From an uncultured Robiginitomaculum sp. (lineage in GTDB: Bacteria > Pseudomonadota > Alphaproteobacteria > Caulobacterales > Maricaulaceae): DNA of 49,878 nucleotides. The translations under genes and the position numbers were made by a program. Within the stretch, counting starts at the first letter, position 1. Each line of letters starts with the position of its first letter. The notes under the pieces were generated by a model. It saw nothing but the letters and a program-made list of their open reading frames with translations. It searched no databases and was not told the origin of the DNA. The stretch is from positions 1 to 49,878 of the forward strand of contig CALLVD010000041.1 in assembly GCA_938010385.1 (NCBI GenBank), given 5' to 3'. Positions 1-49,878 of the stretch are shown here, piece after piece.

Positions 1-60
1 TGGTAGAGCAACTGACTTTTAATCAGTAGGTCCAGGGTTCGAATCCCTGACGGCTCACCA
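1..60 (+). tRNA. tRNA-Lys (anticodon TTT), 5' end cut off by window edge
   Basis: The visible part runs from the D loop to the encoded CCA at 58-60. The anticodon arm is a five-base-pair stem (actga/tcagt) around the loop cttttaa, giving anticodon TTT (lysine). The T arm has stem caggg/ccctg around ttcgaat, and the 3' acceptor strand acggctc is followed by A73. The 5' acceptor strand and most of the D arm lie outside the window. No integration remnant is visible directly downstream. Confidence 0.93.
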
Positions 61-217
61 AAAAAGATTTCCTTAAATATGTCGTTTTACGGTGTGGTGC
101 AAAAAAGCAACAGCCGCGAAAAAACTGTTCAATATTAAGCAAATAAAGCACTCTAAGCACTGGCAAATCGTCAGCGTTTCGTCTAAGCAAGCCCTAAGCA
201 CGCGGGATTCTCCCGTC

Positions 218-247
218 TTGTGACCTGTGCGGGTGCGTCCCGCTAAA
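218..247 (+). promoter_or_regulatory. possible promoter of the first OmpA gene
   Basis: TTGTGA (218-223) and GCTAAA (242-247) are separated by 18 bases. The GCTAAAC block resembles the -10 element reported for Caulobacter housekeeping promoters. It would place the transcript start about 35 bases before the ATG at 287. The -35 match is imperfect and the spacing is not the Caulobacter optimum, so this is only a candidate. Nothing else recognisable lies in 61-286. Confidence 0.25.
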
Positions 248-286
248 CACTAATTCGCGGCCGGAACGGCCGTTTCGGAGGAAATT

Positions 287-1651
287 ATGAAGCACACGCT
301 TCTCGCAGCGGCCGGTTTTGCCGCACTTTTGGTTGTCCCTGCTGTCGCAAGCGCGCAGACGAATGACGGTGACACGGGCTGGTATGTTCGCGGTAATTTA
401 GGTTATGGCGCGTTTACAGACGCAGAGCTGTCCGACGGAATGGTGGGCGATGTTCAGGCCGAAGGTCACGCGGCCGGATCTTTAGGTGTCGGTTACGAAA
501 TGAATAATAACTGGCGTATCGAGCTGGACGGCACCACATTGTGGAACGATATGGGCGCCATTGATAACACGCCTGAGTCTTACGCGAAATTCCGCGGAAC
601 AAGTGTATTGCTGAATTTGATTTATGATTTTGATGACTACGGTCGTTGGGAGCCCTATGTCGGCGCCGGTATCGGTTTTATGCGCGGTGAACTGGATGCT
701 GAATCTCATGACTTCATAAACTCACGCGGCGTGCCAATCAGCAGCCCTGTTTGCGGCGATCTTTGCGTTGTACGTGACGACAATACATCAACAGCTTGGA
801 ACCTGCTTGCCGGTTTAGGCTATGATATTTCTGACAAGCTGAGCTGGGATACGCAATATCGCTTTATTCAGGCTTCTGATATGGATTTTGACGGGGTGCA
901 AACAAATTTTGCCCCGTTCTCAACGACTGTGGCGTCAACAGCGCCTTTCAGTGTTGATTACCAAGATATCGGCGAGCATATCCTGATGACGGGTTTCCGT
1001 TACAAGTTCGGCGGTCAAAAAGCCATGGTAGCGCCAACACCGCCGCCGGCACCGATGCCTGTTGCAGATTTCCGTTGCTGGGACGGCTCTATGGTTGTGA
1101 ACGCAGCCTCTTGTGCGCCTGAACCTGCACCGCAGCCGACAATCGCCTGTTGGGACGGATCATTGGTCTTTGACGCGGCATCTTGCCCGGCTGAACCTGT
1201 TGTAGCGCAGCCGACTGTCCAGTGCTGGGACGGAACTCTGGCTTATGAGCAGTCCTCTTGCCCGGTTCAAACCGTTGAGCAGCGTCTGTGTGGTCAAGAG
1301 TACATCTCTCAGATCATATATTATGAGTTCAATAAGCCACAGTCTCCTGAGACGCGCGGCCAAATGCAAAACATTCTCGACATCTCTGACGTTTGTCAGG
1401 TTGGCAGCGTAAGCTTGGTCGGTCACACAGATACAGTCGGCTCTAAAGCCTATAATCTGGGTCTGTCACGCCGCCGTGCTGAAAATGTCAAAGCCGAACT
1501 GGTTTCTCTGGGCGTTCCGTCCGAGCTGATCACCACTGACGGCCGCGGCGAAGAAGATCTGTTCGTCCCGACAGCGGATGGCGTTAAAGAGCAGCTTAAC
1601 CGCCGCGTTGAAGTCGGCATTCGCCTCGACTCTGTTGCGTCTGCCTTTTAA
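287..1651 (+). CDS. OmpA-family outer-membrane protein with CWDG cysteine modules
   Basis: This is a 454-residue OmpA-type porin-like protein that probably anchors the outer membrane to peptidoglycan. A signal peptide ends near ASA-Q (residue 23/24). Residues 30-245 form an aromatic, glycine-rich beta-barrel of the OmpA type. The linker at 250-330 is proline-rich and holds three cysteine modules of the form C-x11-C (C264-C276, C288-C300, C313-C325), each beginning CWDG. Residues 335-450 are an OmpA peptidoglycan-binding domain, with GHTDTVGS and the closing NRRVEV that contacts diaminopimelate in the family. A clear Shine-Dalgarno (ggagga, 277-282) sets the start. A paralogue follows directly and a terminator separates the two, so each may be transcribed alone. 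Family assignment is secure; the role of the cysteine modules is unknown. Confidence 0.93.
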   Translation: MKHTLLAAAGFAALLVVPAVASAQTNDGDTGWYVRGNLGYGAFTDAELSDGMVGDVQAEGHAAGSLGVGYEMNNNWRIELDGTTLWNDMGAIDNTPESYAKFRGTSVLLNLIYDFDDYGRWEPYVGAGIGFMRGELDAESHDFINSRGVPISSPVCGDLCVVRDDNTSTAWNLLAGLGYDISDKLSWDTQYRFIQASDMDFDGVQTNFAPFSTTVASTAPFSVDYQDIGEHILMTGFRYKFGGQKAMVAPTPPPAPMPVADFRCWDGSMVVNAASCAPEPAPQPTIACWDGSLVFDAASCPAEPVVAQPTVQCWDGTLAYEQSSCPVQTVEQRLCGQEYISQIIYYEFNKPQSPETRGQMQNILDISDVCQVGSVSLVGHTDTVGSKAYNLGLSRRRAENVKAELVSLGVPSELITTDGRGEEDLFVPTADGVKEQLNRRVEVGIRLDSVASAF

Positions 1652-1677
1652 GTCTGAACAGCAGCTTTAAGTTATTA

Positions 1678-1706
1678 AGCCCGGCCACAGAGGCCGGGCT
1701 TTTTTT
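1678..1706 (+). terminator. Rho-independent terminator after first OmpA gene
   Basis: A perfect nine-base-pair stem (agcccggcc / ggccgggct) with loop acaga is followed by seven consecutive T. It lies 27 bases after the stop codon of the first OmpA gene. Confidence 0.93.
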
Positions 1707-1893
1707 GTGGTTATGAGCGCAAGACCATTATCCGGTTTTGCAAGCGGTCATTTCGGTCATATAGGCGACACAATCAGCCTTTAAACCACGAATATGCAGA
1801 ATTAAGATTTTACGGGAACTTTGCCGGTTATTGCGCGTTTTCAGAATTATGTTCTGCACTCAAATATTTCAGTGCAAACTCAGGAGAAAATAC

Positions 1894-3231
1894 ATGAAAA
1901 AGTTTTTATTAAGCGCCGCCGCGACGGCAGCGATCTTAGCAGCCCCGACAGCAGCGTTTGCGCAATCTGTTGATAATGACAAAGGCTGGTATCTGCGCGG
2001 TAACTTCGGCTACGGCGCCTTTACAGATATGGAATTATCAGATGGCATGACCGGTGACGTCCAAGCCGAAGGCAATGGTGCCGGTTCAATCGGTATCGGT
2101 TACGATATGGGCAATGATTGGCGCTTAGAGCTGGATGGGGGCTCTATGTGGAATGACTTAGGCGCTATCGACAACACGCCGAGCTCTTCTGCAAAGTTTC
2201 GTGCCAATACGCTGATGTTTAACATAATTCGCGATTTGGAAAATGACAGTCGCTGGACCCCGTTTGTGGGCGCCGGTGTCGGCATAATGCAAGGTAAGCT
2301 TGACGCCGTGTCGCATAACTTTGTCGATCCGAACACGTCTGCATCTGTGACGTCACCTGTCTGTAATGACCGGTGTGCTGTCTCTGACGAAGCCACTGAG
2401 ATTGCCTGGAACCTGATTGCAGGTCTTGGCTATGACATTTCCGATCGCCTGACATGGGACACGCAGTATCGTTATATCAGCGCTAGCGACATGGATTTTG
2501 ACGGTACGCGCCAAACTTTGGTTCGCCCGGGACTCGCCACTTTCAATCCGGCGGCACCGATTTCTGTTGATTTGGCTGACATTGGCGCACACCAAATTAT
2601 GACCGGCTTCCGCTTGCAGCTTGGCAACAGAGCGGCCCCTGTCGCGCCTGTGGTTACGCCGCCTGCTCCTGTGATGCCGGCGCAGATTACGTGTTGGGAC
2701 GGATCTTTGCGCGACAGCTTTGCCCAATGTCCTGCAGAGCCGCAGCCTGTAGTCGAGCAGCCGACAATCCAGTGTTTTGACGGAAGCTTAGTCTTTGACC
2801 AAGCCTCTTGCCCAACGCCGCCACCCCCGCCGCCGCCGCCTGTTATTGTGGAGCAGCAAGCGTCAATCTGTGACCAAGGTGACGTTCCGTTTGTGGTCTA
2901 CTTTGAGTGGGATCAGTCGCGTCTGACCGACCAAGCGCAAGCCGTCATCGACCAAGCCTCTGTTTACACGCAGCAATGCGGCGTATCAGGCGTAACCGTT
3001 GAAGGCTTTACCGACACATCCGGCGCGGCCGCCTATAATGTGGCCTTGTCAAACCGTCGTGCTGACACTGTGTCTGCGGCTCTGGTCGCACGCGGCGTCG
3101 ACTCTGCGCGCATCAGCAAAACCGGTTACGGCGAAGAGCGTCCGGCCGTTTCGACAGAAGACGGCGTACGCGAACCGCTGAACCGCCGTTCAGAAGTCGT
3201 TATTCGCTTGGTCCCGACCAACGCATTCTAG
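1894..3231 (+). CDS. second OmpA-family outer-membrane protein (tandem paralogue)
   Basis: This 445-residue protein has the same architecture as its upstream neighbour: signal peptide ending near AFAQ, beta-barrel, linker with two CWDG/CFDG cysteine modules plus a run of prolines, and a C-terminal OmpA domain with GFTDTSGA and NRRSEV. The barrels of the two proteins align closely along their length (for example GWYxRGNxGYGAFTD in both), which points to a tandem duplication. The reading frame is open further upstream, but the ATG at 1894 is preferred. It has caggag upstream (1881-1886) and starts a normal signal peptide (MKKFLLSAAAT), whereas an earlier start would put a cysteine-rich stretch before it. 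It has its own terminator. Confidence 0.93.
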   Translation: MKKFLLSAAATAAILAAPTAAFAQSVDNDKGWYLRGNFGYGAFTDMELSDGMTGDVQAEGNGAGSIGIGYDMGNDWRLELDGGSMWNDLGAIDNTPSSSAKFRANTLMFNIIRDLENDSRWTPFVGAGVGIMQGKLDAVSHNFVDPNTSASVTSPVCNDRCAVSDEATEIAWNLIAGLGYDISDRLTWDTQYRYISASDMDFDGTRQTLVRPGLATFNPAAPISVDLADIGAHQIMTGFRLQLGNRAAPVAPVVTPPAPVMPAQITCWDGSLRDSFAQCPAEPQPVVEQPTIQCFDGSLVFDQASCPTPPPPPPPPVIVEQQASICDQGDVPFVVYFEWDQSRLTDQAQAVIDQASVYTQQCGVSGVTVEGFTDTSGAAAYNVALSNRRADTVSAALVARGVDSARISKTGYGEERPAVSTEDGVREPLNRRSEVVIRLVPTNAF

Positions 3232-3257
3232 GTCTGCTGACCTGCATTAAATCTTCG

Positions 3258-3287
3258 GCCCGTTCCGCTTTGCGGGGCGGGCTTTTT
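3258..3287 (+). terminator. Rho-independent terminator after second OmpA gene
   Basis: An 11-base-pair GC-rich stem (two G:T pairs) with loop ttt spans 3258-3282 and is followed by TTTTT. It lies 26 bases past the stop codon of the second OmpA gene. Confidence 0.9.
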
Positions 3288-3416
3288 AACGGGTGCAATG
3301 TGCATAAATGACGAACGGTTTGATATCAATTTAGGGAGCTACGGTTTCAGATTGCGTCTGTTATCGCGCGAATAAGCACACTATATTTGTCATATCGATA
3401 AATTTCAGGCGGATAT

Positions 3417-4679
3417 ATGACCTTACGTGTTACGCAAGAAGAGCAATCTATCTTGGATAAAATTACGCCGTTACAGGCGGGCTTAATGACCCGGCTTGAA
3501 GCGTGGTCGGCCGTAAATTCGGGCAGCCGCAACGCCGCCGGCTTAAAAGAAATGCGCGTCCTTCTGGCCAAAGCCTTCACTGCGACGGGCGCCGCTATTA
3601 CCGAGCGCGCCTTAAGCCCGAGCGAATCTGTTAACGCAGCCGGGAGAAAAAAACTGACTCATTACGAGCCGGCGCTTTTGATCACGCAGCGCCCGCAGGC
3701 GCCGATACAAATCGTCTTTACGGGGCATTACGACACCGTATTTCCGGCGGATTATCATTTTCAAAAGCCGGACTATTTGTCCGAAACCCGCCTGCGCGGC
3801 CCCGGCGTGGCGGACATGAAGGGCGGGATTTCAGTTATGCTCACCGCGCTGGAAATGCTCGAACGCTCGCCGAGGGGCGGCAATATCGGCTATAATGTCC
3901 TGCTGTCCCCGGATGAAGAAATCGGATCCCCGGGCTCGGCGCCGCTCTTGGCAGAGCTGGGCAGGAAAAGTCATTTAGGCTTGACCTATGAGCCCGCTTT
4001 GGCAGACGGAACCCTTGCCGGCGCGCGCAAGGGGAGCGGAAATTTTGCTGTTATTATCAAAGGCAAGGCCGCGCACGCCGGCCGTGACCATCATTTGGGG
4101 CGCAATGCCATTGCCGCAGCGTCTCGCTTTGTGGCCAAGCTTGACGCGCTGAACGGACAGCGCGACGGCGTGACGTTTAACATCGCAAAGATTGATGGGG
4201 GCGGGGCTAACAATATTGTGCCCGAATTGGCCATTGCCCGGTTTAACGTCCGTATGATCGCTGCCGATGATACGCATTGGATTCAGACGCAGATCGATGA
4301 TCTGGTCGCGCAAATCGATGCCGAAGACGGCATTTCAGCAGAGCTGACCGGCGGGTTTTCCCGCCCGCCAAAGCCTATGGCCCCGGCCAATGCGCAAGTC
4401 TTTGATTGGGTAAAGCAGGCCGGCGGCGCGCTGGGTTTGGAAATTGCTTGGTCGCCGAGCGGCGGCGTTTGCGAAGGCAATAATCTTTGGGCAAGCGGTT
4501 GCCCGAATGTGGACACTCTGGGCGTACGCGGCGGTAATATTCATTCTGATCAGGAATTTATGGAAGTGGACAGCTTGGCCGAACGCGCGCGTTTGTCGAC
4601 GCTGATACTGCTTAAACTGGCGAGCGGAGAATTTGACGCCCGCGCGGTGAAACGTCTGGCAATGCAGGAGGCGGGCTGA
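3417..4679 (+). CDS. M20-family metallohydrolase, first gene of the AST operon
   Basis: This is a 420-residue zinc-dependent M20 (ArgE/DapE/CPG2-like) hydrolase. The family residues are all present: H104 and D106 (GHYDTVF), D133 (VADMKGG), the catalytic pair E167-E168 (SPDEEIGS), E192 (YEPAL) and H376 (GNIHSD). The insert around H220 (KAAHAG) matches the dimerisation lid domain. The gene begins a coupled operon: its TGA overlaps the ATG of astA by one base. No AstE (M14-like succinylglutamate desuccinylase) gene is present in the window, so this enzyme may remove succinate from N-succinylglutamate, or hydrolyse another acylated amino acid feeding the pathway. The family is certain; the substrate is inferred only from position. 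The start has an aggcgg-type ribosome site (about 3406-3412). Confidence 0.88.
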   Translation: MTLRVTQEEQSILDKITPLQAGLMTRLEAWSAVNSGSRNAAGLKEMRVLLAKAFTATGAAITERALSPSESVNAAGRKKLTHYEPALLITQRPQAPIQIVFTGHYDTVFPADYHFQKPDYLSETRLRGPGVADMKGGISVMLTALEMLERSPRGGNIGYNVLLSPDEEIGSPGSAPLLAELGRKSHLGLTYEPALADGTLAGARKGSGNFAVIIKGKAAHAGRDHHLGRNAIAAASRFVAKLDALNGQRDGVTFNIAKIDGGGANNIVPELAIARFNVRMIAADDTHWIQTQIDDLVAQIDAEDGISAELTGGFSRPPKPMAPANAQVFDWVKQAGGALGLEIAWSPSGGVCEGNNLWASGCPNVDTLGVRGGNIHSDQEFMEVDSLAERARLSTLILLKLASGEFDARAVKRLAMQEAG

Positions 4680-5692
4680 TGTTATGTGCGCGCCCGGCGA
4701 CGCCGGAAGATTTTGACGGATTTAAAGATTTGGCCCGGCTTGCCGGCCCCGGCTTTACGTCATTACAGGTTTCTGATGACCGGCTTTTAAAAAAGCTGAA
4801 AAAGTCCAAGGCATCCTTTGCCGCGCAAATAAATGAGCCCGGGGCTCAAATATATTTGCTGATGCTCGAAGATACGCAGACCGGTGAAATTGTCGGCGTG
4901 AGCAGTATTAAAGGCGCTGTCGGCACGGACGGCCCGTATTTTAACTATAAGATTTTGCGACAGACCCAATCGTCCAAAGCCGTAAATCGGCGTTTTGACA
5001 TGGATATGCTTGTTTTAGTCAATGATTATTCCGGGGCGAGCGAAGTCGGAAGTTTGTTTGTGAAACCTGAAATGCGCGGCACCGGGGCAGGGCGATTAAT
5101 CGCGAGCGCTCGCTATATGTTAATTGCGGGCGCGCCGCAGCGCTTTTCACAAACCGTTATTTCAGAACTGCGCGGCCATGTCAGCGAGCAGGGCGAATCC
5201 GTTTTTTGGAACGCTGTCGGGCGGCCTTTTTTTCGTATGGATTTCTCTGAAGCCGATGAAATATCCGCGCAGACGGATAATGAGTTTATCGTTGATCTGA
5301 TGCCGTCTCATCCGATCTATGTTCAGCTTTTGCCTAAAGAGGCCCAAGCGGTTATCGGCAAAACCCATCCGGCGGGCATAGGCGCGCGAAAATATTTGGA
5401 AGCCGAGGGCTTCGACTATGATCGCATGATTGATATTTTCGACGGCGGGCCGAGCATGCATGTCAAGCGGGATAAGCTGAAAACCGTTCGGGAATCGCGG
5501 GTTTTGCCGGCAAAAATCGGCGACACCGGCGACGGCCCGGCCCTGCTTATCAGTAATGATCGCGTCAAAGATTTTCGCGCCGTCTCAGCAGCGGCTGTCA
5601 TCAATGACGACCATATCGTCATAGATGCCGCCTGCGCGCAGGCGCTGAAAATCAAAACAGGCGGCACTGTTCGCGTCAGGAGTTTTAAATGA
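4679..5692 (+). CDS. astA: arginine N-succinyltransferase
   Basis: AstA transfers succinyl from succinyl-CoA to the alpha-amino group of arginine, the first step of the AST route that degrades arginine to glutamate and succinate with release of ammonia. The 337-residue length is close to the 344 of E. coli AstA. Recognisable family stretches include the GNAT-like coenzyme A loop MRGTGAGRLI (about residues 131-140) and the conserved VISELRGHVSEQG and GRPFFRMDFSEAD further on. The start overlaps the stop of the M20 gene by one base and the gene's end overlaps astD by four (ATGA), implying translational coupling. It appears as a single AstA, not as the paired subunits known from Pseudomonas. Confidence 0.96.
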   Translation: MLCARPATPEDFDGFKDLARLAGPGFTSLQVSDDRLLKKLKKSKASFAAQINEPGAQIYLLMLEDTQTGEIVGVSSIKGAVGTDGPYFNYKILRQTQSSKAVNRRFDMDMLVLVNDYSGASEVGSLFVKPEMRGTGAGRLIASARYMLIAGAPQRFSQTVISELRGHVSEQGESVFWNAVGRPFFRMDFSEADEISAQTDNEFIVDLMPSHPIYVQLLPKEAQAVIGKTHPAGIGARKYLEAEGFDYDRMIDIFDGGPSMHVKRDKLKTVRESRVLPAKIGDTGDGPALLISNDRVKDFRAVSAAAVINDDHIVIDAACAQALKIKTGGTVRVRSFK

Positions 5693-7092
5693 GCGTAAGT
5701 TTTCAATCCGCAGACCCTGCCACCGGCGATATTGTTTGGGACGGTCCGGCGGCCGGGGCGGCTGATGTCGACGCCGCGTTTGCGGCGGCGCGCCGCGCCT
5801 TTGCATCTTGGTCAAAGCGGCCCGTCAGTGAGCGTATAGATATTGCTTTGCGCTTTAAGGCGATTGCCGCTGAGCGCAAGAATGAGATTGGCGCGCTGAT
5901 TTCCCGCGAAACCGGGAAATTGCTTTGGGACGCAACAGGCGAGGCCGGCGTTTTGGCGCCTAAAGTTGATATTTCAATCAAAGCCTATGAAGAGCGCACA
6001 GGCGGCCGCGATCTTGATACCGATTTTGGCAGCGCCCGTCTGCGTCATCGCCCGCACGGCGTTTTTGCCGTTTTGGGGCCGTATAATTTTCCCGCGCATT
6101 TGCCGAACGGTCAAATTATTCCCGCGTTGATTGCGGGCAATACGATTGTCTTTAAGCCGAGCGAGCAAACGCCCGCAACGGGCGCGGCCTTGGTGCAGGC
6201 TTATCATGATGCGGGTTTCCCGCCGGGCGTCGTCAATATTGTCCAAGGCGCGCGGGTCACCGGCGAAGCGGTCTTGGCGCACGGCGAGCTTGACGGCGTG
6301 CTGTTCACCGGCTCGGCCAAAACCGGGGCAATGATTCATAAGCAATTTGGCGGCCGGCCCGAGATTGTTCTGGCGCTGGAAATGGGCGGTAACAATCCGC
6401 TGATTGCGTGGGAGGCGGGCGACGCGGCAGCGGCGGCGAGCGTCATTATTCCGTCTGTCTTTATTACAACCGGGCAGCGCTGCACATGCGCGCGGCGATT
6501 GATTGTTCCGGCCGGAAAAGCGGGTGATAAACTTGTTGAGGCTTTGGCCGATATGACATCAAAAATAACGCTTGGCAGCTTTGATGATGACGCCTTTATG
6601 GGGCCGCTGATCAGCGCGGATATTGCCGGCTACGTTGCAAAATCTGCGGCGGAATTACCGGGGAAGATAATTGTATCGGGCGGGATTGATACAATGCGCG
6701 GCGGGGCGTTTATCCGGCCGCACATTGTCGATGTCACAGGCGAGCAAATTCCCGATGAGGAAATTTTCGGTCCTGTTTTACAGATTATTCGCGCCGAAAG
6801 CTTTGACGCCGCGATTGAGATTGCGAATGACACAAAATTCGGATTGGCCGCAGGGCTGATTTCCGATGACGGGTCTTTATGGGATCAGTTCTCTCGCGAT
6901 ATTCAGGCCGGCGTTGTTAATTTTAACCGTCCGACGACAGGCGCATCAGGCGCGCTGCCGTTTGGCGGGCCGGGAGCGTCAGGCAATCATAATCCGGGGG
7001 CTTATTATGCGGCAGATTTTTGCGCTTGGCCGATGGCGAGCCAAATATCGCCGGCGCTGAACCCGATTGCATCGAAAGGGATATCGTCATGA
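5689..7092 (+). CDS. astD: N-succinylglutamate 5-semialdehyde dehydrogenase
   Basis: AstD oxidises N-succinylglutamate semialdehyde to N-succinylglutamate with NAD+, the fourth AST step. The 467-residue protein is a full-length aldehyde dehydrogenase. It has the proton-relay asparagine region LGPYNFPAHLPNG, the cofactor-binding KPSEQTP, the glycine motif FTGSAKTG, the general base glutamate in LEMGGNNP, and the catalytic cysteine in GQRCTCARR. Its start lies inside the astA stop (ATGA) and its stop inside the astB start. AstC, the succinylornithine aminotransferase supplying its substrate, is not in this cluster and must be provided elsewhere, for instance by a bifunctional ArgD. Confidence 0.95.
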   Translation: MSVSFQSADPATGDIVWDGPAAGAADVDAAFAAARRAFASWSKRPVSERIDIALRFKAIAAERKNEIGALISRETGKLLWDATGEAGVLAPKVDISIKAYEERTGGRDLDTDFGSARLRHRPHGVFAVLGPYNFPAHLPNGQIIPALIAGNTIVFKPSEQTPATGAALVQAYHDAGFPPGVVNIVQGARVTGEAVLAHGELDGVLFTGSAKTGAMIHKQFGGRPEIVLALEMGGNNPLIAWEAGDAAAAASVIIPSVFITTGQRCTCARRLIVPAGKAGDKLVEALADMTSKITLGSFDDDAFMGPLISADIAGYVAKSAAELPGKIIVSGGIDTMRGGAFIRPHIVDVTGEQIPDEEIFGPVLQIIRAESFDAAIEIANDTKFGLAAGLISDDGSLWDQFSRDIQAGVVNFNRPTTGASGALPFGGPGASGNHNPGAYYAADFCAWPMASQISPALNPIASKGISS

Positions 7093-8423
7093 GCGCGTCC
7101 GAAGCAAATTTTGATGGCCTGATCGGGCCAACCCATAATTATGGCGGGCTGTCTGCCGGCAATTTAGCCTCTGCCAATAATGCCGGTTTGGTCGCGAGTC
7201 CGCGCGCAGCCGCCCTTCAAGGTCTGGCGAAGATGAAAGCCATGGCGGATGCGGGATTGGTGCAGGGTATTTTGCCGCCGCAGGCGCGCCCTGATATTGC
7301 GGCCCTGCGGGCGCTGGGATTTAGCGGCACGCCGGAAGACATGGTGCGCGCGGCGTGGCGCTCTGATAAGCGCCTCTTGCGCAATCTGTCTTCGGCATCA
7401 AGCATGTGGGCGGCAAATGCGGCGACTGTCAGCCCGTCTGCCGATTGCGCGGACGGCCGGCTTCATCTGACGCCGGCGAACCTGTCGACCATGCTGCATA
7501 GGTCGCTTGAGCACGCGCAAACGCGCAGGGCGCTTGAGGCTGCATTTCCGTTTGCGGCGGTCCATAACGCTTTGCCCGGGCAAGGTGATTTCGCCGATGA
7601 AGGCGCGGCCAACCATGTGCGCCTGTGCGCCAATCACGGCAAGGCGGGGGTGGAGCTGTTTGTTTACGGCCGCGCCGCTGGTGATGACTGCGAGCTGACG
7701 AAGTTTCCGGCCCGCCAGACTTTGGATGCAAGCCGCGCGATTGCGCGCCGGCACGGATTGAGCGCGCCGCGAACGGTCTTTGCCCGCCAATCAAAACGCG
7801 CCATTGATGCCGGCGCTTTTCATAATGATGTGGTTTGTGTCGGCGCGCTGGAGACGCTGTTTTACCATGAGCTGGCCTTTGATGACACGCCGGCCATGAA
7901 AGACGATATAACGAAAGCTGCCTCAGGCCTTTTTGATCCGCAATTTGTTGAAGTCCCGGACAGCGAGGTTCCGATAGCGGATGCGATTAAGGCTTATCTG
8001 TTTAACTCTATGCTTGTCGCTATGCCGGGCGAAGACAGGCTGACCTTGATTGCGCCGCTGGAGACTGCCGAAACGCCGAGCACAAAAGCGTTTTGCGATA
8101 AAATGGTGGCAGGCAAGGGCCCCATTGGCGCGGTGACCTATGTCGACGTGCGCCAATCCATGCGCAATGGCGGCGGCCCGGCCTGCCTGCGTTTGCGCGT
8201 CGTGTTGACAGAGGCCGAGCGCAAAACCTGTAATCCGGACATGCTCCTGACCGATGATAAATATGACCGGCTTTGCGCTTGGGTGACGACGCATTACCGC
8301 GAAGCGCTCGCGCCTGATGATATCGGTGATCCGGCTTTAATGACCGAGAGCTTTACGGCTCTGGATGAACTGACCGGCCTGCTTAATCTGGGGCGTGATT
8401 TTTATCCGTTTCAGCGCGGCTAG
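7089..8423 (+). CDS. astB: N-succinylarginine dihydrolase
   Basis: AstB hydrolyses N-succinylarginine to N-succinylornithine, two ammonia and CO2, the second AST step. It belongs to the guanidino-modifying (amidinotransferase-fold) superfamily. At 444 residues it matches E. coli AstB (447). The conserved N-terminus FDGLIGPTHNYGGLS is intact and the catalytic triad can be placed at E171 (DEGAANH), H245 (AFHNDVV) and C366 (NGGGPACLRL). The ATG at 7089 overlaps the astD stop by four bases. The frame is open further upstream into astD, but that start would add 23 unrelated residues. At its 3' end it shares a CTAG with the stop of the opposing AsmA gene. Confidence 0.96.
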   Translation: MSASEANFDGLIGPTHNYGGLSAGNLASANNAGLVASPRAAALQGLAKMKAMADAGLVQGILPPQARPDIAALRALGFSGTPEDMVRAAWRSDKRLLRNLSSASSMWAANAATVSPSADCADGRLHLTPANLSTMLHRSLEHAQTRRALEAAFPFAAVHNALPGQGDFADEGAANHVRLCANHGKAGVELFVYGRAAGDDCELTKFPARQTLDASRAIARRHGLSAPRTVFARQSKRAIDAGAFHNDVVCVGALETLFYHELAFDDTPAMKDDITKAASGLFDPQFVEVPDSEVPIADAIKAYLFNSMLVAMPGEDRLTLIAPLETAETPSTKAFCDKMVAGKGPIGAVTYVDVRQSMRNGGGPACLRLRVVLTEAERKTCNPDMLLTDDKYDRLCAWVTTHYREALAPDDIGDPALMTESFTALDELTGLLNLGRDFYPFQRG

Positions 8424-11400
8424 TTTTTCCCGCCGAAAAGTCCGCCGAGCAGTTCCAAAGCTTTTTCTTCATCACTTTTCTTTTTGGGGGCTTCTTCGGG
8501 CGCGGCTTCGGCAGGCGCGTCGTCACCGGACGCCGGTGGTGTGTCAGGCGCAGGCGCAGGTGCGGGTGCAGGGGCCGGAGCAGGAGCTCTGCCGCCAATC
8601 ACGCCGCCCAAAATATCGCCCAGCGGCCCGCCGACGCGATCCTTAATCTCATCCGCCGCTTTGGCTTTGGCCCGCGCGGAGACAATGTCTTTAAGCAGAT
8701 CGGTATCAAGCCCGGCGCTCACATTATTAAATCCGCCGGATAAGCGCACCGGAATACCAAAGCCCGCAAGGCCGCTGCCTTTGGGTAATCCGGCGTCGTC
8801 CGTTAAGCGCGGACGCAGGCTGAAATCGATTTTCTGATTGCCGATATCAAGCGTGCCGCCGCCTTCGGCGAGAATGCCTTTGCCTGACAGTTTGAAATTT
8901 TTGACGGTGACAACGCCGTTCACAATCTCAAACCCGCTGAGCAAATCTTTAAAGGCCGTGACTTGCCCCGGGCCGATACCGGACGGCAGATTTTTATTCG
9001 TCCAGGCGCTCTCAATGCCGCCCAGAAATTCGCCCAAGTCAATGCCTTGCAAAGCGCCATTGGTCAGATCGAATTTACCGCTGCCGTTCAGGCTTTTCAT
9101 GAGGGCCGCTTGGGTCGCGCCCCGGCCGGAGACTGAAATATTGGTCGAGGTTAAACCGGTGACTTTGTCAAACCCGGCCGCCGCGCCTAAAAAGCTTGGC
9201 GCAGACAAATCGTTTAACGCAACGTCCATGCTCGCGGCCGCAACGCTCCCGCTGCCGTCCAAGACAACAGTGACATCGCCCGTGCCGGAGTAAAGCTGCG
9301 CGCCCGGGATTTTCGCCGTCAGCTTACCGTCTTTAACAACGGCGCGGATTTCGCTTTGTCCCAGCTCAAGCCGGTCAGTTTTGATAAACGGCGTTGATAA
9401 TTCCAAATTGGCATTAACGGCCCGAAGCGGAGATAAATCCAAGGGCTGCTCGCTCCACGGTTTCAAACCGCCGGTCTTATTTTGCGACGTGCTTTTGGCT
9501 GCATAAGGCGCAAGGTCGAGACCGCTTGAGATGTTCAGATTACCGGTGATCATCGGTTTTGCGCCGGCCGTATTCATAGCAAATGCGCCGGTGCCTTGTA
9601 TCGCGTCAAATGACAGCGCCGCATCATCAAACCGCATATTGTCCGCTGTCCCGCCGACATTGCCGCTGAGTGAAAACGGGCCGAATATATCGCCCTCCGG
9701 CAGGGAAGTTCCGGTCGCCGCCGCGAGAGCGCGAACAGAGTCCGTTTCAATTTTCATCGCGCCCGATACAGCAATCGCGTCGCCGAGGGTCACTGTGCCG
9801 CCGTCAAAACTTGCGCTCAGCAGCCCGCCGGTTGTGCCGGCATTCAGGTCGGCGACTGTCAGCTTTGACACCGGGCCGGCCAGATTGCCGCTTGCTTTAA
9901 TGCCGCCGATAATATTGGCGTAAGGCAGCTCAATCTGCGCGGTTTGGGCAAAGGTTTCGACGGATTTTATCTCGGCTTCAAAAGCGCCGGTAAGCGCCGC
10001 AGCATCGCCGCCCGCGTAAGTGCCGGTAAAATCAATATCCAGATTTTCGCCGCCCGCTTTCGCCGTGATATTTTCAACTTTTGGCGCGCTTGCCGGCCCG
10101 GAAATTTCACCGGAAACAGTCAAAGACTGCGCAGCTTTCAGCGCGGGAATGTCAATCGCCAAAACGTCTGTAACCGCTTTCGTGTCAGATACATCAGCAG
10201 AAAACGTGCCTGACAGGGATGGCGCGCCCGCAAGTGTCAGTCCGCCTTTATAGTCTGCCGTTAATGCGTCGCCTTTGGCGGTCAGGTCAACATCAGAAAT
10301 TGCAAGAGCGTCCGGCGATCCGCCAAGCGTGGCTTTCAAATTGGCCGTCTTAATCAAGGCGGCTTGCGGAATATCCTGTTCTACGGCCCGCAGCAGCGCC
10401 GGAAGATCTTTGACATCGGCGTCAATGGCTCCGTCAATTTTAGCCCCGGACAGGGTTGAAAAACTGCCTTTGTACGTGCCGTCGATAAGCGGACCGGTCA
10501 GCGCGACATTGGCATTTGTCAGGGCAAAGCCGGCCTGCGAATAAGCGATATCGCCGGTAACTTTTCCGCTGTCTGCCAAATCTACGTAGGGAATATCCTG
10601 ATCGACGGCCTTTATCAGCGCCGGAAGGTTTTTGACATCGGCGTCAATGGCCCCGTCAATCTTGGCCCCGGACAGGGTTGAAAAACTGCCTTTATACGTG
10701 CCGTCGATAAGACGGCCGGTCAGGGCGACATTGGCATCAGTCATGGCAAAGCCGGCAGGCGAATAATTGATATCGCCGGTGATTTTTCCGCTGTCTGCCA
10801 GATCCGCATAAGGAATGTCCCGTCCCGCCAAGGCAATCAGTTTCTGCGTGTCCGGAATATCAGCATCAAGACGTGCGCGCAGAGCTATCGCGTCAGAGGC
10901 CTCAAACCGGCCCGACGCTTTTACATCGCCGGCCCCCGATTTTAAATCAATCTCGAAAGGCGTCTCCCGGCCGGATAAAAAAGCGTCCGGCGTATCGAGC
11001 GTGCCGGAGATTGTCATCGCAATCCCGTCAAATGTCAGATCGCCGTTCAGGGACACCGGCTCGGTCATTTGCGGCGCGGTCAGGGTCACATTCACATCAC
11101 GCGCGCTGTAGTTTGTATTTGCGCTCGCGTCAGTATAGGTGACGACGCCGTCAGTTATGGCCATAACGCCCAATGACGCCTGAAGCGAACCGGCATCGCG
11201 ATTGCGTTTAAACCCGTCTTCTGATGACTTGGGCTGTGCGTCGGCCTTGGCGGCGGACCAATTCATGCGTCCGTCGGCCGTTTTTATCAGGTTGATTCGC
11301 GGCGTTACCAGCTCAAAACTGTCAATCTCGACCCGTTTTGACAGGAGCGGCATAAGCTTCACTTTGGCAGACAGCGCGTCCATCGACGCCAAAGCCGGGC

Positions 11401-11632
11401 CGTCAAAGCCGTCCGGGTTTTTAATCGTAACATCGGCAACATTAGCCGAAATGCGCGGAAATACAGAGACATCAACATCGCCCGCAATCGTAATGTCGCG
11501 GCCGAGCGATTTGCTGACCTGCTCGCTGATTTTGTCTTTATAGACGTCAGACGGTATCAGGCCGGGCAATATAAGGACAGCCGCGACAAGCAGAACGATG
11601 AGCGCAACGGGGATAATCAACAGTTTTTTCAT
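8420..11632 (-). CDS. large AsmA-family envelope protein
   Basis: This 1070-residue protein starts with a membrane anchor (residues 1-25, leucine- and valine-rich) followed by the AsmA N-terminal signature around residues 30-130 (SLGRDITIAGDV, then FPRISANVADVTIKNP). Most of the rest is a long beta-rich periplasmic body of alternating short strands, as in the AsmA/TamB/YhdP group, which bridges the envelope and is linked to phospholipid traffic to the outer membrane. An AsmA-like C-terminal region lies at about 800-1000. The tail is an Ala-Pro repeat, then an acidic and lysine-rich stretch ending GGLFGGKN. Two 74-residue units in the middle are near-identical. It is transcribed towards astB and their stops interlock. 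Family assignment is firm; the precise role is inferred from the family. Confidence 0.88.
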   Translation of the reverse strand: MKKLLIIPVALIVLLVAAVLILPGLIPSDVYKDKISEQVSKSLGRDITIAGDVDVSVFPRISANVADVTIKNPDGFDGPALASMDALSAKVKLMPLLSKRVEIDSFELVTPRINLIKTADGRMNWSAAKADAQPKSSEDGFKRNRDAGSLQASLGVMAITDGVVTYTDASANTNYSARDVNVTLTAPQMTEPVSLNGDLTFDGIAMTISGTLDTPDAFLSGRETPFEIDLKSGAGDVKASGRFEASDAIALRARLDADIPDTQKLIALAGRDIPYADLADSGKITGDINYSPAGFAMTDANVALTGRLIDGTYKGSFSTLSGAKIDGAIDADVKNLPALIKAVDQDIPYVDLADSGKVTGDIAYSQAGFALTNANVALTGPLIDGTYKGSFSTLSGAKIDGAIDADVKDLPALLRAVEQDIPQAALIKTANLKATLGGSPDALAISDVDLTAKGDALTADYKGGLTLAGAPSLSGTFSADVSDTKAVTDVLAIDIPALKAAQSLTVSGEISGPASAPKVENITAKAGGENLDIDFTGTYAGGDAAALTGAFEAEIKSVETFAQTAQIELPYANIIGGIKASGNLAGPVSKLTVADLNAGTTGGLLSASFDGGTVTLGDAIAVSGAMKIETDSVRALAAATGTSLPEGDIFGPFSLSGNVGGTADNMRFDDAALSFDAIQGTGAFAMNTAGAKPMITGNLNISSGLDLAPYAAKSTSQNKTGGLKPWSEQPLDLSPLRAVNANLELSTPFIKTDRLELGQSEIRAVVKDGKLTAKIPGAQLYSGTGDVTVVLDGSGSVAAASMDVALNDLSAPSFLGAAAGFDKVTGLTSTNISVSGRGATQAALMKSLNGSGKFDLTNGALQGIDLGEFLGGIESAWTNKNLPSGIGPGQVTAFKDLLSGFEIVNGVVTVKNFKLSGKGILAEGGGTLDIGNQKIDFSLRPRLTDDAGLPKGSGLAGFGIPVRLSGGFNNVSAGLDTDLLKDIVSARAKAKAADEIKDRVGGPLGDILGGVIGGRAPAPAPAPAPAPAPDTPPASGDDAPAEAAPEEAPKKKSDEEKALELLGGLFGGKN
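10401..10822 (-). repeat. in-frame tandem duplication inside the AsmA gene
   Basis: Two copies of a 222-base unit (period 222, which is 74 codons) lie side by side, approximately 10401-10600 against 10623-10822. Long blocks such as gacatcggcgtcaatgg and ccggacagggttgaaaaact are identical in both. Each encodes one unit containing DLADSGK, NVALTG, LIDGTYKGSFSTLSGAK and DGAIDADVK. Upstream and downstream units are more diverged, so this is a recent duplication within an older repeat array. Confidence 0.85.
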
Positions 11633-11838
11633 AACAGTCTTTTCAAAATTGGCGGCATTGTCATTACGAACCTAACCCTTGCGAATGGGAACAGGTTCCG
11701 CTTAACTGTGTTAATATGCTGTTCAACCTGTATTCAGGGTGAATATCATATATGGTTAATAAAGAACTATGCACCAATTAACAGGGGCAAGACATCCATA
11801 GGGCAAGTCCGGGGTGAGTTTATCGGAAGGAACAAAAT

Positions 11839-12765
11839 ATGTGCGACCATCATGAAGAAATTGAAAGTCATGACCCGGAATTTCAGGCTATGCTTTCAAA
11901 GCGCCAATTGGTGCAAGGTCTGGCGGCCGGTACAGCCGTTGTTTACGCAACCGGCGCGACAGGGTGTTCCACAAACGCTGAAACCGGCGCGCGGCAGTTC
12001 ATTCTGGTTTCTGATGCACAGCTTAACCAAATGGCGGCGTCATCTTGGGCCGAAGCGAAGAGCAAGCAAAAAGTCTCCACTGACCCCCGTTACACAAATC
12101 GTATTAAGCAGATCGGTGACCGGATTTCCAAAGGTGCGGGCCGCGGCGATCAAACTTGGGACTATGCCGTTTTTGACAGCGACACGAAAAACGCCTTCGT
12201 TTTGCCCGGCAACCGCGTCGGCTTTTATAAAGGCATGATGGACTTTACCGATAACGATTCTCAAATCGCAGCGATTATGGGCCACGAAGTCGGTCACGTT
12301 TCCGGCCGCCACGCCGCAGAGCGCGTCAGCCAGCAAATGGCCGGAGGCTTAGTGTCTCAAATCGGCGGTGCCTATGGCGCTTCAAAATTGATGGACCGGT
12401 GCCGCAAAATGGACGCCGCATACCGCGCGTCCGGCGGCGGCATGACCCGCGCAGAGTTTAACGAAGTTCAGAAATGCGTGAAACAAGCCAATACGCAGAG
12501 CCAAATGCTCGGCGCGGCTTTGGGTCTGGGCCTGCAATATGGCATTATCTTGCGCTATTCCCGCAAGCACGAGCTTGAGGCGGATAAGCTTGGCGCAAAA
12601 TACATGCACAATGCCGGCTATGACGTTATGGAGTCCGTGCGTCTTTGGGAAAAAATGGCCGAAAACAACACAAAACGTGTACCGGAGTGGATGTCGACCC
12701 ACCCGGATCCCGCGCGCCGCGCCCGTGATTTGCATGATTACATCAAGGCGAACGGCTGGGCCTAA
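11839..12765 (+). CDS. M48-family zinc metalloprotease, probable lipoprotein
   Basis: This 308-residue M48 peptidase carries the zinc-binding helix HEVGH, followed by GRHAAERVSQQ and, further on, the third-ligand glutamate in ELEADKLGAKYM. That places it near periplasmic M48 quality-control proteases such as LoiP/YcaL and BepA. The N-terminus is unusual. Seventeen charged, histidine-bearing residues precede SKRQLVQ, a hydrophobic stretch and the lipobox-like ATGC (about residues 40-43). This resembles a Tat-type lipoprotein signal with KR in place of RR. The start at 11839 is supported by ggaagg at 11825-11830. An in-frame ATG at 11890 would yield a shorter, more ordinary signal sequence. It is divergent from the AsmA gene across 206 bases that hold no recognised site. 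A terminator follows. Confidence 0.9.
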   Translation: MCDHHEEIESHDPEFQAMLSKRQLVQGLAAGTAVVYATGATGCSTNAETGARQFILVSDAQLNQMAASSWAEAKSKQKVSTDPRYTNRIKQIGDRISKGAGRGDQTWDYAVFDSDTKNAFVLPGNRVGFYKGMMDFTDNDSQIAAIMGHEVGHVSGRHAAERVSQQMAGGLVSQIGGAYGASKLMDRCRKMDAAYRASGGGMTRAEFNEVQKCVKQANTQSQMLGAALGLGLQYGIILRYSRKHELEADKLGAKYMHNAGYDVMESVRLWEKMAENNTKRVPEWMSTHPDPARRARDLHDYIKANGWA

Positions 12766-12783
12766 GGCCGACATCATGAGTTT

Positions 12784-12815
12784 AAAACCCGCCTTTATTT
12801 CAGGCGGGTTTTTTT
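12784..12815 (+). terminator. Rho-independent terminator after the M48 gene
   Basis: A stem of up to 11 base pairs (core acccgcct / aggcgggt) with a seven-base loop ends in a run of seven T. It lies 18 bases after the M48 stop codon. Confidence 0.93.
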
Positions 12816-12916
12816 ATGCGTTTCTCTGTTTAACGGCTTGCAGGGCGGGCGCGCTTGGCATAAGTTCCGCGCCGCATCAAAGGGCAATGGCCGATTGATG
12901 TGCACCGTGAATAAGT

Positions 12917-12993
12917 GCCGCCTTAGCTCAGCTGGTTAGAGCGCCGGTTTGTGGAACCGGAGGTCCTCAGTTCAAGACTGAGAGGCGGTACCA
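12917..12993 (+). tRNA. tRNA-His (anticodon GTG), with A73 and no encoded G-1
   Basis: This is a complete 77-base tRNA including an encoded CCA (12991-12993). The acceptor stem is gccgcct against aggcggt with a G1:T72 wobble at the end. The D arm is gctc/gagc, the anticodon arm is ccggt-ttgtgga-accgg (GTG, histidine), and the T arm is ctcag/ctgag. The discriminator is A73 and the base before position 1 is T, so the universal extra G-1 paired with C73 is missing. That variant is known from many alphaproteobacteria, whose HisRS reads G1:U72 and A73 instead. Confidence 0.95.
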
Positions 12994-13063
12994 TTCCCGG
13001 GTTTTTCCTGAAATTAAAATCTTGTCGCGCTCGTAAGTAAATTTTTACGCCCGTGCGGTATGT

Positions 13064-14110
13064 ATGCGCATGTCAGATAAAACAGCAGATGTGCTTAAAC
13101 ACGCCGCCCAAACCAAACGCGACCGGTCACCGGTAGAAGCAGACAAATTACGCGCTGCCGCCATTATGAACTATGTCACGCCGGAGCTTGAACGCCGGCT
13201 GCTGCAAAACCTGTGTATTGCGACTGAAAACGCCCCCGCGATTGACGACAAGACCCGGCAAGCGCTCTACGGTGATTTTTCTTTGGGTCATGGCGGCGAT
13301 TTTTCCCTCGGCTTTGCGGATGTTCAATCGGTGCTTAAGTCGCGGGCGGCCTCTAAACTGCCGCGCCCCGGACGGATAAGCTCGGTTACAGTCTCGGTTC
13401 ACTCTTCCCTTATTTCATTTCGGGCGGCGTTAACGCCGTCTTCCTTGGCGGCCAATGACCATGTTTTGCGCGAGGCCGGAACCTGCGTCGCCGCTCCGTT
13501 AAGCGCGCCTGTGCAGGACGGGCTTATTAGGGCGGGCGATGTCCCGGCCCATATTGCCGAAAAAGCGCTGAGCGCTATGGCGGCTGCCTTGGTAAAAAGT
13601 CTTACGGGTGAGCATGGCCTGTCACAAACTGATGCGGCCGAAATTGTTGAAAATGCCCGGCAACGCGCCGCTTTATCACTTTGCGCCGACATGACGCGCG
13701 GGCCGGCGATTGCGCAGTTTGCGCGCAATATGGACAGGGAAGACCGGTTGACGTCGGCCTTTATCGCCCGCTCCGCGGGCTGCGGATATATGCGGCTGAC
13801 GCAATATGCGCTGGCGAGGCGGGCCGAAATTACGCCGGCCAAAGCGGCTTTAATGCTTTACGCGCCGGGCGATATGGGACTGACAGCATTAGCGCAGCGC
13901 GCCGGCATGGGCGGTCTCGATATTCATATTCTGCGCGTTGCGGCCGGAGTTTTTCGTGAATTTGAGACGGCCGGATTGGACTATGACACTGATTTCTTCC
14001 GTCGCCGCGTCATGGACAGTCTTCTGCACGCAGAGCCGGCATTTTCAGATGCTGACGGGGATTATCTTTTGGAAAAACTGGATGGCCTCGGCGCGCAGGA
14101 ATTTCATTAG
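13064..14110 (+). CDS. DUF2336-type helical-repeat protein
   Basis: This 348-residue, alanine-rich, almost entirely helical protein shows no signal peptide or membrane span, so it is presumably cytoplasmic. The spacing of short helices (for example KALSAMAAALVKSL, then TDAAEIVENARQRAALSL, then LTSAFIARSAGCGYMRL) resembles the HEAT-like DUF2336 family, which is common and uncharacterised in alphaproteobacteria. I cannot assign a function. It follows tRNA-His and converges on serB, sharing the four bases TTAG at their stops. A second ATG at 13070 is an equally good start; neither has an obvious ribosome site. Confidence 0.7.
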   Translation: MRMSDKTADVLKHAAQTKRDRSPVEADKLRAAAIMNYVTPELERRLLQNLCIATENAPAIDDKTRQALYGDFSLGHGGDFSLGFADVQSVLKSRAASKLPRPGRISSVTVSVHSSLISFRAALTPSSLAANDHVLREAGTCVAAPLSAPVQDGLIRAGDVPAHIAEKALSAMAAALVKSLTGEHGLSQTDAAEIVENARQRAALSLCADMTRGPAIAQFARNMDREDRLTSAFIARSAGCGYMRLTQYALARRAEITPAKAALMLYAPGDMGLTALAQRAGMGGLDIHILRVAAGVFREFETAGLDYDTDFFRRRVMDSLLHAEPAFSDADGDYLLEKLDGLGAQEFH

Positions 14111-15009
14111 GCTGCAAATTCATCCTCGCTATAGCCTTGGAAAAACAGGGCCGTGGTTAAATCTGTGTGATTAATCGCGCAATGCGCCGCCGCCGCTACG
14201 GCCGGTTTGGCATAGTAAGCAATCCCGAGACCGGCCGCCTGTATCATCGCCAAATCATTGGCGCCGTCACCGATCGCGACCGCATTGCCCGGCCCGCCAA
14301 TATCGCTTGCGCGCGCTTTTAAGGCTTCGCGCTTGGCTTCGCGGCCCAAAATCGGCATTTGAACTGCGCCGGTCAGGACTGCGCCGTCATCCAGCAGGAT
14401 ATTGGCCTGATGCTCCGCAAAGCCTGCGGCGCTCGCAATGCGCTGTGAGAAGAAGGTAAAGCCGCCGGAGACAATCATCGTCTTGGCGCCGTTTGCCGCC
14501 ATGGTTTTCGCCAGCATATCGGCTCCGGGATTAAGGGTGATGCGCTGCTCGAAACATTTTTGCAGCGTATCCAGCGGCAAATCTTTCAGCAGGCCGACCC
14601 GTTCCTTGAGCGCGTCTTCAAAATCCAGCTCGCCGCGCATGGCGCGCTCGGTGATCTCAGACACGTAGGCTTTCACGCCGGCAAAATCGGCCAGCTCGTC
14701 AATACATTCCTGCCCAATCAGCGTGGAGTCCATATCACAAATCAAAAGACCCTTGCGGCGATTGCCGGCCGGCTGCACGCAGACATCCGCCGCGACGCCG
14801 TCTTTTTTCAGGCGCGCCGTCAAATTATTTTGAAACTGCGCGCCGTCCGGGGTTTTGACGCTGACTTCAAAGGCGCGGCCTTCGGACAAAACTTTGTAAT
14901 CTGCCGCGTCGAGCGCCGGGCCGAAGGTCAGGGCCTCGGCAGCCACCAAAGCGGCCTCATCACGGGCTGCAAGCACGACGGTTACGGTCTTTAAATTCTT
15001 ATCGGTCAC
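14107..15009 (-). CDS. serB: phosphoserine phosphatase
   Basis: SerB removes phosphate from L-3-phosphoserine in the last step of serine synthesis. The 300-residue protein has the HAD motifs in order: DMDST with nucleophile Asp92 and acid Asp94, then VSGGFTFF (motif II serine), then GDGANDLAMI (motif IV Mg2+ ligands). The N-terminal 80 residues form an ACT-like regulatory region. I chose a GTG start at 15009, with an aagg ribosome site upstream. A longer frame begins with TTG at 15036 but would run into the start region of the divergent miaA and adds an odd cysteine- and arginine-rich leader. Confidence 0.94.
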   Translation of the reverse strand: MTDKNLKTVTVVLAARDEAALVAAEALTFGPALDAADYKVLSEGRAFEVSVKTPDGAQFQNNLTARLKKDGVAADVCVQPAGNRRKGLLICDMDSTLIGQECIDELADFAGVKAYVSEITERAMRGELDFEDALKERVGLLKDLPLDTLQKCFEQRITLNPGADMLAKTMAANGAKTMIVSGGFTFFSQRIASAAGFAEHQANILLDDGAVLTGAVQMPILGREAKREALKARASDIGGPGNAVAIGDGANDLAMIQAAGLGIAYYAKPAVAAAAHCAINHTDLTTALFFQGYSEDEFAA

Positions 15010-15039
15010 GGCTACACACCTTCTATGACAGGGCAAAAA

Positions 15040-15954
15040 ATGAATCAGGTGGTGTGTATTGCAGGCCCGACGGCGAGCGGCAAGAGCGCGCTGGCGATTG
15101 AGCTGGCAAAATCACTGGGCGGGGAGGTGATTAATGCCGATGCGCTGCAAGTCTACGCCGATTTGCGCGTGCTCTCGGCCCGGCCGAGCGCGAATGAGGA
15201 GGCGCAGGTCCCGCATCATCTGTTCGGGCATATCGACAGCAGCGTTCGCTATTCTGTCGGTGCGTGGCTGCATGATGTGCAGCCGGTCATTTTGGACGTT
15301 CTGGCGCGCGGCCGCGTCCCGATTGTGACCGGCGGCACCGGACTTTATTTCAAAGCGCTGACCGAAGGCCTTGCGCAAGTGCCGGCGCCCAATGATGCCG
15401 GTAAGGCGCAGGCCGCGCAGGTCTTATCGACCGGCATAGGCGCGCTGCGCGAGCGGGCAGAGCGACTGGACCCGGCCGCGGCCGCGCGCGTGCTCGGCGA
15501 TGATCCGCAGCGGCTTTTACGCATTGTGGAAGTCGCGCTGGGAACCGATAAGCCCCTGAGCGTTTGGCAGGCGCAAACCAAGCCTGTTATACCGCGCGGC
15601 TATTGGCGCGGCCTTGTGCTGCTGCCTGACCGCGACGCGCTTTACGGCCGGATTAATGCGCGTTTTGACGGCATGGCGCGCTCCGGCGGCTTTGATGAGG
15701 CGCGGGCAATGGCCGCGCGCAATCTGGATCCGATGCTGCCGGCGATGAAAGCGATTGGCCTGCGCGAGCTTATGGCGATAGAGGCCGGCGCTGTCAGCGA
15801 GGCAGACGGGCTGGAAGCGGCCAAGCGCGAAACCCGGCGCTTTGCCAAGCGGCAATATACTTGGTTTCGCGGGCAGGCTCCGGATTGGCCGAAGGCGGCC
15901 GGCCCGCATGACATTGCCGCGTTTCGCCGCGATATCCGCCGCGTGCCCGCATAG
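15040..15954 (+). CDS. miaA: tRNA dimethylallyltransferase
   Basis: MiaA transfers an isopentenyl group to N6 of A37 in tRNAs reading UNN codons, which stabilises codon-anticodon pairing. The P-loop GPTASGKS sits near the N-terminus, followed by the family's NADALQVY, TGGTGLYFKAL and, near the C-terminus, KRETRRFAKRQYTWFRG. The length of 304 residues is typical. The ATG at 15040 has agggcaaaaa before it. An in-frame ATG at 15025 adds five residues but lacks a ribosome site. The start lies only 30 bases from that of divergent serB, so the two promoters must overlap each other's coding ends. Confidence 0.95.
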   Translation: MNQVVCIAGPTASGKSALAIELAKSLGGEVINADALQVYADLRVLSARPSANEEAQVPHHLFGHIDSSVRYSVGAWLHDVQPVILDVLARGRVPIVTGGTGLYFKALTEGLAQVPAPNDAGKAQAAQVLSTGIGALRERAERLDPAAAARVLGDDPQRLLRIVEVALGTDKPLSVWQAQTKPVIPRGYWRGLVLLPDRDALYGRINARFDGMARSGGFDEARAMAARNLDPMLPAMKAIGLRELMAIEAGAVSEADGLEAAKRETRRFAKRQYTWFRGQAPDWPKAAGPHDIAAFRRDIRRVPA

Positions 15955-16005
15955 CCCCTTTAAATTTTATTGCTCTGCAGAGCGGATAGGCTAAGCCTTA
16001 GATAT

Positions 16006-16710
16006 ATGAGTATTCGCAATTTCATCACGCAGCTCGACAAGCAGGCTTTGCGCGCTATCGGCGTCACGGTCTTAATGTTTGGCTTGGCGGTAGCGATGAT
16101 TTTACTGGGGCGTAAATATCTCGGCCTTAATGAAGGCGCGCTTCAAACCCTGTTTGGCGCTGTCTCGGACTCGCCGTGGGGATTGCCGGTCTGTATTGCT
16201 GTGTTCACGCTGGCCGCCTTTATCGGCGTGCCGCAATGGGCGTTGATTGCCGGGGCCGTCGTCGCGTTCGGCCCGCTTTACGGATTTGTATATTCTTGGA
16301 TTTCCGCCATGGTGTCTGCCACGGTTGATTTTATGATTGGCAGAGCCATCGGGGCGCAGCGCGTGCGAAACTATGGCGGCGCTTTGGTCAACCGCATGAT
16401 TTCAATGGTGCAGCGAAACGGGTTTGTCACAAGCTTCATGGTGCGGCTTGTCCCGACGGGACCGTTTTTACTGGTCAATATGGCGGCCGGCGTCTCGCGC
16501 ATGACCCTGCCGGCATTTCTGGGCGGCACGGCGCTGGGCATAATTCCGAAAATCGCAGCTGTCGCTTTTTTAGGACAAAGTCTGCTTGGCGCGCTGCAAG
16601 GCCGGCCGTTGGTTTTCGGTTTGGGATTGGCCGCATTTTTGGCGGTGATTACGGCCGGCATGCTGTTTGCGCGCAGACGGTTGAAATCCAAAGAAAATTT
16701 AAGCCCATAA
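16006..16710 (+). CDS. VTT/SNARE-associated (TVP38/DedA-type) membrane protein
   Basis: This 234-residue inner-membrane protein has about five hydrophobic segments. The central region, with FIGVPQWALIAGAVVAFGP and later MVRLVPTGPFLLVNMAAG, fits the VTT (DedA/TVP38/TMEM64) domain. Family members are implicated in lipid scrambling and membrane homeostasis, but the substrate here is unknown. The ATG at 16006 was chosen over a TTG at 15970, since the latter would place a charged leader in front of a good start. It follows miaA by 51 bases and may be co-transcribed with it. mreB begins 135 bases downstream. Confidence 0.83.
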   Translation: MSIRNFITQLDKQALRAIGVTVLMFGLAVAMILLGRKYLGLNEGALQTLFGAVSDSPWGLPVCIAVFTLAAFIGVPQWALIAGAVVAFGPLYGFVYSWISAMVSATVDFMIGRAIGAQRVRNYGGALVNRMISMVQRNGFVTSFMVRLVPTGPFLLVNMAAGVSRMTLPAFLGGTALGIIPKIAAVAFLGQSLLGALQGRPLVFGLGLAAFLAVITAGMLFARRRLKSKENLSP

Positions 16711-16779
16711 AGCGAGTTTTCTCACCCCTGCGCTTGCTTTTTGAGCGCGCGCCGGCAATAACAGATTAAATCTCTCTAA

Positions 16780-17886
<1,107 letters not shown>

Positions 17887-17920
17887 CCCGATACTGCAGG
17901 GCTTATTGACGGAGCCTTAA

Positions 17921-18832
17921 ATGGCGCGAGGCCACTACAGCCGAAGACAGGAAAAACGCCGCAGCGCCATTGTGCGCCGCGCGTCCGTTATGGCGTTTCT
18001 GTTAGCCTTGATTGTATTTTTCTTGGGCCTGAACGGCAGAGAGCCGCTGGGCACAGTGCGCGGGCCGGCGGAAAGCGGGGCAGGGCGCATCGTGTCTTTT
18101 GTATCTATGCCGGTGCGCGGCGCCGAGAACCTGAGCGCCTCTATTGGCCGGCATTTCGGTACGGTTTCGGAAAATGAAATGCTTAAATCGGAGCTGACCC
18201 GGCTCAAACAGGTCGAGGCCGAAATGCTGTCCTTGCGCGAGCAGGTCAGCTATCTGGAAACAGTTTTAAATGCCGACATTGAAACGCTTAATACTGACAA
18301 GCGCATTGCCGCGCGCGCCGTCAGCGAGACCAAGGGTCCGTTTGTGCAATCGGCGCTGATTAACGCCGGCGCGGCCAAGGGCGTATCAGACGGTGACGCC
18401 GTGATGACCGTCAACGGGCTTTACGGCCGGGTTGTTCGCACAGGCCAAACCGCGTCACGGGTCTTGCTGCTGACGGATTTAAACAGCCGCGTTGCGGTCA
18501 TGTCACAGCGCAGCCGCGGACGGGCCATTTTGTCCGGGGACAATACGGACGCGCCGACTCTGGAGTTTCGACGGGACGGGGATTGGCAAATCGGAGACCG
18601 CGTTGTGACCTCCGGTGATGACGGGACCTTGCCGCGCGGCCTTCCGATCGGGGACGTTTATGCCGCCGGTGATAAGCTTCGCGCCCGGCTGCTGACTCAA
18701 AACGCGCCGGTGGATTGGATATGGGTTTCTCCCTTTACGCCGATTGCGACGCCCGAGGCTGACCCTGTTATTCCGCAGACCGCCGCCGTCGAAGGCGGCG
18801 AGGCTGCGCCGGCCGACGAGGCGCAGCCATGA
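17921..18832 (+). CDS. mreC: rod-shape-determining protein MreC
   Basis: MreC is the periplasmic scaffold that couples MreB to the PBP2-RodA synthase and activates it. The 303-residue protein has a basic cytoplasmic N-terminus, one transmembrane helix (about 23-38), a coiled coil (about 85-120, ENEMLKSELTRLKQVEAE) and the MreC beta-domain. The beta-domain includes GVSDGDAVMTVNGLYGRV, LLLTDLNSRVAV and GDRVVTSGDDG. The tail is acidic and alanine-rich. It lies 34 bases after mreB and its stop overlaps the mreD start by four bases. Confidence 0.95.
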   Translation: MARGHYSRRQEKRRSAIVRRASVMAFLLALIVFFLGLNGREPLGTVRGPAESGAGRIVSFVSMPVRGAENLSASIGRHFGTVSENEMLKSELTRLKQVEAEMLSLREQVSYLETVLNADIETLNTDKRIAARAVSETKGPFVQSALINAGAAKGVSDGDAVMTVNGLYGRVVRTGQTASRVLLLTDLNSRVAVMSQRSRGRAILSGDNTDAPTLEFRRDGDWQIGDRVVTSGDDGTLPRGLPIGDVYAAGDKLRARLLTQNAPVDWIWVSPFTPIATPEADPVIPQTAAVEGGEAAPADEAQP

Positions 18833-19365
18833 TGGACCGAGGCGCAGATAACACGCTGCAAAGCTTATCCGTCGTTTTGCAAACTTTAGCCTTTGGCTGC
18901 GTCTTAATCTGCCTGTCTCTTTTGCATGTGTCCGTCGGCAGCCTAAATGTCTCAATGATGTTTTTGCCCGTCGCCATCCTGTTTTTCTGGCCGCGCCAAT
19001 CGCGCTATTCACCGGCGGTTTGGTCGGCAGCGGCCATCGGATTGCTGCAGGACTTGGTGTCCGGCGGGCCTTTGGGCATATGGATGCTGGTTTATACTTT
19101 GCTGTTTATTCTTATTGACCCGACTGTTCGGCGCGTGCGCGGCGGGCTTTTCAGTCAATGGTCGATTTTCGCCTTTTTGATATTTTCGACTGCGGTGCTC
19201 TATGGCTTGCTCGGCCGGGTCAGCGCGGGCGCGCCGCCGGATTACAGAGCGCTCGCCTTCAATGCCTTGCTTGTTGTGCTGTGTTTTCCGCTCATGTTTG
19301 CTTTGCGTTTGTTTCTGTATCGCGCAAGCGGGCGTGACCCTTATATGAAGCGAGGCCGGTTGTGA
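18829..19365 (+). CDS. mreD: rod-shape-determining protein MreD
   Basis: MreD is the small integral membrane partner of MreC. The 178-residue protein has five to six hydrophobic segments starting at about residue 20 and contains the family pattern GLLQDLVSGGPLGIWML. It overlaps both neighbours by four bases (ATGA with mreC, GTGA with mrdA), suggesting coupled translation and fixed stoichiometry. MreD sequences diverge quickly, so position weighs as much as sequence here. Confidence 0.92.
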   Translation: MMDRGADNTLQSLSVVLQTLAFGCVLICLSLLHVSVGSLNVSMMFLPVAILFFWPRQSRYSPAVWSAAAIGLLQDLVSGGPLGIWMLVYTLLFILIDPTVRRVRGGLFSQWSIFAFLIFSTAVLYGLLGRVSAGAPPDYRALAFNALLVVLCFPLMFALRLFLYRASGRDPYMKRGRL

Positions 19366-21215
19366 GCGCCGATAATGACAATGTTCAGACCTTTGCCCGC
19401 CGGACAATTTTGCTCGGCATAGGGGGCGGGGCTGTGTTTTGCGGGCTCGCGGCGCGCATGTATCATTTGCAAGTCAGGCAAGCTGAAGATTACCGAACCC
19501 TGTCGGAAAATAACCGGTTTAATTTTCGCACGGTGGTTCCGCCGCGCGGCCGTATCTTGGACCGTAACGGCGTTCAGTTGGCCGGTAATCGCCAAGATTT
19601 TCGTGTGGTCTTAATTCCGGAACGCATTGACGATTTGGACGCAACCCTGTTGCGCATTTCAAAACATGTACCGATTTCCCCGGAGACAGATGCCCGCATT
19701 CGTAAAGATATTTCCCGCAACCGGAAATTCACGCCGGTTTTGATTGCCGATCATCTGAGTTGGGAAGCGTTCTCGGCGATTAATCTGGACTTGCCCGATT
19801 TGCCGGGGGTCTTGCCTCTGTCAGGGGAAACACGCGATTACCCTAAGGACGGAACTTTTTCTCACATTGTCGGCTATGTCGGCACGCCGAGCCGCAGAGA
19901 TATTGAAAAAGATAAAGATTCACTTTTGCGTCAACCGACCTTTCAGATCGGAAAAACCGGAGTAGAGCAATCGGCCGATGCGCGGCTGCGCGGCTCGGCC
20001 GGGCGGCTGAAAGTTGAAGTTAACGCGCTTGGCCGCGTTGTGCGCGAATGGCCCGAAGCCGAGGACCGCGCGCGCAGCGGCGAGAATGTCTACCTGACGC
20101 TTGATTCTGATTTGCAGGCCTATGCGGCAGAGCAGTTTGAGGATGATTCCGGCGGCGCGGCCCTGATGGATGTGCAAACCGGAGAGCTTCGCGCGCTATT
20201 ATCCATGCCGCTTTATGACGCCAATAAGTTTGTGTCGGGAATATCTCAAGCGGATTTGGATAAGCTTTATAAGGACCCCAAAAAGCCGGAATATAACAAG
20301 GTCCTCGGCGGGACTTATCCGCCGGCCTCGACGTTTAAAATGGTTGTCGCGATGGCCGGTCTGGAAGCCGGCGTCATTAACCCGGCCGAACAAATTCGCT
20401 GCACCGGACATACAGAGCTTGGCAATCGGCGGTTTCATTGCTGGAAGCGGCGCGGACACGGGCCGATTGACTTGCATAATTCGATAAAGCAGTCCTGCGA
20501 TATCTATTTTTATGAAGTCGCGCAGCGTATCGGGATGGAGAAAATCAACGATATGGGCGCGCGTATGGGGCTGGGCCAAGTCCATCCTTTGGGCATTGCC
20601 GGGCAATCGCGCGGCATCTTGCCGGATAATGCGTGGAAGCAAAGACGCCTGGGCGAAAGTTGGCGCACCGGCGATACGTTCAACGCCTCTATCGGGCAGG
20701 GCTTTGTTTTGGCGACGCCGCTGCAGCTTTGCGTTATGGCGGCGCGGATTGCGAACGGGCAAAAAGCCGTGCAGCCGCATTTGGTCATCGGTGACGCCGT
20801 TCCGGATTTTGAAATGATGGATATTAATGTCGGGCATTTGGACCTTATCCGCGACGCCATGTATGCCGTGTGCGAAGTGCCGGGCGGGACGGCTTACAGG
20901 CCCGGCGGCATGGGCATTCCCAAAGCGCAAATGGCAGGTAAGACCGGCACCGGTCAGGTGCGCGGCATTTCCGCAGCGGAGCGCGCGTCCGGCGTTATTA
21001 AGAACCGCGATCTGCCGTGGAAATATCGCGACCACAGCCTGTTTGTCGGTTACGCTCCTTACCAAGCGCCGCGTTTTGCTGCGTCCTGTATTGTTGAACA
21101 TGGCGAGTCAGGTGCGGGCCGGGCGGCGACCATTGTGCGGGCTATGCTCGGCCGGGCGCTGCAATCTGACGGTTTTGACGAAGCCGCGGCCAAAAACCTG
21201 CTGGCGGATTTATGA
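19362..21215 (+). CDS. mrdA: penicillin-binding protein 2 (elongation transpeptidase)
   Basis: PBP2 cross-links new peptidoglycan during cell elongation in complex with RodA. The 617-residue protein has an N-terminal membrane anchor (about residues 12-30), a non-catalytic pedestal domain and a transpeptidase domain. The three penicillin-binding motifs are present: S323-TFK (nucleophile Ser323, Lys326), S378-CD and K527-TG. SCD in place of SxN is the PBP2 form. The start is GTG at 19362, overlapping the mreD stop. The end overlaps rodA by four bases. Confidence 0.97.
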   Translation: MSADNDNVQTFARRTILLGIGGGAVFCGLAARMYHLQVRQAEDYRTLSENNRFNFRTVVPPRGRILDRNGVQLAGNRQDFRVVLIPERIDDLDATLLRISKHVPISPETDARIRKDISRNRKFTPVLIADHLSWEAFSAINLDLPDLPGVLPLSGETRDYPKDGTFSHIVGYVGTPSRRDIEKDKDSLLRQPTFQIGKTGVEQSADARLRGSAGRLKVEVNALGRVVREWPEAEDRARSGENVYLTLDSDLQAYAAEQFEDDSGGAALMDVQTGELRALLSMPLYDANKFVSGISQADLDKLYKDPKKPEYNKVLGGTYPPASTFKMVVAMAGLEAGVINPAEQIRCTGHTELGNRRFHCWKRRGHGPIDLHNSIKQSCDIYFYEVAQRIGMEKINDMGARMGLGQVHPLGIAGQSRGILPDNAWKQRRLGESWRTGDTFNASIGQGFVLATPLQLCVMAARIANGQKAVQPHLVIGDAVPDFEMMDINVGHLDLIRDAMYAVCEVPGGTAYRPGGMGIPKAQMAGKTGTGQVRGISAAERASGVIKNRDLPWKYRDHSLFVGYAPYQAPRFAASCIVEHGESGAGRAATIVRAMLGRALQSDGFDEAAAKNLLADL

Positions 21216-22327
21216 TTAAGGATAAGCTGTATCAGCTTGACTGGTTTGTGCCGGCCTTGGTTACGGTTATCGGCGTGGTCGGCGTGACGATGATTTTCTC
21301 TTCGACCGGCGGTGTGTGGACGGCCGGCGCGCAGCAGCATCTTATTCGCCTGATGCTCGGCTTTTTCCTGATGGTCGGTATAGCGCTGATTGATATTCGC
21401 GTCTGGATGGGGGCGGCTTATCCGGCCTATCTGGGCGCGCTTGCGCTTTTAATCGGCGTTGAGTTTTTCGGAGTCAGTGTTAACGGCTCGCAGCGCTGGC
21501 TGGATCTGGGCGTTACCCGCATACAGCCGTCAGAAATTATGAAACTGGCCGTGGTTATGGCGCTGGCGAGATTTTATCACGACCTGCCTGACAGGGGAGT
21601 CAGCGGGCCGTTCGGCATCGCCGGCGCCCTGCTTATTATCGCAATGCCTGTTGTGCTTGTGATGCGGCAGCCGGATTTAGGGACATCGATTTTGATTATT
21701 GCGCCCGGGCTTATCCTGTTGTTTTTGTCCGGCGTGCGCTGGCGCATTATCGGAACGGGCGCAGTCGCCGCAGCCATTGCGCTGCCGCTGTTTTTCACCT
21801 TCGGCTTAAAGCCTTATCAACGCGAGCGCGTGCTTACCTTTCTTGACCCTGAGCGGGATCCGACCGGGGCCAGCTACCATATTATTCAATCCAAAATCGC
21901 GCTGGGCAGCGGCGGGGTGAACGGCAAAGGCTTTATGAAAGGCACGCAGGCGCAGCTTGATTATGTGCCGGAAAACAGCACGGATTTCATCTTCACCGTT
22001 ATTGGCGAAGAGTTCGGCATGACCGGCGGTTTGGCTTTGGTTGTGCTTTACGCGATCCTGCTGTCGCTTTGCCTGTACCGGGCTGTGCAGTGCAAAGCCG
22101 TTTTCTCGCGCCTGTTAATTATGGGCATCAGCGCAACATTTGCGCTCTATATTTTCATCAATTTAGCGATGGTGATGGGCATGGCGCCTGTCGTCGGCGT
22201 GCCGTTGCCGCTCGTCTCGTATGGCGGCACAGTTATGCTCGCCGTCATGGCCGGGTTTGGCCTTGTCCTCTCGGCGCATTTGCACCGCGATCAGGAATTG
22301 CCGCGCGGCACGGGCAGCTTGCTTTAG
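21212..22327 (+). CDS. rodA: peptidoglycan glycosyltransferase RodA
   Basis: RodA (MrdB) is the SEDS-family polymerase of the elongasome, extending glycan chains from lipid II together with PBP2. The 371-residue protein has about ten membrane helices. Conserved features include QPSEIMKLA, ERVLTFLDPERDPTGASYH, the essential aspartate D258 in ENSTDFIFTVIGEEFG, and the closing LPLVSYGGT. It ends the operon and shares four bases (TTAG) with the opposing response-regulator gene, leaving no room for an intrinsic terminator. Confidence 0.97.
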   Translation: MIKDKLYQLDWFVPALVTVIGVVGVTMIFSSTGGVWTAGAQQHLIRLMLGFFLMVGIALIDIRVWMGAAYPAYLGALALLIGVEFFGVSVNGSQRWLDLGVTRIQPSEIMKLAVVMALARFYHDLPDRGVSGPFGIAGALLIIAMPVVLVMRQPDLGTSILIIAPGLILLFLSGVRWRIIGTGAVAAAIALPLFFTFGLKPYQRERVLTFLDPERDPTGASYHIIQSKIALGSGGVNGKGFMKGTQAQLDYVPENSTDFIFTVIGEEFGMTGGLALVVLYAILLSLCLYRAVQCKAVFSRLLIMGISATFALYIFINLAMVMGMAPVVGVPLPLVSYGGTVMLAVMAGFGLVLSAHLHRDQELPRGTGSLL

Positions 22328-23244
22328 GGCGATTGTGCCATGCGTTGACTAAGCGCTTTACGCGATTTTGCTAAAACATCGTCCAAAGCGCTGAGCAGTT
22401 GCGGGGCCGTTTCGGTCTTGGCATTTTGCAGCTGAGCCGCCAGTCGCGCAATGCCGGGCAGGCCGATATTAATAGAGGCGCCTTTCAGGGCATGGGCGGA
22501 TTTTTGCAGGCGGTCGCGGTCAAACACCTCATGAGCGTCCTGAATATCTGCGTGAAGCGCATAGGCGCTGCGCCAATAGGATTTAATAACAGTCGCGAGC
22601 CCGTCTTTCCCGGCGGCCTCCAGCAACGGGACAATCGTTTCTTCATCAATCATCGCGTCTTTGTCGGCCGCCGCGGGCGCAATAGTTTGAATGCCGGCCG
22701 GCACTTGCCGTCCGAGCAAGGTTTCAAGCCGGGCAATTTTAAACGGTTTGGTCAAAACATGGTTGATGCCCGAATGCCGATAGACATAGCGCTGAGTAGC
22801 GGAACCGTAAGCTGTCAGAGCAACGATCAGCGTGTTTTGATTGGGCCCCGCGCAGCTGCGAATATGCTCTGTCACTTCAAGACCGCTCAGCTCCGGCATT
22901 TCAATATCCATGAGGATAAGGTCAAAGGATTTCTCTGCGCTGACCCTCGCGGCCTGCGCGCCGTCATTCGCTGTTGTGACATCATAGCCCGCCCGCAAAA
23001 GCAGCGTTTTGGCAATGAGTTGATTGGCAAAATTATCCTCCGCGACCAGAACGCGCAGCGCGCGGGTCCGGGGGAGCGTTGGGACTGTTGACTGACCGGG
23101 CAAAGCCGGGGGCGGGACGCCCCATTGATTTGCCCGGTCAGACAATGCAGGACTGTCCGGCCGGGGCCGGGAAGATTCTGCTATGCGTGAATCATGAGCC
23201 GCCGCACTGCGGGATAGAAAATTGCGTGCTGTTGCGTCACTCAT
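22324..23244 (-). CDS. receiver-Hpt phosphorelay protein without kinase domain
   Basis: This 306-residue protein has a disordered Ser/Pro-rich N-terminus (1-60), a receiver domain (63-180) and a C-terminal histidine phosphotransfer domain. The receiver is complete: acid pocket D69/D70, phospho-acceptor D113 (LILMDIEMPEL), T144 and K166. The Hpt helix carries H251 in SAHALKGASINIG. There is no HisKA or HATPase domain, so it probably relays phosphate from a separate hybrid kinase. No partner kinase is in the window. The target pathway cannot be read from the sequence. Confidence 0.9.
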   Translation of the reverse strand: MSDATARNFLSRSAAAHDSRIAESSRPRPDSPALSDRANQWGVPPPALPGQSTVPTLPRTRALRVLVAEDNFANQLIAKTLLLRAGYDVTTANDGAQAARVSAEKSFDLILMDIEMPELSGLEVTEHIRSCAGPNQNTLIVALTAYGSATQRYVYRHSGINHVLTKPFKIARLETLLGRQVPAGIQTIAPAAADKDAMIDEETIVPLLEAAGKDGLATVIKSYWRSAYALHADIQDAHEVFDRDRLQKSAHALKGASINIGLPGIARLAAQLQNAKTETAPQLLSALDDVLAKSRKALSQRMAQSP

Positions 23245-23387
23245 TTTTACAACCTAAGAGTGATTCGTTGATTATTTGTAAACATGAGCTGCGCCGGGCG
23301 AAAAGTTTAGGCGCCGGCAAGCTATTGTCTTGACCGCTTTCCAACTCCTTGCAAGGTTATGCCATTAAGAAGATATGAGGGAATTTT

Positions 23388-24818
23388 ATGGCAGCGCTTC
23401 CAAGTTCACCGGGTACGGCTCAATGGTCATCCCGTTTTGCGTTTATTATGGCCGCCGTCGGCTCAAGCGTGGGACTGGGAAACCTTTGGCGCTTTTCCGC
23501 CGAAGCGGGCGAAAACGGCGGCGGGGCGTTTATTTTTGTCTATCTGGCCTGCGTTGTCTTTATCGGCATACCGGTTTTGATGAGCGAATATATTGTCGGC
23601 CGCGCCGGCAATGCCTCCTCAGCCATTATTTCTGTTGAAGATGTCGCCGAGCGCTCCGGCGTTTCAAAGGGGTGGGCAAGTTTTGCCTGGGTCGGAACCA
23701 TCGGTGCGTTTCTGATTGTCAGCTTTTACTGCGTCGTCGCCGCTTGGGTTTTGATGTATATTCCAAAATTCCTCACGGGCGCGTTTTCGGGCATGGACCC
23801 GGCACAGATTGCCTCTGTGTTTGATGCTGAGGCCATCGGTCCGCAAGGCGGGTTCAGCGGTCACGGAACGGTCATGTTTTGGTTTACGGTATTTGTTATT
23901 TTTACAGCGTTTCTTGTCTCTCGCGGCGTCAATAAAGGGATTGAAGCAACAGCTAAAATCCTGATGCCTGTATTCTTTTTGCTTTTAATCGGCCTGTCAC
24001 TTTACAGCCTGATTTCCGGATTTGGCACGCCGATTACAACAGAGTCGGGCGAGGCAACAAACGGCGGCGCCGCCGCGCTGGCGTTTCTGTTTTCTCCGGA
24101 TTGGAGCGCGCTGAATTTTAAAACCTTCAGTGATGCGCTCGGACAAGCCTTTTTCTCAATCGGTATCGGCAGTGCAATCATGATCACTTACGGGTCGTAC
24201 TTGCCGCGCGATGTCAACATTCCGCAGTCTGCAATTCTTGTTGCTCTGACGGATACATTGGTCGCGATTATTGCAGGTCTGGCTGTATTTCCTATCGTCT
24301 TCAGTCACGGTTTAGACGTCAATTCCGGTGCGGGTTTGTTCTTTAAAACTCTGCCCGTGGCGCTGTCCTCTGTACCGGGCGGCAATATTGTCGGCGCAGC
24401 GTTTTTCTTCTTGGCTTTCTTTGCCGCCATCACGTCGTCTATTTCATTGTTCGAGCCGGCAGTGGCTTATGTTGCAGAAAAATTCGAGCTGACGCGGGCA
24501 AAGTCTGCGCTGATTATGGGCGTGATTATGTGGATAATCGGCGCGTCCTGCGTCATGTCCATCAAAATGCTGACCTTCTTGGATGAAGGGCTGACAGGAC
24601 CCGTTATGCTGCCGCTGTCGGGCCTTTTGCTTGTGCTGTTTGTCGGGTGGAGATTAAAGCGCGCAATGTATATTCACGAAACGCTGGGCGTTCCGTCATG
24701 GCTCGTTAACTTGCTGTATTTCCTCATTCGCTTTGTTGCGCCGATTTCTGTCGCTGTCATTCTGGTGATGTCTGTCTTGGGCCTTCCGGAGGTTTACGCC
24801 GGTATCTTCGGCGGATAG
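23388..24818 (+). CDS. SNF-type (LeuT-fold) sodium-dependent transporter
   Basis: This 476-residue neurotransmitter:sodium symporter family protein has about 11 to 12 membrane helices. The first helix holds the family signature SSVGLGNLWRFSAEAGENG, whose unwound GLGN supplies Na+ and substrate contacts in LeuT. Bacterial members import amino acids or similar solutes with Na+; the substrate here cannot be read. A good ribosome site (gaggg, 23377-23381) precedes the ATG. TTGACC at 23330-23335 is a plausible -35, but no matching -10 at normal spacing was found. The gene stands alone, divergent from the phosphorelay gene. Positions 24819-24988 after it hold only a promoter candidate for the next gene. 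Confidence 0.92.
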   Translation: MAALPSSPGTAQWSSRFAFIMAAVGSSVGLGNLWRFSAEAGENGGGAFIFVYLACVVFIGIPVLMSEYIVGRAGNASSAIISVEDVAERSGVSKGWASFAWVGTIGAFLIVSFYCVVAAWVLMYIPKFLTGAFSGMDPAQIASVFDAEAIGPQGGFSGHGTVMFWFTVFVIFTAFLVSRGVNKGIEATAKILMPVFFLLLIGLSLYSLISGFGTPITTESGEATNGGAAALAFLFSPDWSALNFKTFSDALGQAFFSIGIGSAIMITYGSYLPRDVNIPQSAILVALTDTLVAIIAGLAVFPIVFSHGLDVNSGAGLFFKTLPVALSSVPGGNIVGAAFFFLAFFAAITSSISLFEPAVAYVAEKFELTRAKSALIMGVIMWIIGASCVMSIKMLTFLDEGLTGPVMLPLSGLLLVLFVGWRLKRAMYIHETLGVPSWLVNLLYFLIRFVAPISVAVILVMSVLGLPEVYAGIFGG

Positions 24819-24930
24819 CAAGCGTCGAGCCTCAATTACAATTTAGTAATTCTGCGTAAATCTCTTGAATCCGGGCTCCGGCCCTGCGAAATGAAATTTG
24901 TGTGGGGCATTCACCATATATTCAGCCTAA

Positions 24931-24956
24931 TTGGCTAGGAATATGGAAACTATAAT
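24931..24956 (+). promoter_or_regulatory. possible promoter of the small lipoprotein gene
   Basis: A perfect TATAAT lies at 24951-24956, 32 bases before the lipoprotein ATG. The nearest -35-like element, TTGGCT at 24931-24936, gives a short 14-base spacer, so recognition may differ from the standard pattern. Confidence 0.33.
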
Positions 24957-24988
24957 AAGATTGACACAAGTCAGTCAGGTGAGGCCAA

Positions 24989-25597
24989 ATGAAGTCTGTT
25001 TTAATCACAGCTGTTTTAACTGCCGGGCTAGGCTTGGGCGGCTGCGCGACTGTAGAAATTATGCCGGGCGCGAGCGAAACAACTGCGCAGGCCTCAGACA
25101 GCCGGGACCGCTTGGCGCTGCGCCGCAGTGCTAAATTACTCAGCTATGATTTCGCCCAAAACGGATGGACGCAAACAAAGCCCGGCACAGCGCAGAGCGC
25201 GGCAGGCGTACTGTTAAGCGGATTAAAAGCTAAAAAAAAGGCTCCTGATACGCGCGCAGTCTACATTGCCCGCATGTCATCTGCTGCGGCGGTCAGCGCG
25301 GATATTACGGCGGCGCAGCGCCGCGTTCGTGATCTGGCGGATATGGCCGTCGTGACCTTGGCGGCCGACCCCGATGCTAAGGGCATAAAGAAAGACCTGC
25401 GCGCTATGGAGAAAGCTTTGCTGTCAGCGCGTGAGGCTGAAATTACCTTCAGCGCTGCACTGAAAGCCAAAACTGCCGAAGAAACATCCCCGCAGATGGC
25501 GGATTATCTGGCAAGTGTTGATGCGCTTCGGTCCGTAACCGATGCCCTCGGCGACAGAAGCCGTAATGTGGTTGCAGCGGCCGGCGCGCTGAACTAA
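24989..25597 (+). CDS. small hypothetical lipoprotein
   Basis: This 202-residue protein has a lipoprotein signal peptide with the lipobox LGGC (lipidated Cys19). The mature part is helical, alanine-rich and amphipathic, with heptad-like stretches such as AAQRRVRDLADMAVVTLA and KKDLRAMEKALLSAREAE, suggesting a periplasmic helical bundle. I recognise no family. An aggtgagg ribosome site precedes the ATG. The end shares four bases (CTAA) with the opposing epimerase gene. Confidence 0.8.
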   Translation: MKSVLITAVLTAGLGLGGCATVEIMPGASETTAQASDSRDRLALRRSAKLLSYDFAQNGWTQTKPGTAQSAAGVLLSGLKAKKKAPDTRAVYIARMSSAAAVSADITAAQRRVRDLADMAVVTLAADPDAKGIKKDLRAMEKALLSAREAEITFSAALKAKTAEETSPQMADYLASVDALRSVTDALGDRSRNVVAAAGALN

Positions 25598-26589
25598 GCC
25601 GCGCCGCCCCAAAGGCGCGGAGCAGGCGGGCTCACCCGTCCGTTTTCATATCTCAGACCATCATTGCAATCGCTCGCGAGCAAAGCCGGGCCGTCAAGAT
25701 CCACCACATCGGCCATAAATGCCAAATGCAGCATAGGCGCCATGGCCAAAGACGTGCCAACCATGCATCCTGCCATGATGATAAATCCCATATCCTTGGC
25801 CGCGCGCATTAAAGACAGGCCTTCTGTCAGCCCGCCGCACTTATCGAGCTTTATATTGACGGCGCGGTAGCCTAAATCCCACAGTTTTTTCAAATCCGCT
25901 TGCGTATGCAGGCTTTCATCCGCGCAGACGATTGGCAGAGCGCTTGGGTTTATCGGCGCTTTGCCGGTCACGGCGGCCGGCACCGGCTGCTCAATCATCA
26001 CGACCGGAAGGTTTTCAAGCGCGCGCTGAAACGCCGGCAGATCTTTGGGCGCAAGCGCCTCATTGGCATCAATTATAAGCTCTGCGTTCGGGCGAACTTG
26101 CAAGACGGCGCGGGCGGCTTCAATCCCGCTGAGGTCTTTTATCTTCATTTTCAAAAGGGTGTAGTCGCTCGCAGCCTGCGCAGCTTTGGCCATATTGGCG
26201 GGCGTATCAACAGACAGCGTAAAGGCCGTGCGCAGCGGCTTTGGCTGCGGCAATCCAAGCAGCGCGGCAACGGATTTTCCCTTTTGTTTGGCTTTTAAAT
26301 CCCACAGGGCGCAGTCAACGGCGTTACGCGCCGCGCCGGTCGGCATAAGGCTTTGCAGATCACTAATCGAAACGCGGCCCTCAATTTGTGTGCGGACGGC
26401 ATCAATCTGCGCGCTTACAGAGGCCGGCGTTTCGTCATAGCGCGGATAGGGGCGGCATTCGCCGACGCCTGTTAATTCTTCCTCGCTGATCGTGACTTTG
26501 ACGACCTTAATGGCTGTCAATTGACTGCGGGCTATGCGAAAGCTGCCGGCAACGGGCCAAGACTGAACTTCTGTGGTAATTTTTCGCAA
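25594..26589 (-). CDS. dipeptide epimerase (L-Ala-D/L-Glu epimerase type)
   Basis: This 331-residue enolase-superfamily enzyme most resembles L-Ala-D/L-Glu epimerases, which allow reuse of murein peptides. The catalytic set is present: the KxK motif (LLKMKIK, about 147-151), metal ligands D174 (IIDANEAL), E200 (MIEQPV) and D224 (CADES), and the opposing base K247 (NIKLDKCGG). A DLDGPALL motif near the C-terminus fits the dipeptide-binding region. Alphaproteobacterial relatives also include DgcA, an N-acetyl-glutamate racemase, but its partner DgcN is not nearby. The only available start is a TTG at 26589, since a stop codon lies four codons upstream. The gene is divergent from the Mla operon. 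Confidence 0.86.
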   Translation of the reverse strand: MRKITTEVQSWPVAGSFRIARSQLTAIKVVKVTISEEELTGVGECRPYPRYDETPASVSAQIDAVRTQIEGRVSISDLQSLMPTGAARNAVDCALWDLKAKQKGKSVAALLGLPQPKPLRTAFTLSVDTPANMAKAAQAASDYTLLKMKIKDLSGIEAARAVLQVRPNAELIIDANEALAPKDLPAFQRALENLPVVMIEQPVPAAVTGKAPINPSALPIVCADESLHTQADLKKLWDLGYRAVNIKLDKCGGLTEGLSLMRAAKDMGFIIMAGCMVGTSLAMAPMLHLAFMADVVDLDGPALLASDCNDGLRYENGRVSPPAPRLWGGAA

Positions 26590-26643
26590 GTGCAGGCTCT
26601 AAGTTAACTTGACGCAGAGGCTTTGGATTTGCACGTTACCGGC

Positions 26644-27786
26644 ATGGACTCAACCCCAATCAATACGGCGCAAGCCTTCGATCTTTCGATGGACGGCACC
26701 CGGTTGACCGTCCACGTTTACGGCGAATGGCTGATTACCTCTATCCAAGGGATTGATAAGGATTTACGCGGCCGTCTGGAAAAACTGGACTATGACAGCG
26801 TCGTCTTTGACGTCGATAAGCTCTCGCGCATGGACACGGCCGGCGCGTTTATCTTGGCGCGCGTTATTCGCGGCCGCGATCAAAGCTCGCTGGTTTGGAC
26901 GCTCACCAATGCCGACCCCGTGCAGCGCAATCTGATTAAAGAAGCCGCCGGCGCCGTTATGGGCATGGCCCCGCCGGAAACGCGGGCTTGGTATGACGCC
27001 GTGCATCGTCTTGGCAAAAGTACGGCGAACGGCTTTGCCGAAATCGTCGACACGGTTGCGTTTTTCGGCCGTATCTTAGTCGCGCTGATGAATATGGCCC
27101 GACGGCCGCATCGCGTACGATGGAAATCTGTTGTCGCGCTGATTGAACAAGTCGGGCTGGACGCTCTGCCGATTGTTATGGTGCTGAGCTTTTTTATCGG
27201 CTGCGTAATTGCCTTTATGGGCGCGCAATTACTCGCGTCTTTCGGAGTTCAGATTTTCATGGTTGATTTGGTCGGCCTGTCAGTCCTGCGCGAATTTGCT
27301 GTCTTAATTATGGCGATTATGATGGCATCACGATCAAACAGCGCGTTTACCGCGCAAATCGGGTCCATGGTGATGCGCCAAGAAGTCGACGCGATGAAGG
27401 TTATCGGTCTTGACGTTGATGAAACCTTGGTTGCGCCCCGCGCTTTGGCCTGTCTTGTTTCTGCGCCGCTGCTGACATTTGCAGGCATGATTTCGGGATT
27501 AATCGGCGGCGCGATTGTGGCGCGGTTTGTTGAAAATATATCTTTCAATCAATTCTTTGTGCGCATTTCGTCGGAAATTGCCGTTGATCATATGGTCGTC
27601 GGATTGGTGAAAGCGCCGGTCTTCGCCCTGGTTATAGCCCTTATCGGATGCCGCCAAGGCCTGGCCGTACGCGGCAGTGTTGAATCCCTCGGGCGGCGCA
27701 CCACGGCCAGCGTCGTACAGGCCATTTTCGCGGTTATCGTGCTCGATGCCTTCTTTGCCATGATGTTTTTAGAGTTGAACTACTGA
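26644..27786 (+). CDS. mlaE: STAS-fused lipid ABC permease (MlaE type)
   Basis: This is the permease of a phospholipid ABC transporter of the Mla type. The first ~110 residues form a STAS-like domain (VVFDVDKLSRMDTAGAFIL), the counterpart of separate MlaB in E. coli. The remaining ~260 residues are the MlaE permease with about five to six membrane helices, including FFIGCVIAFMGAQLLASFG and VMRQEVDAMKVIGLD. MlaB-MlaE fusions are common outside enterobacteria. The start is uncertain. The ATG at 26644 lacks a ribosome site, while a TTG at 26629 has agagg eight bases upstream and would add five residues. The TGA overlaps the mlaF ATG by one base. Confidence 0.9.
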   Translation: MDSTPINTAQAFDLSMDGTRLTVHVYGEWLITSIQGIDKDLRGRLEKLDYDSVVFDVDKLSRMDTAGAFILARVIRGRDQSSLVWTLTNADPVQRNLIKEAAGAVMGMAPPETRAWYDAVHRLGKSTANGFAEIVDTVAFFGRILVALMNMARRPHRVRWKSVVALIEQVGLDALPIVMVLSFFIGCVIAFMGAQLLASFGVQIFMVDLVGLSVLREFAVLIMAIMMASRSNSAFTAQIGSMVMRQEVDAMKVIGLDVDETLVAPRALACLVSAPLLTFAGMISGLIGGAIVARFVENISFNQFFVRISSEIAVDHMVVGLVKAPVFALVIALIGCRQGLAVRGSVESLGRRTTASVVQAIFAVIVLDAFFAMMFLELNY

Positions 27787-28604
27787 TGGAAAAGCGTCTC
27801 CATACTCAAGATGCCGGCGAGTTTCCGATTGTCGCAGAAGGTGTGCGCAATGCCTTTGGCACCAACGTCGTTCACGATAATTTAGACTTAAAAGTGAAGC
27901 GCGGCGAGGTTTTGGGCATTGTCGGCGGGTCAGGGACCGGGAAGTCCGTTTTGATGAATACGCTGCTGGGTTTGCGCAATGCCCAAGCCGGTACAATCAA
28001 GCTTTTCGGCCAAGACAGGCAAAATATTTCTGAAGCTGATTTGCAAGCGATGAACAACCGCATGGGCGTTTTGTTTCAGGGCGGGGCCTTGTTCTCGTCT
28101 CTGACCGTGCGCGAAAATGTCATGGTACCGATGCGCGAGCATACGAAGATTAATGTAAATCTCATGCGTGAACTGGCGGATATGAAATTGCATCTCTCCG
28201 GCTTGTCACCGCATGCGGCAACCCTGCAACCGTCAGATTTATCCGGCGGTATGCAAAAGCGCGCCGCGCTTGCCCGCGCTTTGGCCCTTGATCCGGAGCT
28301 TTTGTTTCTGGATGAGCCGACGGCGGGTCTTGACCCGGTCGGGGCCGCGGCCTTTGATCAACTGATTCTCAGCCTGCGCCGTGCCTTAGGGCTGACCGTC
28401 GTCATGATTACCCATGATTTGGACAGTCTTTTCACCATATGCGACCGTGTGGCCGTATTGCTTGATAAAAAAATTGCCATAGTGGATACACTCCCTAATG
28501 TAATGAAATATCCGCATCCGTGGGTAGAAGAATATTTCCATGGTCCGCGCGCACGTGCAGCCTTGGACACGAAGGCTCGGGGCGCGGCTCCGCAAAAGGG
28601 GTAA
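27786..28604 (+). CDS. mlaF: lipid ABC transporter ATPase (MlaF type)
   Basis: This 272-residue ATPase powers the Mla-type transporter. It has Walker A GGSGTGKS (47-54), Q-loop Gln99, signature LSGGMQKR (153-160), Walker B LLFLDEP with catalytic Glu178, and the switch His211 (MITHD). The LSGGMQKR form is typical of MlaF/Ttg2A. It is coupled to the permease gene by a one-base overlap and sits six bases before the MCE gene. Confidence 0.95.
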   Translation: MEKRLHTQDAGEFPIVAEGVRNAFGTNVVHDNLDLKVKRGEVLGIVGGSGTGKSVLMNTLLGLRNAQAGTIKLFGQDRQNISEADLQAMNNRMGVLFQGGALFSSLTVRENVMVPMREHTKINVNLMRELADMKLHLSGLSPHAATLQPSDLSGGMQKRAALARALALDPELLFLDEPTAGLDPVGAAAFDQLILSLRRALGLTVVMITHDLDSLFTICDRVAVLLDKKIAIVDTLPNVMKYPHPWVEEYFHGPRARAALDTKARGAAPQKG

Positions 28605-28610
28605 ACAGTC

Positions 28611-29588
28611 ATGGAAAGCAAAGCCAATTACACCCTTATCGGGACCTTTGTGATTGTATTTCTGCTGGCCGCCTTAGCCTTTATTCTTTGGCTGTCCGGT
28701 AACGACTTTGACCAAGAATTTGATGAATATATCGTCAGCTTTGATGCGCCCGTTCGCGGCGTGCAGGAATCCGCCGAAGTGCGCTTTTCAGGCATCAAGG
28801 TCGGAGAGGTGACGCAAATCCGCCTTGATCCCAACAATGCCAATAAGGTTTTGGTCAAAATCGAAGTTTTGGAAGAAACGCCGGTCGATATTAAAAGCTA
28901 CGCCCAGCTTGAAGCTCAAGGCCTGACAGGGCTGAACTATGTTCAGCTGTTTGTCGGCGGGAAAGACCTGCCGCTGGCTAAGGATGCCGACACCAAAGAC
29001 CTGTTCGTCATTGAAGGGCGGCGCAGCCAAATTGACAGCCTTTTGGATGATGGCGGCTCTGTCGTTGAATCAGTTCAAAAGACTTTAAATTCTATTATGC
29101 GCACGCTGGATGATGAGAGCATACGCGACTTCCAAAAAATCTTGTCTAATCTCGAAGCGATTACGACGGATTACCGCGAAAACCCGCTGACATCGTCGCG
29201 GATTGAGCAAACTTTGAAAAACATTGACCGGGCTGCAAAAGATGTGTCGGTGGCGTCCGTTTCCGTTGATCAAACGGCCTTGGATACGCGCCTGACTGTG
29301 AATGACAAATTTGCGCCGCTGCTGGACAGCTTGCAGGGGACAATCAATGAGGTCGATCAAACGATTATTGCTTACCGAACCTTGGCAGAGCGCTCTACGG
29401 GCTTGGTTGATAATACCAACAGCGTGGTGTCGGATTTCTCCGCCGGATCTTTGCGTAAGATTGAAGACGCAACTGTTGAGCTGAAAGATTTGCTTGATAC
29501 GCTCAACCGCGTCGCGGAAGAGCTGGAACGAAATCCGACAAAATTTATTGCCGGCGAAGAACGGGAAATTGTGGAGCTGCCAAGATGA
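28611..29588 (+). CDS. mlaD: MCE-domain lipid-binding protein (MlaD type)
   Basis: This 325-residue protein has one N-terminal membrane helix (about 9-29) and an MCE domain (about 38-115) containing FSGIKVGEVTQI and LEAQGLTGLNYVQLFVGG, the family hallmarks. MCE proteins form a periplasmic hexamer that channels lipids between the ABC permease and the outer membrane. The remaining ~200 residues are helical, as in longer MlaD/PqiB-like proteins, and could extend the channel. An overlap of four bases couples it to the auxiliary lipoprotein gene. Confidence 0.94.
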   Translation: MESKANYTLIGTFVIVFLLAALAFILWLSGNDFDQEFDEYIVSFDAPVRGVQESAEVRFSGIKVGEVTQIRLDPNNANKVLVKIEVLEETPVDIKSYAQLEAQGLTGLNYVQLFVGGKDLPLAKDADTKDLFVIEGRRSQIDSLLDDGGSVVESVQKTLNSIMRTLDDESIRDFQKILSNLEAITTDYRENPLTSSRIEQTLKNIDRAAKDVSVASVSVDQTALDTRLTVNDKFAPLLDSLQGTINEVDQTIIAYRTLAERSTGLVDNTNSVVSDFSAGSLRKIEDATVELKDLLDTLNRVAEELERNPTKFIAGEEREIVELPR

Positions 29589-30235
29589 TCGAAATGTCCT
29601 CTAAGTTTATTCGGGCCGGCAGTGCGGCGCTCGTCATAACGGCTGCAATGCTCAGCGCTTCCTGCGTGTCGCTCTTGCCTAAGCCCAGTGCGGCGCCGTC
29701 AATTTACCGTCTCAGCCAATTACCCGTTTTGGCCGAACCGATCAGCGGCGCGCCGTCCTTGCGCGTGTCCGTCCCCGGCGCGGCAAAGGCGCTGCAAGGC
29801 ATGGATATTGTCGTCTCTCCTGACGGCGAGCGCTTGGCTTACGCCTCCGGCGCGCGGTGGTCAGAGCCGATACCGAGGCTTTTGCAGGACGCGGCGATGC
29901 AAAGTCTGGGGCAGAGCGGCAATATTTTTGCAATCGTGCCGCCGACATCCGTGCGGGCGGATTTCGCTCTTGAGACGCGGATACGCTCATTTGAGGCAGA
30001 CTTTGACCGCGGAGAAACATCTGCGCCCTTAGCAAAAGTTCGCATTTCAGCCACGCTGACAGACCTTGAAAACCGCCGCGTGATTGCCAAAAAAGAGTTT
30101 TACGCTGAGCAGCGCGCGAGCGAAGCGCGAGTCTCATCCATCGTCAATGCGCTGGACGACTTAACGCAGTCCGTGATGACAGATATGACAGGCTGGGTTC
30201 AGACCTCTATGGGCGCCGCGCCTAAGCGCAGCTGA
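29585..30235 (+). CDS. ABC-type transport auxiliary lipoprotein (PqiC/ABC_trans_aux type)
   Basis: This 216-residue lipoprotein has lipobox LSASC (Cys27) and a domain with YRLSQLPVL, LRVSVPGAAKALQGMDIVV and YASGARWSEPIPRLLQDA. The pattern matches the ABC-type transport auxiliary family that includes PqiC. It probably docks on the MCE assembly at the outer membrane. Its place at the end of the mlaEFD operon takes the role that MlaC/MlaA would fill in E. coli, neither of which is seen here. Confidence 0.88.
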   Translation: MIEMSSKFIRAGSAALVITAAMLSASCVSLLPKPSAAPSIYRLSQLPVLAEPISGAPSLRVSVPGAAKALQGMDIVVSPDGERLAYASGARWSEPIPRLLQDAAMQSLGQSGNIFAIVPPTSVRADFALETRIRSFEADFDRGETSAPLAKVRISATLTDLENRRVIAKKEFYAEQRASEARVSSIVNALDDLTQSVMTDMTGWVQTSMGAAPKRS

Positions 30236-30240
30236 TTGGG

Positions 30241-32358
30241 TTAACCGAGCGCAGCGTCACAAAGCAGGAAGGCGCGACCGGCATCGGTTTCAAGTTTGCC
30301 GCGAATGGCTTCGCGGTCTCTGCCTTGCTCCGCAATGACCTGATAAAACCGCGTCGCAAAATGTTCAGCCTTAATGCGCAAATCAGGATTATTTGAAAAG
30401 ACGCCCTGTAAATGACTGACCGGTTCAGTGAGCCGCATCGCAACCGTTTTACGCATAGCATCCGGGCCTTGGGCCACGCGCATATTAACCGCTTCAATAA
30501 TTGTTCCCGCCTCAACCACAGCCGCCGGAGACAGGCCTTGCCCTGTCAGAGAGGCGGTCATGTCAGCGCAGCGTTCGTCCCAATCGGCAAAATTATCTTG
30601 CAGAACTTGGGGCGTTTCTTCAGCCGCATTCCCGCCAAACAGGGATTTAAGGCTCCATCCCGACTTTTCTTTGCGCGCGCGCAATTGCGGCGGATCAATG
30701 CGCGATGATGACAGAGTCGGAACCTGCGGCAAGTCAATCGGCAGGACAGGGTCGGGCGGGGTATGGATATGCAGTTCCTCCGGCCCGGCTGCAGCTTCGG
30801 CAGGCATGGCCGCCGGGGGTTCAGCCGTCGTTTGGGGCTCGGCTGAACTGACTAAGTCGCTCACGGCTTCGGTAACCGGGCCGCCTTTGCTCGGGCTTTG
30901 CGCTTGCGGTATTTCCAAGGGCTGCTGCGCCGCCGTATCAATCGGGGCGGGCGCGTACGGCATATTGTCTTTCGGCGGGGTCAGAGGCAGGGGGTCATGA
31001 TCTTCGTTATCGGCGGGTCTGAAACGCAAAAGCGAGCGCATGCGCCCCGGCTTTGGCGTGATATCAACGGCGGTTTCGCGGCGCTCAAAATCATCACTGC
31101 GGTCCGTCAGGCGCTGCTCCAGTGCGCGCATATCATCTTCAATCCGCGAAATTTCAAGCCGGGTCAGAGACAGGCTGTCGCGAACGCGCTGGGCCGCGCG
31201 GTCGGTGATACTCTCAGCTTTGGTAGCTGAGAAATTGACCATATCTTCCATTTCTTTAAACCGCTCTCGCACGGCATTGTCGGCAAGGCTTGCAGATTCG
31301 GCCAAAGCTTCGATTGTCCGGCGTCCCGCGTCTCCCGCCTCATTCAGGCTTTCCGCGCTCAGCTTGGCCGATAGGGACATGTCACGCATGGATTCCAAAC
31401 GGGCATCCATGGTCTCGCGCATGCGGGACTGTTCTTCTTCCAGACGGCTGACCAGATCAGCCATGTCCTTTGCGTGTTTGGCATTGATTTCATCGAGCGT
31501 GCCGGCTTGGGCTTTTATAGACTCGCCCAGAGAGGACATTTTGGTTTCGCCGGCTTGCAGGCTGTCTGTTGCGGCCAGCGCGTTTTCGCGCACGATTTCA
31601 GACGAAGCATTGATTTTTGCCGCCGCGCCTTCGACGCTGACGCGCGCTTCTTGGATTTTTTGCTCAGCAATTTGGGTGGCTTGGGCAAGGCGGTCGCTGT
31701 GCTCTGACAGCAGGCGCGACAGCGCGCCCATACGCTCGTCAAAATTACTGCTGATCTCCTTTAGGCCTTCGCGCTCTTCGGACAGGCGCGCGGCAATATT
31801 GCCGGTTTGGCGCGTGGCGGCAAGATGCGATCCCTGTAGGGCCTCTGTATGACCGCGCAGCACGTTTTCCATACCGGCGAGACGGTCAAGCGCGGCTTTC
31901 AGTTCTGCATCCACGCCGATAATCTGGCTGCGTATGCCTTGGGCCAAAACCGTCACGCGGGCCTGCGCGGCCTTATCCGGGCGGGTGAGGCTGTCAGCCG
32001 CCGCAATAAGCGCTTCTGACCGCGCCGCCGCTGATAGGACGCGCTTTGCCATTGCGCCGAGCAAAACAAACAAAAGCGCGGGAATGATTGCGAGCGCGGT
32101 CAAGCCGGCCAATACAGGTGCAGGCTTATTAAGTAAGTTGTCCGCGCCGGCCCAAAGCCACGCCGCAACAGCAATGGCGATTATCCAAAGCGCGGCACAT
32201 ATCCAAGCAATGATTGTAACGCCGCCGCCGCCCTCCGCTTGCGAATTAACATAAGTGTCAGCGCGTTCGGGTTTTGAATAATTGGGCGCCGGCGCCGATT
32301 TAGCGGCCGGGGCAGGCTCCGCTTCAATACTCATAATTTTATCGGAAATGTCGGACAT
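30241..32358 (-). CDS. two-TM coiled-coil protein, TipN-like
   Basis: This 705-residue protein has a short cytoplasmic N-terminus, two membrane helices (about 47-70 and 81-101) and a long coiled coil (about 105-425) rich in Glu, Arg, Ala and Ser. A proline-rich linker follows (about 440-580), then a conserved-looking helical C-terminal domain (about 600-705). Two N-terminal helices followed by a large coiled coil is the layout of TipN, the Caulobacter new-pole marker, and also of some other structural proteins. I therefore call it TipN-like only on architecture. The ATG at 32358 has ggag five bases upstream; a TTG at 32379 lacks this. It converges with the auxiliary lipoprotein gene, five bases apart. 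Confidence 0.62.
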   Translation of the reverse strand: MSDISDKIMSIEAEPAPAAKSAPAPNYSKPERADTYVNSQAEGGGGVTIIAWICAALWIIAIAVAAWLWAGADNLLNKPAPVLAGLTALAIIPALLFVLLGAMAKRVLSAAARSEALIAAADSLTRPDKAAQARVTVLAQGIRSQIIGVDAELKAALDRLAGMENVLRGHTEALQGSHLAATRQTGNIAARLSEEREGLKEISSNFDERMGALSRLLSEHSDRLAQATQIAEQKIQEARVSVEGAAAKINASSEIVRENALAATDSLQAGETKMSSLGESIKAQAGTLDEINAKHAKDMADLVSRLEEEQSRMRETMDARLESMRDMSLSAKLSAESLNEAGDAGRRTIEALAESASLADNAVRERFKEMEDMVNFSATKAESITDRAAQRVRDSLSLTRLEISRIEDDMRALEQRLTDRSDDFERRETAVDITPKPGRMRSLLRFRPADNEDHDPLPLTPPKDNMPYAPAPIDTAAQQPLEIPQAQSPSKGGPVTEAVSDLVSSAEPQTTAEPPAAMPAEAAAGPEELHIHTPPDPVLPIDLPQVPTLSSSRIDPPQLRARKEKSGWSLKSLFGGNAAEETPQVLQDNFADWDERCADMTASLTGQGLSPAAVVEAGTIIEAVNMRVAQGPDAMRKTVAMRLTEPVSHLQGVFSNNPDLRIKAEHFATRFYQVIAEQGRDREAIRGKLETDAGRAFLLCDAALG

Positions 32359-32512
32359 GGGGGCTCCGGCGGCGGTCAAAAGTGTAAATTTAAGCTTTAT
32401 AGGCCGTTAAAAGAAAATAGGGATTTTTACTGTACATAATTCAAAGGCTTCGGGGAAGTCTGCATTAAGCAGACACGCCGCAGTTTTGGGCGGGGCGACC
32501 GCAGGTGAATTT

Positions 32513-32746
32513 ATGGGGGCTGATATGGCCGATTTGACACGTGAAGAACGTGATTATTTGATTATGGGCGCGCAGCAGCCCGGCGGGAAACTGCCTTTGT
32601 TCGATACGCACGGACAGGAAATAAAACCTGCGGTCATTCGCGCATGCCTGAAAAAAGGACTGGCCGAGCGCTGGTTTGCCAATCCGCTGAAACCGGACTG
32701 GCTCGTCTGCCGCCTGACAGATCAGGGCCGCAGCTTACTCGGCTGA
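32513..32746 (+). CDS. small winged-helix-like protein
   Basis: This is a 77-residue hypothetical protein. The pattern PAVIRACLKKGLAERW, then LVCRLTDQGRSLL resembles the recognition helix and wing of MarR/PadR-like winged-helix folds. It lacks a helix long enough for dimerisation, so DNA binding is only a suggestion. The ATG at 32513 has aggtga seven bases before it; the ATG at 32525 (preceded by ggggg) is an alternative that starts with MADLTREERDYL. Its last 12 bases overlap the end of the opposing membrane-enzyme gene. The upstream 32359-32512 holds no clear promoter. Confidence 0.65.
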   Translation: MGADMADLTREERDYLIMGAQQPGGKLPLFDTHGQEIKPAVIRACLKKGLAERWFANPLKPDWLVCRLTDQGRSLLG

Positions 32747-34576
32747 TTTTATGCGGTAAGCCAGGACCGGGTTTTCCTGACCGCCCGTCAGTGTCGGCAG
32801 GGGCAGCGGTTCCAGCCATGCGGGCGGCGTGCCGGCAATTAAGTTTGCCAGCAGGCCTTCCGGCTCCATTTTCGTAAACAGCTTGGTCTCTGAAAATTCC
32901 GCGCAGGCAATCAGGTAATCTGCGCCAATATTTCGGGCGACGGCGCGGGCTTCATCGGGCGTTCCCAGATAGACATTAATCGCCGCCAGCAATCCTTTTT
33001 CGTTTCTGTGATAGGGCGCAGATGTGACGCTGTGCCGGGTCGCGGTCAAAGTTGGCGCGCCCAAATCGATTTGCGTGATCACAAAGCCGGCAGGGAAGGC
33101 ATCCAGCGCGCGCAGGGCGGCGGGTTCGCTGCACTCAATTTTGATCGTATCGGCCGGTTCTTGCTGCGCGGTTTGTTCGTTGACAATCTTGGACGTCGGA
33201 AACGCAAGTCCGATGACAGCCGGAATAAAAAGCGGTGAGAGCAGGGCGAGCAAGCCGACCCGCGCCAAAGCTTTGGTCAAATCAAGCTCAAACCTGTCGG
33301 CTTTGACAGCCATATGCGCCACGAAGATGGCCGCGAGCGGCGCGCCGAGCGCGCCAGAGAATGAAAACATCCGCGTTTGGATAAGGCCGGTCAGCGCCGT
33401 CAGCACCATAAATATCAGCAGGGTGCGCGCCGCCGTATTGTTCAAAATTTTGGTAATGACAGTCTCTTTTGGCCTTAAAACAAACAGGCCGAAGATTGCG
33501 AGCGCCGGCACAATAATCATGGCGAGGCTGACGGTCAGATTATCGGTGAATGTGCGGTGAAACGGCTTGGCTTCGCTGACATTGGACAGCCAAACTTCGG
33601 TCAGGCGCGGATTTAAATCCGCATAAGGGCCGTGCAGGCATTGCGGGTACAAGGCGACAGTCACGCCCGCTGCGGCCAGGCCCAGCCCGCCAATGGTGAG
33701 CAGGCGAGCGAACGGCGCTTTTATCTTCGTCCCCGTAAGCGCCGCAATGACCATGGCCGCGGCGATAGCTGCCGTCAGCAGAGCAAAGACCGGAGAGATG
33801 GCATCACAGGCCGCTGCGGCCCGGCTTTGCGCCGGCGAGATGAGCAGGCAAAGCGCGGTGACGCCGGCCATAGACAGGCCAAACAGCATGAGCGGGCGGC
33901 CTGCGCGCGTCTCTTGACTCAGCACCCAGTTGACGGAAATTGCGATGCAAGCGGCGGCCACATAAGGCGCGCTTTCAATGCCGACCCAGAGCGAGAGCCC
34001 GCACAGCGCGCCGGCGAGCAGGGCAAAGTTTGGGGATTTTGGCGCGCGAATAATGGCGGCAGCAGTGGCCAGAGCCATAACGATTTGCAGGCCGTGATGA
34101 TCAATGCGTCCGGGGTAAAACTGGTAGAAGACCGGAAAGCAAAGCCCCGCCGTCAGCGCCGCCGACAGGGCCACCCAAGGCGCCTTCGACAGCTGTGTGG
34201 CCAGCCTGACAACGAGAAGGACAGCAATCAGCAGGAGCGCCGGCGGCAATATGAGCAAAGCCGCCGTCTCTGCGCCGGCCGCGCCCAAAAACGGGGTGAG
34301 AACTTTAACAAGTCCGCCGATTAGGACATCGGACAATCGCCCCCAATGGGAAATCAGCGGGTCCGGAGGGAACATGCGGTCTTGCACCGGGTCGCCCCAG
34401 GCTTGCCCGCCAAGCCAATCGCGCACTTGCACAAGGCGCATATAATCATCATTGCCCGGCAGCGTGCCGCGCATAACGCCGGGGCCGGTTTTTAAAAAGC
34501 TCGCAAAGGCAACCACAGCCCAGATGAAAACAGCCGGGCCATAAGTTTCTAAGCGCTCGCGAACAGAAGAAGCCAT
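32735..34576 (-). CDS. STT3/PglB-like GT-C membrane glycosyltransferase candidate
   Basis: This 613-residue protein has about 11 to 13 membrane helices and a soluble C-terminal domain of ~150 residues. The first periplasmic loop reads GNDDYMRLVQVRDWLGG, close to the metal- and acceptor-binding loop of bacterial oligosaccharyltransferase PglB (NDGYAFAEGARD). A second loop has YPGRIDHHGLQI, at the place of the second acidic motif. The overall plan (multi-TM plus periplasmic tail) fits the GT-C superfamily. It could transfer a sugar or glycan from a lipid carrier to an envelope acceptor, but the WWDYG motif of true STT3 enzymes is not evident, so the acceptor is unknown. It lies nine bases after the CPBP gene and is probably co-transcribed. 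Confidence 0.7.
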   Translation of the reverse strand: MASSVRERLETYGPAVFIWAVVAFASFLKTGPGVMRGTLPGNDDYMRLVQVRDWLGGQAWGDPVQDRMFPPDPLISHWGRLSDVLIGGLVKVLTPFLGAAGAETAALLILPPALLLIAVLLVVRLATQLSKAPWVALSAALTAGLCFPVFYQFYPGRIDHHGLQIVMALATAAAIIRAPKSPNFALLAGALCGLSLWVGIESAPYVAAACIAISVNWVLSQETRAGRPLMLFGLSMAGVTALCLLISPAQSRAAAACDAISPVFALLTAAIAAAMVIAALTGTKIKAPFARLLTIGGLGLAAAGVTVALYPQCLHGPYADLNPRLTEVWLSNVSEAKPFHRTFTDNLTVSLAMIIVPALAIFGLFVLRPKETVITKILNNTAARTLLIFMVLTALTGLIQTRMFSFSGALGAPLAAIFVAHMAVKADRFELDLTKALARVGLLALLSPLFIPAVIGLAFPTSKIVNEQTAQQEPADTIKIECSEPAALRALDAFPAGFVITQIDLGAPTLTATRHSVTSAPYHRNEKGLLAAINVYLGTPDEARAVARNIGADYLIACAEFSETKLFTKMEPEGLLANLIAGTPPAWLEPLPLPTLTGGQENPVLAYRIKSAE

Positions 34577-34585
34577 GCGCGCGCT

Positions 34586-35755
34586 CTAAGCGAACGTATC
34601 TTCCGTTGCGCCGGCTGTATCAACGACAAGCGGTTTTTTAAACTTCCACAAAATCAGGCAGACAAGCGCGAGGGTTAAGAGGGTAAAGATAAAATCCGTA
34701 TTGGCGTTTAATCCCGTTTTAAACGCAGTCGGTGTCGGCAGGGCGGAATTGTCATAACCCAGCAGGACAGAGGCATAGAGGTTATTGGCCGCGTGAACGC
34801 CGATTGCGCTCTCCAATCCGCCATCAATATATGTCAACACACAGGCAAACATGCCAAACGCGAAATAGCTTCCCATGGTAATCAGCAGCTTGCCATTGGC
34901 CGCGCCTTCGGCTGCTTCGGGATTGCCCAAATGCAGCGACGCAAACATTGCAGAGGTGATAAAAAAGACAATCCAAGGATTGCGGATATATTTGCCCAGG
35001 CCTTGGTTTAAATAGCCGCGCAGCATGATTTCTTCTGTCGCTGATTGCAGGGGAATGAGTGCCAGAGAAATCGCGGCATAAAGGAAGAATTTTGACCCGT
35101 CGAACACGCCCTCGACTTTGTTAAAGCCCGTAGAATGCGCAATCAGGGTCATCGTGCCGGCAATCGCCCAAAATACGGCCATCGACTGAAACACTCGCGC
35201 CCAGCGAAAATGCGTGTGCGCCGTCATGAGCGTTTTAAAGCCGCGCTTATGAATGAGCTTTAAGGCAATCCACAAACCGAAAATCAGCGGCGGGAAGGTG
35301 AGCAGCATAGACGCATAAACGCCCGCGCTTTTCGGAATAAAATCCGTCATCATTTCATTGGCGCCGGCCGGCGTTTTAATAATTTGCAGCATAAGCCCGG
35401 CAAATGACAGCAGGGCAAGAAGGCCCGCAATCCACATAAACACTTTGCGCGCGCCCGCCGGGAATTTTGTGCGTAGCAGAAATAAAATCACGACGATAAA
35501 CGGCAGAGCAAAGGAAGACGCCATCAAGCCCGCTTCAAGACCGGATGTTTCCGGCGCGTCGGTCATCATCTTTTGCATCATTTCGGTCATGGCTTCGGAA
35601 TCGGCCAGTGCCATAAACCCGAACATCGGTATGCCCAAGACTGCGGAGGCGAAAAACCAAACAATCGTGGCGACCCAAAAGCCTGCCAGCCATGTCCACC
35701 ACGAGGAATCGCCTTTTAAAGCTTGATCGAAATAGGCTCTGATAGGTGAAATCAT
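34586..35755 (-). CDS. CPBP-family intramembrane metalloprotease
   Basis: This 389-residue membrane protein has about eight to nine helices. The CPBP (Rce1/Abi) motifs are in order: E241-E242 and R247 (EEIMLRG), H275 (FASLHLGN) and H321 with N325 (HAANN). The family covers CAAX prenyl proteases and bacterial homologues of mostly unknown substrate. The frame extends to 35890, but that would overlap the divergent ctaA start. The ATG at 35755, with ggag nine bases upstream and a natural MISPIRAYF beginning, is preferred. Confidence 0.9.
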   Translation of the reverse strand: MISPIRAYFDQALKGDSSWWTWLAGFWVATIVWFFASAVLGIPMFGFMALADSEAMTEMMQKMMTDAPETSGLEAGLMASSFALPFIVVILFLLRTKFPAGARKVFMWIAGLLALLSFAGLMLQIIKTPAGANEMMTDFIPKSAGVYASMLLTFPPLIFGLWIALKLIHKRGFKTLMTAHTHFRWARVFQSMAVFWAIAGTMTLIAHSTGFNKVEGVFDGSKFFLYAAISLALIPLQSATEEIMLRGYLNQGLGKYIRNPWIVFFITSAMFASLHLGNPEAAEGAANGKLLITMGSYFAFGMFACVLTYIDGGLESAIGVHAANNLYASVLLGYDNSALPTPTAFKTGLNANTDFIFTLLTLALVCLILWKFKKPLVVDTAGATEDTFA

Positions 35756-35872
35756 GGTGACGGCTCCGAACAGGATAAGTAAATTGTTTGTCGCAATGTG
35801 GGCAATACGGGTTAATAGCCCCTTACGAAATGTCGCAAGGCCGGCGGGAATAAAAGCGCGTAAATAAAGCCT

Positions 35873-36904
35873 ATGCATCATCATACACACAACAATTCGC
35901 GATCCGTCATGATTTGGCTGGGTTTCATGTGCCTTTTAGTCATGGCCATGATTGTGATTGGCGGGGCGACGCGGCTGACAAATTCCGGTCTGTCGATTAC
36001 GGAATGGGCTCCGATTAAGGGGGCGCTGCCGCCTTTATCCGAAGCCAAATGGATTTCAGAATTTGAAAAATACAAGCTCATCCCTGAATTTGAAGCCGAG
36101 CATCCGGATATGGATTTGGCCGGATTTAAGTTTATCTATTTTTGGGAATGGGCGCACCGGCAGTTAGGCCGGTTTATCGGTCTGGCCTACGCCTTGCCGT
36201 TTTTCGTGTTTCTGTTTCGCAAGAAATTGCCGGCCGGCCGTAAGCCCGCGTTTTGGGCTGTTCTGTTTCTGATTGGCTTGCAAGGCGCGATCGGCTGGTG
36301 GATGGTTTATAGCGGGCTGCAAGAGGATATGGTCAATGTCAGCCCGTATCGTCTGGCGACCCATTTGGGCATGGCCTTTGTGATTTTAGGCGTGCTGTTT
36401 ACGCTGTTTTTGGGCGCGCGCCACGGCTGGCCGGAGCGCCGAACCCAGCCTATGCGCAAAGCGGCCGGCGTGCTGCTCGGCCTGACCTTCGTTCAGATTA
36501 TTGCCGGCGCTTTTGTGGCCGGAACAAAGGCGGGCTATACCTATAACAGCTGGCCGCTTATGGACGGAAAATTTGTGCCTGACGGCTATTTCGTTACGTC
36601 CCCGTTTTGGCGTAATTTTTTTGAAAATGTGACGGCTATTCAGTTTAATCACCGCATCTTGGCTTATCTGCTGCTGGCCGGAAGCTTGGCGTTTTGGCTT
36701 AAAGCGCGCAGCAGCGCGCAGGCCGCGACCCTGAACCTGTCCGGGTGGCTGTTGATTGCAATGATTTGGCAAGCCGTTCTGGGGATTTGGACGCTGCTGA
36801 TGGTGGCGCCGCTGAATTTGTCCCTGCTGCATCAGGGCTCAAGCATTATTGTATTTATGCTGGCGGTTGCGCTGTTTAAATCAACGCGCATCCGCCTTAG
36901 CTAA
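35873..36904 (+). CDS. ctaA: heme A synthase (COX15/CtaA)
   Basis: CtaA hydroxylates the C8 methyl of heme O to give heme A for aa3-type cytochrome oxidase. The 343-residue protein has eight helices in two four-helix halves with the four heme-ligand histidines H95 (EWAHRQLGR), H164 (ATHLGM), H260 (FNHRILAY) and H320 (LLHQGSS). GGATRLTNSGLSITEW is the COX15-type signature of alphaproteobacteria and mitochondria. It is divergent from the CPBP gene across 117 bases. Its last 24 bases overlap the 3' end of the opposing lipoprotein gene. Confidence 0.95.
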   Translation: MHHHTHNNSRSVMIWLGFMCLLVMAMIVIGGATRLTNSGLSITEWAPIKGALPPLSEAKWISEFEKYKLIPEFEAEHPDMDLAGFKFIYFWEWAHRQLGRFIGLAYALPFFVFLFRKKLPAGRKPAFWAVLFLIGLQGAIGWWMVYSGLQEDMVNVSPYRLATHLGMAFVILGVLFTLFLGARHGWPERRTQPMRKAAGVLLGLTFVQIIAGAFVAGTKAGYTYNSWPLMDGKFVPDGYFVTSPFWRNFFENVTAIQFNHRILAYLLLAGSLAFWLKARSSAQAATLNLSGWLLIAMIWQAVLGIWTLLMVAPLNLSLLHQGSSIIVFMLAVALFKSTRIRLS

Positions 36905-37834
36905 CTCATTGAGAATATAGCTTTTAGACATAAAAACCAGACGGCTTTCATTGCTGTCTGACAGGGCGATAACGCCCGCATTAAACCCGCTTCCGCCATA
37001 GGCTTCCGATGTTGCCCAGACGCCGCTCGCGCCGTCCAGACCGCCAATGCTCAGGCCTGAGGCAATGTCAAAAGTGCCGACGGGCGAGAGACTGTCTGCA
37101 TTATAAAGGCTCATTGCAGCACTGCCGGCCTTTGAGGTCGCGATATAGGTCGCAGTCTCGGCTTTAAATATGGCTAACCCCGTCACGCCGGCGTTGACAG
37201 TCACGCTTTTACCGTCGGCTTCAGACAGCTTATTTCCGCTTAGGGTGAATACCTGATCTCCGGCTGTGACGCAGGCGCTCGCTCCTTTGGCTTTGCCCAA
37301 AGCCTCAGCCCGGCGCAGGACCGCGCTTGCGCCGATTTCTGCGCTTAGGGTTGTAATGTCACCTGCGGCGCTAATCACGGTCAGCGTATCTGAGAGCCCG
37401 TCTGCGGGCTTGCATAATACGGCAATTTCTTTGGCCTCATTGCTGATAGGCAAAGCTTTAAAATTGCCTTCATCATCGGCCTCGATGAACGGGCGCAACT
37501 CGCCGGTATCGGTCAGCGCCAAGAACAGCGCCGGCTGTCCGTCGCGGTTGGCGCCGATAACATCAACAAACGGGCCGCCGGACTGCGGCTTTGGCTTCAC
37601 CCCTTCAATATCCGTAATCAGTAACGCCCCGGCATCCGTCACCATTGCAATCGCGCCGAGCCAGCTCGCCACATCATTGGGCGAAAAAGCGAGGGCCGCC
37701 ACCGGAGCGGGCGTGTCGATGGCGTGCGTGGCGGACAGCTTTTGAGCCTCGGCCTCAGGCGCTTCCGGCATTGCCTGATTGCAGGCAGCGAGTATTGCGA
37801 GCGCTGCGCCCGTGAGTAGCGTTGATTTCATCAT
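36881..37834 (-). CDS. hypothetical lipoprotein, probable beta-propeller
   Basis: This 317-residue protein has lipobox LAAC (Cys18). The mature part alternates short hydrophobic strands and turns at roughly 40-residue intervals (VAALAFSPNDVASWLGAIAM, then ALFLALTDTGELRPF, then VTGLAIFKAETATYIATS). That spacing suggests a six-bladed propeller like the phytase-like folds found in Caulobacterales. No catalytic residue set can be named. The ATG overlaps the stop of the upstream methyltransferase gene by four bases, so the two form an operon. Confidence 0.72.
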   Translation of the reverse strand: MMKSTLLTGAALAILAACNQAMPEAPEAEAQKLSATHAIDTPAPVAALAFSPNDVASWLGAIAMVTDAGALLITDIEGVKPKPQSGGPFVDVIGANRDGQPALFLALTDTGELRPFIEADDEGNFKALPISNEAKEIAVLCKPADGLSDTLTVISAAGDITTLSAEIGASAVLRRAEALGKAKGASACVTAGDQVFTLSGNKLSEADGKSVTVNAGVTGLAIFKAETATYIATSKAGSAAMSLYNADSLSPVGTFDIASGLSIGGLDGASGVWATSEAYGGSGFNAGVIALSDSNESRLVFMSKSYILNELAKADAR

Positions 37835-38706
37835 AATTTTGTCTCTTTCACGCCCAAGGCATCGGCAAGCCGCGTTTTCGCGCTGCCGGGTTTGAGCGGT
37901 TTTTGTTGGTCAGGATGTTTGGCCCATCCCGTCAGCCATAAAATTTCAAAGGTCGCCACGGCTTTTCCGGCCGCATTGGAAAAGTGCTCTGCATAGAGTT
38001 TGGCCGTCCGCGTTAAAAACCGCTTGGATACAGGCTTAGAACTTCGCGCGGATAAGGCGTTGGTTTCCGCCATAGATTTTAAATCCGTAAACAGGCGCAT
38101 AGGATTGGCGTAATTGACTGTGACCTTGTCCGTGTCCACGACGGGCAGGGCAAAGCCCGTTCGCTGCAAAAGCGCTGCGCCCTGCGTAAAATCCACCATG
38201 GGCGAGACGCGCGGGGTAATGCCGCCGTAAAGCGCATCTTCTGCGCCGTAAAGCGATTGACGCAACTCGCTTAGGGTTGCGCCGCCAAACAGAGCGCCGA
38301 GAAACAGGCCGTCGGGTTTCAGCGCGCGGTTTATCTGCACCAAAGCGCCCGGCAAATCATTGACATGATGCAGTCCGAGGGCGCTGATGACTAAATCAAA
38401 CCGGCCGGCCTCAAAGGGCAGGGCTTCTTCATCGGCAAACACCGCATCACCCGCCAGCTTAGCCGAGAAGTCTGCCAAGGTCAGCGCCTTGATTTTGCCG
38501 GCCGGCAATTGCGCAAGCAGCGCTTGGGCAAATTGCGGATTGCCCATTATCAGCGCGTTTTCAAAGTCGCGGTTCACATCGAGCAATCGGTCGGCGCAAT
38601 CATCGGCGCAGCGCGCAAGCAGGAAATGGTCATCGCCCATCTTCGCGCGGCGGCGCTTGATTAAATCGCGATTAAAAACAGTCGGAGAGATTTGGTCAGC
38701 AGCCAT
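37831..38706 (-). CDS. SAM-dependent methyltransferase-fold protein (BioC/NDUFAF5-like)
   Basis: This 291-residue protein resembles the BioC/NDUFAF5 group. The N-terminus VFNRDLIKRRRAKM is characteristic of alphaproteobacterial NDUFAF5-like proteins, and the motif FDLVISALGLHHVNDLPGAL plus RALKPDGLFLGALFGG fits motifs IV-VI of class I methyltransferases. Motif I, normally a glycine-rich D/E-x-G-x-G-x-G, reads here NALIMGNPQF and is degenerate. NDUFAF5 hydroxylates an arginine of complex I; BioC caps malonyl-ACP in biotin synthesis. I cannot choose between them or an inactive fold. The ATG at 38706 avoids overlap with divergent comF. Confidence 0.78.
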   Translation of the reverse strand: MAADQISPTVFNRDLIKRRRAKMGDDHFLLARCADDCADRLLDVNRDFENALIMGNPQFAQALLAQLPAGKIKALTLADFSAKLAGDAVFADEEALPFEAGRFDLVISALGLHHVNDLPGALVQINRALKPDGLFLGALFGGATLSELRQSLYGAEDALYGGITPRVSPMVDFTQGAALLQRTGFALPVVDTDKVTVNYANPMRLFTDLKSMAETNALSARSSKPVSKRFLTRTAKLYAEHFSNAAGKAVATFEILWLTGWAKHPDQQKPLKPGSAKTRLADALGVKETKL

Positions 38707-38726
38707 GATGATGATATGGCAATGAT

Positions 38727-39491
38727 ATGCGCTCATGGAAAGTCCAAAGCTCTGTATTCGGTGTCGCAGGCAATGCCCGCGACTTTGTCCTTGATACGGT
38801 GTTTCCGCCGCAATCCTTGCTGACGGGCCGTGCGGTGACAGCGGGCGAAGAAGAGGGCGAGCTTTGGGCGAGCGTGACTTTTTTAGATGACCCGTGCTGC
38901 CTGACTTGCGGGTTTCCGTTTGAATTTAACGAAGGGCGCAATGCGCTGTGCGGGCGATGCGCGGCGCGCCGGCCGGCCTATGACCGCATGCGTTCAGCCA
39001 TGCGCTATGATGACAGCAGCCGTAAGCTTGTTTTGGATTTTAAACATGGCGGGCGAACGGCGGGGCTGCGGGTCTTTGCCGGCCATATGCGGCGGGCGGG
39101 GCGCGATATTTTGCCGAACGCCGATATGATTATCCCGGTGCCGCTTCACCCCAAACGGCTCAGAGCGCGGCGCTATAATCAATCGGCGCTGCTTTGCCGT
39201 GCGATTGATAAACGCCGGTTTGACCCTGATGTATTGATGCGCACCAAAAACACGGTCAGTCAAGGCGGGCAAACCGTCTCCGGGCGTCGCCGCAATGTGT
39301 CGGGCGCGTTTGCCGTGCGGACCGGCGCGGCGGCGAGGCTGCGCGGAAAACGCTGCGTTTTAATTGATGATGTCTTCACAACGGGCGCGACTTTGGAGTC
39401 CTGCGCGCGGGCGCTTAAAAAAGGCGGCGCGAAATCCGTTGACGCAATAACGCTGGCGCGGGTTGTCAAAGCGCAGAGCGTTCCCACATAA
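38727..39491 (+). CDS. comF: ComF-family phosphoribosyltransferase-like protein
   Basis: This 254-residue protein has an N-terminal double zinc ribbon (CCLTCGFPF and CGRC) and a C-terminal PRTase domain with PVPLHPKRLRARRYNQS and the PRPP loop VLIDDVFTTGATLE. ComF proteins take part in DNA uptake in transformable bacteria, although the alphaproteobacterial role is uncertain. The start lies 20 bases from that of the divergent methyltransferase. grxC follows 27 bases after the stop, and the comF-grxC-nit order is common in alphaproteobacteria. Confidence 0.93.
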   Translation: MRSWKVQSSVFGVAGNARDFVLDTVFPPQSLLTGRAVTAGEEEGELWASVTFLDDPCCLTCGFPFEFNEGRNALCGRCAARRPAYDRMRSAMRYDDSSRKLVLDFKHGGRTAGLRVFAGHMRRAGRDILPNADMIIPVPLHPKRLRARRYNQSALLCRAIDKRRFDPDVLMRTKNTVSQGGQTVSGRRRNVSGAFAVRTGAAARLRGKRCVLIDDVFTTGATLESCARALKKGGAKSVDAITLARVVKAQSVPT

Positions 39492-39518
39492 AGGCTTGCA
39501 ACAAATAAGGATTCGGTG

Positions 39519-39773
39519 ATGGCCAAAGTTGAAATGTATACCAAATTTATGTGCCCGTTTTGCATTCGCGCCAAAGCGCTGTTTGAAAAAAAGGGCGTCG
39601 ACATTATCGACATTCCGGCCGCCGCCGATAAGGTAAAACGCGCAGAGATGAACAAGCGCTCCGGCCGAAATACGTTTCCGCAAATCTTTATTGACGGAAA
39701 GCATATCGGCGGCTGTGACGATCTTTTTGATCTTGACCGTAAGGGCGGGCTTGATCCGCTTTTAGGCAAGTAA
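39519..39773 (+). CDS. grxC: glutaredoxin 3
   Basis: This 84-residue dithiol glutaredoxin reduces disulfides with glutathione in the cytoplasm. The active site is CPFC (KFMCPFCIRAK) and the glutathione-binding TFPQIFIDGKHIGGCDD is intact. The ATG at 39519 has aagga seven bases upstream. A GTG directly before it would only add one residue. It lies two bases ahead of the amidase gene, so the two are surely co-transcribed. Confidence 0.95.
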   Translation: MAKVEMYTKFMCPFCIRAKALFEKKGVDIIDIPAAADKVKRAEMNKRSGRNTFPQIFIDGKHIGGCDDLFDLDRKGGLDPLLGK

Positions 39774-39775
39774 AA

Positions 39776-40585
39776 ATGCGCGCCGCTTGCATTCAAATGC
39801 GTTCGGGGACCCATCCCGACGCTAATTTTGAAGCGGCGCGTTTGCTGATTGAGAAGGCAGCCGATAAAGGCGCAACGCTGATCGCGACGCCGGAAATGAC
39901 GGGACTGTTACAGCGGCGCCCCAATGCGTTTTGGGACGCAGTTAAGTTTCCCGAAGACGACCCGTTGATTGAAAAATTTGCAAGCCTTTCCAAGCGGTTA
40001 GGCGTGACACTTCTTGTAGGCTCCTTAGCGGTGAAAACGGCAGAGCGCCGCGCCGCCAACCGGTCATTTCTGTTTGACAGCTCCGGAAACCTGACCGCGA
40101 CCTATGACAAAATTCACTTGTTTGATGTGGATTTGGGACGCGGGCAAAAATGGCAGGAAAGCGCTTTATATGACGCCGGCGATGAGGCTGTTTTGGCTGA
40201 TATTCCCGGCGCACAGATAGGCCTGACAATTTGCTACGATGTGCGTTTTGCGGCGCTTTACCGCCGGCTGGCGCAATCCGGCGCGCAGATTATCGCCGTT
40301 CCGGCTGCCTTCACTGCGCCGACAGGACGGGCCCATTGGGAGGTTCTGCTGCGTGCCCGCGCGATAGAGACCGGCAACTTTATTCTCGCCCCGGCGCAAG
40401 GCGGCCTGCACGAAGACGGCCGCACGACATGGGGGCGCTCTATGATAGTCGGTCCGTGGGGCGATGTGCTCGCGGCCAGCAATAATGACGAGCCGGGCAT
40501 AATCCTCGCTGATTTAGACTTGGCCGATGTCGATGCCGCGCGCGCTAAAGTTCCCGCGTGGGGATTGGGCACTGCCTTCGATTAG
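39776..40585 (+). CDS. carbon-nitrogen hydrolase (Nit2/omega-amidase type)
   Basis: This 269-residue nitrilase-superfamily enzyme has the Glu-Lys-Cys triad at E40 (ATPEMTG), K112 (YDKIHLFDVD) and C153 (TICYDVRF). The KIHLFDVD segment is typical of the Nit1/Nit2 group, whose members hydrolyse deaminated glutathione or alpha-keto-glutaramate. Its place directly after a glutaredoxin gene fits a glutathione-repair role, though this is inference. It ends eight bases from the opposing helix-hairpin-helix gene. Confidence 0.92.
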   Translation: MRAACIQMRSGTHPDANFEAARLLIEKAADKGATLIATPEMTGLLQRRPNAFWDAVKFPEDDPLIEKFASLSKRLGVTLLVGSLAVKTAERRAANRSFLFDSSGNLTATYDKIHLFDVDLGRGQKWQESALYDAGDEAVLADIPGAQIGLTICYDVRFAALYRRLAQSGAQIIAVPAAFTAPTGRAHWEVLLRARAIETGNFILAPAQGGLHEDGRTTWGRSMIVGPWGDVLAASNNDEPGIILADLDLADVDAARAKVPAWGLGTAFD

Positions 40586-40593
40586 GCGCGGGC

Positions 40594-41001
40594 CTACCGT
40601 CCGCCGCTTAGCTTATCTTGCAGCTTTTTGAGCGCATCCATCTTTCCGTCACGGGCCAGACGCGCCTGCTTTGGCCAAGTGGTGGGCTTGTGAATGGAAT
40701 AGCGCGGCCCGGCATCCTTTAAGATTTTAGCCAGCTCGCTGACTTTAGCCTTGGCCAAATCTGCAAATGTTTCAATGCCGTTATCTTCCAGCAATCCTGA
40801 AATCTTCGGCCCGATGCCTTCTATAAGGGTCAGCTTGTCTTTAGCCGCCTTAGCCGCTTTTTTGATGCCGGATTTCTTTTTCGGCGCCGTTTTAGCTTCG
40901 GCCTGATGCCAGTAAACATCAGGATGCTGACGAAACCCGTCCGCTTCCGCAATGCGGTACGCCTCAATTTGTTTCATTTCATAAGATTTTTTGCCGGCCA
41001 T
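40594..41001 (-). CDS. helix-hairpin-helix domain protein
   Basis: This 135-residue basic protein has a lysine-rich linker (about 40-55) followed by a helix-hairpin-helix domain, LIEGIGPKISGLLEDNGI, of the kind also found in DUF4332 and at the C-terminus of some NuoE-like or ribosomal-protein-linked proteins. The tail KPTTWPKQARLARDGKMDAL recurs in that group. It may bind nucleic acid, but no function is established. A strong ggagg ribosome site lies seven bases before the ATG. Positions 41002-41156, upstream of it, hold a hairpin next to the ubiG end. Confidence 0.8.
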   Translation of the reverse strand: MAGKKSYEMKQIEAYRIAEADGFRQHPDVYWHQAEAKTAPKKKSGIKKAAKAAKDKLTLIEGIGPKISGLLEDNGIETFADLAKAKVSELAKILKDAGPRYSIHKPTTWPKQARLARDGKMDALKKLQDKLSGGR

Positions 41002-41135
41002 TATCGGACCTCCGGGGTTGAAAAATGCGATGAATTGAACATAGCGGGCTTTTCAGCACGATTAAACGCAGCGGCAGCGGCAATGACGTCATTCAGGACG
41101 ACGCTGCATAAAAATTATTCGGCGTCCGCTTGACG

Positions 41136-41154
41136 GCGCTGCGAAACGCAGCGC
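41136..41154 (-). terminator. hairpin directly after ubiG, possible weak terminator
   Basis: A perfect eight-base-pair GC-rich stem (gcgctgcg / cgcagcgc) with a three-base loop begins two bases after the ubiG stop on the minus strand. No T-run follows, so intrinsic termination is doubtful. It may instead protect the 3' end of the transcript. Confidence 0.35.
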
Positions 41155-41156
41155 TC

Positions 41157-41927
41157 CTATCCCTCACGCACCGCCGTTGTTACGTAGTTTATCCGCGCAT
41201 CATCAGAGAAGCTCCAAGCATTCGTGAACGGGTTGAGCGTCATACCGACAATCTCGCCGGGGACCAGGCCGCCGTCGCGCAGCCACGCCGTCAGCTCTTT
41301 CGGTTTGATAAATTTTGCATATTGATGGGTGCCGCGCGGGAGCCAGCGCAGCACATATTCCGCGCCGACAATGGCAAATGTAAAGGCTTTAGCGGTGCGG
41401 TTAATGGTTGAGCAAAACATCATTCCGCCCGGGCGCACCATAGCAGCGCAATCAGCGATGAAGGTCTTGGGATCGACCACGTGCTCGATGACCTCCATAT
41501 TCATGACGGCGTCAAAGGGCTTTTGCCCGGCTTGAACCATCTGCTCAATTGTGCCGTGTTGATAGTCAATATCAATGCCGGATTGCTCGGCATGGGTTTT
41601 GGCGGTCTTGACGTTCTTCTCCAGCGCATCAACGCCCGTCACCGTCGCCCCCAGACGCGCGAGCGGTTCAGCCAGCAGGCCGCCCCCGCAGCCAATATCG
41701 AGCAGGCGCAGGCCTTTAAGCGGCAAAGGCGCTTCCGGGTCGCGGTAAAAATGATCGCATAAATTATCTTTGATGAAGCCGATGCGCGCGCCGTTCATAA
41801 TATGCAGCGGTTTAAACTTTCCGTCCGGGTTCCACCAATCATCGGCCATGGCCGCAAAATTGGCCATTTCCTGCGGGTCAACTGAGACGGAGCTGATGTG
41901 ATCAGGAGCGGTAGTCGCGTGGGCCAT
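41157..41927 (-). CDS. ubiG: ubiquinone biosynthesis O-methyltransferase
   Basis: UbiG carries out both O-methylations of ubiquinone synthesis. The 256-residue protein shows the UbiG N-terminus FAAMADDWWNPDGKFKPLH, SAM motif I LLDIGCGGGLLAEPLARLGA (about 74-93), then MEVIEHVVDP and the membrane-contact stretch before RTAKAFTFAIVGAEYVLRWLPRG. It is divergent from lysC. The 136 bases between them (41928-42063) contain no riboswitch that I can recognise. Confidence 0.96.
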   Translation of the reverse strand: MAHATTAPDHISSVSVDPQEMANFAAMADDWWNPDGKFKPLHIMNGARIGFIKDNLCDHFYRDPEAPLPLKGLRLLDIGCGGGLLAEPLARLGATVTGVDALEKNVKTAKTHAEQSGIDIDYQHGTIEQMVQAGQKPFDAVMNMEVIEHVVDPKTFIADCAAMVRPGGMMFCSTINRTAKAFTFAIVGAEYVLRWLPRGTHQYAKFIKPKELTAWLRDGGLVPGEIVGMTLNPFTNAWSFSDDARINYVTTAVREG

Positions 41928-42063
41928 AGAGGGTCTCTTACTGATTTGCGCATTTTCGTGCGGTGTTTTTCTGTTTACGTCTCTATATCCGATTGCGATT
42001 TATCGCGCGCCCCCCTAAAAGGTCGCGGAACGCACCCCGCGCGCGGCAAGTAATGAGAGTAAT

Positions 42064-43311
42064 ATGGCCCGTATCGTCATGAAATTCGGCGGAACATCCG
42101 TCGCCAATCTGGACCGCATCCGCCACGTCGCCGGCTTGGTCGCCGCAGAGGCAGAGGCCGGCAATGAAGTCGCTGTCGTCGTCTCTGCGATGAGCGGAGA
42201 GACAAACCGCTTAGTCGCCTTTGTGGACGCGCTGGACGCTGACAGCAATGACGGCGGCGCGATTGAAGATGAGTATGATCACATCGTCGCCTCCGGCGAA
42301 CAGGTTACGTCCGGACTGCTTGCCATTGCGCTGCGCCGGCGCGGGCTGAAAGCCCGGTCTTGGCTGGGCTGGCAAATACCGCTGATGACGGACTTTGCTT
42401 ATTCCAAAGCGCGCATTTCCGGCATTCAGTCGCCCGCTATGGATGAGAGCTTAAAATCGGGCACTATCGGCGTTGTCGCGGGATTTCAGGGGATTACATC
42501 GGATAACCGTATTTCGACTTTGGGCCGGGGCGGCTCTGATACGTCGGCTGTGGCTATTGCTGTGGCGCTCAAGGCGGACCGCTGCGATATTTACACAGAT
42601 GTGGACGGCATCTACACAACAGACCCGCGCATCGTCAAAGAGGCGCGCCGTTTGGACCGCATCAGTTTTGAAGAAATGCTTGAACTGGCGTCATTGGGCG
42701 CAAAAGTCCTGCAAACCCGCTCTGTCGAGCTGGCCATGAATAATGATCTGCCGATCCGCGTGCTGACCAGCATGGCGGAAGACGGCACGCCCAATCCGGG
42801 CACATTGGTATGTAATGAGGTAAATGACATGGAAGAACGAGTCGTCAGCGGCGTCGCCTACAGCCGCGATGAAGCGCAAATCACTTTGCTGGCTTTGAAA
42901 GATCAGCCCGGAATGGTGGCAAAAGTTACGGCCGCTATGGCGCAAGCCAATGTTATCGTCGACATGATTGTGCAGGGCATATCGCGCGCCGATAATGCGG
43001 CCAATCTGACGTTCACAGTCGGCAGCCGTGATTTGGAAAAAGCGATTGCCGCGCTTGAGGCGGCCAAAGATGAAATCGGCTTTGAGGCCATTAAATCCGA
43101 CGATAACGTCTCTAAAGTGTCCGTCGTCGGCATCGGCATGCGCAGCCATACCGGTGTTGCACAAACAATGTTCGAAGCCTTGGCCGATCGCAATATCAAT
43201 GTCGAAGTCATTGCCACATCCGAGATTAAGATTAGCGTTCTGATAGACTCTGAATATACTGAGCTTGCAGTGCGCGCTTTGCACGCTGCGTTTGAGCTGG
43301 AGAAAGCTTAA
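42064..43311 (+). CDS. lysC: aspartate kinase
   Basis: Aspartate kinase phosphorylates aspartate at the head of the lysine, threonine, methionine and diaminopimelate pathways. The 415-residue protein has the catalytic start MKFGGTSV (about 6-13), the ATP/aspartate region GRGGSDTSAVAIA and TDVDGIYTTDPRIV, and two C-terminal ACT domains (about 265-415) for feedback inhibition. This is the form that in Bacillus and Corynebacterium assembles from alpha and beta subunits. Those beta subunits come from an internal in-frame start, and a matching site exists here at 42829. It lies 21 bases before ptsP. Confidence 0.97.
   Translation: MARIVMKFGGTSVANLDRIRHVAGLVAAEAEAGNEVAVVVSAMSGETNRLVAFVDALDADSNDGGAIEDEYDHIVASGEQVTSGLLAIALRRRGLKARSWLGWQIPLMTDFAYSKARISGIQSPAMDESLKSGTIGVVAGFQGITSDNRISTLGRGGSDTSAVAIAVALKADRCDIYTDVDGIYTTDPRIVKEARRLDRISFEEMLELASLGAKVLQTRSVELAMNNDLPIRVLTSMAEDGTPNPGTLVCNEVNDMEERVVSGVAYSRDEAQITLLALKDQPGMVAKVTAAMAQANVIVDMIVQGISRADNAANLTFTVGSRDLEKAIAALEAAKDEIGFEAIKSDDNVSKVSVVGIGMRSHTGVAQTMFEALADRNINVEVIATSEIKISVLIDSEYTELAVRALHAAFELEKA
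42829..43311 (+). CDS. possible internal start: aspartate kinase beta (regulatory) subunit
   Basis: An ATG at 42829 is in frame with lysC (codon 256) and is preceded at eight bases by gaggt-type Shine-Dalgarno sequence (gagg at 42817-42820). It would yield a 160-residue protein comprising both ACT domains, beginning MEERVVSGVAYSRDE. The size and boundary match the separately translated beta subunits known for aspartokinase of Bacillus (type II) and Corynebacterium. This is predicted from sequence only. Confidence 0.4.
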   Translation: MEERVVSGVAYSRDEAQITLLALKDQPGMVAKVTAAMAQANVIVDMIVQGISRADNAANLTFTVGSRDLEKAIAALEAAKDEIGFEAIKSDDNVSKVSVVGIGMRSHTGVAQTMFEALADRNINVEVIATSEIKISVLIDSEYTELAVRALHAAFELEKA

Positions 43312-43332
43312 GCCTTTACGGACGGGAAATTT

Positions 43333-45618
43333 ATGCCGCAACGCGACACGAGCGCTCAAAATACGTTAGGCTTGCTTCGCGAAATTCGCGGCCTTATGGC
43401 CGGCGAGGAAAAAGTTCAGGCCCGTCTGGACAAATTTGTCGACGTTATCGCCGCCAAAATGGACGTCGATGTCGCGTCCATCTATTTGCAGCGGCGCGGC
43501 GGCCGGCTGGAGCTTTGCGCCACGCGCGGCCTTGACCCTGCTGCGGTTCACACAACATTGCTCAATTCCGGTGAGGGCTTGGTCGGGCAGGTCGCTTATA
43601 CCGCGCGCTCACTCAACTTGGCGGACGCGGCGGGCCACCCGATGTTTGCCTATAAGCCGGAGACAGGGGAGGATAAGTTTCGCTCGTTTTTAGGCGTGCC
43701 TATGCTGCGCGGCGGCCGAACTTTGGGCGTTTTGGTCATCCAAACAACTGATGCCCGCATCTTTAACGAAGACGAGGTCGAGGCGCTTCAGACTGTCGCC
43801 ATGATTTTGGCGGAAATCGCCATTGAGGATGAACGCGCCGCCGACAAGGCCGGCAAGCTGCGCGGCATTCGCCTGTCGCTCGACAGCCCCGAAAGCTATA
43901 GCGGAAAGGCTTTCTCTGCCGGCCTCGTTTACGGCAAAGCGCATTTACATGTGCCGCCAATGCTGGCCGGCGCCTTGATTGCCGAAGACCCGGACGCCGA
44001 AGAAGCCCGCATTGAAGACGGGATTACAAGGCTGCGCGCGGATGTGGACATGTTGGTCTCCGGCGATGCGGCCAATCTGTCGCGCGCGTCAAAAGAGATT
44101 TTTGAAAGCTACCGCATGTTCGCCTATGACCGTAAATGGGTCGATCGGTTGCGCGAAGCTGTGCACAGCGGGCTGACCGCCGAAGCGGCGACGGAGCGCG
44201 TGCGTAATGAACACCGCGCGCGATTGCAAAAAGCGCGCGATCCTTACCTGCGCGCCCGGCTGCATGATTTGGAAGATTTAGCCAATCGCATGCTGCGCAT
44301 TCTCAGCGGTGAAAAATCAAGCGGCGCTAAAATCGCCATGCCTGAAAATGCGGTCTTGCTGGCGCGGGATTTGGGACCGGCGGAATTGCTCGATTACGAT
44401 TCAACCAAGCTGCGCGGCATCGTGCTGGAAGAGGGCTCGCCCAGCTCGCATACGGCGATTATTTGCCGGGCCTTGGGATTGCCACTGGTCGGGCGCGTGT
44501 CCGGTATACTGGACAATGTTGAAAACGGCGACGTCGTCCTGCTCGACGGCGAAACGGCTGAGGTCAATATTCGGCCGCTGGAGACCGTGGAAGACGGCTT
44601 TAAGCTGCGCATGGGCGCGCGGGGTGAGCTTCAAAAAGCGTTTGAGGCCTTAAAAGGAAAGCCGGCCGTTACGAAAGACGGGCGGAGCCTTTCGCTGCAA
44701 CTCAATGCCGGCCTGCTGGTGGATTTGCCGCAAATTGACCGCGCCGGCGCGGACGGTATCGGGCTGTTTCGGACGGAATTTCAATTCATGGTGTCCGAGT
44801 TCATGCCGCGTCTGGAGGCACAAACCGACCTTTACCGCGAGGCGATTGTAGCTGCCGGCGACCGGCCCGTCACATTCCGTACGCTGGATTTGGGCGGGGA
44901 TAAAATCTTGCCTTACAGCGATCCTGTGCCGGAAGAAAATCCGGCGCTGGGCTGGCGCTCTATTCGTATCGCACTCGATCGTCCCGGTTTAATGCGTTAC
45001 CAATTGCGGGCCTTAATTGCGGCGGGCGCCGGAAAATATCTGCGGGTTATGTTTCCCATGGTTGCCACGGTCGATGAATTTATTGCCGCTAAAGCTTTGT
45101 TTAACAGAGAAGTGCAGCGCGCCTCACGCTCCGGGGTGGAGCTGCCGCATAAGATTGAAGTCGGCGTGATGATGGAAACGCCGGCGCTCGCGTGGAGCGT
45201 TAATGCGATTTGCGATCATGCGGACTTCGTCTCCGTCGGGGCTAATGACTTAATGCAGTTTTTCTTTGCCGCCGACCGGGATAATGCCCGCGTCTCTGAT
45301 CGTTATGATGTTTTGCACCCCGCCGCCCTGTCGATTATGCGCTTCATCGCCCAAGGCTGTGAGCGTCATAATATCCCCGTCAGCGTTTGCGGAGAAATTG
45401 CCGGCCGTCCGCTCGAGGCTATGTGCCTGATTGCGCTGGGCTATAATAATCTGTCTATGTCGAGCACCGGCATCGGCCCGGTCAAGGCGGCCGCTATGCA
45501 TTTGGACGCCGGAAAATTGCGCGAGTTTATCGACCCGCTCATTTCCATTCATTCACGCCTGAACACAGTGCGCGACCACGTTAAAGAGTGGTGCGAGCAA
45601 GAGGGCGTACCGATATAG
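43333..45618 (+). CDS. ptsP: phosphoenolpyruvate-protein phosphotransferase PtsP (EI-Ntr)
   Basis: EI-Ntr starts the nitrogen-related phosphotransferase chain by taking phosphate from PEP and passing it to NPr. The 761-residue protein has an N-terminal GAF domain (about 15-165), which senses glutamine in the family. The HPr-binding helical domain follows (about 180-300), then the phosphohistidine domain with H373 in EEGSPSSHTAI. The TIM-barrel PEP domain (about 430-720) ends with the catalytic cysteine in VCGEIAGRPLEAM. The lysC-ptsP pairing is a familiar alphaproteobacterial arrangement. It ends 10 bases from the opposing GNAT gene. Confidence 0.97.
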   Translation: MPQRDTSAQNTLGLLREIRGLMAGEEKVQARLDKFVDVIAAKMDVDVASIYLQRRGGRLELCATRGLDPAAVHTTLLNSGEGLVGQVAYTARSLNLADAAGHPMFAYKPETGEDKFRSFLGVPMLRGGRTLGVLVIQTTDARIFNEDEVEALQTVAMILAEIAIEDERAADKAGKLRGIRLSLDSPESYSGKAFSAGLVYGKAHLHVPPMLAGALIAEDPDAEEARIEDGITRLRADVDMLVSGDAANLSRASKEIFESYRMFAYDRKWVDRLREAVHSGLTAEAATERVRNEHRARLQKARDPYLRARLHDLEDLANRMLRILSGEKSSGAKIAMPENAVLLARDLGPAELLDYDSTKLRGIVLEEGSPSSHTAIICRALGLPLVGRVSGILDNVENGDVVLLDGETAEVNIRPLETVEDGFKLRMGARGELQKAFEALKGKPAVTKDGRSLSLQLNAGLLVDLPQIDRAGADGIGLFRTEFQFMVSEFMPRLEAQTDLYREAIVAAGDRPVTFRTLDLGGDKILPYSDPVPEENPALGWRSIRIALDRPGLMRYQLRALIAAGAGKYLRVMFPMVATVDEFIAAKALFNREVQRASRSGVELPHKIEVGVMMETPALAWSVNAICDHADFVSVGANDLMQFFFAADRDNARVSDRYDVLHPAALSIMRFIAQGCERHNIPVSVCGEIAGRPLEAMCLIALGYNNLSMSSTGIGPVKAAAMHLDAGKLREFIDPLISIHSRLNTVRDHVKEWCEQEGVPI

Positions 45619-45628
45619 CCGGTTTTTA

Positions 45629-46114
45629 TCACGCCAAAGTTTTGAACATAATATAAGCGTCAACATAGCCTTGTGCAGGGTGCAAAAACGCGCCCGGCAG
45701 CGTGCCGATAATGTCAAAGCCGCAGCGCTGCCATAACGTCACCGCCCGCGCATTGGTTGACACGACGGCGTTATATTGCATAGCGCGATAGCCTGAGGCG
45801 ACAGCAATATCTTGCGAATGCGCGTTCATCGCGCGCGCCACGCCTTTTCCGGACGCCGGCGCGCTGACGATATAGCCGCAATTACACACATGGTCACCCG
45901 GCCCGGCTTGATTGGCACGCAGATAGTAAGTGCCGATAATTTCGCCTGCATCCTCGGCCACGAAGGTCTGATGGGCCGGCGCGCGCCAGTATGCCAAGGC
46001 GTCCTCCCGGCGCATATCGCGGGGCAGGGTATAGGTGTCTCCGGCGCGCAAAACCGGCTCTAATATTGCCCAAATCGCATCATTATCGCGCTCATTTGCC
46101 GGTCGAATAATCAT
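45629..46114 (-). CDS. GNAT-family N-acetyltransferase
   Basis: This 161-residue acetyltransferase shows the GNAT pattern: N-terminal MIIRPANERDNDAIWAIL, beta-4 with IIGTYYLRANQAG, a coenzyme A loop region around SAPASGKGVARAMN (the Q/RxxGxG/A motif is relaxed), and the C-terminal NARAVTLWQRCGFDIIGTLPGA. The last portion recalls small-molecule or antibiotic acetyltransferases, but the substrate is unknown. It is divergent from infA. The 177 bases between them show no convincing promoter. Confidence 0.9.
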   Translation of the reverse strand: MIIRPANERDNDAIWAILEPVLRAGDTYTLPRDMRREDALAYWRAPAHQTFVAEDAGEIIGTYYLRANQAGPGDHVCNCGYIVSAPASGKGVARAMNAHSQDIAVASGYRAMQYNAVVSTNARAVTLWQRCGFDIIGTLPGAFLHPAQGYVDAYIMFKTLA

Positions 46115-46291
46115 GCTTTCAGTCCGTTATCCCTTAATTAAAGCGCAAATCGTGTCATTTTGAACACGGGAGCGGGGGTTTCACGCCTTCCGGCGGAACT
46201 TAACCCTATCATTTGGCATTAAAATCCCTATATGTGCTGCGCAAAGGCCGTTTATGGCCGTTGCACTGCTTAAACGACTAAAGGAAGAATT

Positions 46292-46513
46292 TTGGCTAAG
46301 GAAGAACTATTAGAATTTGAAGGCGAAGTTGTTGAACTTTTGCCCAACGCGACGTTTCGCGTAAAGCTTGTCGGCAATGATCACGAGATTATCGCGCATA
46401 CGGCGGGTAAAATGCGCAAAAACCGCATTCGCGTCTTGGCCGGTGACAAAGTTACCGTAGAAATGACGCCTTACGACCTGTCCAAAGGCCGTATCACTTA
46501 CCGCTTTAAATAA
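46292..46513 (+). CDS. infA: translation initiation factor IF-1, TTG start
   Basis: IF-1 binds the ribosomal A site during initiation. The 73-residue S1-like OB-fold protein is highly conserved, with [20 protein letters not shown] in parts and GRITYRFK at the end. The conserved N-terminus [11 protein letters not shown] begins at the TTG of 46292, with aaggaag at 46281-46287 as ribosome site. No in-frame ATG is close enough to replace it. The operon infA-maf-RNase E/G-yacG is conserved in alphaproteobacteria. Confidence 0.97.
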
Positions 46514-46530
46514 GCCTGCCCGCGCGCGCC

Positions 46531-47109
46531 GTGGGCACCTCCTCCCCCAATTTAATTCTGGCCAGCGCCTCGCCGAGGCGGCTTTCGCTGCTGGCGCAAA
46601 TCGGCATTTCGCCGGACGCGGTGCGGCCGGCCAATATTGATGAAACGCCCGGAAAGGACGAGCTGCCGCGCTTGCATGCCTTGCGCTTGGCGGCAGAAAA
46701 AGCGGCCGCGATTGATGCGCCCGGCGACTATATCCTCGCCGCTGATACCGTCGTTGGCGTGGGCCGCCGTATTCTCCCCAAAACAGAAACCGAATCTGAG
46801 GCGGTGGACTGCCTTCGCCTGATGTCCGGCCGCTCCCACCGCGTGTTTACGGGCGTCAGCCTTATCGGCCCTGACGGCAAACAGGTCAGCCGCGTTGTTG
46901 AAACCCGCGTAAAGATGAAACGCCTGACAGGCGCAGAGATTGCCGACTATATCGCGACTGATGAATGGCGCGGCAAGGCGGGCGGTTACGCCATTCAGGG
47001 TTATGCGGAAAGCTACATCATTTCCATTATCGGATCGTTCTCTAACGTGGTGGGCCTGCCGCTTTATGAGACGAAAAACCTTCTGACAGGCTTGGGGTAT
47101 CGTGCATGA
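46531..47109 (+). CDS. maf: Maf-like nucleoside triphosphate pyrophosphatase
   Basis: Maf proteins hydrolyse non-canonical or modified nucleotides (for example dTTP/UTP or m7GTP) to monophosphates and so sanitise the pool. The 192-residue protein begins ILASASPRRLSLL, the family signature, and holds the catalytic ADTVV (about residues 70-74) and GKAGGYAIQGYAE. The start is a GTG at 46531, 17 bases after infA, without a clear ribosome site, so translation may depend on coupling to infA. Its end overlaps the ribonuclease gene by four bases. Confidence 0.94.
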   Translation: MGTSSPNLILASASPRRLSLLAQIGISPDAVRPANIDETPGKDELPRLHALRLAAEKAAAIDAPGDYILAADTVVGVGRRILPKTETESEAVDCLRLMSGRSHRVFTGVSLIGPDGKQVSRVVETRVKMKRLTGAEIADYIATDEWRGKAGGYAIQGYAESYIISIIGSFSNVVGLPLYETKNLLTGLGYRA

Positions 47110-48116
47110 AAATCTTAATGTCAGAGCATATCGGCGAAACCCGCGCCGCCGTTTATGACGGCAAAAAATTGGTCGAGCTTCACCTCGCGCGCGCTTCTGA
47201 GGCGCGCCGCGCTTTTCCCGGCGATGTCTATTCCGGCCGCGTGCGTGCTGTGGATACCTCCTTGTCAGCGGCGTTTTTAGAACTGGGCGCAGGGCCGCAG
47301 GGTTTTTTAAACTTCTCGCTCGCCCCCGGCGCACCGAAGTTTCGTGAAGGCCAAATGCTGCGCGTCTCCGTCACCCGCGAAGCCGAAGGCGATAAAGGCC
47401 CGATTATGGCCTTTATCGAAATGAGTAACGCCGATGAGCCGCGCCGCGAAAAAGGCGGCAATTTAAAATCCCGCCTGCTGGCGCGCTTTCCGGGTGCCGA
47501 AGTCACCACCGGCGACATTCCGGATTTTGACGCGGCCATAGAGCGGGACGTGGCACTGAAAGGCGGCGGTTCTATCTCTATTGAGCCGACCAAAGCGGTT
47601 TGCGCGATTGATGTCGATACCGGCATGGGCGGGAATAAGAAAAAAGTCTCGCTCGCTGCAGCCAAAGAAGCCGCGCGGCAAGTGCGCCTGCGGGGGATAG
47701 GCGGGCTTATCCTGATTGATTTTCCCAACATGCGGTCCAAAAAAGACCGCGATGATGTCTGGCAGACCCTCGCGGATAATTTTGAAAATGATCCCAACGC
47801 CATAAAGCTCGCGCCCATGTCGCGGTTCGGTACGGTGGAAATCAGCCGGGCGAGGCCGCTCCGCTCACTCCCTGAAATGATGACCGACCGCTACGGGCAG
47901 GCCACTGCGGAAACCTTGGCCCTGCGAGGGGTTGCCCGATTGGCGGCCGAAGGCGCGGCTTCCGGCGGGGCGAAATTGGAACTGACCGCGCCGCGCAAGG
48001 CTTATGACTGGCTGGAGCGCAATAAGGATTTATGGCACTCTGAACTCACCGATAAAATCGGCGCGCGATTCACGCTTGCGCTCGGCGAAACTTTGGATGT
48101 GAAGGCAGACCGGTAA
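47106..48116 (+). CDS. short ribonuclease E/G-family protein
   Basis: This 336-residue protein belongs to the RNase E/G family but is about 150 residues shorter than RNase G. An S1-like region (about 35-105; GDVYSGRVRAVDTSLSAAFLEL) is followed by a shortened sensor region. The DNase I-like catalytic part comes next, with both metal-binding aspartates, D169 (AIDVDTG) and D205 (LIDFPNM). The zinc-link CPxC motif that holds RNase E dimers is absent. It overlaps maf by four bases and yacG by one. An RNA-processing role is likely by family; the substrates are unknown. Confidence 0.88.
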   Translation: MKILMSEHIGETRAAVYDGKKLVELHLARASEARRAFPGDVYSGRVRAVDTSLSAAFLELGAGPQGFLNFSLAPGAPKFREGQMLRVSVTREAEGDKGPIMAFIEMSNADEPRREKGGNLKSRLLARFPGAEVTTGDIPDFDAAIERDVALKGGGSISIEPTKAVCAIDVDTGMGGNKKKVSLAAAKEAARQVRLRGIGGLILIDFPNMRSKKDRDDVWQTLADNFENDPNAIKLAPMSRFGTVEISRARPLRSLPEMMTDRYGQATAETLALRGVARLAAEGAASGGAKLELTAPRKAYDWLERNKDLWHSELTDKIGARFTLALGETLDVKADR

Positions 48117-48304
48117 TGACTGCACAAAAAGACAAATGCCCCGTCTGCAAAAACCCGCCGCATGAAGCGTTCGCGCCGTTCTGCTCCAAACGCTGCGCCG
48201 ATGTCGATCTGCACCGCTGGATGTCCGGAGGCTACGCCATCCCCGGAACTGACGGCGAAGCGAAAGTGCCTGCGAACGATACGGATGATGATTTAGAGTT
48301 TTAG
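48116..48304 (+). CDS. yacG: DNA gyrase inhibitor YacG (zinc-binding)
   Basis: This 62-residue zinc-finger protein has two cysteine pairs, CPVCKNPP and FCSKRCADVDLHRW, as in YacG, which binds the GyrB subunit and inhibits gyrase. The acidic C-terminus (NDTDDDLEF) is typical. It overlaps the ribonuclease gene by one base and ends the infA operon. Confidence 0.93.
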   Translation: MTAQKDKCPVCKNPPHEAFAPFCSKRCADVDLHRWMSGGYAIPGTDGEAKVPANDTDDDLEF

Positions 48305-48306
48305 GG

Positions 48307-48498
48307 GTGGAAGAACTAAAGCAGACAATCCTGAAACAATTTAGAGCCACGGGAAGGTTTATTCCGTTTTACTTGCTTATGCTCGCAGTCGCTTTTTTGG
48401 CCTTTATTTCACAAGAGTATTTCCTGTTCTTCTTACTGGTCCCGTTAGTTCCGTGGGGTATTTTGCATGCGTACAAAACATGGGATGATGACGTATAG
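48307..48498 (+). CDS. small two-TM membrane protein
   Basis: This 63-residue hypothetical protein has two hydrophobic segments (about 20-37 and 39-53) and an acidic end WDDDV. It starts with GTG at 48307, two bases after yacG, and could be translated by coupling. Base composition is more AT-rich than the preceding operon. I recognise no family. Confidence 0.6.
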   Translation: MEELKQTILKQFRATGRFIPFYLLMLAVAFLAFISQEYFLFFLLVPLVPWGILHAYKTWDDDV

Positions 48499-48543
48499 CG
48501 GAGTTTAGGGGGCGGGCGTGTCTAAACCAAGAATCGCAGATTT

Positions 48544-48760
48544 CCCCTCATCCGCGCTTCGCGCACCTTCTCCCCAAGGAGAAGGCGATTATTCGACCAT
48601 TGCAATCAAACTTAGCTAAACGGGATTTTTCCGCGCGCACCGCCTTCTCCCAAGGGAGAAGGCGATAAATGTGAGACTTTTCCCTAGATGATATTATGCG
48701 CCTGACTGACGGTCTTTCGCCTTCTCCTTGGGGAGAAGGTGGCGACAGCCGGATGAGGGG
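48544..48760 (+). repeat. 217-bp inverted-repeat element with three palindromes
   Basis: The two ends are inverted copies of about 45 bases. CCCCTCATCCG at 48544-48554 pairs with CGGATGAGGGG at 48750-48760, and the inner 25 bases (48564-48588 against 48717-48741) match exactly. Each end contains the palindrome CCTTCTCC / GGAGAAGG (48566-48585 and 48720-48739). A third palindrome, CCTTCTCCC / GGGAGAAGG, sits in the middle at 48643-48662. The design resembles a non-autonomous REP/MITE-type element. It lies directly beside the DUF559 nuclease gene. Confidence 0.85.
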
Positions 48761-48766
48761 ACAGTC

Positions 48767-49099
48767 TTACTGTCCGATAAGTAATTTTAAACTATCCAAG
48801 ACTTCATTTATATCCGCGTAGATATCTTCATTACGGACACGGAAAACTCGAAAGCCATGGGACTGCAAAACAGCAGTTCTTTCATCATCATAAAGCTCAT
48901 TATCGTCGTGCTGATACCCATCTAATTCCACAATGAGCTTTTCAGAATCGCAAACAAAATCGGCAATGTATTTATCAATTGGAACTTGGCGCTTGAACTT
49001 TAGGTTACAAAATCGACGACCGCGTATTTTCTGCCAAAACAGACCTTCGGCGCGGCTTTGATTTCTGCGTAGATGACGAGCAAATTCAGTTTTTCTCAT
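48767..49099 (-). CDS. DUF559 (Vsr-like endonuclease fold) protein
   Basis: This 110-residue protein fits the DUF559 family, which shares the restriction-endonuclease-like fold of very-short-patch repair endonuclease Vsr. Recognisable parts are LRRNQSRAEGLFWQKIRGR, FKRQVPIDKYIADFVC (catalytic Asp), ELDGYQHDD and RTAVLQSHGFRVFRVRNEDI. It is a probable DNA nuclease of unknown target. Base composition is clearly more AT-rich than the flanking genes. It lies nine bases after the glycerophosphodiesterase gene and ends six bases from the 217-bp inverted-repeat element. Vsr's partner Dcm methyltransferase is not nearby. Confidence 0.88.
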   Translation of the reverse strand: MRKTEFARHLRRNQSRAEGLFWQKIRGRRFCNLKFKRQVPIDKYIADFVCDSEKLIVELDGYQHDDNELYDDERTAVLQSHGFRVFRVRNEDIYADINEVLDSLKLLIGQ

Positions 49100-49108
49100 G
49101 CCGCAGTC

Positions 49109-49878
49109 TCAAAGCGCATCAAAAACCCGTTTTTTATCAACGAAGTACAGGTCTATGTTCATAGCCTCCTTGTGGGCTTGTGCTTTCTTTAAATCGACAT
49201 AGGAAAAGACGCTGACCTCAATACCGTCGGCGTGATAGCCGGCGACGAGGTCTTTTGTGACCATGCCGACGGGGACGCAGACAGAGCCGTCGGTTTTAAT
49301 CAGCATATCGCGCAGCGTGCCGGTAATCTGCCCGTCAACAAACCATCCGCTGCGCTCGCCGTGAATATATTGGCGGCCGGAGTTTGGGACGGCGCCGTTT
49401 TTTGCGGTGTAGACTTTGTGCACTTTGCGCACGAGCGGCCCCGGCTTTTGGCACCAATGGGACAGGCAGAGCGGCGCATCCGGCTCCAGTGCGTGACAGG
49501 CGTAAAGCGCCTCGGGAACCCAGCTGACATAGACCACCCGGTCCTGCAATCGGTGCAGGCGAACCAAGGACGTAATCTCAACTTCAAAACCCGCGTCTTT
49601 AATATCAATCAGCAGTTTGGCATCTTTGACAGGGTGCGCAGCGGCAGCCGCGAGCAGGGCGTCGAACGTGGCAAAGCGGGCAAAGTCTCCGCCGGTGGCG
49701 GCATAATCGCTCGCGATAATATCGCAGAGCTTGCGGGTCTTTCCGCGCCCGTCTTTGGCGTGTTCGTCATGCCATATCATCGGCGTGCCGCACTTGGCGA
49801 CGCGGATATCAAATTCCAAATGTTTGACCCCGAAATCCAGTGCAGCGAGCATGCCCGCAATCGTATTTTCCCGAGCGT
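49109..49878 (-). CDS. glycerophosphodiester phosphodiesterase, 5' end outside window
   Basis: This partial protein (at least 255 residues) belongs to the GDPD family, which hydrolyses glycerophosphodiesters to glycerol 3-phosphate and an alcohol. The window edge cuts the N-terminus; reading through 49878 in frame gives ARENTIAG, the family's conserved region that follows the missing HRG. The metal-binding LEFDI and the WHDE motif are present, as is the later DIKDAGFEVEI. The frame continues out of the window, so no start is given. The DUF559 gene follows by nine bases. Confidence 0.9.
   Translation of the reverse strand, partial: ARENTIAGMLAALDFGVKHLEFDIRVAKCGTPMIWHDEHAKDGRGKTRKLCDIIASDYAATGGDFARFATFDALLAAAAAHPVKDAKLLIDIKDAGFEVEITSLVRLHRLQDRVVYVSWVPEALYACHALEPDAPLCLSHWCQKPGPLVRKVHKVYTAKNGAVPNSGRQYIHGERSGWFVDGQITGTLRDMLIKTDGSVCVPVGMVTKDLVAGYHADGIEVSVFSYVDLKKAQAHKEAMNIDLYFVDKKRVFDAL

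Follow-up and report, generated by a model that had tools for sequence, protein, structure and literature searches.

Organization of the DUF559 locus

The window (the whole stretch of DNA analyzed, 49,878 nt of a contig from an uncultured Robiginitomaculum sp.) carries near its right-hand end a short gene for a DUF559 protein, with a palindromic element on its 3′ side and a GDPD-like gene on its 5′ side. The features of this region are:

48116-48304, plus strand: yacG, the left anchor of the empty-site comparison
48307-48498, plus strand: ORF for a 63-aa membrane-like protein, present at the empty site of congener G004 as well
48543-49099: segment missing in congeners G004, G005, and G002 at the syntenic site between yacG and GDPD; an insertion relative to these, with approximate junctions
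48544-48760, no strand: 217-bp REPIN-like element composed of a unit (U), a middle palindrome, and an inverted unit, RC(U); recognized by its inverted ends and by copies elsewhere in the genome
48544-48588, plus strand: distal unit U, with tail CCCCTCATCCG (48544-48554) and hairpin CCTTCTCCCCAAGGAGAAGG (48566-48585)
48641-48664, no strand: middle (third) palindrome, CGCCTTCTCCCAAGGGAGAAGGCG
48717-48760, minus strand: proximal unit, with tail CGGATGAGGGG (48750-48760) towards the gene; counterpart of the downstream terminal repeat of intact cassettes
48767-49099, minus strand: gene for the DUF559 (PF04480) Vsr/EDxHD-fold nuclease, 110 aa (profile match E 6e-38)
49109-49876, minus strand: GDPD-like gene, the right anchor of the empty-site comparison, 9 bp from DUF559

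The last 141 bases of the window (49738-49878) also form the end of another contig of this genome (G000:C49), with 100% identity (an assembly overlap), so that the GDPD-like gene probably continues there.

A preliminary description of this region had proposed a 217-bp element with inverted ends of about 45 bases and a third palindrome within, six bases from the 3′ end of the DUF559 gene, and it holds in each of these particulars. When the right end is reverse-complemented, the left end (CCCCTCATCCGCGCTTCGCGCACCTTCTCCCCAAGGAGAAGGCGA) aligns with it, interrupted by three single-base gaps only; for the 45-bp ends the alignment score is 71, against a maximum of 19 among 500 dinucleotide shuffles. 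The ends form a perfect inverted repeat in their inner 25 nt (48564-48588 and 48717-48741) and another in their outer 11-12 nt; from each of the three palindromes to the next is 77 bp. The gap between element and ORF is 48761-48766. Rfam gave chance-level matches only, below gathering scores. A reading of the locus as a defense system was considered and rejected, the sole PADLOC match being a weak local one to DpdF.

Repeat families in the host genome

The host genome (G000) is a MAG of 2.05 Mb, 75% complete. The further copies of the window palindrome expected in the preliminary description were found in it: there are 11 sites with at most two mismatches, and none for a reversed control pattern. 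About ten of the 11 belong to the window family, spread over eight contigs, and several of these form inverted pairs or have the same tail. They are mostly intergenic; two overlap mechanically called ORFs, which are perhaps not genes.

Only two DUF559 genes are present in the assembly (at its 75% completeness). The second (C99:22822-23148, within locus C99:22768-23233) is bounded by a different inverted repeat, GGCCCCCTCAGTCTCGCTGCGCTCGACAGCTCCCCCAAACCGGGGGAGC, 98% identical, with tails pointing outward. Ends of this second type also occur without a gene, as inverted or partial pairs on three contigs (C83, C90, and C97) and as a single unit on C12, and they flank the related DUF559 gene of a congener (G004:C58) as well. 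A third palindrome family, CCTCCACCGCTTTAGCGGGGGAGGT, adjoins the one RAYT-like gene of the host (C33:5075-5401), which is the sole PF01797 gene of the genome and lies on another contig than the window. On a tree of 136 DUF559 proteins, repeat type is clustered, with 37 changes compared to a mean of 51 after shuffling (0 of 200 shuffles as low), a figure confounded by host relatedness.

Unit structure and the complete cassette

A unit consists of a C-rich tail, often followed by a small hairpin, and then a hairpin of the CCTTCTCC...GGAGAAGG type. The tail of the window unit is CCCCTCATCC; in many other loci it is CCCTCACCC. The nearest relatives of the window DUF559 are from Robiginitomaculum, and the closest with an intact cassette is that of R. 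antarcticum (L071). Here the gene lies between perfect inverted repeats of 45 bp (ATCGGCCTTCTCCCTAATGGGAGAAGGTGCCCGACAGGGCGGATGAGGGGA - gene - TCCCCTCATCCGCCCTGTCGGGCACCTTCTCCCATTAGGGAGAAGGACGAT), in the arrangement RC(U)-gene-U with tails towards the gene. The complete cassette is thus a gene of about 330 bp between two inverted units, about 450-600 bp altogether, usually in the order RC(U)-gene-U. DUF559 is its only content; known transposase domains are absent.

By this standard the window copy is an apparently truncated cassette that has no unit but the downstream one and is fused to a gene-less pair. Its gene is followed by U, the middle palindrome, and RC(U), and has no upstream unit; the element is therefore to be read as the gene's own downstream unit plus a gene-less pair. 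The upstream unit was lost or never present, there being no room for one, since the GDPD-like gene ends only 9 bp upstream of DUF559. The pairing of element and gene first proposed is accordingly real, but the 217-bp element does not stand beside the gene as a separate partner: intact congener cassettes show that its right-hand unit belongs to the gene, as the downstream repeat.

Generality of the association

The preliminary description also proposed to test whether DUF559 genes lie beside such palindromes more often than chance would allow. They do so in many taxa, and on both sides of the gene. Around 80 named DUF559 loci from Proteobacteria, Melainabacteria, and others, hairpins are dense close to the gene on both sides, at up to 6-8 per kb over the first 100 bp or so, and fall to about 0.25 per kb beyond. 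For the alphaproteobacteria, 289 genomes were sampled evenly across the class, 58 loci with the strongest DUF559 matches were taken from them, and hairpins with a stem of at least 9 were counted. At 54 of the 58 loci one side or the other, or both, has a hairpin within 200 bp, compared to 9.2% for random intervals in the same loci; at 28 of the 58 both sides do, compared to 0.18%. Hairpins are as frequent upstream of the gene as downstream.

The two flanks are moreover related to each other. In a set of 135 loci, the left flank aligned with the reverse complement of the right flank with a score of at least 50 at 67; this was so for none of 1133 background intervals and for 2.1% of mismatched loci. 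The tail order was RC(U)-gene-U 40 times and the opposite 5 times.

The same association can be seen between genomes. Of the 289 alphaproteobacterial genomes in the sample, between roughly a quarter and a third have DUF559. At least three palindromes of the CTCTCCC type were found in 51 of 72 genomes with DUF559, vs. 15 of 217 without it (odds ratio 33, p 3e-26, a value inflated by relatedness), and 1258 of the 1423 copies are in genomes with DUF559. This comparison concerns one repeat type (CTCTCCC), and therefore misses the TTCTCC type of the window and the CTCCCC type. Genomes rich in CTCTCCC palindromes and lacking DUF559 do exist (G212 with 23, G024 with 19, and G143 with 16). Within 15 genera of mixed DUF559 status, 9 differ in the expected direction, 4 in the opposite one, and 2 are ties (sign test p 0.27; Wilcoxon test on the differences p 0.015). 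RAYT genes show no association with these palindromes across the 289 genomes (odds ratio 0.71, p 0.39), and RAYT is lacking in 29 of the 37 genomes that have 10 copies or more.

Position changes and empty sites

Sites without the insertion, also foreseen in the preliminary description, were found among congeners, with approximate junctions in the case of the window site. In G004, the distance from the end of yacG to the GDPD gene is 270 bp instead of 813: the small ORF is present, and the REPIN and DUF559 are absent. Both are absent from the syntenic site in G005 and G002 too. The nearest DUF559 gene of G005 is elsewhere, and the site corresponding to that one measures only 205 bp in the host genome and 98 bp in G001. 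In G004 (C18) the otherwise empty site contains one isolated GGATGAGGGGA, which is the tail end of the unit, just after yacG and before the small ORF.

A cassette of 447 bp, measured from repeat end to repeat end, is present at three unrelated sites in congeners (G005:C2, G003:C375, and G005:C1). Homology between these copies breaks off sharply at the repeat ends: G005:C2 and G003:C375 are 88% identical inside the cassette and 36-40% in the 45 bp outside it. A target duplication was looked for at the Robiginitomaculum cassettes, and none was evident. In a pair of Melainabacteria-type (rumen-type) loci (L092:5101-5584 and L106:9909-10392), the cassettes are 97.7% identical and their flanks 84-86%; the greater likeness of the cassettes suggests recent transfer or conversion. 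The cassette, on these comparisons, appears to be mobile.

Another candidate empty-site pair (G280 vs. G122 and G208) was rejected: the genomes are only about 75-80% identical, and their intergenic regions could not be aligned. G122 and G208 carry other repeats, so the zero palindrome count there should not be over-read. G280 itself has further inverted repeats, of a CGTC-like or CCTCCGG type (L235:4090-4215, 13150-13270, and 13430-13560), which are common to congeners lacking DUF559.

Units in Escherichia coli

The E. coli DUF559 gene is ycjD (L191:1477-1830), and it is followed by units of this type. Besides the ycjD neighborhood, gene-less units occur between pstA and pstB, phnP and yjdP, tusA and zntA, and tktB and ypfG. 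The intergenic copies (L285-L290) occupy a median of three places per genome and are polymorphic between strains. Alleles of the pstA-pstB region with and without the unit differ by 92 bp, bounded by an 8-bp direct repeat, ACACGGTT; this is the only base-precise empty site. Change in either direction would fit the difference, a gain by insertion with duplication or a loss by deletion between the 8-bp repeats. Absence of ycjD was rejected as an empty site, the three strains inspected at the sapF locus (L188-L190) having an MFS efflux island there. Since E. coli has copies of the units, ideas about their partnership with DUF559 are directly testable in a laboratory strain.

The DUF559 protein

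The window protein matches PF04480 with 129.5 bits (cut-off 20.6), and its AlphaFold2 model has a mean pLDDT of 91. The best fold matches by Foldseek are Neisseria gonorrhoeae NGO0050 (3hrl, itself a DUF559 protein), then I-Bth0305I (3r3p), and then Vsr. By sequence profile, 3hrl is matched with E 4e-36 and 3r3p with E 2e-4, the latter being the value for I-Bth0305I by fold as well. Vsr structures (1cw0 and 1vsr) are matched with E 0.016-0.02 and probability 0.99-1, in agreement with the Vsr nuclease fold attributed to DUF559 at the outset. Residues E18, R37, D47, E58, D60, R74, and R87 are invariant in the DUF559 alignment, and H64 and D71 nearly so. In pairs that allow an estimate, dN/dS is 0.03-0.29; the protein is therefore under purifying selection.

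Caulobacter VsrA, also a DUF559 protein, is induced by DNA damage (SOS) and has been read as a mismatch-repair nuclease; where the cytosine methyltransferase ScmA is missing, it causes damage and an SOS response (PMC12907096). No linkage to a cytosine methyltransferase gene is seen for the window DUF559, whose neighbors are yacG and the GDPD-like gene.

Possible explanations

DUF559 genes are nearly always bordered by hairpins and are found at different places within a genus, and therefore look like an overlooked mobile element of the REP type. Together with the palindromic units that surround them, they probably constitute a REP-like mobile system, in which the nuclease is predicted to act on its own units. 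The gene-less pairs (REPIN- or MITE-like, such as 48544-48760) would, as part of the same reading, be non-autonomous derivatives. The original suggestion, of a Vsr-type nuclease paired with short palindromes in the manner of REP and RAYT but with another enzyme, is thus supported by the further copies, the flank enrichment, and the empty sites. Of the readings considered, a REPtron-like system with a Vsr/EDxHD nuclease as its dedicated enzyme is the best, and one we hold with reasonable confidence; cleavage of the repeats is its prediction.

Going beyond the pairing, family specificity, and position changes, which are observed, we infer the following steps. The DUF559 protein would recognize its own unit by hairpin and tail and would nick or cut there, most likely while replication leaves the palindrome extruded or single-stranded. 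Host repair or replication might then copy the unit, or unit-gene-unit, to a new place, much as homing nucleases use host repair. Gene-less pairs might arise through internal loss and be served in trans. We know of no strand-transfer activity for hydrolytic nucleases of the PD-(D/E)XK type.

A bolder form of this proposal is possible, though our confidence in it falls a little short of the halfway mark: that DUF559 is the mobilizer of a new class of tiny mobile elements, each about 450 bp long and made up of nothing but the gene for a 110-aa Vsr/EDxHD nuclease and its hairpin ends, spreading by nicking its own palindromes with the help of host repair. These would make up a third widespread REP-like superfamily, in Proteobacteria, Melainabacteria, and others, including the units around E. 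coli ycjD.

Alternatively, the units might be MITE-like, with another recombinase or template switching during replication moving them in trans, and DUF559 merely as cargo. In favor of this, DNA transposition by a hydrolytic nuclease alone is not known, most gene-less copies are far from any DUF559 gene, and some genomes have many palindromes and no DUF559. Cargo would not, however, be expected to be the same nuclease every time, and DUF559 recurs across many taxa beside several families of repeats, of which the host genome alone has two. Copies are also concentrated in genomes with DUF559, with no such link for RAYT, and the gene is under strong purifying selection. We consider this explanation unlikely.

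It is also conceivable that DUF559 is a Vsr-like host nuclease for repair or cruciform processing, and the hairpins its preferred substrates, regulatory sites, or terminators. The Vsr fold and the behavior of Caulobacter VsrA, which is SOS-induced and damaging without ScmA (PMC12907096), fit such a role, and hairpins 3′ of the gene could act as terminators. The equal frequency of hairpins upstream, and their arrangement in inverted pairs, are harder to account for in this way, as are cassettes at different sites in congeners with homology stopping at the repeats, and the dispersal of gene-less pairs. These make a purely host function distinctly improbable.

Mobilization of ordinary REPs by a RAYT (TnpA-REP) elsewhere in the genome is suggested by the very similar REP/REPIN architecture and by the one RAYT-like gene in the host. 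That gene is beside a different palindrome family, though (CCTCCACCGCTTTAGCGGGGGAGGT); RAYT presence is uncorrelated with the palindromes, most of the genomes with 10 or more copies having none; and the units have C-rich tails rather than GTAG, so that there is very little chance of this being the case. Chance juxtaposition, which the single pairing in the window alone might suggest, can be dismissed in view of the enrichment counts (80, 58, and 135 loci, and 289 genomes).

Comparison with known systems

The REPtron-like reading can be set against several known arrangements. REPtrons proper (REPs or REPINs with a RAYT, a Y1 HUH transposase) likewise have tailed hairpin repeats, inverted pairs around a single nuclease gene, and dispersed gene-less copies, and a genome may have several families, with a separate gene for each. 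The enzyme here is instead a non-homologous nuclease of the Vsr/EDxHD fold (PF04480 rather than PF01797), and the tail is CCCCTCATCC- or CCCTCACCC-like, where the REPtron foot is GTAG or a related tetranucleotide. Whole REPtrons, moreover, reportedly do not transpose (PMC6006769, PMC8266576), unlike the DUF559 cassette, which is itself found at different sites. CGTC-tagged REPs, abundant in alphaproteobacteria and with no known dedicated transposase (PMC3733652), are similarly REP-like palindromes of this class, but their tag and stem differ from those of the DUF559 units. The CGTC-like repeats encountered here (e.g., in G280) are shared with congeners that have no DUF559, and the DUF559 units look like a separate superfamily.

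By profile and fold, the nearest characterized nuclease is the EDxHD homing endonuclease I-Bth0305I, a selfish enzyme that drives its own gene; it has extra DNA-binding domains and is part of a mobile intron (PMC3943268), whereas DUF559 is a lone 110-aa domain between palindromes, with no intron. Homing enzymes cleave the vacant form of their cognate site, and vacant syntenic sites do exist for DUF559. The Vsr repair endonuclease, which nicks at T:G mismatches, shares the fold, but the DUF559 genes considered here are partnered with palindromes, not with a methyltransferase. Insertion sequences and MITEs also have one gene between terminal inverted repeats, with gene-less derivatives and empty sites, and the cassette resembles an insertion sequence in being a sharply bounded unit at different sites (the congener cassettes; the window copy lacks one end). 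It differs in having no transposase domain, a length of only ~450 bp, hairpin ends, and no consistent target duplication that could be seen.

REP-like repeats are among the commonest in bacteria, yet a partner enzyme is known for the GTAG type alone. Were there a further kind of partner with an unrelated fold, pairings between hairpin repeats and nucleases would have arisen on more than one occasion, and DUF559, so far a domain of unknown function (represented in E. coli by ycjD), would gain one. The proposal also suggests that Caulobacter VsrA, presently read as a repair enzyme, is worth re-examining. No published link between DUF559 and palindromic repeats was found in the open-licence literature, so a description elsewhere is possible.

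Among 50,697 phage records, DUF559 gave two tblastn matches; in one of these (L186), the flanks have no pair of the CCCTCTCCC type. On a Synechocystis plasmid (CP101716), a DUF559 gene and a palindrome-like repeat are found upstream of a BREX pglX-type methyltransferase gene.
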